From NCBI GenBank assembly GCA_950295325.1, contig OX485809.1, forward strand, positions 41,879,081 through 41,943,080: DNA of 64,000 bases. Reading direction: 5' to 3'. This DNA comes from Polytrichum commune. Lineage: Eukaryota > Streptophyta > Polytrichopsida > Polytrichales > Polytrichaceae. Made by a program: the position numbers and the translations under genes. The notes beneath the pieces were generated by a model. That model was not told where the DNA came from. It did no database searches and saw only the letters and a list, made by a program, of their open reading frames with translations. This document shows, one piece after another, positions 1 through 64,000 of the stretch. How positions within the stretch are numbered: the stretch's first letter is position 1; every line of letters begins with the position of its first letter.

Positions 1-66
1 TGGTGACCCAAGAATGAGACAATTGGCATGTGCATCTTAGATGGAGTTACTAGAGTGTCTACTCAA

Positions 67-807
67 ACATACATTCTAGCCTCCTTACTATCATGCCCGT
101 GGCAATCAACATGCATGTATTATTAAGGAGGTATGTAGTGTTAACATGGATGCATGATAATAGAGAATTAGTGCAGTGGGTGGCATTATAGATAACACAA
201 AGTCAAAATTGCAATATTGACAATAATGACAATGATGACGACATGATGTGTGCAAGCGCATGATTTGAATTTATTTTTGTGGATTATTCTAATGTCAAAA
301 CCCGTAGTATATAGGAGGGCAATGAGACAACAAAGAAGGAGATTTAAACTGAGAACATCTCATCCCTAGGGTTTTGGGGTATAAGAGGAGTGACATTAAG
401 GCTCGGGGGGGGGGGGGGTAGTCATTGGTTGGAGTAGCAATATACGTGCGAACAAATGATAGGGTATTTTAAAAACATGGGGGCAAAAAATTATAAATGG
501 ACTTAAGAGTAATATAGGGTATCAAAAATGGCACTGGACATCTTTAAAGTACTATAGGGTATGGAATAATAGGTAATTTGAAATTATAAGTAATGAAAGC
601 CATTTTTCTATTAACCCAAAATAGAATTTTACATAATGATAGCATGTGAAAAAAAGAAGAGAATTGAAAATAATACCCCCTATAAAATAGTGGTTGTTCG
701 CACCTATATCCTTAACTTTTTTACACACTACCCCCCCCCCCCTAGCATTAAGGAGGGTGATATTATGGAGGTTGGGGTGTACAAGCTTTGTATGACAACA
801 TTCGTGG
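67..807 (+). repeat. Dispersed repeat, copy 1 (split by a MITE)
   Basis: This stretch aligns by eye with 10395-10767 in the same orientation. Both copies share landmarks such as ACATACATTCTA, ATAGAGAATTAGTGCAG and GACATGATGTGTGC. Copy 1 is interrupted at 402-745 by a poly-G-ended MITE and resumes at 746 with matching sequence up to about 807. Copy 2 has no insertion and so serves as an approximate empty site. No coding capacity was recognised, and the identity of the parent element is unknown. Confidence 0.75.
402..745. mobile_element. Poly-G-ended MITE, copy 1 (8-bp TSD)
   Basis: A 344-bp non-coding element with imperfect terminal inverted repeats. Both ends begin with a long G run followed by GTAGT and reach GTGCGAAC about 41 nt in. 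It is flanked by CATTAAGG at 394-401 and again at 746-753, an 8-bp target-site duplication as expected for hAT-type transposition. A near-identical copy lies at 51722-52063. It sits inside a dispersed repeat whose other copy lacks it. The superfamily call rests only on TSD length; no transposase was seen nearby. Confidence 0.8.
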
Positions 808-1519
808 GCCACTAAACTACTATGGATTGCTTAAGGTACCGAGGCCTTAAAGTGACACTTTAAGAAACTTTTGCTATTTCAAAAAGGTTAATTAGCTTGG
901 ATTTTTTTCAAAAAAAGTAAATAATTCATATGCAACCTACAAAAATTCTCAAAGTCCTCTTAAGGAAAGAGCCTTTTACTATCAACTAGGGAGGGGGGGG
1001 GGGTGCCCTATTGATGTTGGATTGCTAAATGAGAATCACACAAATTCATCTTTGTTGCAGGTGACGATCTTCTATTAAATGAAGGCGTTGTCCCTCTTTT
1101 GTGGATCACTTCTTACACTACCTCGTTGTGTGGATAGATTCCCAATTAGCCATTGTGATTGGGCAAAGTTGGTGCTCCTCCGAAAACATTCTTGCATCCT
1201 TCTAAAATTGCTATTACGAATGACCGAAGTGGTGCGATTTTATATTTAATGCTACATATGATTATTCACTTTTAACAATGACTGACTTGATGGCAACGTT
1301 GCATTCACTTGTTGATGGCTTAAGAATCAAAAACATGTGTCACCAAAAGGAAGGTGTTAATTTAAGGCCTCAATGCCTTGGTTATGCTATGGTTTTTTTT
1401 TTAATCTTAATGTGGCTCACAATATTTTTCTTCTTCGGCACAACCTTGTCTCATAGGCCAAAGAAAGGCACACTATCCCTGGAGCACAAAACGAGTGTAG
1501 ACGGCACATAAAGCTCGTA
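808..1519. other. Intergenic, no gene recognised
   Basis: AT-rich DNA with a G run at about 990-1003. Short open frames here show no recognisable protein features. Confidence 0.6.
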
Positions 1520-1527
1520 TGCCCAAG

Positions 1528-1753
1528 CAGTGATCGGGGAGATTTTTGGGCATAACCGGTTGAAATCCTAGTGTTTGCAAGTCCAACCAGTTACATGATG
1601 ACATCCTCCGGTTTTCCTGTATTAAATTGGGGTATATTCCATAAATTCCTCTAAAATGATCGGTAATTATCCTGCAGTGTTGAACTTCAACCGGTTATTT
1701 CTCCAACTCAACCAGTTCATCTGTAACTAACTGCCGGTTCTCCCCGATCATAG
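1528..1753 (+). mobile_element. hAT-type MITE, copy 1 (226 bp)
   Basis: A 226-bp non-coding element whose ends read CAGTGATCGGGGAGA on one side and, inverted, CTATGATCGGGGAGA on the other. Flanks are TGCCCAAG (1520-1527) and CGCCCAAG (1754-1761), an 8-bp target-site duplication with one mismatch. A copy of exactly the same length lies inverted at 17626-17851, and a truncated copy at about 21393-21470. CAG-initiated ends plus an 8-bp TSD fit the hAT superfamily. Internal sequence carries several CCGGTT/AACCGG motifs. Confidence 0.85.
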
Positions 1754-1892
1754 CGCCCAAGCAAACGGAGCATTCATTTTTTCCTTTATTGGCTTCATCT
1801 TCCTCCACATCTTCAAAGCTGAACAAGAGCATAGCCAACGGGGGAGTTCTTTTCGTTAATATTATGTGGCACATTTTTGCCATACTAAATTG

Positions 1893-1934
1893 AATATATA
1901 TATATAGTGTGTGTGTGTGTGTGTGCGCGTGTGT
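1893..1934. repeat. (TA)n/(GT)n microsatellite
   Basis: A run of TA dinucleotides followed by GT repeats, with a CGCG interruption near 1925. Confidence 0.9.
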
Positions 1935-2228
1935 TTTACAATTCCTTGGAAAAAGGAGACCCTTCACTTTTTCCAAAATGAGGAGGATGGTGAGTGTCTT
2001 GAATTCGAAATAGCAACCCAATAAAACCCAACTCCTTCAAGTTATCATCCACCTAGTAGAGCTTCATATTAAGACATTCATCCACCATTCCTTCAACTTT
2101 CCTAGGCACTCATTGGAACCCAAATTCCCACTCCGCTTGGGTTCATGGAGCGTCCTCGTGACAAGTCTCACCCAAGGATTGAACCATAGAAACCTTTGCT
2201 GGGGCGAAACAACATGTACACTGATCCC

Positions 2229-2303
2229 TTGGAGGCAAGGGTTTAGGCATCCAACAAGGACCGAGTGTATGGGTTGGTTCGCCCAAATCAGAAACCCTAA
2301 GCA
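2229..2303 (+). repeat. Short dispersed repeat, copy 1
   Basis: It matches 45064-45140 in the same orientation, sharing GCAAGGGTTTAG, CATCCAACAAG and GAAACCCTAA. No coding function was recognised. Confidence 0.55.
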
Positions 2304-2519
2304 AGATGTACCCAACGACCTTCACCACAATTCATCCGAGCTTCTCACGCAGACGTCATATCTCATCCATGATAAGTTCTAGGTGTTCATCCATTATTCA
2401 TCCAGTTTCCTCATCCACAGAAACCCGCAAAACCCGCAAAACCCCTCCTAAATCCCGACGGGACAGACTTATCCCATTTAATTGTACCCGCACCCACGAA
2501 TGCTTGCAAATCTGCCGCC

Positions 2520-3648
2520 CATTGGCATGCGCTATCGACCTCGCAACCTTCTCACAACTGGGCGGCGCGCTATCAATATTTCAAGTATGTTTGCGTTTAA
2601 TCTTTCACCCTGGTCGTTCAGCAGGCTTTGTTGTTGGATTGAGAGAGACAGAGCACTTTCCCACCCGTGAAGAAACCATCCCGATTCTGCTGGCACTTTA
2701 AGCGAAGTTGGAGTTTGGAATTTTGAGTTTGGGTTTAGGTTCCTCGGTGTCACCGTGTTCTATCTATCTGGATAGGCTAGGCTTGAGTTCTCTTCCTTTA
2801 GGTTCCAACTTCCCACGTGATCCTCCTCCCTACCTATTGAACGAACCGTCACTCGCCCATTTGCGCACAATCGGCTTCGCAAACTTCTCACAACTGCTGG
2901 GTGCTGCGAATTCCCATGGATGTTGGGTTTGTAATTTGACCCTGCTGGTTTTGAGCAGTTATTCATCGAGAGAGTGCTTTATCTTCTCAGCTGTGAAAAG
3001 ATTATCCAGACTGTGGTTGCGCATCAGATGAAGTTAGAGTTGGGATTTGAGTTGTAGTTCCTCGGTTACATCGTGTATGATCTGTCTGGCTGGGCGGGCT
3101 CCTCTTCCCCATTGGGCTCAACAAACAAGCACCATTTGGGTGTTGTCTGAAGGCCTGCATTGAGTTTCTTTCGGAGGTCTGGGGCTTGGGTGTTTTGGAC
3201 GTTGCACCTCGTATTGTCAGATGGTAGGAAGAAAGAAGGTAGGAAGGAAGGCTGGTTTCTATGCAGTTACCGTTATTGCATCTCGCCTACATTACACTAG
3301 GCTTTGATTCTGAGGGCCCCTGATGCGATCTCCTCTTTAAACTGTTAGTGGGCCCCTTTTACTCCCAAAGCGGGTCTAGGTCCTCCAAATCATCTAGCCC
3401 CGCTTATGGTTATTGATGCATTTGTTGCCTTGGAATGTGGATGGGCATCAAACTTTTAGTTCATTGCTTCGTAGTGTTTGGCTTGTGCTGCAATACCCTA
3501 GTTGAATTCAGGGTGAAATGAAGTAACGTTAAAATTCTGTCATCGGGCCTCACTCTCATACGCATTTCCTTTTGCACCGCCCTGTTTCTGCAAGAGTACT
3601 CTGAAAATGTTATCAAACTCTCTTTCTCTCTCTCTCCGTGTTCCAGAC
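2520..3648 (+). promoter_or_regulatory. Upstream module copy A (putative promoter/5' UTR intron)
   Basis: This block lies directly upstream of the HACD-like coding region and is homologous to 56258-57433, which lies upstream of the unrelated VAN3-binding-like gene. Matches run nearly end to end, for example CACCCTGGTCGTT, GGTTTAGGTTCCTCGG, AAGATTATCCAGACTG and TGGATGGGCATC, with small indels. Homology stops just after a CT-rich tract and GTGTTCCAG (AG at 3645-3646), which looks like a 3' splice site. The block also holds an internal imperfect tandem duplication (about 2533-2800 against 2866-3110). I infer a promoter, a 5' UTR exon and an intron; no transcript data support this here. It could instead be a copy of a repeat family captured by both genes. 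Confidence 0.55.
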
Positions 3649-3730
3649 TTCTTCGTCTGCGAGTTGGAGATGGATAACTTGGTTGCAGAAAGGTGAATTA
3701 TACTATCTGAAACGGTGAAGGGTGTGCTTT

Positions 3731-6503
3731 ATGATGGGGGGCTTATCCAAGGCCTACCTGACATGTTACAATGGAGTTCAATCAGTTGGTTGGTAAGTTT
3801 TGGATCTCCTTCAGCTCTAAATGGTATTTGATTTTGAGATCCGTGTTTTGCATTCAGATAGTAAAGGTTAGGTATGTTAGTATATGATGCATGTGAGGTC
3901 TACGCACGAGGGTCAACCCTCGTAGTACAATGCTGTTATGATAGAATGGCAACCTGCGTTAGGAAAATCCTGTTACGGTATTATGTTGATGTTAAGTGAA
4001 GGATAAGGATGTGAATTATGTCTTTCATTACTAATTACACTGGTGGAATGTGGTTTTTTTGGTTAGGGCGGTAGTGTTGGTAAGGGTAGCCAATCATGCT
4101 TTTGAAAGTAAGTCATTACTGGGAGGATATGAAGCAGCCGGCTCCCTTGTATGTAAGTATCTTTATGTCTTCACTCTACTTTGTCTTGACTTTTTTATTT
4201 GATGACATCAGTATAGCTGGAATGTTGTTCTCATTGTTGAAGCTTCGAAATGCTTTTGTCTTCATTGCTCTGCTCTTATTACTAATGAGAAAGCTATGTG
4301 GGAGAATAATATTTCCTTAAGTGGGTGATGTTGGCTAGGTTTGCTTCAGCTGGCTGCCTTTCTAGAGATTGTACATTCTGCTATGGGTATGCACCACATT
4401 CTATGTTCCTACCTGCACCCTTTGTATGTTATAATTTATTTAAAAATGTGGGTTGAAAGTCGGACAGAAAGTGTAGTTTGTAATTACAAGTTGATTGGTG
4501 TTCAACCTTGCTTCTAGATGTACTCATTCCTGGTTTTCATTAAACCTCTGATTTGGAGTGCCAAGGTGCTGAGTGGGGGATTTGCATTATCTCTTTGAAG
4601 GTTTGGTCCGCACAGGGACTGTGTTTGCGTTCATGCAGTGGTTGGGTCGAAGTCACGTGCTTTTTGCACTTATTGCCAAGATTCCTGAGGTACTCCATAG
4701 CGGTCTGTTCATCCAAATGGGTTCTATTTGACGAGCTCTTTGTAGCCTAGAACATTGTGGTTACTTTTTTGGGTAGTGCGGTTGCTCTCCATATTCCCAT
4801 GTGTTCTTTTAGAATTGCAGCATGCAAGTGAAGTTTGTGATCCTCATTGAAGTTTCCTAATGCAGTTCGTGAACCCTTGCAGGTGCAACAACAACCGCCT
4901 GTTCTCATAACTTTCTTAGCATGGTCTATGGCAGAGGTGCGATTCTATTATATCCCCACTGTGTACTGTCTGCTGTTGCCTTATCTAACATGCGCATGCA
5001 TATGATATTGATGGATAGAGAGGTTGTCACTTAACTAATACAGTGATTTCGTAAATATTTATTGGACTCATGTTCATGTGGCTGAAATGGTTTGGCAGGT
5101 AATTCGATATCCACAGTATGCTCTCTCTTTGATAGGGCTGTGCCCACACTGGTTGACCTGGTTACGGTACGTGATTCATGCTCTCCTTTCTGCTTTACTC
5201 TTACCATCATAAGTATCCCTCTTAATAGTACATACCTGAAATGCAGAAGACTGTAACCTAGTTGTGGATTCAATCCAATTTGAGGATTTTAATGTGAAGT
5301 TGTAAGAACTCTCTGGAAGTTCGAAATACATACTAATTTGAGGTCCTAGTATCGTAATTCTGCTTTGCATCACATCAAGTGAAGCAAAAATGAGTTCATT
5401 GTGATCACATTTTTGTGGTGTGCAGGAGTTCAATTTGCCTGAGATAGTAGTAGTCTTTTTCCTGACTCTAAGCACTTCTTGCAGATACACGGCTTTCATA
5501 GTGCTTTATCCAATTGGAGCACTTTATGGTGAAAGTAAGTGATGCCTTAACATGTTCAATCAATAATGGAAAGTTCAGAATAGATTTGCTACAGTGGTAC
5601 ATATGCATCATAAACTCCGTGGGGTATGGTTCAAGTGATGATAACCTAGTTGAATCTGACAAGAATGATGATTCTTTAATATCCGTTGTATGATGAACAC
5701 TATACCCCAACAGAGTAATGAGAAGTGAAATATTTATCTTCAGAATTAAATTCAGTCCTTGCCCATGTTCTAGGAGTAACCATGTTGTCCTCATAGTTGC
5801 CAGATGAGGAACACTACATATTGATGAAATCTGTTCAATAATATGTTTTCACTGGCTCTAGATTGATTTTATGGGTTATTGAATGGTTCCAAGCAGGTTG
5901 TACTAACAGTGCATAGTCCTGTTGATAGTAATCACAAGAGGAGATGATCTTATCAGATGTGGCAGTAAAAAAAACTCAATTGACTTCTTTCAAGCCCCCT
6001 TTTTGTGAATGAATAATATATGGATGTGTGTTTGGTGTTTAAACTGCAGTGCTTACGATGTATTCATCGCTGGATTTTATCAAGAAACAAAAGCTTTATG
6101 GAGATTATTTCAAGTGGCTACCATTTGACTATCACAGTTTCGTTGTAGTGAGTTTTCTAACAGTCAAGTTCATCTTCTCAAGTCCAATTGAGAATAGTCT
6201 TAGAGCCATAGCCATTGTAATGGGAATAAACTGTGACTGAAGGTGCCTCAAGATATTTATCTGTTGATTATATTCTGCAAATTTTCTAGCTGAAATACAA
6301 TGGTACATGCTAGTCAATATAACTTTGATTTTCTTGCTTACATTAGTTTTTTGGATATGGTAATGCAGGGGGTGATGGTCGCATATCCTTTCCTGTGGCT
6401 GTTGCTGTACCTCCATATGTTCAGGCAGCGAAGATCAAAATTATTGAGGAAGGGGAGTTCCAACAACAGACGGAAAGCAGGTCGACCCAAGCGTGTAGAT
6501 TAA
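3731..6503 (+). CDS. HACD: Very-long-chain 3-hydroxyacyl-CoA dehydratase (PTPLA/HACD family), 9 exons
   Basis: Coding exons are 3731-3792, 4067-4152, 4339-4386, 4601-4689, 4883-4936, 5099-5166, 5485-5534, 6050-6147 and 6369-6503. Together they make 690 nt, 229 aa plus stop, all with GT-AG introns and matching phases. The family removes water from 3-hydroxyacyl-CoA in the third step of very-long-chain fatty acid elongation, as a multi-pass ER membrane protein. Visible family landmarks are the N-terminal MMGGLSKAYLTCYNGVQ, LQLAAFLEIVHSAMG, AWSMAEVIRYPQYAL, RYTAFIVLYPIG and the basic C-terminal tail after YLHMFRQRRSKL. The likely catalytic pair is Tyr144 (in LYPIG) and Glu152, inferred from the yeast Phs1 Tyr/Glu pair; the spacing here is eight residues rather than seven. 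The start matches the short family N-terminus. The N-terminal motif resembles the plant class distinct from PASTICCINO2, but I did not verify that by alignment. The upstream region is the duplicated module. Length is normal and no frame break was found. Confidence 0.93.
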
Positions 6504-8325
6504 GCTCTTGAGAGGTGGTGAAGATGTTGCCACCTTGTGTAATCTATGTGTATCATCTTTTGCTTATTGATCAAGCAATTCGCTTCTCAGTACATGCTGT
6601 ACTTTTAGATCCAGATGTATAACACAAGATACATTTAAATTTCTTTTGGCCCTCAGAGTGTTCAATATTGAAAGGGCGAATTGGTGTTTGACAAAATTTA
6701 GAATGTGTTTACATGTGACATGTTTTTACATATTCATATGGATTCTAGCTATGCCTTTGTTTTAATCAGCTCTTGTCCTGCATAATATGGCCTTGAGCTT
6801 CTATTCTGATTGTAAACAGACAGATATACAAACTTTTGACTTTTCTATTCTTATCAGCCTACTCTTCTTTATTTTGCCTTCGCTCTTTGACAAACATAAA
6901 CTCCTCAGAATCCATAAACATTTAACAAATCATTATGTAAAGTTTTCTCCCCAGTGTTTTCTTTGGGGAGTCAACTGTGAGTTATCCATGTCCTTTCTAT
7001 GATTAGTTCCGTTCGGCAGTTAATTCAGTATTATTGCTGTGAAATTCTCTGCAGCAAATAATTCCCTGCTACCTACAGTGTCGATACATTACATTTTATA
7101 GAAATTGTGTCAACCTTTCCTCTTGAAGAATCAGGGAATGGCAGTCTTATATATATCATATGTGTATGATCATATACATGTTCGCTCTCCCTCCCAATCC
7201 AGTTGAATGCTTCTCATCTACTGTCAGCCATTTGAGTTTCCATGTCAGGCCCACTTCCCTCCAACAGCGATTAGAGCCAACAATCTGAGGAAGGTACGTG
7301 CACAAGGAACAATGAGGGTTATTCTTCTCTGATTTTGTGTAGTTGCTGTCATGGATGGCAAATGCTCTACACCAAGAATCCACCGTGAAGTTGCACCCAA
7401 TGTCATGAGACCCCTCTTTGAATTTGCCACCCTGTGTCCTGTTGTCACCTTGGCCCAAAAGCCAGCTGACATTGTGAGGCAAAAACAGGTACCGAAGGAG
7501 GCAAAAACGGCTGTCAAAATCGCCCATCTCAATCACAGCAACCTTGCCAGCAGTAGAAGATATTGGAGGTAGCAAGCAACACCACCGGGCAGGACACTGC
7601 CATAGCCCGGATGGGTATGTCACCCAAGTACCTGCTTCCAACCAAATTGAACCAAGGTGTAATGGCTATGGCGGAAATCCAACCCATGGCCAGGACAACC
7701 CTCAGTCCAGCTGCCACCACAGTAGCCTTTGCACTGGAAGAGAGAACAATTTAACCTTCAGTGGGGTTAGAATGACCACATTGAGGCGAGTTTCAGCCAA
7801 GATCTCACACTGAGCAGAGCTGCAGAATGCCATCAAGGGGAGCTTTGTTTGTGTAGAATCAACAATGTAACCCCCTCAATGCTTGGCTGGCGAGAAGTGC
7901 ACTGAAGAGTGCATCAGTGCAGGATAATTTCACCAGGACACTTGCTGACATGAATGCACACATTCTAGACAGCTACCACAAGGCATTGTCAAATTGAGTC
8001 TCGGCTACAATTCCACTGGCACTCGACTGATCTCCACTAAGGGTCTTACCATAGGCAGGTGTGAAAGGATTGTGCATCTTTCACAGAGCTACGCTGTTTA
8101 TGGTAAATACTGTGGGCGTACATACAGTGTGGTCCACAGTTTACACCATCACACACTAAAAAAGTGTGGGATCGTAAACTTGAGTGAATTGTTTTTGCAT
8201 TAATCTCTCCACATGGTGATTTCATATTCATTGGTCTTGATTAGCAATTGCTGACATGCTCAAGGTTTTAATGCTTGAATCCATTGGCTAGATGATTCCA
8301 CATAGTTGAAGGTGTCCACATTAGC
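6504..8325. other. HACD 3' flank and intergenic DNA, with a possible minus-strand gene remnant
   Basis: After the HACD stop comes T-rich sequence consistent with a 3' UTR. About 7156-7850 is less AT-rich and, on the minus strand, gives several overlapping open frames with hydrophobic stretches, for example LRVVLAMGWISAIAITPWF in 7529-7720 and a Cys-rich frame in 7156-7641. The open reading shifts between frames, so this could be a decayed or intron-split membrane-protein gene. I do not recognise the family and make no functional call. Confidence 0.3.
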
Positions 8326-9940
8326 CTCATCTACCTTAGGGTTAGCATGCCCAAATCCAATACCTAAGTAAGGTTTGCTTTGCAACACAATTAAGAGATC
8401 TAATTGAAGAACATCTCAAAATTAGCTTGGTCAAGGGCCAAAATTTTGTGTAGCCCTAGATCTAACAAAGGATGATGGCCAACAACAATCCAAATACAAA
8501 TTTGCAAGATTTTGGTACACTAAGGTAGATGGGTCTTAAATAATTGTTTTTCTTGAGTAGCCCTCTTCTCCTAGGATATGAAACACATTATCAATACAAG
8601 ATAACCCACATGTCATTGAAGCCATAGCCACTTTCCTCATAGTTTCTAGAGCTCTCATATGAATATTTTATTCATTGTCAAAGTGAAAGCTTCTCATGCT
8701 CATTGAATGATCATATAGGTCTCCTCATGGGTTGTTTACACCATGGACCATGAAGTCGCCCCAATCTCTGTAAATTTTGTGATTGGTTGTTGAACTCATC
8801 CCGGGACAACTTCGGTTTACACCAAGGAAAAAATATCGGGGTGACCATAGAGTTCGAGGTCCCAAAAGACATATTTTAAGGCATGCATTATCCACTAACA
8901 TGGTCTAATGGATTTTGCGGTGGGAGAGGAAAAAAAAGGGTGCTCTAGTAGAAAATAAAGCAAGGGCCCGTGGCAAGGAGATCTTGTTAAAATAAATTTT
9001 TAGTGAAGTTTTTTTGGGGAAGAGAAGATGATGACAAGAGAAGACAAGAGAATGGTCAAAATTTAGTTTTTCTTGACTGTCCTTTTTGGGCATATAATAA
9101 GAAAATCAATACATTCATTTTTTGGTGCATGGTCATTCCTCTTGGTCCACATTCGGTTTGCACCTATTGATAGGACCAGAGGCTTTGTAATTATTTTTTA
9201 TTTAAGAAATCAAACAATGAAGTTGGACCATCAAGTCAAACCATGGAAAATTGCCATCTTCCATGGACCAACTTCATGGTCCATGGTGTAAACCAACCCT
9301 TGATCATGGTCATTATTGAGTCTATAATGGTTCTTCGTATTTTGAGCATGTAGTATGATCTCTTTTTTAAACATATTCACTTTTCGATTTGTTCTCAAGG
9401 CCACACCTAACCACTTACCTCTCAAAATTAGGTGTCCTATTAAGAAAAGTAATACAATTAGTTTCATCTACCTTAACATTATGGTCATGCTTATGGAGCT
9501 TTTGGCATGCATGCAATGTGAAAACATTTCCTTAAGTGAGCTTAATAAGGTAGATATGTCTTAAATGGTTAGTTTTTTTGGATAGTCCAAGTTTCTCCAA
9601 AGACATGAAACATGTAATTTGTACAAGATGGTTAGCATATCCAAATTGAGGCAATAGCCACTTACCTCATAATTTTTGGAGCTCTTATGAATGTCTTATT
9701 CTTTGTCAAAGTGAAGATTATCATACTTATTAAGTGGTTATATAAGTCCCTCCAATCAAATAGACTATTGAGTCTAAAATGGTTATCATATTTTGAACAT
9801 GTAATCTAATCCAATGTCTTTTAGACACATATCATTTTGGTATTCGTTCTTGGAGCCACACCCAACCACATACCACTCAATTAAAGGTGTCCGAAATGAA
9901 AGATAAGTAACCGAATAAAACATGTCTACCTTAGGTAAAA
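8326..9940 (+). repeat. Imperfect tandem duplication (unit A split by a MITE, then unit B)
   Basis: Unit A is 8326-8728 plus 9301-9465; unit B is 9466-9940. Shared landmarks in order are CATCTACCTTA, GGTAGATGGGTCTTAAAT versus GGTAGATATGTCTTAAAT, ATAGCCACTT, CTTTGTCAAAGTGAAG, ATTGAGTCTA and CACACC(C/T)AACCAC. The units are strongly diverged. The break in unit A coincides with the element at 8729-9300. A related fragment lies near 33990-34090. No protein was recognised. Confidence 0.6.
8729..9300. mobile_element. PIF/Harbinger-like MITE, copy 1
   Basis: A roughly 572-bp element bounded by inverted ends. The left end reads GGGTTGTTTACACCATGG and the right end, inverted, reads GGGTTGGTTTACACCATGG, each followed by ACCATGAAGT. 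A longer relative in the opposite orientation lies at 30854-31819, sharing the GCCCAAAAAGG and TGCATGGTCATTC regions. No long open frame is present. The target-site duplication of this copy is not clear; the superfamily is inferred from the TAA flanks of the second copy. Confidence 0.65.
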
Positions 9941-10394
9941 AAAATTACCAAATTTACTCTCCAAGTACATGAGAATCTAGGAGGGAACGGGTCAACCTAA
10001 CAAATGTGATTCACGTATGATATCTATCTTTCCACACATGATATTATAGTCAATAGCAGCTCCCAGTCACACTCTTTTGATCATGGACCCACCTAGTTTC
10101 TAAGCCTCCCTTTCCACCTCCACACTAGTGTTGGACTTCAATTTTGTCCATGGTCTATGATGCGTGATAATAACTTTTGTTCATGACTGTGATTTTCCTA
10201 TCTTTCAAAAGTGTAATTTTATGCGGTTATGAGCCTTGAGGACACTCTACCATATTGCAAATCTCACTTTAAAGTATGATTGATCTTGAAGATCTACAAA
10301 ATCTTAGGGACATCAAGGGTTAATGAGAGCCGCCACTATGAGGTAGGTGCTAATTAAGTAGTAAAGCCCACACTAGTGAAGATGCTAGTAATCT
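9941..10394. other. Intergenic, nothing recognised
   Basis: AT-rich sequence without recognisable repeats or coding features. Confidence 0.5.
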
Positions 10395-10767
10395 ACATAC
10401 ATTCTAACCTCCCTAACATCACATATGTGGCAATCAAAGTGCACGTGGTATTAAGGAGGTTTGCAATGTTAATATGGATGCGTGGTAATAGAGAATTAGT
10501 GCAGAATGTGATATTATGGAATAATACAAAGTCAACATTGCAATAATGATAATGATGACAACATGATGTGTGCGAGCATGTGGTTTGAATTCTTTAGTGG
10601 ATTATTTTTATGTCAAAATCCACATTATTTGAGAGGTAAACGTGACAACAAGGAGGGAGATTGAAACTAAACATATCCGTTCCTTAGGGATTCGGAATAC
10701 AAGAGGGGGTGACAATACACGAGTTGACATTACGGAGGTTAGGGCTGGGGATTCGTGGCACTCGTGT
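10395..10767 (+). repeat. Dispersed repeat, copy 2 (uninterrupted)
   Basis: The second copy of the repeat at 67-807. The region around 10710-10745 corresponds to the site where the poly-G MITE sits in copy 1, so this copy shows the approximate pre-insertion state. The short open frames on both strands here are unsupported. Confidence 0.7.
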
Positions 10768-11037
10768 ATTCTCATTAGTGAGAGTTCATTCATCTTCGCG
10801 AATGAGATGAACCACTTTAGACACTTCCATACGTCGTCGGCTCCTTGTCTCAAGGGTTTCAAAAATACCAAGTTTTAGTAGTTTTAAAAATCCTAGTCTA
10901 ATCTAATACTTAAGGCATCAATATAAAGGGGTATAGACATAAAAACATAAATAACGCCTCATATAGAAGCAAGTGGGGGCTTCATGTGTTGTCAACCTAT
11001 CACTACTAATCCGGTTATTTTTAAGAAAAATTAACAT

Positions 11038-11415
11038 GGGCGGACGTTAAATACCCCCTCACGAACTTTCGGAGGTATCGAATCCGGGTTGGGGCAACCC
11101 TTAGAAATTTTCTAAACCCGACCGAAAATTGTTGTCCACCTTGCCCAACTTCGAAAAAAACATTGCCCTTGCATTCTTGAAGGCTTCTTGACTACAAATC
11201 CCATTTTGAATGCACTTCACCTTCAAGGTCTAAAATCCAATATATATGTGCACTTCCAATTAGCAAATAAGCAATTGATTGGGATTTCATTCCAGAAGTG
11301 AAGCCATCAATGAAGCACGCAATTAACTTGGAGGTCAAAAACATTACAAAATCCTCATTATCATTGAGGTTATAATTTTGTGACTTACCATTTAAAATTA
11401 TATGTCATTCTAATG
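11038..11415 (+). mobile_element. Partial Mutator-type terminal repeat (diverged)
   Basis: It resembles the left arm of the Mutator-type element at 19498-20642. It starts GGGCGGACGTTAAATACCCC, continues through CACGAACTT and CATTCTTGAAGGC, then GACTACAAATCCCAT, CCAATATATATGTGCACTTCCA and TTGAGGTTATAATTTT. Divergence is substantial, roughly one in four bases by eye. No matching inverted arm was found downstream, so this looks like an old, truncated or solo copy. Confidence 0.7.
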
Positions 11416-12131
11416 ATAGATTAGTGCAAGTGTTCATAAGATGACAAAAATAAAACAATGAAGATAGAATAGAAAACATAGAACAAAAAATTTAAATATA
11501 AAATTTATTTTTTAGGTAATATAATATAAGGTATAAATAAATGATATGTTATTTGGAATTAGACTTGTGGACAACGTTATGGATGGGGTATACTCAAAAA
11601 ATCATAAGTTTCTGACTATAGCCTATTTGAATTACTGTAATAATTTATCCTCGTCACATGGTATATATTAGTTATTTTAAAATAAATTTAATTATAAATT
11701 ATAAATGATTATTGAATTGATTTTTTTAGTTCACCGATTTATCATAAGGTGATATATATTATTTTGACATATTACAAATTTTTGAGCAATCACACCCGTG
11801 CAAAATAAATGAATTATGAACAAAAAAAATGTTCATGACAACACCTCATAATTATATATTGCACACATTGATATCTTGCGATATTTATCAAAATAAGCAT
11901 GTGGAATTCAAAGCCACATCATGGCGTTGGAAATAACTCATGGGAGGTTAGAAAATAGGCTTCGAGCATCCAAGGCCACATCATTGCCCCTTGCTAACTA
12001 ATTAATATTAATAAAATAAGTATGAGGGAGAAAATAAGTCTTACATGGCAACTCGGAGGTGTTTCACTAAAGTAAGCTCCATCCGAGCTTCTTGATGGAC
12101 TCATCCGATTTTTGTTACCGGATGACTTTAC
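11416..12131. other. Very AT-rich intergenic DNA
   Basis: Long A/T runs and no open frame worth calling. Confidence 0.6.
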
Positions 12132-12904
12132 TTGAGTGCCATGAATCCCCGGCCGGAGGTTAGGGTGTACTTCTTAGGTAGTCGCAATTACCCAGAGGCG
12201 ACGTTTCCGAAGGAATCCGCGGATGTTTTACAAAATATTGCACTTTCATCTAAGGTGGGACGATCATCTCTGCATAGCTTTGGAGATGAAGCTATATCGT
12301 GTGACATCATAAAGAGCAGTGAAGCGATGTTCGAAGTGCAAAATTCATGTAAGTATCTTATGCGAAAGTGGGGCTTCCCCCTCTGCTCTCATTCTAGGAA
12401 TTTATGGGTGCGAAATGCATGGAGCAAGAGGGATATGGCATGCAAATTTCCTCCTTGCTGCTTGGATCGGGACTTTGATCTGCTTTGTTTCCTGCGTCCC
12501 CTCTCTGTAGCCTCTGACAGATTCCGGTTCCATTCTTTCCGTTTCTCGCCTGAGTACAATATTTTTGGTGTGCGGTTACGTCTTTGAGTAAAGCCCCGAG
12601 AATTTTGATTATGACTCGGAGATCTGAGGCTTTGAGCTGAGCTTACCAGTTCGGTGTTGGAAATCTCAATTCTGGTTCGATTTGTGAAGAAGGCTTCTAC
12701 CTCTACTTTTGTTGTAGATCTCGACGGCTTTGGCATGGTTGAATGAGAAGTTTTGTGCGGGCTGGGGGTCAAGGAGATAAGTTGGAGGTTTTGTTTCTGA
12801 GATGGAAGGTAGGGTGGTGATGTCCAACTTTTGTGGTGTGTGTGCAAAGCAGATCCAAAATACTTTAGCCAAGTATACGAGCCGACACCAATTGCAAGAG
12901 CGCT
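12132..12904 (+). other. Upstream region of the amidase gene (likely promoter/5' UTR)
   Basis: Base composition becomes more balanced than in the AT-rich DNA to the left. Open frames on both strands (12132-12587 on plus, 12389-12979 on minus) have no recognisable domain, and the minus one overlaps coding exon 1 of the amidase. I read this as promoter and leader sequence; no TATA box or start site can be assigned confidently. Confidence 0.4.
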
Positions 12905-15900
12905 ATGGAGGAATTTAAGGATGTAACAAGTTCGATCGAGGAAGGAATCTCGCAACTGTTGAAGTAAGTCACGGTTCACATGTTAACTTATATGAATTAT
13001 CTCATTCCTTCGCCTCGATTTGGAGTCTGATTTAAGTGATTGTTGGCAATAACACATGTTGGAGTCTTGTGTTAGGAAGAGAGATGGAGGAGAGAGCTAC
13101 TCTGAGGCAGCCCCAATTAAGAGTGTTCTGCCAGCTTTCAGTAATGACCATGGAGCTTTCATATCCTATTTTAACCTGCTCCCCACATCCTCAAAGGAAT
13201 TTCCAACTTCAGCTCCACTTGCCGGTCTGACATTTGCCGTTAAGGATATGTAAGCAGTACTCTCTGCCTCGCGAAAAGAATATTGCGTGTGACAAGTATC
13301 CAGTGCATTTTCTGAAATTTCGAACAATTACAAACAGAGATGAGTGCACATCATCACAATCTCGCTGACCTGGTGTTAGACAAAAGTTGTCATCGTTAAT
13401 GTGATAGCTAAACTTCAACTTACAGACACAGTGGTTTGTGATGGTAGATTTGATGTAGAGGGACAGGTTACTGGATTTGGATCTCCGGATTGGGCAAGAT
13501 CACATGGACCAGCCAGACGTAATGCACGAGCAGTTCAATTGCTGCTGGATGCTGGAGCCAGATGCATTGGAAAAGTTCACATGGATGAAATGGCATACAG
13601 GTATACTATAACACTCCTAAGAACGTATGACTATGGTCTAGTCTAGATTTTCTTTTCAATTTACATTTTGTCGAGCTGAAACTCTTCCAGTTTGTACTTC
13701 GGAATTCTAAGGAAGGCACCTGAAGTAGCCTTAGGTTTTAGCACAGGAAGAGTGCCAAGACAATGAAGAGAAACCATCATTGTCCTTTGCAAGCAGTCTC
13801 GCAGAAAGTCGAACCATTTTTTCTCAAATTTACTCTGAAATTTCAAGGAGGTTGCTTGAAAGATTTAGATCTGAGCACAGGAAGAGTACCAAAGAACGAG
13901 GAAAATTATCATCGCCCTTGCAAGCAATCTTGGAATTCTTTTGTCTTTGAATTCATACTTTGGAATTCCAAGGAATGTACCTGAAATAGCCTTAAGGTTT
14001 AGCACAGGATAAGTACCCGGACAACGAAGACAAACCATCATTGTTCTTGCAAGCGATCTTGTAGGGTCCGAGCATGTTGAATCTGAAAATCGAACCACAT
14101 TACATTTTTGCAGTATTCTTGGAGAGAATTATCATTATGGAACGCCAGTCAACCCTGCAGCTCCTTCACGAGTGCCTGGCGGCTCATCTAGTGGGTCCGC
14201 AGTTGCTGTTGCTGCAAACTTGGTTGACATTTCTCTTGGTGAGAACTCTTGACAACTGCATAATAATTCCCACAACAATAGCCGATTGACAGCAATATTA
14301 CAGTTTTATGGAAATGTGACAAGTCATTTGAAGCTGTTTCATGTTTGTGACAAATTCGCTGTGAATAGAGGTTTGTATGAAAGTGCTCCCTCTTCAAGAT
14401 TAATTTGACTAACAGTCTCGGAATGCAACAGGCAGTGATACTGGCGGAAGTGTGAGAGCTCCAGCGTCATTTTGTGGCACCCTGGGCTTCCGTCCTTCTC
14501 ATGGAACAGTTTCAGTGGTTGGTGTTACACCAATGGCTCAAAGCTTGGATACCGCAGGTAAGAGAGTCCTTTCACTAATACCTGTTTCATCAAATTGGCA
14601 TCCGGTTTTCAACGCAAAATACTGGATTCCGACCTCAACCCACTGTGGTGTTTCAACATGGTTAGTGTATAGAAGATCTTACATTTACGCAAATTTGGAG
14701 TTTTTAAAGGAAAGAAGATGGGTTGGAACATTCATTTTAATACTTGAAAAGAGCTGATGTTGGTGTTGATGAAACTATTGACGTTATCATGAAGTAGGAT
14801 TGCATTATATGAAGCTCTGGAGCACCTCTTTTTCCAAAGTTTCCCACATTAGTTGTCATCAAAATTTTTATGTAATTTTATGGGCCACTTTTTGAGCAGG
14901 ATGGTTTGCAAGTAATGTATCGGTGTTACGCAAAGTGGGCCATGTCCTACTTGATATTGTAAAACCCCTTGAACAAAAGCAGCCGAAGCGATTTCTCATT
15001 GCTGATGATTGCTTCAAGATGTCGACCATTGGTGACGACAAGAGACTTGGAATTGCCACCAATTCCATCACGAGCACTTTTGGAGGTAGGTTGTTCCTTG
15101 TAGTCTTTGTTTGGCACCTAGTCTATGGAAAATAAGCATCGCTCAAATTTTGTAGAACTCAAATGTTGCTTGATTACAACTACTTATACTTCGAGATCAA
15201 GTTTGTGGTCTGAATGCGATCAAATTTGTGGCAGATGAAGTGTTAGAGCATGTGGATCTTGGGGAGTACATAGCTTCCAATGTTTTCTCTCTCGAGGAGT
15301 TTGAAGAGTTGCATGGAGAAAACATGCACGGGCCCCTGGGAGTTCTTGATGATGTGTTGACATATATATTAAGGTACAATGTTATGTGAAGCCTTGAGTA
15401 GTACTGGATGTAGTGAGCAAGCTTCTGCAATTCGTCTTGTGTGTTAGATTTCTACTAATTTGTTTGGAAAAGGCATGAATCAAAAGAAATAATATCACAA
15501 TTCCTGACTGAGAAACAAATGCTCTATGCAGATGGGAGTTCAAGATGAACTATGAACACTGGGTCACCTCTGAAAAGCCCAACCTAGGGACTGATGCTGC
15601 CTCTCGTGTGGAAAAGGCAATGAGGACAACCTCGCTTTTGATGAGTTTGGCTCTCCGTATCAAGGAAGAGACGCGACAAGCTATCAATGACCTTTTGAAG
15701 GTACATCCAAAGTAAACTTGGCTCAGCAATCACTTCGACTTTAGAGGGTGACTGCAAAATCCCCAATTTGAGGATTAGATCTTGTATTACCAAAAGAGCA
15801 AGCTAATCCTTGTGTTTCTGAGTCTATCTGATCCTTTTGATAGCTCCCGCATGTTTGTTCTAAAAGGGTGCTTTGTAACAGGAAGATGGAATTCTGGTGA

Positions 15901-16438
15901 TTCCTACAATGCCAGGGCCACCTCCAGAATTAAAAGCACAAGGAGAGGCTTTTGAGCAATACCGGGAGAAGGCTTTTGCCCTGCTGAGCTTATCTGTTAT
16001 GTCTAGTTGTTGTCAGGTATACTTCTGTTCATGTCATTAGTTTCTGATCATGGTGGCAATATTTCCATTTTGTTAGATTCATCATGGTAGTCATGGCATA
16101 ACAGAATGAAGTGTCATCTATTCTGTTCAAGTTGTGAAAGCAGCCAGAAGTCATTCTGCAAAGTTGCTATTCATTATAGCAAGTTTCTTTTAATTCAAAG
16201 ATCTATATATCCTGAAGTACCTGCTGCATTTCTGGTTCCTTGTGTTGCCTGGATTGCATGATTTTGATTGATTGGGGTGGGGAAGCAGGTGAGCATGCCT
16301 GCAGGAGGAACAGAGACAGGGCCAGTGGCAATCTCGTTTCTTGGAAGGCATGGATCAGATCACTTGTTGCTCGACACTGCAGTGCTGTTACACACTGCAG
16401 TCCAGGAGAATGCAAATGCTTCAAGTCCGAAACTTTAG
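12905..16438 (+). CDS. AMI1: AMI1-like amidase (amidase signature family), 10 exons
   Basis: Exons are 12905-12963, 13076-13252, 13448-13600, 14114-14238, 14432-14557, 14900-15085, 15235-15373, 15532-15700, 15882-16016 and 16289-16438. They total 1419 nt, 472 aa plus stop, with consistent GT-AG phases. The family hydrolyses amides; Arabidopsis AMI1 converts indole-3-acetamide to the auxin indole-3-acetic acid. The Ser-cisSer-Lys triad is intact: Lys77 in LTFAVKD, Ser154 in [15 protein letters not shown] and Ser178 in [13 protein letters not shown]. Spacings of 77 and 24 residues equal those of Arabidopsis Lys36/Ser113/Ser137. Other landmarks are [40 protein letters not shown] and [14 protein letters not shown]. 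The protein is about 45 residues longer at the N-terminus than Arabidopsis AMI1. No transmembrane anchor or C-terminal TPR repeats follow, which argues against a full Toc64 receptor. Exon 1 rests on splice logic only and is the weakest part. Substrate is inferred; other amidases of this clade are possible. Confidence 0.92.
13685..14070 (+). repeat. Imperfect tandem repeat inside amidase intron 3
   Basis: Intron 3 (13601-14113, the largest of this gene) contains about three diverged units. Recurring phrases are TTCGGAATTC or TTTGGAATTC, AGTAGCCTTA or AATAGCCTTA, AGCACAGGA(A/T), AAACCATCATTGT and CTTGCAAGC. They recur near 13690-13800, 13860-13945 and 13960-14065. The middle unit is the most altered. 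Confidence 0.65.
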
Positions 16439-17625
16439 ACTCCTGCTTTATTGTATCTTAGTTCTAAGTAATGTAGAATGGCTTATAGCATATAGAAACT
16501 TTACACTGATCTTGTATATAACTTCTACACTGTATAGTAAAAAGCAATCAAGCTCGGAAGTATGATGTTGATGATTGCCATAGCATACCGAAAGTGTCAA
16601 GGTTTCTACTCTGATTTTGGAATATATTGTTATTTGATGAATGGTGGGGGGCCTTCCCAGGCTGTGGATGAATAATTAACATAAGCATTAGCCACAACTC
16701 CTTGATTAACCACAAAGTTCTGTAAATGTTCCACACGAAGACTTCATCAAAACATCTAGGTTTTTCCTTCTGAAATTATTGACTCCTAACCTACTACTTT
16801 AGAATACCTAGTAGGTAGCTTAGCAGCTACAACCTTAGGTTTAGGGTACTACCTCTGCAGTTGTGTTCTGCACACTGGTATGAATATTTGATGGCTATTG
16901 CCTTTTCCGTGACAGGTAGACTACTTGATAAGGGCTTATCAATGATAAATGGATACTGGACTCAAATATGTCTATCAGAGTATGTGTGCATAGGTTGATT
17001 CAGGAAGCTGATGAGTATCATTACCATAACTCAGAGAGCTATGTGTTTGTGAGTTTCAAGGTTAGTGGAAGTTGGAATGATGCGGTAATCTTGAAACTTT
17101 TGATCATGACTTGCATGCAAAAAAGTGTTGGAGGAACCAACTGTGGAATTTTTATTCAAACATTGTGGCATTATTTTTGGGAATGAGGCTGAAAGTAAAC
17201 AAAGTGGACTCTTTCCAACCCTGTATCTACCAACTGTCGCCTGAACACCGACTTCAGAGGGATGTCCCTCACGGTGTTCACATAGTGTGAAAAGTGGTGG
17301 GCTGGCATCTATTGTGCAACATCATCCCAGCAATTACAAGGCTGGAACTGGATGGAAATGTTGGTGTGATCAGGGCATGGAAGGACAGCAAAACAAAAGA
17401 CAAAATTAGTTGTTGCTTATGTACCCTAGAAATGTAGTTTTTCTCTGAAAGAAATTAAAACAGCATACCCGTGAGTGACAGGATGAGTCTTGATTGATAG
17501 GACTGGCAAGGCACCTTTATTATTTGGGCACTTGCAGTTTGCCAAACATGTGTATGAAGCCAAACATGCAATACTGTTGCTAATTGGTTCAAAAAAGGAA
17601 ATGAAATTAATTTGATAGTCCGGAA
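16439..17625. other. Amidase 3' flank and intergenic DNA
   Basis: The first part is T-rich and likely 3' UTR. Further downstream a 72-codon open frame at 16968-17186 has no recognisable features. No second gene is supported. Confidence 0.5.
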
Positions 17626-17851
17626 CTATGATCGGGGAGAACTGGCAGTTAGTTACAGATGAACTGGTTGAGTTGGAGAAATAACCGGTTGAAGTTCAAC
17701 ACTGCAGGATAATTACCGATCATTTTAGAGGAATTTATGGAATATACCCCAATTTAATACAGGAAAACCGGAGGATGTCATCATGTAACTGGTTGGACTT
17801 GCAAACACTAGGATTTCAACCGGTTATGCCCAAAAATCTCCCCGATCACTG
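17626..17851 (-). mobile_element. hAT-type MITE, copy 2 (226 bp, perfect 8-bp TSD)
   Basis: An inverted copy of the 1528-1753 element with identical length. Its ends read CTATGATCGGGGAGA and, inverted, CAGTGATCGGGGAGA. It is flanked by GTCCGGAA at 17618-17625 and 17852-17859, a perfect 8-bp target-site duplication. The two copies differ at only a few positions by eye, so their amplification is fairly recent. Confidence 0.9.
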
Positions 17852-17929
17852 GTCCGGAAAGCCCAAAGGTTTATGGGACTATATTTTAAGATGGTGACTT
17901 TTTAAAGTAATGATCTAAAGTAGATGATT

Positions 17930-18400
17930 TTCTGAAGCAATGAAGTGCAGTGGCCTTTGTGACATAGAGGCTAACATCAACTTAATGGTCCAAACGGAAG
18001 CAAGATTTGAGACTACATCCTCTTCAATTTTGAAATACACTATATTTAATTAAATTAAATTAAATCAAATTGATTTTAAAGTCAGGGAAGTCAAAAGGCA
18101 TACAAGACTAAAAGTACATGGATGGTGTCAAACCAGAGAATGTAGTAGCCTTCGTGAGATAGAGGCTAATATCAACTCGATGGTCTAGTTAAAGAAACAC
18201 TTGGGACCTTCTAATGCTACATTCTCAAATAGTGATTGAAACTTATCTCCAACACAAAATGTGCCTCATTTTCAAGTACATTATAAGAGAAAAAATGGCA
18301 TCATCTATTATATCCAGAGATAGGGATAGTCGACCACCATCCAGTTTCAATGGCAAGTCTATGATTTGAGATACGATAAGCATCAATAATCTTGCATTGG
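17930..18400 (-). pseudogene. Decayed LINE reverse-transcriptase C-terminal tail
   Basis: On the minus strand the 18130-18400 part reads RISNHRLAIETGWWSTIPI, then NVLENEAHFVLE. This matches the fragment at 41136-41500 and the usual LINE pattern of LAIETGR, Cys pair and E-x-HFLLECP near the end of ORF2. Stops and frame breaks follow. A second piece at 17930-18000 repeats the GACATAGAGGCTAA segment that encodes the ISLY region. Only the tail remains. Confidence 0.65.
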
Positions 18401-18730
18401 GGTGGTGTCAATGGTTGCTTCAAGTACAATTCGCATGCATATATGAGAATATCCTTGTGGTGGAGGTAATCTAGTTTCTTCCTCACGAAATACAAAAAAG
18501 TTTCACTTGTTAGCAAGAAAAACCTCCTTGAGATCATCAAATGCGATGTTTGATGGTGTTGGGTTTCTCATTGAGATAGACCCCCATGATGTCTTCACAT
18601 GGTTGCCAATTTGTACCACGTGTCAAATCCTTTGTTTGGCAAGGTGTCAAGAAAGTGAGGTTGCTTGATCGACTAACCAAGAGGGTAGGTGGGCAAGCCA
18701 TTGTTGAGAACCTTTAGTTAACTTAAGAGC

Positions 18731-19054
18731 CTACAATTCCATGGCAAGCTCTCCAAATTTGGCCAACAAAATATGATCGGTTGTCGAAGAACACACTTCA
18801 ATGTGAAATGTCATATGAGAGATCCATGCCCTCCTCATAAACCTTCCACATAGAGTTTTTGAAGTCACCTCCCCAAACCGTTGTGCTATATGTGAAAGCT
18901 GGAAGCACCAAAAGAGTTGGAGAGGGGACACTCTCATCACCAAATGTGCTTCAGTCTCAACCACATTTGTAATTGACGTACACAGACCCCAGTCGTCACA
19001 GTTCCTTCCTTGTGGGGCGGGTACATGGCAGATGTTCATCCTGCAGATCCACAC
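18731..19054 (-). pseudogene. Possible LINE tail fragment
   Basis: A 107-codon minus-strand frame contains TNVVETEAHLVM, similar to the ENEAHLVLE motif of the other LINE tails in this window. The rest does not align convincingly. It may be a different LINE or a chance frame. Confidence 0.3.
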
Positions 19055-19488
19055 AGGAACATGCTGTTCTTACACAGATATAGAATGTTCGCAACTGAAA
19101 TTCAGAGCCCTACAAATGTGCACTACAAACAGACCCTCTGTCTGTCTGGCTGGTGCATCCCAAAAATGGTTAAGCTATGGTTCGCATCTGCCTGTCTTCT
19201 TCGCTCCTGAGAGGGAACACAGCTGCTACCCAGTACTGCACCTCTTGTCATTTCTCGACGCAGGCGCATGGACGAGGTGACAGCGTGACCACTTGGCAGC
19301 TCATTTATACTGGGCCACCCATGGATTCTCCCACCGTCACTACTCATCAACCACAACACAAACCCCTCAAGGGCCTCAACAACCCACCAACTTACTGTTG
19401 CCGCATGCCCAGAATTACCATGAGGCCTGTGCTGCCTCCCTCCGGAATGGGCCGCCGTGTGCAGCACGTCCTTGTTCCCCGGCGTGGT
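19055..19488. other. Less AT-rich low-copy DNA left of the Mutator-type element
   Basis: Balanced base composition and several overlapping open frames on both strands without recognisable domains. With 20652-21180 it forms the sequence into which the Mutator-type element was inserted. No gene call is justified. Confidence 0.35.
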
Positions 19489-19497
19489 TTTAATAAG

Positions 19498-20642
19498 GGG
19501 GGACGTTAAGTACCCCCCCACGAACTTCTAGGGATTCCATATTCGGGCGGGGGCAGCCCTCCCACGAAATTTCTGGCCCCGCCCGAAAATAGCTGCCCGC
19601 CCCGCCCGAAAACGAAAAAAACATTGCTCTTCCATTCTTGAAGGCCGCTTGACTACAAATCCCATATTGAGTGCACTTCACCTTCAAGGTCTCAAATCCA
19701 ATATATATGTGCACTTCCACCTAGTAAATAAGGCATTAAATGGGATTTCATTCCGGAAGTGAAACCATCAACCAAGAATGTAATTAACTTGGAAGTCAAA
19801 AAATTAGAAAATCCTCATCAACATTGAGGTTATAATTTTTATAACTTACCATTTGAAATTGTCTTCATCATTCTTAAATGACACTTAAATTTAGTGTGCT
19901 GATGTGGTATGTATATTTTATAATATTTTAGATAATTCTGGCTACTTTCAAGAATATTCATACGCACTTATTCTAATTAAGTGTGATTTAACGTAATTAT
20001 GTCTAATTAATTCTGATTAATCCTAATTAATCCCAAATAAATCAGAAAGTATTCTTTCCAAATTAAGTAAGACTAATTAATCCTAAAATTTAATTACTGT
20101 AATTAACTCCAATTAAATCCGGTAATTAAAATAATTGATTAATTAGTTCCATTAAGTATATTTTATAAATAAGTGCGTATGAATATTCTTGAAAGTAGCC
20201 AGAATTATCTAAAATATTATAAAATATACATACCACATCAGCACACTAAATTTAAGTGTCATTTAAGAATGACGAAGACAATTTCAAATGGTAAGTTATA
20301 AAAATTATAACCTCAATGTTGATGAGGATTTTCTAATTTTTTGACTTCCAAGTTAATTACATTCTTGGTTGATGGTTTCACTTCCGGAATGAAATCCCAT
20401 TTAATGCCTTATTTACTAGGTGGAAGTGCACATATATATTGGATTTGAGACCTTGAAGGTGAAGTGCACTCAATATGGGATTTGTAGTCAAGCGGCCTTC
20501 AAGAATGGAAGAGCAATGTTTTTTTCGTTTTCGGGCGGGGCGGGCAGCTATTTTCGGGCGGGGCCAGAAATTTCGTGGGAGGGCTGCCCCCGCCCGAATA
20601 TGGAATCCCTAGAAGTTCGTGGGGGGGTGTTTAGCGTCCCCC
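19498..20642. mobile_element. Non-autonomous Mutator-type element with 475-bp TIRs
   Basis: The arms are 19498-19972 and 20168-20642, both exactly 475 bp, and are nearly perfect inverted repeats around an AT-rich 195-bp core. TTTAATAAG lies at 19489-19497 and again at 20643-20651, a perfect 9-bp target-site duplication. Long terminal inverted repeats and a 9-bp TSD are the hallmarks of Mutator-like elements. The ends are G/C-rich with GGGCGGGGC-type repeats. Visible differences between arms are few and cluster at the very ends, suggesting recent insertion. No transposase is encoded; the roughly 70-codon frame present in each arm is a mirror-image consequence of the palindrome. Confidence 0.9.
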
Positions 20643-20651
20643 TTTAATAAG

Positions 20652-21392
20652 AGCTTAGCCCCCAAATAGGCATCTGAGGTGTGGCCTCTCTCATTTAACC
20701 ACCTTGCTTGGGGAGGGACGATGAGGATGAAGGTGATGCTGCTGCTGTTATCTTTAGGCTCCCAAGCAGCTTGCAGCTCATGTGAACTGTGACGCTGAGC
20801 TCCTTTCGACTCCGGGAGCCTGCCTAAATATAGAAGTCCTTGGGAACGCAAGGCAATCATGTCTCCAGCTTCCATGTTCATTTGGAGGGGGAACACATTC
20901 CATCCATCTAATATTATCAACTATATCATTTGCACCCTCTAGAAACACTAGAGGCGCCCGCCACCCATCACTTCAGAGATCTTGCGCCAAATTTGGAGAG
21001 GTGTAAGGCGGTGCGTTTATGTCTCCGTGTAGGAAGATTGCAATTTTTTCGATATTTTCTTCCTTGAATTGAAGTGATTGCGAAATTTTGAAACCAAAAG
21101 TTGGCCCAAACGTATTACCAATGTCTAGAGTCTGCCATAACCGCTCAGTCCTCCTCACTTTAGCACTCAAAACCAAGACATGTGTCCGTCATGGCATTAT
21201 TGGGTCCGGCCCGATCGACATTCAGTTCCAGCGTGATCGAAATTGCAGTACCCTGTAGATTGCCGACGGGTGCCTAATCGAGAATAGGCGCCTCTACAAT
21301 AATGATGATGATCAAGTACATCGATCATAAATCTTGGGTGCAATGAATGGGGAGTGCAGAATATTCCTCATTTTAACAAAGAAAGTCCAAAA
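20652..21392. other. Less AT-rich low-copy DNA right of the Mutator-type element
   Basis: Continuation of the insertion target. Short frames on both strands have no recognised domain. Confidence 0.35.
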
Positions 21393-21470
21393 GATGTCAA
21401 CATGTAACCGGTGGGGCTTGGAAACACTAGGATCTCGATCGATTATGCCCAAAAATCTCCATGGACACTG
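21393..21470 (-). mobile_element. Truncated copy of the hAT-type MITE
   Basis: It matches the last third of the 17626-17851 copy: GATGTCAACATGTAACCGG, AACACTAGGAT, TTATGCCCAAAAATCTCC, then GACACTG. The CCCGATC of the terminus is altered, so this is an old remnant. Confidence 0.65.
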
Positions 21471-24400
21471 CATGGGTGACAACACTAATAGTAGTCCCTG
21501 CGTATTATCCACTATACTTTACCAATGGCTAGTGACCCCAAACAACGTTTTTGAACCCACCCGTGTGTACTTCTAAGTACAATGTGTATGGTATATAATG
21601 TCACTTGCTATGGGCTAGGGCTAGATACCCACTTCTTTTAATTGGGCCCCTGCTAACATTATCAAGGTAAAGGGATCTAGTTAGGGTCTCAAGTGGATCT
21701 CTCTATACCATATCATGATTTCTAATGTCAATTTTGGTCAATTTGTTTTAAAAAGGAAATATGTATGCTATAATAGCATTGCATTTGTATCACCTCGAGT
21801 AATAATGGTAGGAACCCAACTCAAAGAGGTGGGCATCTTGCCATGGCCCTTGCTATGTTATAACTTCGAATCATAGATTTGGTGCTTTGTCAAGAATTTT
21901 TAGATTTATTGTGTGGGTATTATAGAAAACAAGCATACAAGTTTTCTTGGAAGTTTTTACATTCTCCAATCAAATGTTGTAGCATTGCGTAACTTCAAAC
22001 AGTAAGTGACAATCAAACTCACCTTTTAAGTACAATTGCATATAACATCTTATGTATTTTAAGTACATATGGATTTTTTGGTTACCTCATTTCTATGGGT
22101 GGGCATGTTCATAGACTTCCAATATATCCAAATTTCATGGGATATTTTTGAACCCTCAGTGCGATTATTGGAATATTATTATATGAATTTATGATGGAAA
22201 AAAAAACTAATGACTACTTTATGATGTTAAATATATTGAATCAATTGATGTATAATGAAATTTAATTAAAACATTTGATTTAATTTTGTTCCAATCATCT
22301 ATGCATATTATATTGCATGATCCTACCATGTAATATAATCCGATATTTAAGTAAACTTGGACTAAGTCCAATGTCCAAGATTATAACACGCTGACATATA
22401 TCATAGGATCATGCAATAGAATTGTTTGATAAGATCCTCCGATGGAATGTGCAAAGTTTTTATGATAGTATTATACAAATTGTTTTGATTGTATTTTCAC
22501 TACTCAATGGTTTAATAATTTTAAATATATAACATCAAAAGTAGATGTTTGTTTTTTCTATCATATTCAAGTAGGATAGCATTCAAGTGATCATTGAGGA
22601 TTCACATATCTCCCATAAAATTTAGGTCTATCGTAAGTGTATCAATGGATATGTGCATAGAATTGAAGCAACCAAAAAGTTCAAATTTAGATAATATGTT
22701 CAAACATACTTAAATACATCATTTTCACATGTTGCAATTTGAAATTGGGCCTTCGTCCAATATTACTTAAACATCACACAAAATACGACAAACATTGCAG
22801 GTGCACTCTACCACCTATTGTCCATCCAATCATGGTGGGGATTTCCAAGTGAACCGAAATTTTTTATCCAACCACTTGGGGACCTTAGAGGGCTTGCCTT
22901 TGCAAGATATAGGTTTATTTATTGCCATATAAACACAGACAATATGAGTAATTTACAAAGAGTGCATTCCATGGGCACTACATATAACCCTACAAGATTT
23001 TAACATCAAGTGATTCCACGTTGTAGGTTACATTCCTTCTATTGGATTGAGAACAGTGTGTATTTGAAAGACTTTCAACCTAAGGGAAGGAGGTGGGTAT
23101 AGCACAAGGGCATGTTTACTTGATTGGCTCCTTAAGCTATAGAAGCACATTGCATCATGGTCTATACATTTGGAGGAAAAAATCATATATACAATAATAA
23201 AGTACGCAACATATATGTTCAAAACCCTTCAAGATCACTACACTAAAAAAAGATTTAGTGTGGCATTAAATTGGAGTGCCATATTGATTGGAGTAGTCTT
23301 CATGACTCTCATGTAGCATCAAGTCCCATATGACATCCGCTCTAGTTGCCATATAAGGATTGATTGCAAGAGAGTTAATATGTGTTGATGATGAATAGCG
23401 TGGGTCACGTTGAATCATATGATTATTGTAATCTTTAAGGAATTGGCATCTAACATACTTTAATATGCATATGCCTTAGAATTGGCCTTCAAGTATACCA
23501 TGATGATGTATGATAGACCCATGTTTGATACCCTCCTCAATCTTAATACGTAGAAAGTCATGAAGTTCCACACATGTAGCTATCATTTTCTCATGGGGAT
23601 GACACTTAGTGTGACTTACATGAACCACGTGCAACGAGGGTATAAATGTTTGGGGGTTATTAACTTGCTCACAAGCAATTAAACAACCCATTTGATTAGG
23701 TAATTTTCTAAATCTGCATATTTTGTAGTACCTTTCAATTACTTTGAAAGCTTGGGGTTAGTCATTTTCATGTATCATATGTTTATTATAAATTAACAAG
23801 TCATCGGTCGAAAGAGTGCCATGCCCTATGATTATCCTTCACACATGACCAACTTTAGTTGGTTGTCCAATCAAGGCCAAACTTTGGCTCATTGAAAAAA
23901 CCATTTGAATAGGCAAAGCCAATAATTGATTGCAATATGGTTTGGCCTCAAATAATTTCATAAAGCCACAATACAAAACATGCATGAACAATATTGAAAT
24001 GCATGAAATGCATTTATTGCGAAAGCATAAACCAATGACATCCCCAAGCATAGTGAAGGAAATCCTACTAGAATTTTATTCATGTGAATTTTTTTTTTAA
24101 ATGTCAACACTAAATTGGTAGAAGGTATACATTTTTTAAATGCCAACAAAACACCAAGGTCCCATAATGCAACACCACGACTTCCACAATGCTTACCTAA
24201 ATCTATCTTCCAATGTTGTTCATCCACTAGAGGCGGGAAGGAGGAATGTCTACACTATAAGTCTTTTGCAAAAAAATTATACCATGGTATCTTATAAATA
24301 GTATAAACCTAATTTCATGGAATTTATAACACCCTACATTATTTTGAACTCAAAGTCACAAATTGTGTGGGGCCTAATTTATTTTAAACCTACTTCAATA

Positions 24401-24769
24401 TTTTGATACCATCATTGAAAATGCCCATATCTTGGTCACACATAGTTCTCTAATTTTTGGTGAGTGTTGGTCCCATGCACTTTCTAAGATGGTGGAATAA
24501 GGACCACTTCACACACAAGCCAAGGGCCATGACCATATAATGGTGAGGGCCCTTGACTCTCATCCAAAGGCCGAACCATGGGTGTTGGGAGAGCCATTTT
24601 GTGTAGTCACGGGCCCTCAAGCATAATGTGAAGTGAGATTGGACCAGGTTGAGGGACTATTGCATATTTTATTGGGTGAAAAAAAAATGGCAACCCTGCC
24701 TCACTTGTTACATATCTTCATTTTTTTCTTTTTTCTTTTTTAGTTCTACATTGGTGAGGAAGAAAATAA
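21471..24769. other. AT-rich intergenic DNA, nothing firm
   Basis: No complete gene or bounded repeat was identified. A minus-strand frame at 23476-23691 contains MIATCVELHDFLRIK, faintly like the ACAVLHNFL region of plant Harbinger transposases, but it is too weak to call. About 24480-24650 contains short GGACCACTTCACA and GGGCCCTCAA motifs that also occur near 38460-38840. Confidence 0.4.
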
Positions 24770-25620
24770 TCAAATGGATCATCTTGAGAGAAGAGGGAGG
24801 ATTCTTATTGCATTGGCTTTATATTTGTACATGATTGTGCGACATGTGCTTGATATGCAAGCATTAGCACTCAATGGAGAATGGGGGAATGCCTTGATTT
24901 TTAGTATTTGCTTTGAGAGTATGAAGATGGGCGATCATAGTATGTGGACATTTGAAAGAAATGTAGAATTCGCCAATAAATTATTGTTGGGTTATGTCAC
25001 TTAAATTTTATTCAAGCAAAGAACTTGTGTATCTCATAATACACTAAGTTTATTTATGAGAGGTTAGGTTCATATTTGCAGAGAAAGAATACACATATGA
25101 AAAAGGCGATTTCAATTGAGAGTAAGTTGCAATATTATTACAAAGGTTTAGGACTGGAAATACATTGTGTATTGTAGAAGAGGTATATTGGGTGGTCGAT
25201 ATAAAAAACATTTATAGGAGATCTAGTGGAAGTTTATCATCATTGGCTGGAAGGTAATTTGTAAATACACAATTTTGAGAAAATTTAGTAGATTTCGTAA
25301 AAGTTTATTTGCAATGTAGTTTTGTACAATTTCCAAATCTAGCTCGATTTAGGATTTTTGCACAAGAATTTGAAACATTTTATGGGATTCCTCATATTAT
25401 AGGAGAAAATTGATGGATCTCACATTCCAATTTGTGTAGCTATTAAAGAAGAAGATTATTATTGCTCAAAATAATTTCACTTTGCTTTTATTACAAGATA
25501 TTGTTGACACAAAATGCATATTTTGGTATTACGAATTCAGATAGGGCACAAAGTGTGCATATTTGGATATTATGTTAACTAACAAAAATAGAAGAGATTG
25601 CATAAAAGGTAATTCCTACC
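24770..25620 (+). pseudogene. Decayed PIF/Harbinger transposase
   Basis: Fragments in shifting frames follow the order of plant Harbinger transposases. They are GLGTGNTLCIVEEVYW (compare the RLATGNSYRTIA region), FAQEFETFYGIPHIIGE, DGSHIPICVAIKEEDYY (compare GAVDGSHIPI, holding the first catalytic Asp) and LLQDIVDTKCIFWYYEF (compare VDAKCRFWDYEFG). Stops and frameshifts are frequent. The open 24774-25004 segment upstream may be its N-terminal part. PIF-type MITEs with 3-bp TWA duplications in this window (35810-36109, 30854-31819) could have been mobilised by related transposases. No termini were located for this copy. Confidence 0.7.
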
Positions 25621-28128
25621 TTATAAGCTAATAAGAAAATTATGCATATCTAGCATGGACATGGATTTATAGCCCATTCATTTTTGTGTTCAATTAAAAA
25701 TACTTTATATTTCTTCTTACAAACCAACCAGGTCCTTCCAAAATTGCACAAACTTGAAACCTTATGTACATGAAGCTTAATCCAAACATTCATTCACACC
25801 CACATTCATCTATTGCAAATTAAATTAACTAGCATTGGATTAAATATAATAGGTTTCAAACTCTATTAATTTAAGAAAAATGATTCGATGGTCTAAGCCC
25901 CATAAGGTGTTAAACACAACTTCTTAGGTTTAAAGGTTCAATTCTTCATACATGCCTTAAATGGTAATCACATAAGGTAAAATAGGGGCCCAAGGTAAAG
26001 ACCAAAGCCTTTTAAAAGGCCCAATTGGTCCAATTTGAATATGAACTTTTTTATTTTTCATATTCTCATTTCAAGCTCTTTCTGATTTTGCAAATTCTTA
26101 TTTCATCTCACTACGGATTACAACGAGGGTTTCAATATCATAATGTTGCTATCGTATAGGGACCTCCTCTTCACCTTCCAAATTTTCCAATTCAATTACA
26201 TCATTTATTTGCATTCATCTTGGGTGTTCCTTTCGATTTTGAAATTGATGCCTCATTTGTTTTCTTCTTAACAAGATTTTGCTCCCTTGTAGCAATCTCT
26301 TCCACCTTTTCTAATGTGTTTGCATCATCACTACCTTCGGCATTTGGTGCAGTTGCGATCCAATCACTTCTAAATCTACATCATGAAATAACTGAAAATT
26401 GCTTAACTTTCTACTTGCTGATGAGGGTCTGTGCAATCCAAACTGTGATTGATTACATATCATCCAAGAAAAAAATTGGCTCCATTGTTGGATTTTGAAA
26501 CAACTACCATCTTGCAAACAACCTAAAAAAATTTATAAAAAAAAATTTATAAAAAAATCTCCACTACAAACACGCATATTAGCAAGTTCTAAAATTTGGA
26601 GTTGTAGGCAACTGGGAGAGATGATCTGTCATGTTTTTAACTAATATGTCCTTAAAATTTTGTTGTTAGAAAAAAATACAAAAATAATTATGGCAGCCAA
26701 TGACAATTATTTGACTATCATGGTTTGCCAGAATTTACGTTAGGCCTACCTCTAGGAGGTGGGCCTAACGCAAATTTTTGTGGACCATGAAACCTTATTC
26801 ATAGTTTGTCATGTAGGACATATGTTGACTTTTTCATCCATAAAATTTTCTTTGGGCCTTTGGCCTTCACCTTCTAGTGTGACAAAAACTTGGACGGTCT
26901 TTGCCTTTTCAACCAATGAGATCTCTTAGATTGCAATGGTCATGGACCTTCAATCTTGTAAATGAAGTGGCCCTAAGTCATGAAGAATCACAGATGTAGT
27001 TGTCACACTATGTGTGATGGACAAAATAAGTTAAAAAAACACGGATTTGGGTTCTTTGAAGAGGGCATTAATTGTACTTCAATTTTTGTCTCCTAGTCAT
27101 CAAAATTAAGTCGACCTATCATGTGATATGGGTTGGGAGAGAATCTTGCCTTTGAAATTCTATTATAATTTAAAACTTGGAAATAAAATTGTGATTTTTG
27201 GTTTAAATTATTACATCAATTTCTAGACATGTGAAAACTCACCCAAATATCACACATGTATCACACTTATGTGAAATTGCTTGAATTGTTTTTAAAAGGT
27301 CTATCTACTCTAATAGATTCTTGGAACTTTGACCAGAACTTAGTCATAATATGCATGATATATTGCCTAGATAGGGTGGACAACCCTTATTTATTTACTT
27401 TCTATTTTTATGATATGTGTATTAGATTGATACGTGGTTCGGAGTGCCTCCCGTGTGCCCCCAAGAACGGATACAAAAAATAAATGCATAAAAAAGATTG
27501 GACTATGCTCAAAATATGATAATCAAACTTTTTTTTGACGGAGAGATAAATGACCATTGATAAGCACGGAATTCTTTACTTTGATCAAGGATAAGATATT
27601 CATATGAGCTCCAAAATTACGAGGAAGTAGCTATGGCCTTGATTTAGATTCACTATATACCCATCTCTTCCTAATTGCATGTTTCAACTTCCTAGGAGAA
27701 GTGGACTAGTTAGAAATGTAACCATTTAAGGGGTGGTCTACCTTAGTACATATTATGTGTGTGGATTAGTGCTTTGCAATGACCGAGAGAAGACATCCAT
27801 CATGGATGAATGGGCTTTAGTGATAACAACCCCCTCTATAGGGTGAGCGCCAATTTATTCCAATTGGAGGTTTTGGATGTCATTTTCACACATAAGAGTT
27901 CACTTAGTCTTATGTTTGGTGTACACGTGCATCAAATGGGTAATTTCGAGGGGGCTACTATATGAAGATTTGAGGATTAAAGTGATATGATTTTATGATG
28001 AATTGGTCTTTCAAGCATTTCTTAACAATAACCACTACTCATAATTTCCCGACAATGTGTTTTAATACGACTCTTATGAAAACCTAAAGACACATTAAAC
28101 ACATCAAACAAGAGAGGTTGGGAAACTC
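25621..28128. other. AT-rich intergenic DNA, nothing firm
   Basis: The 92-codon plus frame and its 68-codon minus counterpart around 26220-26517 have no recognised domain. Confidence 0.45.
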
Positions 28129-28129
28129 C

Positions 28130-28632
28130 ATAACATTACTCAGCTGATGAGCTGCATACATGGGTTTTACAATAAATTTTAAGAATAAAACCTTCGGATG
28201 TTGGAATCTCAATATTTCAAATTGAATATGAAGTCAAGGCAATTAAACACAACTCATTAGAGTTATCCTTTAACTCAACCGGAGTTTTAGTAGGGAGTTG
28301 GTTGTTTCGCATGCATAACTTTCCATGTTCGGTAAGTTGTGGGTGCATGCTTGGAATCAATGTGGAGGTTTGAACGAATAACCTTCCATATTAGTTCATT
28401 GGGTATCAAACTCATTTTGGCGTCTCTTGGCTGCTTGGCATGCCAAAATGAGCTTGGTACCCAATGAACTAATATGGAAGGTTCTTCGTTCAAACCTCCA
28501 CAATGTCCACATTGACTCCAAGCATGCACCCACAACTTACCGAACATGGAAAGTTATGCATGCGAAACAACCAACTCCCTACTAAAACTCCGGTTGAGTT
28601 AAAGGATAACTCTACTAGCTGAGTAATGTTAT
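28130..28632. mobile_element. Foldback element with long hairpin arms
   Basis: The outer ends are inverted: TAACATTACTCAGC at 28130 and GCTGAGTAATGTTA ending at 28632. Inside lies a second, much longer inverted repeat, 28260-28421 against 28442-28612, about 160-170 bp per arm with a spacer of about 20 nt. Pairing is almost complete apart from a 9-bp insertion and a few small changes. Homology to the outer-left part recurs at 39552-39690. No protein is encoded. A transcript through it would form a long hairpin. Confidence 0.75.
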
Positions 28633-30850
28633 GTCAACATATGAAGTGTTCCAAAGCTTAAATTTCAAAAGATCCAAACACTCCCGCCTCAATGGAAAAC
28701 AATAATGTTTCCAACATGACAAAATGTCCTCGTGCAAGAGAATGTACACACTACAAGGTCCAAGATGACCTTTTCATCCTTGTCATCCAAGGACACCCAT
28801 GTATTGGACATAAATATAACAATTTTCATCCACCACATTGAACCTATTGTAGGGGGAAAAAAAAACTCAAATGTTCTATGCACACACTACATTAAAAAAT
28901 GGTAGACCTAATCAGGTAGCATTAGCAGAATTGGCTATCATGCTAATATAGTACTTAAAATTACTGTTTGATACCTTAATTGACACTGTATTAATTTACT
29001 TTGAGCATAAAAATTGTATTGAAGGAATACCGGCACTCTATATCCTACTCAGCTAGTATCTTAGTTTATGCCCAATGAACTCCCCAATCATTTTTAGAGT
29101 CAAATCATCTTAAATTTTGTTTTTTTAAAGCCTATAGAATAGTCCAATGCGTTGTGACCTTCCATGAAATTATTCGGATTCATAATAATGTTTTGTGGGA
29201 CTCAAAATAATTTTCAAAATATTCCCGGATATTTTTCACATTCAGTTTGAATGTGGGAAATATTCCGTGGACTACTGTCAGTCCCACATAACATTGTTGA
29301 GGATTTGAATAATGTTGTGTCATGTTATGCGTCTCCACCTATTTACTAAGTTGTGTGGGTGTAGTCTTGCAAATTAACCTATTTGGGGGGGGAGGGGGAG
29401 GGGGGTTATTGCTACACAACTACCACATGGAGAATGAAAACATGGTGCAACGTCCCTCTGCAACCTTGAGTATGTTGAAGATGCTTTGTCACCAAATTAC
29501 AATTGCAACTCCCAACATGGTGTTGGAGGATCTAGTTGAGATTTTAACCCCAATCCTACTAAAGGGCATGTTTCAAAACAACACCATGGTACAAGGTTTT
29601 GTCTAATTAGTGTGGGTTACCATTCAGAGTTACTCATTGCTATAACATTATATTGTGAGTATCATTTTTTACCCAAATACGATAAGTAGTTAGTATGCAC
29701 ACCAAAGAATATGATATATTACGCAAAACAATGTAGTCTTTACAAAACAAGGTTTTGTCATTTGCGGACTCTTGGTAAATCATCCATTTGGAAGGTGAAA
29801 TTGCAATGAACTATTTGAAAGCATGATTTTTTTACTGATTTAAAGTTGAAATGACTTTAAAATGGCAATATTTTCAAGTTATTGTAGTGGTGTCTAGTTG
29901 GAATTTGTTTGCCCTTAACTTACAACGAACTTGTAATTATTACACTTTGTTCATCCACAATGGATGTGTTCATCAAGATACCACAATTCCCATTGAAGCC
30001 AAGAAACATAATCCGTTGAGGTAGGCATATTCACAACAAAAAGATAACCTAAAGTCAACACTATGCACCGATAATACATTTCAAGCACTTAAATATGTGC
30101 AATATGGTACATAGCGTTGGTTGTACAATAGTGAGCAAACCTCTCTGATCCCATGGAAACTATGAGGTTAAGCTACCCAAGGCCCAAACAATGCTAAGAT
30201 GAGTGACCTATACTGCAATTAGATTTCAATGCATTGTACCACAATGACCAACTCAATCGTAGTAGGGATATATCATCAAGAAACAAATATTTTTAGCGAA
30301 GCATGCATGTGGGAACCAAGGCGTTTGTTGGTTGCATGTGAGCTTGTCCATGTGCCATTCAAGGTGGTAAGCTTTGAAAGGAGGCATTATTCTTGAAGAA
30401 GGTCCGTATGATTCTCGTGATATTCATATTGGATTTACATATAGAATCATGCGAACTCAAAATTGAAGCAACATCATAATTTATGTCAGTGGCAACATTA
30501 GAGTCATCTCTTCTTTTTGATTTTAGGGTCAATATTGGTTTTAGGTTTTAGGTGAGTGGGCCTAATTTGATTACTTATCAGTGCCAATATTTGCGTGGTG
30601 TGTGGCTAGATGTGGATATTAATACAAACGCCATAAACCCATATGTATTAAAGAGATTAGGCCACATGCTCAACAATTGCTAACCATTCTAAGCTTGTTA
30701 GTCAACATTACTAGGAAGAGCTATATGATCATTTAATTAGAAAAATCATAGAATCTTTTATAATGAATATGATCTTCATGTGAACTGCAAAAGTTATGAG
30801 AAAAATGGTTGTGGGCACGATTTAGATATGCTAAGTTATTGATATCACAC
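28633..30850. other. AT-rich intergenic DNA with a G-rich tract
   Basis: Includes an impure G run at about 29383-29405. The 94-codon frame through it has no recognised domain. Confidence 0.45.
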
Positions 30851-30853
30851 TAA

Positions 30854-31819
30854 GGGTTGGTTTACACTATGGACCATGAAGTTGGACCATGGAAGAGGGC
30901 CTTTTTAATTGGTCCGAGTTCATGATCCAACTTTCATGATACGACTTCTTAAAAAATGAGTTTTGAAAGCCTTGGGCCCCTCACTAGGTGTAAACCAAAT
31001 GTGGACCAAGAAGAATGACCATGCATCAAAAAGTGAATGTGTTGAATTTTTTTAATATATGCCCAAAAAGGGCATTTTTGAAAGAAAAAAAAACAAGTTT
31101 GCTCATTCTTTTGTCTTCTCTTGGGCTTTACTTGTCTTCACTTCTTGTTAAATGTGTCAAAGATGTGGCTTGCAAATTTTCTCACAACAATTTTTTACAA
31201 AAAGGAATGAGCGATTCAATTTGTACATGTTCAATGTAATTTGCATGTGACATCTACTTTGTGTTGTACATTGAGCATTATTTGCAACCCACTTCATCAT
31301 GTGTACTCAAATTCTTGAGTTCTAGATGTCCCACATTGTTTGATGAAACATGTGGGAGCAAGTTTAAGGGGTAGGGCATGGAAGAAATGGTATGTCTCAT
31401 GGGCTATGATATGATCTAGGCACATAGAGGGCAGACTTGCTTCTCAAAATTCATTACATCATATAGGTGTTGAAAAGTGTGCCTTTTGAGCCTTACCTGG
31501 TGGGAAGAGTTATATATAAGGTCCCCAAAAAAATTTCATTAAAAAACTATTATAACAACATTTCTCTGCCATGGGACCTTGCCTTTTCCTGCAGTCCATA
31601 CCACTTCTCTTGCCTCTCTCACCGCAAAACCCGTTGGACCATGTCAGTGTATTAATAATTAGGCCTTAAAATATGTCTTTTAGGGACCTCGACCTCCATG
31701 GTCACTCTGCCATTTTTTCGTCGGTGTAAACCAAAGTGGTCCCGGGACGAGTTCACCAGCCAATCAACACTCTTACAGCGCCCTAGGACGACTTCCTGGT
31801 TCGTAGTGTAAACCGGCCA
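30854..31819 (-). mobile_element. PIF/Harbinger-like non-autonomous element, copy 2
   Basis: The ends are GGGTTGGTTTACAC and, inverted, TGGCCGGTTTACAC. They are flanked by TAA at 30851-30853 and 31820-31822, the 3-bp TWA duplication typical of PIF/Harbinger. It is a longer relative (966 bp), in opposite orientation, of the element at 8729-9300, with about 390 bp of extra internal sequence. Short frames such as 31015-31239 have no transposase features. Confidence 0.65.
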
Positions 31820-31822
31820 TAA

Positions 31823-32381
31823 TTGCATGTTTCATATCGTACAAGAAGTGGGTGCAGAGCTTAAAAAATGCCCTACGTATCAGCCTCAGCTCTTGGCTTG
31901 TTGTTTCAGAACTTCATCCAGTAGTACTTAACAAAAAGGAGCATCAAGATGCTTGCAAAGAATGTGGGCATGCCTCCTGCCATTTTCTTGAAGCAAGTGC
32001 AGTTGAGGCTACAGTATTAAGGAACTGGAGTGAGCCTGCCCTGCTGCCTGCCTCACTTTCCAACCATCCATCCTTGGGTTGGCTTGGCTGTTTGTGCCGC
32101 CTGCAGGAATGATAGATTACAAAAAAAACACACAAGGAAACCCAAGCTTCGAGGCCACACTGCATGCCGTGGTCAAACACTGCAACCATCTTCAAGTGAC
32201 TTTGCAGCAACTCCGGGCAATTGGTGTACTTGTGGCTTCCTAGGTGTTTCCTTCCCCTTCACTGGAACCCTGCACCCAGTTTTATTAGCACTTTTCCCTC
32301 TCCATGATATTATATTATTGCCATGTCACTCAAGTGTAGTTTCCGTTTTCCCCTCATTTTTGTTCTTATTTCCCACCACAG
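31823..32381. other. Unassigned, more balanced composition
   Basis: Less AT-rich than its surroundings. It lies upstream of the exon-like stretch at 32382-32498 and might contain intron or flanking sequence, but no additional exon could be supported. Confidence 0.3.
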
Positions 32382-32498
32382 GAATGCCACGGTCTTCGTA
32401 TCGGTTCCAGCTACTACATGGTTACAAATTACATGAATGAGGATTCTGAACCTACCCACTTTGAGATCATAAACCCATTTAGTGGCCAAGAACTTGTG
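32382..32498 (+). pseudogene. Isolated exon-like open stretch of 39 codons
   Basis: Preceded by a pyrimidine-rich tract ending CCACCACAG and followed by GTAAGA, both good splice signals. It is exactly 117 nt and fully open. Read in phase 0 it includes GSSYYMVTNYMNEDSEPTHF then EIINPFSGQELV. It has a protein-like composition but I do not recognise the family, and no partner exons were found on either side. It could be an orphaned or captured exon, part of a gene with large introns, or chance. Typed as a pseudogene only because no complete gene can be built. Confidence 0.4.
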
Positions 32499-33275
32499 GT
32501 AAGAAGAGCACATGATTCTTGCTGAGGAAGAAAGTGAAGCAAATTATCAAACCAAACAAGGGTCTCCTAATTAGTCTACTGTGTCTCGCATTTAGGGTTT
32601 AGGGTTTACATCATTTCTAACTCTATATGATTATATTCTTTGAAAGCTACATATTCATTTCATATCATGAACACGTGTAAGTGCGAATTGAGTGATATGT
32701 TATTTGTGATTCAAGCTAGGTTTATTCATCCCAACTGTATCTCATTAGTGCAATGTGGGGGCTCTGATGCTGATTATGGGATCGAATCCTCCAGCTACGG
32801 GAAGTCCGATGTATGATCCACCACTTCCACTCACATGGCTGGCTGTCATATGACCTCCCCCACCCCCCAACAAGAAAAGAAATGGTGAGGTGGACGCTAA
32901 GTTACTCCCTCTGGAATGCACGTACAGCAATCAACAATGAGTGACGGCTCTCTTATGACAGTCAGCGTCCCACAAGGGCGAGAGCGCGTGGACTGCTTCC
33001 ATATGTGCTTGCTTGGGCTCATCAATATCATCAACAGCAGTACCCCCGTCGTACAATATATGGTCATGATATTATCCCTCTCAAATGACTCCTGCCATGA
33101 CACATCTCCAATGAAGCCTCTGCCAAGTCAGGCTCCCTGCAGGACACTTATTTCCTCATTGGATGTCAATCTACCGTCGGCCAGCCTACACGGGACGTCA
33201 CACAGACGAGCAGCTACGTAGCCTGCTGCTGAGGCAGTTCCCTGCGTGCTAATATAATCTAACTATGCTTTTGCA

Positions 33276-33277
<2 letters not shown>

Positions 33278-33310
<33 letters not shown>
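33278..33310. repeat. (TC)n microsatellite
   Basis: TC dinucleotide run followed by CTCC. Downstream, at 33369-33407, a unit of about 14 nt based on AACCTCGGGGAAAC is repeated in tandem three times. Confidence 0.85.
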
Positions 33311-33313
<3 letters not shown>

Positions 33314-33412
33314 CTCCTGTGCCATTCGAATTATCAAGATGGTGACGTGATGTGATCTGCAAAGCTCGCAACCTCGGGGAAACAACCTCGGGGAAACAAC
33401 CTCGGGAGCATT

Positions 33413-33546
33413 CCAGTAGTGGGAAAGGTGGGTTTACATGATACGCCAATCTACCACAAAGTGTTCAGAATGACATCAGTTGGTGTCATTTCAGACACTT
33501 TGTGTTAGATCGACGTGTCATGTAGACCCACCTTTCCTAGTAGTGG
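33413..33546. mobile_element. Short foldback/MITE-like hairpin
   Basis: About 134 bp forming one imperfect hairpin. The left arm begins CCAGTAGTGGGAAAGGTGGG and the right arm, inverted, begins CCACTACTAGGAAAGGTGGG. The pairing continues through CATGA, the CACAAAGTGT/ACACTTTGTG region and TGACATCA/TGGTGTCA near the centre. No target duplication is certain. A foldback MITE is most likely; a small-RNA hairpin cannot be excluded. Confidence 0.6.
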
Positions 33547-33549
33547 AGT

Positions 33550-35806
33550 CTCTCTATATATCCATCTTTCTTGGTTGCGGCATCAGTACGTACGGATGTG
33601 CATTATGTAAAGAGAGAGATCATGCAGCTGTGAAGGCTCGTAGGTCGAGAAACTCGTCATCTCCTGCAGCAGTACCCAGATAAACAGCTAGGCTTTTTAT
33701 GAGTGAACATCCAAGCCATGCACTTCACGCATCCCCTGGGCACCTCCTCCTTGGGGTTTGCCACACAATTCCCCGTGCACCTTTTGCACGGTTTAGGTGG
33801 TACATATATGCCACCTGATTTTCCCAACAATTGAGAGTGAGAGTAAGTTTTTGAGTCGAATTTGGATTTCATGGCCCACAATTGCTTGATTGTCGAGCGG
33901 AGTTAAGATTACTGATCAAATCAAGGACGTACTTAAACATTCGGTAACAACCCGCCACCTAGCATCACACAACTTTAAGGTGCACAAAGCATACCCACTT
34001 AAGTGTAGATGGGTCTTAAGTGGCTTGTTTTCTTAAGTGGACCCGTAGATTTGATTGGTATGTGGTTTGGTGAGAGCCAAATAGCAAACATCATAAAGAC
34101 ACAATGTCTAAAAGAGAGTGGATTGTGTCTCTAAATATTAATAATTATACTATTCTCAATAGCGGACACAATTGGGAAGACCTGTGTATCCAATTAATAT
34201 ATCAACAAACATGCACTTCTAATAATCATAACTAAATCAAGGGTGGTATGATTTTCAATCTAGTTTCAACACATGTTTCATGTAAATTTGCTAATACAAC
34301 ACGAGTTTTGTTGTGTGAATTCAATCAGTTGAAGTTGGAGATCGTGAAAAACAAACTAAGTAACACCCACATACCTTAACACACCAACTACCAAAAAAAC
34401 CCACCCCCGGCAGTCCTCTCTTTAACTTGAAAAAGATCACCTTTGACATGAGGCAAAACACTAGATGTTTTATTTAGTGACACTTACTATGTGCAATTAC
34501 GCAATGCTATAACTATTTATTGTATATCTCAATTTTTTCCAACAAAGTTCAAATTGGTTGTTTGGACATTATGGAACACTAACATCCTTACGTGGTAAAA
34601 AATGACATTACTAGTAGAAATATATATCATTGTGTAACTCCGAATAGTAAGCATCACTAAGTACAATTTTAGCGCAACACTTTCCTTGGAGTCTAATTTT
34701 TTAAATGTAGCTTGGATATGTACATGTGAATCTAAGTCCATGATCTCTCTCTCTCTCTCATTCGGAGCAACACTGATCAACATTAAGATGTTTAATATGA
34801 TCTCAACTTTACTTCTAGAGGCAGTCCAAAACAATCAAAAGTTCATTGGCTAGGCATAGGACACTCCACTTGTTATAAGTGACTCAAAGACCGTAATACC
34901 ATGTTGGCTTTTTAGTTTTGTATTTTGGGATTGAAATGATTTTCCACCAACATGAAGTTCTAATAATATATTGGAACTTTGCCATGTTCAAATGGACAAG
35001 TGAGATCCAGTGGGTAAGAGATTATTGGAAATTTCTTGAAATAATTCAAAATATGGGCACTTCAATAAATACTTCCTTTGAACCAAATATGAAATACTGC
35101 ACAATTTATAATAAAAAAATATTGCAATGAAACAAGTGGATTAAATCACTCCTTTGGTTAAATTATAAACTCGCCATGACATAAACCAATCAATTGTTAT
35201 ACAACATTATCCAATTGAATATGGAGGGTGGGTGGAGCCAGGATCATGTTAGAGAGCATTTGGGAACTACACTAAGTTTATTCTCTCGCCAAAGCATATT
35301 TAACCTAATAAACTCGGGTGAAATAATGTCATAGCTATTATTTGAATAGAATGGCTAATAGCGATTGAGTAATGTTATGGATGAAGTACATACATAAAGA
35401 TGTCCTCTACTCCATGACTCGTAGGATACCGTCAACTAATTCTAAATTTACCCTAAAGGGAAAAAACAATGCCCTACTAATTTTTTGTCAACAATTACGA
35501 AGCATGTGATAGAAGGCTTGGGCTTCAATTCCTTTCAATTGGACCTTACTAAACTATTTTGGGATTGTTATTGATCACATTTATGGCGTTGAATACTCTA
35601 TAAATAGTGCCCCAATGCTATAGAATAGATCATTGCATTATCACCCTTCTAATGGATGAGTTTACTTAGACACCAACAATCCTTGGCCTACTAGAATAGA
35701 AGGATGTATACCTTCCTTAACTAATTCATATTGTTGGAAATGAAGTCCCCCCCCCGCGACGATCTGTTTGATGAATAGTGTTTGATAATCATGGGTACAA
35801 TCATAC
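33550..35806. other. AT-rich intergenic DNA
   Basis: No gene is supported. About 33990-34090 resembles the tandem repeat region near 8520 and 9540 (AGATGGGTCTTAA). A short element may lie at 35199-35379, bounded by ACAACATTATCCAA and, inverted, ATAACATTACTCAA. Confidence 0.4.
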
Positions 35807-35809
35807 TTA

Positions 35810-36109
35810 GGGTCGGTTCACATCCCAAGCCCCAAGTCCGACTTATGTTAGAAAGTCCCAACATGGAGGCAAAATCCCAACTTTTGAGCCTCAAGAAACC
35901 ATTTAAAATATGGTTCATTTACATTAAAATCGAATCTTGATTATTTTATGCAAAAAGACTTGTGAGATGTGTGTTGAGAGTTGGGTCTTCCTTTTTGCTC
36001 GACCCAACTCTCAACACACATCCCAAGCCTTACCTCCAAAAAGCGTTGCCATGTAGGCATCCATGTCATACTTGGGACTTAGGACTTGAGACTCCATGTG
36101 AACCGGTCC
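35810..36109. mobile_element. PIF/Harbinger-type MITE, 300 bp (TTA TSD)
   Basis: The ends are GGGTCGGTTCACAT and, inverted, GGACCGGTTCACAT, flanked by TTA at 35807-35809 and 36110-36112. G-rich ends and a TTA/TAA duplication are typical of PIF/Harbinger (Tourist) MITEs. At about 35971-36019 it holds an internal hairpin built on GTGTTGAGAGTTGGGT and its complement. It is not coding. Confidence 0.8.
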
Positions 36110-36637
36110 TTACCGGGGTTCATGAATATGAAATTGAGTCCCGAGAAATTCTTGTCCTTAGTTTAACCACTCCAGCACCGACCAACTTAGCGGATTCATC
36201 TAGTGGTGCCTTTACTTTGACTAGTCAGTGTTCAAGATTAGGACCTTGAAATGTCCACACAAAGTTGTTCATGTACATGTACCAACATGAGCAATAAGAT
36301 GAGTGTACTCATAACTCCTCGACTTTGAGGACCAACATGAAAGTTTTGGTGTTTGATTCATTGGACACTCACATTGCTAACAGAATACAAACGTATCTCA
36401 CTTTGTGGTTTATCATTTTGAGGGTGGAATGTGCTTGACTCCATGTGAATTATGGTCACTTATATGTGACAAATTTCCCTGGACAAAATGATATAAAAGT
36501 GAGGCAGACTACCGTCGCCCATTTGAGAGGTAACCATGATCATAATCAATTGTTTTTACTATCTAATTGAACCCTAAATCCTAAAGAGTACATGCAAGGT
36601 TGGGTACCGCTTCAGGAACTACAAAGTATTCTTTGTA

Positions 36638-38070
36638 CAGTCTAACCCCCATGATACGACATCTCCATTATACGACGCATTTCCCGTCGACCAAACTTTT
36701 TAGTGTTAATTTACCCCAATATTATGACAAGGGCGCTAGTAATATGACATTTTTTTAGGTCCAATTTGTCATATAATAGAGGTTATTGATGCATGCAATG
36801 GTGGGATCCCCGTTATGATTGACCTTGGGGTCAAGGAGTTAATGATAGATTCATCAATGGGTTGACTTAAGTAAACTCAAGCTAACTATTTAAAACTTTG
36901 GTTTCAAAACAAACATTGCACTTTTCAACCTTTGGAGTTGGGTGGAGGCTGAGGGTTTAGGGATTGTTGGATATGCAAAGTAGAAATTAAAAGTTGTTGA
37001 TGTCTCTTCTTGATTCCAAATTTGTCCTCACACTTGAATCCCACGTCTCTTTATATTGGAAGTTTCAGTCCTCGCCAACTTATACTCCTAGATTTGCCAA
37101 TGCCCCTCTTCGATTTCTTGGTGACGGCAGTGTTGAGTGGTGGGTGCTTTTCATTTCGGTTATAAGTCCAACAATTTCGGTGTCGATGACCATGTTTGCA
37201 CACAAGCAACTTGCACTCAATTTGGTAAGCATTGACCTCCTCCACATTGCTTATGGTAGCGGAAGATGTCTACAATATGGATGAGACTAGTTCATTTATC
37301 GAGCCCAACCAAACAAGACAAAGCACATGGAAATGTTCGTGGGCACAAATTTCAAAAGAACCGTCCTCACTCGTGCTCTTGTTGTAAACACAACATGCAC
37401 TGACAAGTTGAAACCTATGATTATTTACAAATCTCTACTCCCAAGATGCTTTGGAAGGTGGTTGCCACCAAATTATGTGTGGTGGTTTGCGAACCAAACG
37501 GCATGGATGACATCATATGTTTTTGAGAGTTGGATGATGGTCTCAATGTACATTTTAAATCTCAAAAGCATAAGGTACTTTTAATTATGGACAATTTTGC
37601 TACCCATTCCCTTAAGCATGTTGGTAGGGGTGAATCATTTGGTTTTTCAACCTCGCAATTGAGCAATCTTCCTATTGCTTTCTTAACACCCGATGTTACA
37701 AGTGTGGTGCAACCTTTGGATAAGGGGAAAATTCCTTCATTCAAAGTTTGGTATAAGAAGAAGCTTTTGGAATGGGTTCTCTCTTAGTTTGATTCTTGTA
37801 ATCACCGGGACTTGAGTGAGGGAAATAATGTCTAATATAAGGTATGTTATTATATGGTGCTCTCAAGTGTGGAGAGAGATGAATCCCCAAATCATAGGAA
37901 ACAATTGGAGGATTCCAAGATTTTACTTGCAAATTGGAGTGTCGATTTTGCCATATATATTGAACATGAGAAATCGAGAATGAAAGAAGCATCAAATGAA
38001 TTTGCAAGTCTTGTTTCCTTTTTGAAACTTAGAAGTGAAGAAATGCTTATTGAAGAATATGTGCAATAAT
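36638..38070 (+). pseudogene. pogo/Tigger-like (DDE_1) transposase pseudogene, copy 1
   Basis: A TA dinucleotide followed by CAGTCTAACCCCCATGATAC at 36638 resembles pogo/Tigger terminal repeats; the other end was not found. Downstream, frame-shifted pieces read VYNMDETSSF (first Asp region), then VLLIMDNFATHS (second Asp), then FLTPDVTSVVQPLDKGKIPS (third acidic residue region), then FKVWYKKKLLEW. A C-terminal piece reads LRSEEMLIEEYVQ. This order is that of DDE_1 transposases. Several frame breaks make it inactive. An inverted copy lies at 46060-47272. Confidence 0.8.
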
Positions 38071-39550
38071 ATCAATAACCATTTATCTTTGTGTGTAATT
38101 ACCAACCACATGGGGCTTTGAGATGAAATAGTTGTACACGTTTTATGTGTATTTAAGATTTATTTAAGTTTATTTCACTCCCTTGTATCCTAACATGTTT
38201 GGATTTATCTTTAAACCACCAAATATCTTCAAGAAAATATCATTTTGCATGTTGCCCTATTGTCATAATTAGTTGCATTTATCAAGAATGTAAAATTTAT
38301 AATTCATGGGTTTTTTTAACATATGTATGAGCTTTATGTTGATATTTATGAATTGATTGAACTATGTTGCAGCTTACGATGTATGTGCTTGCACGAAAAG
38401 TCATTATTTTCTTTTTATTAAGAAAAAATGACAAGTCCTTAATGCAATAAAAGGGACATTTGAAATAAATCCAAACTTGCACTTGATGGGCCCTATAGTG
38501 AAAGTGGACCATGTTGAGGGACCTTATCATATGTTTGGGTTCGAATCCTTATCATGACAATATAATATTTCCAAAAGCCAATGACAGTTTCATTGGCACC
38601 ACAACCCTAATATTACATTAGGCCCACATCTACTCGATGGACACAACACACTGTCCCATAGAAACATCATCAACTTGATGCCATGCATAACAACTCATAC
38701 ATTTTCCATCAATTTTGAGTACACATTTGCTCCGTCACGCATTCAAGGTCCAATATAAAAGTGGACTTTGTACCGCCTCTAGCTTCTCCGGTTGTCAAGG
38801 GCCCTCTAGCTCTAGTGTAAAGTGGCCCTTATCTACTACACAAATACGAGTCATGGCTTTTTTTTTGGGTGTTGAGACAGAAGACCACAAGAGCAACAAG
38901 CCAAAGCTGGAATGAATGAAGAACCAAGAAAACGCACCCACATTGAAGGGAGGGGAGGGGAGGCCGGCGAGGCGAGCCAAGAACCTCATGGGTTTGTACG
39001 AGGCCACATTGAAGTACAAATCATCATGAACGACGGCCTGCAACCAAAATCCTCCCCGGGATGAGAACGCTAAATATAAACACCCGGGCCACACTCAGGC
39101 GGAGGGAGAATATGAATATATATATATATATATAAAAGCCACACGTCCTCCTATTTTGAAGGCTAGAAGAAGGGGAGAGTAGTGGGGATATTCTCCTCCA
39201 TTTGTATTTCAAACTGTGCGGCGGCAGTGGGATTTGAAATTCGGTAATAACCTACTCCGGCTTTCAAGCAAAGAAGTAGGTGCGAGTATCATATGGAGTA
39301 CGGATGGATGGATGCATGGATGGATGCATGATGTGTTATGTAGATACTATTAAGCAAAAGTAGATGGAAGTACAGTAGAAGGAAGCATGGAGAAAGTTAC
39401 TGTAGTCTCATAGTACGATCCCCCCCAAAAAGGAAAAAGTCGTGTGAAGCCAGCTTACAAATGATGTTCTACTTTCGCTATTATATACTACACCATGCCC
39501 ACATTACGGACGGATGGACAGTTTGCAATAGCAAGCGTTCCTTCCTTCCT
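38071..39550. other. Intergenic DNA
   Basis: No gene is supported. It includes (TA)n at about 39117-39136 and GGATGGATG-type tandem repeats at about 39300-39330. Motifs near 38460-38840 (AGTGGACCATGTTGAGGGAC, GTGTAAAGTGGCCCTTAT) are shared with about 24490-24650. Confidence 0.4.
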
Positions 39551-39551
39551 T

Positions 39552-39690
39552 GATGTTACTCAACTGATGAGCTGTGTTCATGAATCTAGTAGTAGATTTG
39601 AGAATAAAGACTCCGGATGTCGGATTCCTATTGCTTCATACTAAATATGAAGTCAGGGCAACTCAACACATCTCATCAACTCTAAACCTT
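39552..39690 (+). mobile_element. Partial copy of the 28130 foldback element
   Basis: It shares ATGTTACTCAACTGATGAGCTG, GAATAAA, CGGATGT, AATATGAAGTCAGGGCAA and CATCTCATCA with the outer left part of 28130-28260. The hairpin section is absent. Confidence 0.55.
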
Positions 39691-41135
39691 ATCTACTACT
39701 TATGCAAGTACAATCTAGTTGGGGATGGCCTCTAACATGAGTTGGGCCAATCAGTTGATTGCAAGTGTAACTTAGCAATTTTAAGAAGTCGTTCCACTTG
39801 AAACAAGATGGGTAAGATAGAGCTTTGTGATGTCTACTTACATATAAACTCGTCCACTGGGAAGATCATAAGATTCATCAACTAACCTACCATGTTTGAT
39901 GGTATCAACTTCCCCTTGCAATGATTATGGGACCAAGTGTAAAATTGGCACTTTTTATTTTATTTTCTATTTTGTTGGTAAATTTTCAAGTTGATTCTAA
40001 TGTGAAAGATGGGGGAAGTTCACGAGCCACCCAAGTCCAAGTACGTTTAAAGGTGAGTATGAGATGGGTTTGGTATATTGGCCGTCATTACGGGAACCAT
40101 AATACCTAGCATATGCTCGGAATTGACAAACAACAAATCAAAAAATGAAAGCAATGTAGTGCTATTAAATAATGTTATGGTAAGACCAAGGAATCATATG
40201 ATTTCGTAATGATATAAGAGAGCATGAATTAATATGAAGCAATTCGGTTGGAATGAATTGGCCCTGAAGTCATAAAATACTTGTGTTCACTAAATTCCCT
40301 TCTTCCACGATGGGTAACTTTATGAAGCCTCCGCGAAGGTGGCTTGGTTTCCATGTAAACTCGTGCAACATGGAGATGAAGGGACTAATTGTAAGGTGCT
40401 ATGCACATGGGGGTTCGCATGGGACAACTGGACTAATTGGTGATAGTTGATCGAGACTTTGTTGTCTTTCAATTTATGAAGGGGAATAAGGAATGTATGT
40501 ACCTAGTGTGGTACTTTGTAGGTGATGAATATTGGTTTGTGAATCTACCTCCAATAAGTTGTGTTGTTCCTAATTCAACATTTTTGGGTTGATAATTTGA
40601 CCACAACATGCTAAAATGTTCATGAACATGTATGTGAATTATGCATTAGTAACTATTGCAATTCAAATCAAGCATTTATACACTTTAAGTTGTAATGTGG
40701 TTTGACCAAAAAAACTAGAAAGAATTGCATATCATGTTCTATATAAAAAGCCTGTGTGATTTATATCCAAAATATTATGAATAAATTCATATTATACGTG
40801 GAAACAAAAGAAAAATCTACTAAAATAGTTGCACTTATATAAGCATAATCCAAATTATTTCCACAAGAGTTATAGCATTCTCTTTACTTCTCCGTGGTCC
40901 TCCATGGAGTAAATAGCCACATATATCAATAAGATAGAAATTGGATTGAAAGAAACCAATTTTAACTTTTCAATTGATGTGTGCAAAACAAACACGTCCA
41001 CTCATTGGACTCTCATCACTCAACTACACCTTTTCATTCGGGGACAAAGACATGAACCCAACATGCCAATGATGTTAAGAAATCTACTCTGAGTGAGAGC
41101 CAATAATAACTTGTTCACAATATGTGTATGGTTGA
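39691..41135. other. AT-rich intergenic DNA
   Basis: No gene is supported. A 62-codon frame at 39921-40109 starts with a hydrophobic, signal-peptide-like run but has no further support. Confidence 0.4.
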
Positions 41136-41500
41136 TCAATTGTACAACGCAATGATATTGATTTTAGAGTCCGGGAAGCCAATGAGGATGGTTTTAAACC
41201 AACTTATTCCTGAGAGTGGCGGAGATGTAGTAGCCTCCATGACATAGAGGCTAATGTCAACTTGATGGTCCAATTGAAAGAAAGACTTTAAGTTGCCCAG
41301 GACTACATTCTCAAATAATGATAGGAACTTATCTCTAATGGAGTCATATAAGGGACTTTCCAAGACAAGATGTGCCTCATTTTCAATTGCATTATGCGAG
41401 CAATAATGGCCTAATCTATTCTCTCTAGAGATGGGGATAATCATTCATCGTCCAATTTCAATGGCAAGCCTATGGTTCAAGATGCAACAATGATTATTAT
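41136..41500 (-). pseudogene. LINE reverse-transcriptase C-terminal tail
   Basis: The minus strand reads NHRLAIE, then IPISRENRLGHYCSHNAIEN, then EAHLVLESPLYDSIRDKFLS, then VVLGNLKSFFQLDHQVDISL. This is the zinc-knuckle-like tail typical of LINE ORF2 (LAIETGR, then C-x2-C, then HLVLECPLY, then IRDKF). Only the end of the element is present. Related pieces lie at 17930-18400 and 62990-63145. Confidence 0.7.
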
Positions 41501-44320
41501 CTAAGTGGGTGGACATGGTTCACATGGTGAGTCTATTGACCTACCAACTGAAGAAAAAATAAAATAATGAATGATTATGGAAATTTCTACAAATTTTGAA
41601 GCAATAAAGTTATTTTAACACATAGTCAATCTATAAGTTAACCCCATAACCACTCATCTAAATGCTAATGTTGGATTACGATAATTATCAAAACTCTTCA
41701 TAGGGCAATCAATCACAGGTTGCCACCACATAAATATTAACTCCATTCGCCTAAAAAATATAGATCTCATCCATGTTGGCATTACATGACCCTAGTGAGT
41801 AGTTGAATGGACCTGGTTGACTATGGATGCCTTAACCTTAACCATAGCTATGTGTTGAAACATGTTATCTACGCTAATCATCCCACGATTACATGTCACT
41901 AAAGGTTGAACCACTTATTCCCGATTAGGACCCCATTAGGAATCTGTGGGGTACATGAATTTCAATGAGGTTGGGACTCATTTCAATAATTTATTTCGTG
42001 GGTGGTTAAAACAAGGTTCCACGTTTCATGGCGGACTTTTGTGCATAGTAGGACATGATTGTCAATTGTCACGTTAATTAGAGCATGAATTATTGAGAAT
42101 GTCAAAATTTTCATAACTAATTAAAGGCAAATGTTTCCAAAAAGTAGAGGTTTGTGAGTCATAATCTAGACCCCTAGAAGGTATTAGTTTTCATGAGTCT
42201 ATGGAAGTTTTAAACAATTGGTTAAAGCAACCTAAATAATAAAATAATAAAAAGCTCCTTTAGGGCTCAACTTCAAAATTCCAAACAATTGCAAGTAGTA
42301 CAGAAAGGGAAAAACATTGCATGCAATGTACAGGGTTGAAGAAGAATATTCACAATCCGGTGATAATGGCAATTTTCTTTTTTGTCATGATCGACAACAA
42401 TGCACGCACTTCTTGCCAACTTGTACACAAACAAATCTTTTTTTTAAGTCTCCAACTTCAGTCATGGTATCACCGTGGAATCGATAGTGCCATGGCACAT
42501 GACCACGGTGTTGTGTGCTAGAATAAGGAGGAATTTGTCTAAAAATGATCGGTCATGGCAGACTCTAGATGGTGGTAATGTGTTTATGCCAACTTTGGGC
42601 TTTAAATATTCACAATAATTTCAATTAAAGGAATACAATTACCGAAAAATTACAATCCTCTTGATTCATATCTTCCTACACAAGAAAAAAATTACCCCGC
42701 ATTATACTTCTCCAAATTTGGCGCATAGTATCTTGAGTGATCAATTATGGGTCGCTCTACCTTATTCAGAGTTACGTAGTGCAATAATGTCTTACTCAAG
42801 AGTTCAATTTTTACTAACAAAATTTCAATAAGTTGTTCGGACATTATAGAACATATATGACTTTTCTTGATAAAATATTACACTCTCAATAAAATGTTAC
42901 AACATTGCAAAACTCCGCATAGTAACATGCATTACTTGAGATAGTCAATGTACTCACCAAGGAGTCATTAATGCATGTGGATCTTCACTAAACAATTATG
43001 TTATTGTGGGGTACAAGCATGGTGAAGTGGACCAAAAAAATCTCATGGTATACTAAAACCATAATTTGTTTTGGTCAAACACCTAAAAGTAGTAGCAAAA
43101 TGTTGTTTAAATTGTGATTTTTTTTCATGATGCCCTCTATTGTTGTGTCAAATGACCATGTATATGATATCAAGATGGGGTTTTTAAGACTCATCATCAA
43201 AAGCGATGCTCAAAGTAAATGGTTGAATATGGTTTGGGATGTAAATTTCATGGCCTTAAATATTTTGAAATTGGATTTTTTTTCACACTCCTTGAATTCA
43301 TTTTACACTCGAGGGCATCATCAAAACAAATGTAGAAAATCATCAATTCAATGTATTTTTATCCCATTTAGAACAAAAGTTAGAAAATTACTTGTTTAGT
43401 TCACCTACTTGCACACTACTTGCATTTTTTTATTTTTTAATTTGTGGCACAATGTTAACTGACTGGCTTTGTGCATCTTTTTCTAATAATTTTTTTTCCC
43501 CACAAAATTAAAAGCTAGTGTATAGTTTTGAATCGCTTTCAATCAAACCTTGCATGGATCAAGAGTTGTCCACTTTAATGTGCTTGCACCGTGTGGACCA
43601 CAAACATTTTCTAGGGCTAATGCTAATTCTCATAAAATTTGCCGCATTAAATTTGAATCCATGCTAAATTTATAGTTATAAAACTAGCATTGGCCACATT
43701 AAGTGATTTTAAAAAATGACTATGGGTAATTAATCTAATTTGTGTTATTTTTTCATTTAACTAATATTCAATGTGTTAATTGAAAGTCTTCACGAAGAAT
43801 TGGGGGAAGACCCAATCTTGGACCCAAGTTAATTCCGTCTCGACTAGAAATATGTGTGTCTCATGTTGATTATTTTCACACTAATTTTCCACCCACACTA
43901 ATAGGACTATTCAAGTAGTTTCCAACCTATGTATCCACCTTAAAGAATTGTCCTACAAAACTCCTTACAACCCTCGCCAACACTATTCATCCTTGCCATG
44001 TGGGGATTCCATGTAGATTTGTCATCCATTGAAGATGTTATGGGATGTTCAAAAGTACCCTCGTGTAAACCTATCAGAATTCAAGGACTCTCAAGAGCCA
44101 TGGCCCTAATGGCTTTTGTGTAAACATGCCCTTAGCAATAGATTATGAATTGCGCATAGCTCAAAACAAGACGACTTGATATTCCATGTGAAGTCATCAA
44201 ACATGAATAAAGGGGCTATAGCAAAAACTTCAACTTTGAGATAGGATTGTGGTTAATGTATTTCAATTGGCTCACATTACACTAATATTATATTAATCAT
44301 CATCATAATATGATATTTAG
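41501..44320. other. AT-rich intergenic DNA
   Basis: No gene was recognised. The 90-codon frame at 43127-43399 has no recognised domain. GGGCATGTTTACACAA-type termini occur inverted at about 44118-44135 and direct at about 44576, hinting at another TIR element that I could not bound. Confidence 0.4.
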
Positions 44321-44363
44321 TGTGTGTGTGTATATATATATATATACACACACACATACACAC
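44321..44363. repeat. Palindromic (GT)n(TA)n(CA)n microsatellite
   Basis: GT repeats run through TA repeats into CA repeats, a perfectly symmetric array able to form a hairpin. Confidence 0.85.
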
Positions 44364-46059
44364 ACTCTATGGCAATAAAATAAATCGCTACATTCTCATC
44401 CTTGGGATGAGTAAGTTGGAGTGGTGGGTTAGGATGAAAGAAAATTATTGTATACCATCATTTTTCTCATCCATAGATGTTTACAACTTGACAAATTTGG
44501 GGTCGTTGATACTAATTATAGTGTGAATTCATTCAAATGTGACAAAGTCTAGCCAAAGAAGATGAACATATAGCATAGGGCATGTTTACACAAGTGACTA
44601 CCGGTCATGACTATTGCATTCTAAATATCTTTTGTTACACTTCCGTTTTACGTGAGGTCAACAAAAATAAGAGCGACCATGGATTAGCATGTCAAAAAAA
44701 TTGATGAGGAGTTGGCATGAAATCCTACATGTTTGAAGATGAATAATATTTGATGGTCATCCAAATTTTGTGACAATAGAATCCAAATAGATTGTTTCAA
44801 CCAAAAAATAAGACGACCATCTTTGAAGAAATATGTCGACTTCCATTCAATTTTATTTTGGAATATATAAAACAACAACGACAAAAAGAAGTTCAATAAT
44901 ATTATCATAGGTTTCAAAAAAAAAACACTAGGTTCCAGTCTAAGTCCGTTTTGCATTGCGTCCTCTTACTGAGACTTTCAAAAAAGTAATGTGGATTTAT
45001 CATGGGCATGGCCTTCTTCAACCGCAAGAAACAGCTAGGGCGAACCAACCCATACATTGGTTCATGGGAAGCAAGGGTTTAGACATCCAACAAGAAACAA
45101 GTGTATGAGGTGGTTTGCCTAATCGCAAGAAACCCTAAATAGCTTTTCGATTCACATGGCGATTGGTCACGTGTGTGTAAAACAGCCCTCACAGCCCGAG
45201 CAGATGATCGAAGGAGATCCGAATTTATTACTGTTGGGACTTGGAGGACGCCGGGGACAGCCTGCCAGCTTTGGAGCTTGTCAGTTGCTTCATTTGTGAC
45301 AGGTTTTGAAGCTAAGTTAAGTGCAGACAGACTCAGGTGTCATATCCTAGCACGAGATTACAGAGGGGGCTTAATTAATTTGCACTTGCATTTTGGCTTA
45401 CATACAGTACCCAATAATTCCTCAAACAGGTACTGCGATAAGGACACCAGGAGATCCTATGGCCCGCCCATTCAAATGTTCAAATTACCTCAAATAAATG
45501 GTATACTGTTATAGTTGCAATATGTGTGCACAAATGTTCTCCAAATTCGGACCTGCTTGTGATTAACTACCACAACAGTCTTGGTATAAATTCACTGGTG
45601 TCCTGGTGAGCAGACGCTGGAGTTGAAATCTGAGGGAGGATGGGCCAACTGAAGTCACGGCCGTCGACCCGTGATGAAAAGGAAACATTCAGTGTAATCA
45701 TTATGCACATCAATTCTAAGGAAGTCAATGTTGTATTGTGTTTGCAAATAGTCTTCTCCCCCCTTTCATATGACACGTTTCGTCACACAAGACAGTGTCA
45801 TATTATCCGAATAACATCTTCTGCATAATAGGACGTTTTGGTCTCAGATGTTGTACTATCGAGGTTTTCAAAGAAAATGGCGTACTGGAAATACCATTTT
45901 GTATACACAATGAAGAGACACAAGCATGAAAGAAATCTTTCATATTAAATGTATATGTTCACAACCCCGCACACTATGGAGTTTAAGAAAATAATATAGT
46001 CTCATGATGATGTCTTCACCATATCACACACTACAAAAGTAAGAATTTATTGTCTTTCA
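44364..46059. other. Intergenic, includes short dispersed repeat copy 2
   Basis: 45064-45140 matches 2229-2303. About 45170-45830 is less AT-rich, with a 113-codon frame at 45173-45514, but nothing in it is recognisable. Confidence 0.4.
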
Positions 46060-47272
46060 ATCATGTTTGTTGATGTTGGAAGTTGACATCTTGTTTCATT
46101 TATCCACAAAAGATTGCATGTTCATCACATCTATAACTGAAATCTCCAAAGGATGCTTCACCCCAAAATTTGATAGTAATTGGGTTCACGGGCTTGAGGA
46201 AGCTTGACTATTGATATTGGTCGGTCATCCACATCGTTTCGCTTCATTGGTTCTTCATTCAATCTAAACCCAAGTGGTTTTCTTTACCCCATGTCAAATC
46301 CACCCATTCAACCATGTTATATTATGCATCAACAATTTCCTACCCTGCTAGTTGCACATATTCTCCAATAGGCATTTCTTCACTTCTCAGAGTTAAAGAG
46401 GAAACGAGACTTCCATATTTGCTTGTTGCTTCTTTCGTTCTCAATTTCTCATGGTCAATATATATGGCAAAATCGGCACTCCAATCTGCAAGTAAAATCT
46501 TGGAATCCTCCAATTGTTTCCTATGGTTTGGGGATTCATCTCTCTCTACACTTGAGAGCACCACATAATAACATGCCTTACATTAGACACTATTTCCCTC
46601 ACTCAAGTCCCAGTGGATACAAGAATCAAACTAAGAGAGAACTCATTCCAAAAGCTTCTCTTATACCGAACTTTCTTATAATGAAGCAATTATTCCCTTA
46701 TCCAAAGGTTGCACCACACTTGTAACATAAGGTGGTAAGAAAGCAATAGAAAGACTGCGAGGTTGAAAAACCAAATGATTCACCCCCACCAACATGCTTA
46801 AGGGAACGGATAGCAAAATTGTCCATAATTAAGAGTACCTTATGCTTTTGAGATTTGAAATGTACATTGAGACGATCATCCAATTGTCGAATACATATGA
46901 TGTCATCCATGCCATTTGATTCGCAAATCACCACACATAATTTGGTGGCAACCACTTTCCAAAGCATCTTGGGCATAGAGATTTGTAAATAATCCTAGGT
47001 TTCAGCTTGTCAATGCATGTCGTGTTTACAACACGAGCAAGATATCAATTCCACTCATTGGCTCGCCCGGGTTGGTTGTATTTTGGGTTCTTTTGCACCC
47101 TCCACCTCCACCCAAATCCAAAGGCTGAAAAGTGCATGATTTGTTTGGAAACCAAAGTTTTAAACAATAAGCTTAAGTTAACTTAAGCTAACCCATTGAT
47201 GAATCCATCACTAACTCCTTGATCCCAATGCCAATCATACAATGGGTTCCACCATTGTATGCATTAATTATC
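46060..47272 (-). pseudogene. pogo/Tigger-like transposase pseudogene, copy 2 (inverted)
   Basis: The minus strand carries the same pieces as 36638-38070: KHKVLLIMDNFAIRSLKHVG, then VLSSVERDESPNHRKQLEDS, then LRSEEMPIGEYVQLAG. Homology continues into the 5' part at 47100-47272. It extends further at the C-terminal side than copy 1, with WMTDQYQ and FWGEASFGDFSYRCDEH readable before 46060. The Asp of LLIMDN is kept, but other regions are broken, and the terminal repeat seen in copy 1 is missing. Confidence 0.75.
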
Positions 47273-50200
47273 AAAAAAAAGAATGGAAATCCATAATGCA
47301 TTGTTTTAATGTGTCCAATAAAACAAAACTGTCAATTATAAGTGCTTTCATAACATTACTCAATTGTAGGCTAATGCACCATGGGGTGGGAATTACTCCA
47401 AGCATTGTGCCCCTTTCATCATGGGGTTCCCTTAATAAACAAACATGTCCAACTTGAGTATTGTTCATAATATGAAATCTTCATTGGGAATTGGCTAAAG
47501 AATTGGAAATATCACTTGGGACAATCATATATAGTTGCAACCATGTCAACATGTGTGTTTGTCATTTGCTAGTCCGATATAGTTGCCAACCTTGTCAACA
47601 TGTATATTCATCATATGCTATCCATATATAGTTGTCAACCTCACCATCGCTTCTTCCCCTTCCCTTATCCAAAGAGTGTAGAGAAAATAGGTTGGGTAAT
47701 GTTATATTGTTTGTAATTTTATTGGTATGGTGACATGTGCATTTTACACAAATTATTCAAGATATTATTAGAGTTGGCTTCATAACGAACGAACGTACAT
47801 TGCTTGATAATGTTATGTTGTATATTAGTCATGTAAAAGTACAAGATATATTTAGAACACAAGAGATTGTTGGCATGCCTCTCGGTCACTTCATTACTAC
47901 TTTAATGATATACTTTAGGAAATTCCAAGGGGGTTGTGGCATGCATGTACCTAAATTTCTTGCAAAAGAAACAACAAATTGTGTCGCTAGATGATGCTAC
48001 ATACGTAGATGGGCCATTGTATAGAATAAGAAGATAACTGGTCCTTGGTGAGTAATGATAAAATATCGAAGTTCACCCCCAAAGTAAAAGGCGCACTTAG
48101 GCTTCTTAATCGTGAGTATAGTATATTGGTATTTGCTACAGAATGATGAGAGGGAATTGGGTTAAAGCTTTGTGGGATACATGTAAACTCATTTATAGGG
48201 AAGGTGAAACCATGATGAACTCTTCTATAACTTGATTATTGTTTTCAAATATACAATATGACTCTTATAATGACATCAAAGACTCCAAATTATTTTAGTG
48301 GGGATGATCGATGCTAAACTTATAGGGAGCACGAGGGATTTTGGGTTTTGGGTTTATGGGCACACCGAAGTCTTTGTCGAGGTTGGATAATGTTATGTGC
48401 TCATTGATGTCTAATAATGCAGGTCATATTATGAGGTCTTCCATGTCAAAGCACGATGTAGAACTGCCCACAAAATTCACTATACAAATGCATATAATGC
48501 AATGAACCACAATTCCTTTAAAAGTAAATCTAGAGATGCATTAGCCATGCTTCTACAACATGCACATGTTTTAATGGTGGCCCACATTGTTCATTACCGA
48601 CCCTCGTAAATGATATTGCAATCATAGGGTGGCAACTAAAAAAGGTGTTTTTTAACACTTGATGCTACATAACAAGAAGTGGAGCCCACTCTTAGTAGTA
48701 GCAGTAGTAGTACGGCTTCTTTAAGATCCCACTCTCACAATAAACTCAAGGCACATCAATTTTGATGCCACATTGAACCAAATAAATAATCGAGGTTAAT
48801 GTAAACAACACATAACTTCACAACCCATAGCTCCCATGTTATATGGAGATGGTAGGCCCTAGCCACTGCACAACTTCAATTTATCCACAAGATTTGTGGT
48901 TACCCCGCCAACAGGTGGGCCACCCCATGTGTGGGGGCATAGGCAATGGCCTCATCCGAAACTTTATAATATATAAAATTGCTAACACCCAAAAAAACCC
49001 TTTGAAGTCAAGACGGATATACTAGTTGTCGGTTTAATACGTGAGAAAGAACAACACTTAGATTGAGTATTGCTCATTTTGTAAGGAAACCCCAATGTAA
49101 TAAGAACGTTATGCTCTCAAAATTCATAGCTACATGATACAACATACTATTGTTGAGCAATGTTATGAACACGGAACCAAGTCCAACACGACAACTTAAC
49201 ATTACAATTGAATGGTCGAGAACGAATAATTGTTGCATACAAGCACACCTCTAATCCATCAATCCTAGAATCTTAACCCCCCTATAAATTTGCGAGTATA
49301 CCAATTTGGAATGTTGGAGGCTACTCCGGTGTCCAATCTACTCCAAAACTTTTATGTTGGATAAATGAGAGACATGCTTGTAATGTGATACTTCCCTTGG
49401 ATTTTGGCATTATACCTGTGCGACTCAGCTTTGGAGGTTGCACAGCAACCAAGGCTAGAGTACAACCGAGACGCATTGATATTTTGTCTCCCCTTCACAT
49501 TGAAGAAGCTTGTGAAGCACGAATCGGTTTGTGATTGGCAAATAATTTATAGGCGACCTGGCAGCCGGGGTGAGGTGCTGGCACGATGACTAGGCAGGCA
49601 GCTGAGTCACTTGTGAGGGCTGGCAGCCACACTACGGTTTAAAAGTTGCTTGCTTATGCCCCTTCCCTACCTGACTTTACCAAATAACCAAAGTCTTTCC
49701 TAAAACCCGGGTAAAGCTCCCTCGGTTATAGTGGAGGCATCCGGCTATCCCAATGCACCTACAAGAACTTGCTCCAGAGATTTTTGAGTAGGTTTTAGTT
49801 AAGTAGCTTTCACACATGTTCATGGTTTTATCTACCAAGCAATGAATGTTGGATAGTTTTTGTCCCATCCCCAAATCCTTTACTACTCATTTATCTTACC
49901 ATCGGTTTTTGTTAATGGAGCTCCTGGTGGTCTCATAGCTAAGACTAAAAAGCAACTAATCACAAGGGCGGGAGGCGACACTTTTGAAAGTTCTATATTC
50001 TTGCCTCATGTCTAGGTACCGATGGGAGGGTCGGTGCTTGGGGCTTAAAACCTCCACTTTTAAGCCATGCCACATCATTTGCCAACTGGGCTCAGCACTA
50101 GATAATGTCGATGGTGTGAAGGCCGTGTTTTATGAACCAACTTTTAGGCTTCGCTAAAGTCAAGTGGGGAGGGGGCATTACTTAAGTACGGGAGGATTGG

Positions 50201-51713
50201 GCCCAAAACCTCTGTGCTGGTTGGATGATTTTACCAAGGGAATCCACTCTCAAGGAATTGCTTGATGGGAAACAAAATGTTACGCGGCACTAGGAAAATT
50301 ACCCGAGTGTGGGAAACTATGGAGCACCATGGAGTCTCCGGCTATGTTAGGTCACCTTCACAAAATGAACAGTTCAATACTCTAATTGAGTGTTATTTGT
50401 TATGTGACAGTGGACCAGCAAGCTAAGGTTGAGGCATTCATAGTTGACTAGGCCCATTTAACCGCTCATTGGGGTCATGTAATGCTGACATGGATGAGAT
50501 CTATGGTTTTTAGGCAAATGGAGTTAAGGTTTATGTGGCGGTATATGAAACGCGTAAATGAACCTATATGGTTATGATTTTGGATTTGTACTCCTAGCCA
50601 TTTGTGACATGGTTGCCTTAGCTCCTCTCACATCCATTTCTGTTCTCTTCATGACTGTTTTTTATTTAATCATTTACAATTTTAGTGACTTCGAGGGGTT
50701 CCCTAACATGCCTCAATTGTTGGCCTCATTTGGTTGGGATATCTTTTGCGTGTTGCCTTGTTTTTCACTTCTTTTCTCATTTTGATTTTTGTGCGTGCCT
50801 TTATACCGCATAGTACATAAGTACAAGTTATTAAATTTTAATACAATATTAACATATAATGCTTATGTAGTTAATATGTATTGGAATCCGAATGCTTATG
50901 TAGTCTGATACTTGTTCCTCCCATTTGTTGTGGATGTTTTTTCCCCCGGGTCACATCATTACCCTAAACCCTAATCCCAAACTGCCCAAACAAAAATGCT
51001 TCAGCCCGTAGTATGACAATGCACAAAGTGGAAAAATATGTTACCTTATTTTCTTTTGCACGATCAAAGCACCAATCACGCACCATTGCAATTGCATGGC
51101 ACAAACCATCACGAAACACCAACATGCGAAGTAGGGAGGTGGTGCATGGATGTTCATTTGGAATTATGGGGTTCAAGGTCTACAAACACCGATTTGAAGT
51201 AAGTTTTGCAATGACCAACACGTAAGATGCCTAAATTACATAGGAAAACATTGGAGGATAATGAAATGAAATTGATTTTAAAGTTTGAGAAGCCGAACTT
51301 GATCATGAAGTGAAATGATACTTGGACCAAATTCTCAAACATGTCCCATTATGTCGCAATAGTTTCAATATTGTCGTCTGTCTCAACAAATCATGGATAG
51401 CAATATTAGAAGATGCGGGGTTGTTTGCAATACATCACATACAAAAATGATGGCCCAAAGCTCCAACATAGCCCCATGTGACAAGCGAGTATGAAGTTGC
51501 TAGGTCATGACACTTGAACAATTTGAATGAAGTTTGTGATCCTTGACTTGCATATTGTCTCTCATCAATGCCTCAAATTGATCGAGTTTGTGTTCACCCT
51601 CCAAGAAAGCTTCACCATTCACCATGTTCACAAAGACCTCCAACTTTGAGTCCTTTCCCTCAAGCTTTGCAATGGATACATTGTACAATAAACCTCTGTT
51701 GTACAACAACTAA
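47273..51713. other. Intergenic DNA with small TIR-like fragments
   Basis: A possible element of about 120 bp lies at 47348-47469, bounded by CATAACATTACTCAATTG and, inverted, TTATGAACAATACTCAAG. Related TAATGTTATG termini occur at about 47692, 47806, 48385 and 49153. The less AT-rich stretch 49400-50330 has no recognisable gene. The 69-codon minus frame at 51500-51709 ends at the MITE insertion and is unassigned. Confidence 0.4.
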
Positions 51714-51721
51714 AAAAAACC

Positions 51722-52063
51722 CCTGGGGGGGGTTAGTCATTGGTTGGAGTAGCAATATACATGCGAAGAAATGATAGGGTATTTTAAAAACATGGGGGCA
51801 AAAAATTATAAATGGACTTAAGAGTAATATAGGGTATCAAAAATGACATTGGACATCTTTAAAGTACTATAGGGTATGGAATAATAGGTAATTTGGAATT
51901 ATAAGTAATGCAAGCCATTTTTCTATTAACCCAAAGTAGAAAGTTACATAATGATAGCATGTGAAAAAAAGAAGAGAATTAAAAGTAATACCCCCCTATA
52001 AAATAGTGGTTGTTCGCACCTATATCCTTAACTTTTAAACACACTGCCCCCCCCCCCCGCGAG
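51722..52063. mobile_element. Poly-G-ended MITE, copy 2 (8-bp TSD)
   Basis: 342 bp, nearly identical to 402-745 over its whole length. It is flanked by AAAAAACC at 51714-51721 and 52064-52071. The G and C runs at its ends vary in length between copies, as homopolymers do. Confidence 0.85.
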
Positions 52064-52071
52064 AAAAAACC

Positions 52072-52987
52072 TTATAGACCTATGGAACATCCCATAGCCA
52101 AAACCCAAAAAATCAAATATTTCTCAATAAGATTTATCATGAATTCACATATGAAGTATGTGAACAAGGAAAAAATTGTTTGTAATTGATTGAAAACAAT
52201 GTAAGTAAAAGGGCAATAAAACATGTCCACCATGGTTCCAATGGCATTGGGTGTTTATCGTGAGCTTGAAATACACCTTGGTAGACAAATTGGATCCCGA
52301 GTGGTGCTTGAATAGTGCAACCATGTACGAAGCCCAATTGGCTAGTGATTGAACTTGAACATTGTTGGTGCGCTCCCAATACAACCTAATGTTTGTTGCA
52401 TCAATATAGAAGGTCTACATGAAACACATGACATGAATGTTTAAATATTGAAATCAATGATGCGATTGACATCCATAATCAAAGAATGAAAAGTAACATT
52501 GCAATAAACACACCAAGAAGTTTAATCCTTGTGTTGCAACACCACAATTGTATCATGAAATGTGGAAATGACCATAACATATTATTTAAATAGTGGATCC
52601 AAATTTCTTAAATTATCATGATGTTTGGTTGTAGGTTATGAAGTGGGCGCTATCGGCATGGAAGGGGTGTTAGAGAAGTACACAAAGTGGTAACACAAAA
52701 GGATGAAGCACAAAACACAAGGGCAATTGAAAATGGAAAGTAAGAAAACACAAACACGACATGCATGATATGCATGATGCTACTATCCAAGATGAGGAGG
52801 GAGAACACCTTTGACGTGAAGTATGCTCATATATGAATTAAGAAAACCTTCTCAACGTCATCCTCAATTTTATCCCATATTGTCCAATTGTGAATGGCAC
52901 GGTTGAGGCCCAAATGTCTATTCCTACTATGTGCGGGTCCCATGAAACTATGGACTCTAGGACATCACTCTATGTAATTTGCCAAAA
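52072..52987. other. Intergenic DNA
   Basis: Two overlapping minus frames at 52137-52384 have no recognised domain. If the MITE at 51722-52063 is ignored, minus-strand coding-like sequence might continue toward 51500, but this is weak. Confidence 0.3.
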
Positions 52988-53407
52988 CTAAGTTCCAATA
53001 AATGCACTAGCCCAAAAGCAAATTCCCTTCCACCATTCCCAATGATGTCTATGATTGAGGCTCTCGAAGTGCAACTTCTCACAAATTAACCCAACCAAAG
53101 GGTTGTCATCCACATTGCAATCCGATGTATACAACATGCAATAATCACTAAAGCCGTTGAGAACGGCATGCTCACCATCGCTATGTGTGCCTTCGTGGAT
53201 ACCGGATGCAATATGATATAACATAACATGAAAGGATGTACTAGCAATGTACACACTAGACAATTTGGAAGGTCCTTCAAAGCCAGTGAAGACAAGGTAT
53301 TGACCGCTTGGGGCAAAGGAAGGATATGAATCCACACCAAGGCCATCACACCCTATAGGCTCCAACTCGAAGTCCACAATATGTGGAAGGGAACCATGGG
53401 GTACCAT
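52988..53407 (-). CDS. Hypothetical protein, 139 aa, unassigned
   Basis: The longest orphan open frame in the repeat-rich half. Composition is balanced and not low-complexity, with landmarks HIVDFELEPIGCDGLGVD, PSGQYLVFTGFEG and HSDGEHAVLNGFSDYC. No signal peptide, membrane span or known motif is evident. A decayed transposon product or a chance frame are both possible, and no splice sites suggest partner exons. I do not recognise it and assign no function. Confidence 0.25.
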   Translation of the reverse strand: MVPHGSLPHIVDFELEPIGCDGLGVDSYPSFAPSGQYLVFTGFEGPSKLSSVYIASTSFHVMLYHIASGIHEGTHSDGEHAVLNGFSDYCMLYTSDCNVDDNPLVGLICEKLHFESLNHRHHWEWWKGICFWASAFIGT

Positions 53408-54400
53408 GCATGTGATAGAGGTAGCTCAGGGGACCATATTGATGGCGACAATTCCAAGAGCAATGTCTTTGTTTTCCTATGGGGTGGAACGGTGAAAGTA
53501 AGTATATATGTTCATGGTGAAAGGGTCGTCAAATCTTCAGTAAGTTGAACAGAAGAATGACGAGGACATGTTACAAAGGTTCCATCCTTGACATGACAAT
53601 ACCCTAATTGCATGCATGTAAAGCAAACATGAACAAAGGGCACAAAGGCCGATTGTCTCCTATGGAAGGAGTATGGGCAACTCTAGTATTACAAAGTACG
53701 TCCCAAACAAAAAAACAAAAAACAAAAATGTCCCAAATTCACAAAAATAGCTATTGAATATATCACAAACTTTGTATTTGAGGGAGTTAAACATGGAAGA
53801 AACCTCCCCCCCCCCACCACCACTGAAGTAGCCGATTGAAAATTGGGAAAAAAAGGAACACAAATCTCACAAAAAAAGCCCAACCCACGGTAATGCATGA
53901 TACAAGAAAAACCTTGCACCATGTTGATACATGTATATGGCAAGGGCATCACACTAAAATGTATAGCCGCTTTAATGACGTTGGAGCATATTTTACCTTG
54001 CTTTCACACATACTGCAATGTCAAGCATCATGAGAGTGTGGACCATATCCTAGGCCGGCATGAAGGAAACATAATCCAAACACCGTTCACTTATCTATAT
54101 ATACCAAAATTGAGTAAATGCTAATTGTATTGCAAATGTGGAAAATGAAATGAAACAAAGAAAGACCCATGATAGACAAAACAAATGAAGACATGAATAA
54201 AAAAACATATAAAATCCATAAATTGGTGTGGAGTTCAAACCCAAGGATGGGTTTTTGTGGGTGTGGTGGGTGGAGCCATGATGGCAACCTTGCGGGTCAG
54301 TTGAAAGGATCGAGGGAGTGCAATGGGGGAATGGGAGGGTGGTTGAGAGTGGGGCACAATCTAGAAATGAAAGCAATGAAGGAAACCCACATGCATATGG
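53408..54400. other. Intergenic DNA
   Basis: Contains a C run at about 53806-53815. No gene is supported. Confidence 0.4.
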
Positions 54401-54412
54401 TTGGAGTCCCTC

Positions 54413-54790
54413 GGCACCACGGGCCTTGGCTTGGTGGTTAGGGCTCATGGCCCCCAATGAGGAGGTTGTGGGTTCTATTCCCCATGCCGGCGTGGTGCTC
54501 ACCACCTTAGTCCACCCAACTATGGTGGGGGGTCCTTGGACCTTGTTGTATGGGTACCTCAAAGCCCTTTGGGGGGATACCATGTCCGGTATCTTCAAGG
54601 CACTAGTGGCTAGCTAGGAACTAGTATAGTGTGTCACTATAGTGTCCATCCTCGAAAGGGGAGAGTAGTATTGTCCCAGTGTCCCCTTGTCCAGTGGGCA
54701 TCGGGTCATTGGCATTACGAACGGACACTTTATTCACGCCGGCCCCTTGCTAAAAAGGGACCGGAGTTTCTATCTATCTATCTATCTATC
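54413..54790 (+). mobile_element. tRNA-derived SINE with 12-bp TSD
   Basis: TTGGAGTCCCTC lies at 54401-54412 and again at 54791-54802, a perfect 12-bp target-site duplication as made by LINE-driven retroposition. Near the 5' end are RNA polymerase III box A-like TGGCTTGGTGG (54427-54437) and box B-like GGTTCTATTCC (54471-54481), 33 nt apart as in tRNA genes. The body is unrelated to tRNA, and the 3' end is a (TATC)n tail (about 54769-54790). At 378 bp it is long for a plant SINE. LINE tails elsewhere in the window show that LINEs have been present in this genome. Confidence 0.85.
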
Positions 54791-54802
54791 TTGGAGTCCC
54801 TC

Positions 54803-56257
54803 AAATATCACACATATGCCATTGAAATGTTGGGTACAACACATAGCGATTGTAAGAAAAGGTCTGATTAGTTGCTTTGGTACACAACATTAACCTACGC
54901 ACGGTGGTCCCCCCCCCAATAGTAGACGACCATTTGTGGAGACTTTTCTAATTGGGCAAGGTGGGAGCAAAGATCATGTCGACAAATTCAATGGGCAATC
55001 AATTTCAAAGGCACCAAACTTGACCACCGATATTGACAACCCATCATCGTGGCACAATTTTCATTTACAAAAAAACATATGAATAGTGTGGAGTTCCAAT
55101 TATGGGCCATGTAGACCACAACCACATGGTCCGCGCACAATCAAATGTAGCCTTTAAAGCAATACATTAATGATCTTTATTGTTTAGTTTGTTCAATGAA
55201 ACAAAATTTGGCATATGTCACATGAACCGTTATCCTTAGTCACCACTCTAACTTAGTGGAATTTTTTATTTAGTTCTAACTAAAAGCTAGACGAACTTGA
55301 AATTAGCTTGTTATTATTAATGTCCAACTTAATTCCACATCAAGCTAGTATTACTAACTTAATCGAAATTCTTCATTGTCTTGGAACTAAACAACAAAGT
55401 TTATTAACGCACTTGGGTCAATGCCATCCTCATTATCGCCTTTTAAGCAGTATCCATAAATGGGGCCTGACGTGTAGAGTTGGCTACACTATAGTAGGTT
55501 AGTAAGGTCCAGATGGACGCTGCATGGTTGGCAACTCATAGAGAGGCACATGCGTTAGTCTTTTTGACTGGCTCTAACCTTGTCAGAGAGGAGATTGAAA
55601 ACCCATGAATGTTAGTACCTTGCCTTGTATATGAGTCCACGTTGAGAGAATTGGTAGTAGATTGAACGCAACACTTCCTAAACTTTTAACCCAAATTATT
55701 TTGCAACTCCGGGGTAGTAAATGGGAATTGTCTGGTATCATCTCCAACTTATTCCCGGGTCCACCCGTATCTGTTATGAAGCTGAAGAATCTCATGGCTT
55801 AAAAAAAGATGATAGAGTCAGCAGAAAAAAACTTGAAATAGTTTGAAATAATAAGGCGCCTCACATAACATACTCAAGAGAAGAATGAGTGTAATTGTGG
55901 CAATGTGGATGATTTTGAGTGTGGGAAAATAGATACAACCTAGGCTTCCAAAATTTCACCTCACCGGAGGCTCTATTACATACCTACTGACAGGCTAGCA
56001 GAAAGCAGTGGAGGTGTGAGTTACTATTCTAGTAAGTTACTAGTAACTCCGGATACTGGGCCCTGTACCCGTGCGCTGCAGGCTGGCCCGATTCAAGCCT
56101 CCGAGCACAAGGCAAACGAGGAGTGTCGTTTTGTCCGCCATCGCCACTCATCCCCTTGCAGCTCGCATACCGATCTTCCACCGAACTCTCCCCACACCTG
56201 TAGCACCATTCGCTGTGATGCCCGACCTTCTTAGCTCTCCAACGAGCCATCACTCGC
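54803..56257. other. Intergenic DNA
   Basis: Includes a C run at about 54909-54917. The composition becomes less AT-rich toward 56000 as the upstream module begins. No gene is supported. Confidence 0.4.
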
Positions 56258-57433
56258 CCCTTTCGACGTCCTATCGACTTCGTAATCCTCTCACAACTGG
56301 GCATTGATTTCCAAGTATGTTGGGTTTCAAATCTCACCCTGGTCGTTGAGCGGGCTTTGTTGTTAGATTGAAAGAGACAGAGAACATTGTTTCTCACCTG
56401 TGGAGAAATCATCCCGATTTTGCTTATTCAATATATGAAGTTGGAGTTGGAATTCCGAGGTCGGGTTCGGGTTCGGGTTTAGGTTCCTCGGTGACACCGT
56501 ATTCGATCTCTCTGGATGCGCTAGGCCTGAGTCCTCTTCCTTTACCTTTCAACTTCCCACGTGGTTTTCATCCTTACCTCTTGAGCGAGCCATCTCTCGC
56601 CCATTTTCCCACCATTGACTTCGCAAACTTTTCACAACTGCTGGGTGCTATGAATTCCCACGGATGTTGGGTTTAAAATCTAATCCTGTTAGTTTTGAGC
56701 AGTTTTTATTTTTATAACATTGAGTGTGCTTTTCTGCTCAGCTGTGAAAAGATCATCCAGACTGTGTTGCGCATCAGATGAAGTTGGAGTTAGGATTTGA
56801 GTTTGGGTTCTAGTTCCGCGGTTATATCGTGATGATCTGGTTGGCTGGGCAAGCTCCTCTTCCTTTCTCTTCCATTGGGCTCAGCAAACAAGCAGCATTC
56901 GGGTGTTGTCTGAAGGTCTGCATTGAGTTTCTTTCAGAGGTCTGGGGTTTGGGAGTTTGGACCTTGCACCTTGTATTGTCAGATGGTGGGAAGGAAGGGC
57001 ATGATTCATATGCAGTTACCGTTATTGCATCGCGCCTACACTAGGGTTGTGAATTCGCCTACACTAGGCTTGGAGCCTGAGGCCCTTGGTGTGATCCCCT
57101 CTTCAAACTTTCACTGGGTAGCTTTTACTTCCAAAATGGATCTAGGTCCTCCAAAATGTCTAGCCCCGCTTGTGGTTATTGACGCACATGTAACCTTGGA
57201 ATGTGGATGGGTATCAACATTTTTGTTCATTGCTTCGTAGGGTTTGGCTTGAGCTGCAATGCCCTAGTTTAATTTAGGTGAAATGGAGAAACAACAAAAT
57301 TTTGTCATTGTGCCTCACTCTCACACGCATCTGTTTTTCTGTACCGCCCTGCTTCTGCAAGGGTACTCTGGAAATATAATTTAACCTGAACTCTCTCTCT
57401 CTCTCTCTCTCTTTCTCCTGCGTGTTCCAGACT
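56258..57433 (+). promoter_or_regulatory. Upstream module copy B (putative promoter/5' UTR intron)
   Basis: Homologous to 2520-3648, in the same orientation and likewise upstream of a gene. It keeps the same internal tandem duplication and ends with a CT microsatellite of about 30 bp (57390-57419) and CGTGTTCCAG (AG at 57429-57430), after which the two loci lose similarity. That end has the form of an intron 3' end with an expanded polypyrimidine tract. Small differences include an extra segment around 57045-57062. I infer a promoter plus 5' UTR intron for the downstream gene. Confidence 0.55.
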
Positions 57434-57862
57434 ATCCATGCACGTGAGCTGCAGCAATGTGCGCCTTGCAATCCGTGGGTCTTTACTTGCATATGATGTT
57501 TTTGGTTGGATCGAATTACGACGGCGTGAATTTCTGAGTGACTGGAATTTGGAGCAGAGTGGTTTCTGTTACTCAAGGAGAGATTCTTGTGTTATCCATA
57601 CTGAAGTTGTTGCCTTGTCTTTCCACCAGGCTGCCAGAGCTCGTTGCCAGGATTTCCGACACCCGTAGCACTTCTGAGACACCAGCAGCTTGCGAGGCCA
57701 TAACCATTCGTTTTAACCTTGAGCATTGCCCCGGGCTGGTGGCAGACATAGAGTGTGGACCGATGACATCATTCATGCCATCTTCAACATGATAACTGAT
57801 TCTGTGATGCTGAGATGTGAATTGTGGTAGATCCATGCTTGTGGGCATCTTCACCGGAACTC

Positions 57863-60812
57863 ATGGGGAGCATGAACACAACCCCCAACGGTTGTTATGT
57901 AAACCTGTCGTCTGCCAGGGCGAATCAAGACTCCATGCGGTCAGCCAGGGATCAGGGCCGGATGCTTCTGCTGGAACCTCCAATAGAGCACTGGATGGAA
58001 CAAAGAAAGAACTGCTCCCCTCCACCTTACTTAGATTCCAGTAAGGGTTGCAGTCCGGGCCGAGGCTTGAAAAGCAGCGACCCGGACAAGGACATGTACA
58101 TAATGTTGGATCCAGACAAATTCCCTGCCCCACATCTCGCCAACATAGAGGAAGACTATCCGCTGTTCCCCAAGCCTTTCCCGGCTCCTGAAACTCCTCA
58201 AGAGCTCATGGAATTCCTCTCTCGCTCCTGGAGTATTCCTTCTGTGGATGTGGCCAGGCATGTGGGCTATGTCATCAAGGCCATTGAGGCAGGACCCCAC
58301 CACACGTCACTCGAAGAGCCTACACTAGAAACTGCCCCCTTCACTTTCGCCTCGAACCTCACTTCTCAGTTTGTGGTGGATCGATTGATGGCTCCCACTT
58401 CGGTGAGTTCTGCTATTTAGTTATTTCTTGTTGTTTTGTGAATTGTACAATTGTACAAGTGGAACCTTACCTTTGCAAAGCATTGTTGGGGTCTAGGATC
58501 CTACAATAGCTTCGACAAAGGTGACCCCAGCAGTCTGCCCTCAACCCATTGTAATGCTTGGGCTGGTTACCTATGTCAAATGGTATACCTATGGTAATGG
58601 TACTTTATGCCGTGTTTTGCGGATTGTACAATGGTTCTGCATAATGCTGGTAGGTTACCTTCGTCAAAGCATTGTTGGCGTCCAGGATTCTACAGAACCT
58701 TTGGACAATTATAGCTTTGAAGAAGGTAACCCCAGCATTCTGCCCTCAATCATTGTGATGCTGGGGTTGGTGACCTATGTCAATTGGGTTACCTTTGTTA
58801 ATGCTTAGAATGGTGAGTTGCTCTTGCCAAAGCTCTAAGCGTTGAGTTGCATCAAGTGGCCACCGTTAACAAATCAGGCATTGCAGGAGGCATCACCCTT
58901 TGTTTCACGAAGGAATTCATACAGCAGCGGCCCATTGGCATTATTGAGCCCTCCTCTGTCACCGCGAACAGTGGAGGATTACAAGGTACTTCTTGTTCCT
59001 CTTTGTGTTCCCTTGGGCTGCATAATGGTGAAAGGGGGAGGCTTATGTTAAGTTGAATTGACTCAGTGGTGCTTACGAGTGTTGGTTGTATCTTTATAGG
59101 AATTCCTGCTATTACCAAGAGAGGCCCCTGAAATTGCCAAATATAATTTCTTGTATATAGAAGGGAGGTTAATCTGCGCACTCTGATGCTCCCGAGTTTC
59201 TGTGAACAGTTTCGAAGGAGCTTCAGCTTGGTTCGGGGACCCCTCTCTGGGATGTCCATGGGGCGCTGGATAAAGGATTTCAAGACCAGGAAGAAAGAAG
59301 CTAATAGATGTCAGAATGCGCAAGTCCACGCCGCCGTGTCGGTTGCTGGGGTTGCTGCTGCCATAGCTGCTGTCACAGCTGCAACTGCAGCATCAGCACA
59401 AGAGGATGCTTCCTCAAAAACTTCCATGGCTGTTGCCTCCGCAGCTGCTCTGGTTGCAGCCCAGTGTGTGGAGGTGGCAGAAAGCTTGGGTGCAGATCGT
59501 GATCGTCTTGCATCAGTTGTCAGCTCTGCTGTTAGTGTTCGTTCAGCTGGAGATATTATGACCCTAACCGCTGCAGCTGCCACATGTGAGTAGCTTTCTT
59601 TGCGTCACAAAGATGAAAATCATGTTGTGCATAAATGCTGTTCCCTATTTGAGCTTTTTGTAAGTAAGATTAGATGATTAACAGAAACCTGTTCACCTCC
59701 TTTTGCTCACAGCGCTGCGAGGAGCCGCAACATTGAGGGCAAGAAGAATAAAAGAGGCACGAAGGCTATCTGCTGTCACACCCTATGACAAAGCGACCAG
59801 CTGCCCTTCCATGTCTTTCAGTGGTCAAGATACGGAAACCGAAGAAAGTGAGGCAGAATACAATTGCCATGATATTCTTGCCAGGGGTTTTGAGTTCCTC
59901 AAGAGATCCAAAAATGGTGTGATATATGCTCCCCTTTTTGTTAGGGTTTACATATCAAGTTTTGCAAGTTTTGGGAAAGGAGGAAGGTGCCATGTAAAGT
60001 GCATGTAAATTGTTAAACATTTCTGGCTGGAATCTTAAAGTATCCTAGTTACTATGATTCACATTGTGAAGCATTGAGTCCCCTTTGCAGTGAAACTTTG
60101 AAGTTCCATATTTTTGCTTGTCCTCAAGGTGAGGAATAATGCTAGATACAATTCTAATATACAGCAGTCTTACAGAACTGTTTCTGATGGTGGGTACAGG
60201 TGACTTGCATTGGAAGAATGTGTTTGTGTATCTAAACAAAGTTGGCCAGGTCACTATCAAGCTGCAAAGCAAGCACATGAGGGGGGCACTGACAACAAAC
60301 AAAAAGAGTGAGTTGTAGCATCTAAATTTGATGTCAACTATTACATAAAGATACTGGTACCTAGTGTGGGTCGGTCTTTAATATTTTTGAGGGCTAACTG
60401 CTTCAACCTGCAGCTTTTATCTCTAGGAAACTGGTTTCGTTGTCTACTAGAATTGGAATTCAGTGATTATGCTGGATTACATCTGGACCTGTTTCTACCA
60501 GACTCTCTTCTGCATCGTTTCCTTTCAAGACGATGCTGACTTTATTCAAGCTTCTCGGTGATGCAGACTTGTGCCCTGTTTTTGACATTTTTGTGTGTCA
60601 TACTTGCAGGCACTGTATTCCAAGTGTATCCTGATATACCTGCATGGCCAGGGCGAAATATTCTGGATGGCAGTGAGCACCGGCGATACTTTGCTCTTAA
60701 GACTAACAGTGGTGACATGGAATTTGAATGCAAGAACAAGGAGGACCATCAAGTGTGGACAGATGGTATTGCTCGCCTTCTTTACATCTCCAGCCAATGC
60801 CGCAGGAGATAA
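57863..60812 (+). CDS. VAN3-binding/FORKED-like protein (DUF828 plus plant PH-like domain), 6 coding exons
   Basis: Exons are 57863-58402, 58887-58985, 59210-59585, 59713-59916, 60200-60307 and 60610-60812. They total 1530 nt, 509 aa plus stop, all with GT-AG introns and closing phases. The family binds the VAN3 ARF-GAP in Arabidopsis and acts in auxin canalization, PIN trafficking and leaf vein patterning at trans-Golgi and plasma membrane. Landmarks are [18 protein letters not shown] (residues about 116-133, start of DUF828), [33 protein letters not shown], an Ala-rich helical stretch [38 protein letters not shown] and [14 protein letters not shown]. The PH-like domain then runs from about residue 390: [60 protein letters not shown]. 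The start is the first ATG after an in-frame TGA at 57818; a second Met is at codon 4. The upstream module is shared with the HACD gene. No coding defect was seen. Confidence 0.92.
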
Positions 60813-61995
60813 CATGATTGAGCACCCCAAGGTAGCCCTGTAGAAGCCTGTATGTAGTTGTGCATGGCGGTGTAAATTTATTTCACTCATTCTTCCCTGG
60901 TTAACTCTCATCTTCAAAAAGTGGGGTTTTTTCTCGTGATCTCTTTTTGAGAGGCCAGAAGCGTTTAGGGTTTGAGAGGCTTGAACGCTCAAACTACAGG
61001 GGTTGTGTACATAACAATTTCCTAGCGGGGTAGATGTTTCCAAAGGATAAATGGCGACAAAACCCCAAAAAGTTTGTTCAATAGAAGTTTTGCAGAATGT
61101 GAAGAACATGCGTTTGTCCCTCACGAACCAAAAGTAGATTGTTGCTTCCGTGTCAATTGTGTTTTCCTTCATATGTCATCAGTTCTGTCAAAGTCTTGGA
61201 CTTCAGTGTGGGAGCAAATGCCAATCTGACAGGTAGTAGTTCACAATAACATTCTCTAAAATGATATATGTGCCTAAAAGGGTCTGCAATTTTCAACAAA
61301 GTGATGTTTGAAATTTAGTGCACCGGTGTATCATCTTTCCAGGACGATCATCTCTGTGAACAAGGAATTCATGTATCAGTTCTTGTATTCTGAAGCTTGT
61401 GTTTGGGACTTCAGCATTGATGTTAAGGCATTGCAGTGTGACTGCCACTGACTAGGAATTAACTCTCAAGTAGAGAACAACATATATACATAAATTATGT
61501 TCCTTAATGTGGCTTGGTAAGTAGCACAAGGACAATGCTAAGCTGTGTGGGTATTATAGGGAAAATGCAGCTCAAGTGAGCCGCTCATTTAACATTTGAA
61601 AGGGCGAGTCTGGGCCTCTTGCCACCAGACCAAGGCTCATATTCTTAAGAGGTGTGGTATCTTGCCTCACACTTGAGTCCACAGTCTTAACTTAGATATT
61701 TTTGTGTAACACATAGCTGTCTTGGCATGGTATTGAAAACCTCAATTGTTGGATTTGAGGTTTCATATCATGTTTTCTAGAAAACGTGTTGAAATGGAAA
61801 CTTATATTTAAAGAAGAATGGACTCCGAAGTTTTTTTTTCCAAAATCTAGACTTTTTTGTTTACTCTGAATCTATGTGCAAATCAGTTGATACACAATTT
61901 CAATTTTCCTATTTCTAGGAGAAATATATGTGAAGAGTCCTCAGTGTTTCTTTGAAAATTTATCATTTTGTAATATGATGAAAGAAGTTAACAAA
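60813..61995. other. 3' flank of the VAN3-binding-like gene and intergenic DNA
   Basis: The early part is probably 3' UTR. The 208-codon minus frame at 60546-61172 overlaps the last exon antisense and shows no domain. Confidence 0.5.
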
Positions 61996-62724
61996 CTCCT
62001 TTGGTAAGATGAATTCACAGAAGTGCAAACTCAATTTCATGATTTTGCAAACTAATTTAGCAACAGTTTCTACCAATTTCATTGGAATCATGAACGAAGT
62101 TCACTATACAAACAACATGAACCATGAACCAATTCATAAAATTGTGGAACTTTATGTCACACAAAACTAGTTATGTGCTCTGCTCATGTGATCAACACTC
62201 TTCCCACAATCAAATCCACAACCACACTACACTCTCAAATCCATGATATTGCACACTCCATCTACATGGGGTTTGTGTTGCTTGCTTTGATGTACAATAA
62301 TCAAAGACCAAAGAAGAACCAACATTGCTTGCATCTTGGCTTTGAGGTTTTGTAATGAAAGGCCAAAGAAAAATTGACATAGAGGCTAGACGCTTCTTTG
62401 TAAATACAAAACAAAGAGGAACCAATGAACACAAAGACGGCAAAGAATGCGAAACAAAAAGGCGAGAAGTTGAGAAGTTGAGTATGAAAACTACATAGTG
62501 TGAAAAGATTTATGAAATTGGTTTGGAAGATTCATGAAATTGCTCGAGGTAAAGGTCCACTATCATGAAATTGAGGTGTGCCACATGTCAAGTCGGTTTA
62601 GAAGTAGTTTAGACGGTTCATGAATTGGTAGAACACTATGGCAACATTGGTTGGAAGATTCATGAACTAGCTTGGAAAAAAAAAATTGAGTTTGCACATC
62701 CGCGAAGTCAGCTTACCAAAGGGG
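61996..62724. mobile_element. TIR element of about 730 bp
   Basis: The left end reads CTCCTTTGGTAAGATGAATT and continues to GTGCAAACTCAATTT. The right end, inverted, reads CCCCTTTGGTAAGCTGACTT and also continues to GTGCAAACTCAATTT. This gives terminal inverted repeats of about 42 bp with roughly six mismatches. The interior repeats GGAAGATTCATGAA-type phrases at 62525, 62610 and 62650. No target duplication could be set and no transposase is present, so the superfamily is open. Confidence 0.65.
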
Positions 62725-62989
62725 TATTTTTATTTGATTTCAAATAGAACTAGACGAGATGACTCCAATGTTGCCACCGGTGTGAAATATTATGTTGCTT
62801 TGCCTTTTAGGTTGTCTCAATCTAAATGTAATCTTGAACATGGCATCATGAGAATTAGAGGGCTCATGAAGACTACTAGCTCCTTTCAAAGGTGAACACC
62901 TTGAATGGGTGCAAACAGTTGGTTTGTACCTATTTCCTCTAAGGGCAAGAGGCAAGGGATTACCCTGTCTACAACTCCATTCTAGTGAA
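62725..62989. other. Intergenic DNA
   Basis: Nothing recognised. Confidence 0.4.
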
Positions 62990-63145
62990 ACTTTTTTCCA
63001 TGTTTAAGAATGTACTCCTAGGCAATCTCAAGTCTTTCTTTCAAGTGGACCACAAAGTTGTTATAAGTCTATATTTCGCAGAGGCCACCGCGCTCCACTA
63101 CCCATTGCACTCCAAAACTCTAAGGAATTAGCCTTTTTGTCACCA
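62990..63145 (+). pseudogene. LINE reverse-transcriptase tail fragment
   Basis: The plus strand reads FKNVLLGNLKSFFQVDHKVV then ISLYFAEAT, matching FENVVLGNLKSFFQLDHQVD then ISLYVMEAT on the minus strand at 41136-41444. A stop follows. It is the third locus of the same LINE family in this window. Confidence 0.6.
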
Positions 63146-64000
63146 TCTTGATATACTTCTAGTCCCACAAGCCTTTTAGGCTCAAGCATGGAAAATATAC
63201 ATGAAAATAGGTATGCCCTCCTATTGTGACAAGTGTATCATATATAATAAGGGAAGTAGGTTCAGTTCTATGGAAATTGTCATTCCAACATCATGGAGCC
63301 CTCTAATGGGGTTTCAAGCAAATTTAGTACCGATTTTGTGCACCATTGGTGTCCCCTGGGGTGGAGTCTTCATTGAAACCTAAATGATTTGCGTGGGTCG
63401 CTATGAAATTAAACCCCTATATATAAGATGTTTATAGAGAAAAAAAATGTATATGTACTAATGGCATACTAGAAAATGAACTCGTGTATTCATACTAAGC
63501 TTTTTAATGTAATGTAATAAATTCCTCCACTACATATACAACATAAAATCTTGAGTTGAATGAGCATTTGCTACATATAAAATCCATTTTGACTTCCCAA
63601 TGAGAAAGATGTCAAACAAATTTTCATCCATAGCATGTAACGCAACGATTGCATCAAGCAAACAAAAACAAGAGCACAATAACTTAGCCACAAATTAAAG
63701 AGAAAAACTTGAGGGAGCCCATGAGCGCTCCAAGAGCCATTAATTTGTAAAAGCCTAGAGCCCAATTGCAAACCCCAACAAGAATGGAAAAAATAGTCAT
63801 TGGAGACTAATACCATACGACGTTAATGAATGAAAACGTGAATTGAATGAAACTAACACGTCTCTTGTCAAAATATTTCCTAAACCCTAGGGCCTTTATT
63901 TTATTTTATTTTAAATGTACATAAATTCAAGATTCTTAACAACCTTTTTTAATGTACACACTAGGGAAAATATTACCTCTCCCTTTTGTAAACTAGTGGG
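63146..64000. other. AT-rich intergenic DNA
   Basis: No gene is supported; short open frames on both strands lack recognisable features. Confidence 0.4.

Follow-up and report, generated by a model that had tools for sequence, protein, structure and literature searches.

Two genes about 54 kb apart in Polytrichum commune, one of the HACD type and the other VAN3-binding-like, are preceded by homologous DNA, although the proteins they encode are unrelated. We analysed the whole stretch of 64,000 nucleotides around the two genes (the window), C7:41,879,081-41,943,080 within a 407.8-Mb assembly of 64 contigs. The explanation we favour, as reasonably likely but well short of certain, is that one locus received a leader-intron cassette from the other by DNA-level copying, with the VAN3-binding-like gene as the most likely source and HACD as the recipient, and that the cassette probably enhances expression in both.

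Extent and borders of the shared block

The genes following the two blocks are both intact and fall into different families, PTPLA/HACD on one side and Auxin_canalis plus PH_2 on the other. Their exon borders were placed by hand:

3731..6503, + strand: HACD-type (PTPLA) gene with nine coding exons (exon model; PF04387, E 8.2e-51)
57863..60812, + strand: VAN3-binding-like gene with six coding exons (exon model and Pfam domains Auxin_canalis and PH_2)

The HACD model, with introns bounded by GT/AG, stays open through 229 codons, and the frame of the VAN3-binding-like gene is open over 509 codons (Auxin_canalis, 5.2e-83; PH_2, 7.9e-36).

By BLASTN, 2532-3636 aligns with 56271-57409 in plus/plus orientation, with 914 of 1169 columns identical (78%, E 0.0). 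In a gapped alignment of the HACD-side block (block 1) with the VAN3-binding-side block (block 2), ungapped identity over 2532-3646 is 83% (901/1086 sites), with 113 transitions and 72 transversions and a K2P distance of 0.196. Identical columns mostly number 28-37 per 40-column step, and are fewer at the block ends and near indels. At the right end a CT tract, followed by CGTGTTCCAGACT, is common to both blocks, and similarity stops at 3649/57433. Past the AG only ACT is shared, an anchored extension whose score of 3 is matched by 133 of 1000 shuffles, and in a local comparison of 3647-4066 with 57431-57900 the similarity is no better than chance (matched by 62 of 300 shuffles). Since the similarity beyond the AG is at the level of shuffled sequence, the end of the homology lies no more than 3 nt from the AG. 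At the left end, strong similarity begins at 2532/56271 and extends onward only weakly (score 2, matched by 246 of 1000 shuffles), while the local similarity between 2100-2515 and 55850-56257 is matched by 145 of 300 shuffles; CGCCC at 2516/56255 is the probable left border. Judged from these alignments, the blocks would extend from about 2516 to 3649 (block 1) and from 56255 to 57433 (block 2).

The preliminary description, which had proposed a homologous module in the same orientation upstream of two genes for unrelated proteins, ending after a CT-rich tract at a splice-acceptor-like AG, is borne out on each of these points, and its coordinates (2520-3648 and 56258-57433) lie near those measured.

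A putative first-exon end and leader intron

The features upstream of the two coding regions, as we read them, are as follows:

2516..2584, + strand: end of the putative non-coding exon 1, HACD side (truncated repeat unit A); homologous to 56255-56314, with leftward homology lost at 2516
2585..3646, + strand: putative leader (5' UTR) intron, HACD side, GTATGT...CAG, 1062 nt; best shared donor-like site, T-skew, end of homology at the AG
3647..3730, + strand: putative 5' UTR exon 2 of HACD; no homology to 57431 onward
56100..56254, + strand: 5' sequence of the VAN3-binding-like gene, lying before the shared block and found again in part in the relics L011 (56100-56176) and L004 (56132 onward)
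56255..56314, + strand: end of putative exon 1, VAN3-binding side (unit A whole leftward); border and repeat-unit comparison
56315..57430, + strand: putative leader intron, VAN3-binding side, GTATGT...CAG, 1116 nt; alignment, T-skew, donor-like site
57431..57862, + strand: putative 5' UTR after the acceptor, VAN3-binding side; 10 ATGs

According to this reading, the cassette would begin in the last part of a non-coding exon 1, include the 5' splice site and take in the leader intron, about 1.1 kb, in full as far as its 3' AG. Each gene would then splice exon 1 to its own unrelated exon 2, at 3647 or 57431, and the copied DNA would have its right junction either exactly at the AG or at most 3 nt away, a position that microhomology at the acceptor may explain. 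Being T-rich and near the start, the leader intron would probably enhance expression in both genes. We infer the splicing, the copying direction and the control function of the cassette from features of the DNA.

Among the donor-like sites that the blocks share, CAA|GTATGT at 2585 and 56315 scores highest, with 4.5 in each by a scoring table that gives 0.0 to 5.4 on the eight HACD coding donors. In both blocks the donor-like and acceptor-like sites follow one another in the right order. At 3239 block 1 has a donor-like site that scores a little higher (4.8 vs 4.5) and is absent from block 2; this we count against the cassette reading. Stop codons number 13, 18 and 12 in the three frames of one block and 22, 14 and 12 in those of the other, and 13 of the 16 gaps between the blocks are not multiples of three (3/16 are); with at least 12 stops in every frame and such gap lengths, a coding module was rejected. 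On the gene strand the T-skew is +0.25 over 2586-3646 and +0.26 over 56318-57430, compared with +0.15 in the HACD coding introns, -0.02 at 1-2500 and -0.01 at 8-55 kb, and the 12 highest T-skew windows of 252 are all located in, or extend into, one of the blocks or the HACD gene. It is on the shared donor-like site, the stops, the gap lengths and the T-skew that we read the block as an exon-1 end plus leader intron. The excess of an enhancer-like motif, counted with one mismatch allowed, is weak, since shuffled sequences reach it in 15 and in 66 cases out of 500. A known RNA family was rejected as well, as scanning the whole window against Rfam at the gathering thresholds gave 0 matches.

The idea that a promoter, first exon and 5' UTR intron had been duplicated together can thus be kept in part. 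The intron is favoured by the shared donor-like site, the acceptor-like AG, the T-richness, the non-coding character and the few copies, whereas a shared promoter would be no more than a possibility, the blocks having just 60-69 nt in common before the donor-like site.

Beyond the acceptor, the 10 ATGs at 57431-57862 are odd for a plain 5' UTR and are likewise counted against the cassette reading; given these ATGs, the segment may hold another intron. In the genome search 57431-57880 matched only itself, and similarity to 56100-56254 was not found upstream of HACD. The putative HACD 5' UTR contains an upstream ORF of eight codons (3670-3696).

Direction of copying, relics and alternative explanations

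An older internal direct repeat, of units A and B, is present in both blocks, the two units being 68% alike in block 2. The B units are:

2832..3055, + strand: internal repeat unit B of block 1; 68% like block-2 unit A over the compared columns
56581..56805, + strand: internal repeat unit B of block 2; self-comparison alignments

Leftward of CGCCC, unit A of block 2 continues to match the B units (scores 13 and 15, reached by 0 of 1000 shuffles each), while unit A of block 1 scores 0, 0, 2 and 0 against the four other units. Since the repeat occurs in both blocks it predates their split, and the HACD copy was therefore cut at about 2516. The HACD copy is thus probably the derived one, its left end being cut inside a repeat unit that is kept whole on the VAN3-binding side, although the truncation could instead reflect a later loss at HACD. 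It is this truncation alone that points from the VAN3-binding-like gene to HACD. The DNA upstream of HACD (2300-2525) matched only itself in the genome search. Distances had suggested a slower evolution of block-2 unit A, which we dropped because, with the B units as outgroups, the two A units evolve at equal relative rates (18 vs 17, twice). With the relic L004 (C7:29.02 Mb) as outgroup the rates are 15 vs 6, which we read as L004 being nearer to block 2 and not as polarity. L004, in which some 250 nt of the 5' region from the VAN3 side survive at 74%, is 75% identical to block 2 vs 62% to block 1, and its upstream extension is for that reason not independent proof of polarity. A second relic, L011 (C1:11.83 Mb), matches the VAN3-side 5' region over 81 columns at 79%.

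One could also suppose that a larger segment, block and HACD together, was duplicated in tandem, and that a subsequent deletion removed the second HACD but not its leader, which then stood before the VAN3-binding gene. The common orientation of the blocks and their distance of 54 kb would suit such an event, as would the copying of HACD gene DNA to other places; we nevertheless regard it as unlikely, since a HACD remnant was not found after 57433, the left border is cut on the HACD side, and the deletion would have needed to end at the AG by chance. A direct pair of similar spacing, 410-742 and 51725-52058, has 1603 first-look candidates in the genome, of which 40 were scored and 40 of 40 lie at 96-100%. 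It is a high-copy element and lends no support to a larger duplication; a wider segmental duplication drawn from this pair was rejected.

It is similarly unlikely that the duplication is real while the block is transcribed in neither gene, so that its end at the AG is a coincidence. A break within 3 nt of a given site is improbable, though it can happen, and the shared donor-like site, the acceptor-like AG, the CT tract and the T-richness all suit a leader intron. We attach little probability, too, to the proposal that splicing itself set the right end, the copy having passed through a partly processed pre-mRNA or arisen by acceptor-acceptor recombination, with the same leader-intron control now acting in both genes. 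If that were true, a regulatory intron would have passed naturally from one gene to another, and the same leader intron would exert its control in both a gene for lipid elongation and one for auxin canalisation.

The genome searches skip common words, and their match counts are lower bounds: at least six matches for block 1 and at least ten for block 2, self included, three of the latter being hits of 40-45 bases on or adjoining the CT tract. Pieces of the block were found on C3, C7 and C1. Two whole copies were found, each 5' of an intact unrelated gene; with six block-1 matches (a lower bound) in a 408-Mb genome, the search that had been suggested as a check does return few copies. An abundant repeat was rejected on these lower bounds of 6 and 10 matches and on the different ends of the copies on C3. 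Paralogous matches exist for the HACD family (C2:18.21 Mb) and the VAN3-binding family (C1:1.13 Mb); that the block also accompanies these paralogues was rejected, as none was found there at E 1e-3, upstream DNA included.

Three loci on C3 (L001, L002 and L003) begin at window position 2610 and represent fragments of the HACD copy. In L001 and L003 the matching part ends at 4663, within a HACD exon, and DNA of the HACD gene body is present at 94-95%. These starts and ends indicate that they derive from the HACD locus. Their flanks are common to one another and to L009 (C2:8.51 Mb) and L010 (C4:52.75 Mb), neither of which matches the window at 1e-6, so the element flanks on either side of the captured host-gene piece are also present at loci that lack the piece. 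One terminal sequence, CCGTA(C/T)GTGG adjoining TA, is found in all five loci; the second end of the same copy was not identified. One L009 frame encodes a DDE_1 stretch, as in mariner/pogo-type transposases (E 5.4e-7), while three L010 frames and one other L009 frame tested gave no DDE_1 hit. The C3 loci are thus apparently Pack-Mariner-like captures of HACD DNA. Their K2P distances to block 1 are 0.022-0.034, as against 0.165 between the blocks over the same span, and the capture is therefore probably later than the block duplication. In an unsystematic look, a gene start was recognised at none of L001-L003, L004 and L011.

That the block is itself an old mobile element or dispersed repeat, inserted upstream of both genes, is improbable: its internal repeat and the pieces on C3, C7 and C1 would be in keeping with this, but only two whole copies were found, the C3 copies stem from the HACD locus, and by eye neither a target-site duplication nor a terminal repeat was noticed at the block ends (2516/3649 and 56255/57433).

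Some further observations concern these loci and the window. In L001 (C3:33229500-33238500), positions 2516-5772 on the minus strand are a copy of window 2610-4663, with leader intron and HACD exons and introns at 94-96%, interrupted at 3850-5047 by about 1.2 kb of inserted DNA with ends that, judged by eye, resemble those of CACTA elements. L003 (C3:8837500-8844000) carries a second gene fragment beside the HACD pieces at 3916-4645; it includes a PCI-domain stretch (7.1e-9) that looks eIF3e-like by eye, its first piece (3916-4050) being without a Pfam hit. Interstitial telomere-like CCCTAAA repeats lie at 3785-3816 of L002 (C3:28684500-28692500), within the transposon-associated HACD-leader fragment. 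The window also contains a large palindrome at 19490-20650, 91% self-complementary over 1172 columns and related to 11031-11416 (81%).

Comparison with known systems

Leader introns can strongly affect expression in plants (review PMC2682935). The natural copying of a whole leader intron between unrelated genes, which remains our preferred reading, would provide a test of whether regulatory introns move as units, and the same case would test whether intron transfer couples two genes. Among the matches listed in the open-licence literature, we found no report linking HACD with VAN3 or FORKED1.

Pack-Mariners, which are Pack-TYPE transposons, are known in rice and maize, and the HACD fragments on C3 resemble them in a terminal sequence flanked by TA and a DDE_1 relative (PMC8903248); in the blocks of the window, such ends were not seen. 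A gene family of Schistosoma japonicum with a similar core promoter and signal sequence likewise involves the dispersed duplication of a 5' gene part (PMC3434034), and differs in its coding signal sequence, its many copies and in belonging to an animal parasite.

The closer parallels come from rice. For rpl27, promoter shuffling has been described in which a 5' region was gained by chromosomal recombination (Ueda et al. 2006, as cited in PMC2631504); in that second-hand account rpl27 is said to have gained a promoter, whereas only 60-69 nt are shared upstream of the donor-like site in our case. For rpl6 (OsRpl6-1), the 5' UTR and the 5' part of a leader intron were gained through a PIF/Harbinger-like element (PMC2631504), and here as there, an unrelated coding region is joined to non-coding DNA of a first exon and leader intron that other loci also possess. 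In rpl6 the shared part begins upstream of the cDNA 5' end, stops near mid-intron and has numerous transposable-element copies, whereas the blocks described here end at the 3' AG and occur in two whole copies, and a transposable-element carrier for them was not found. With such precedents in plants the surprise is only moderate: swaps of 5' ends are already known, and what is unusual at this locus is the end at the 3' AG.
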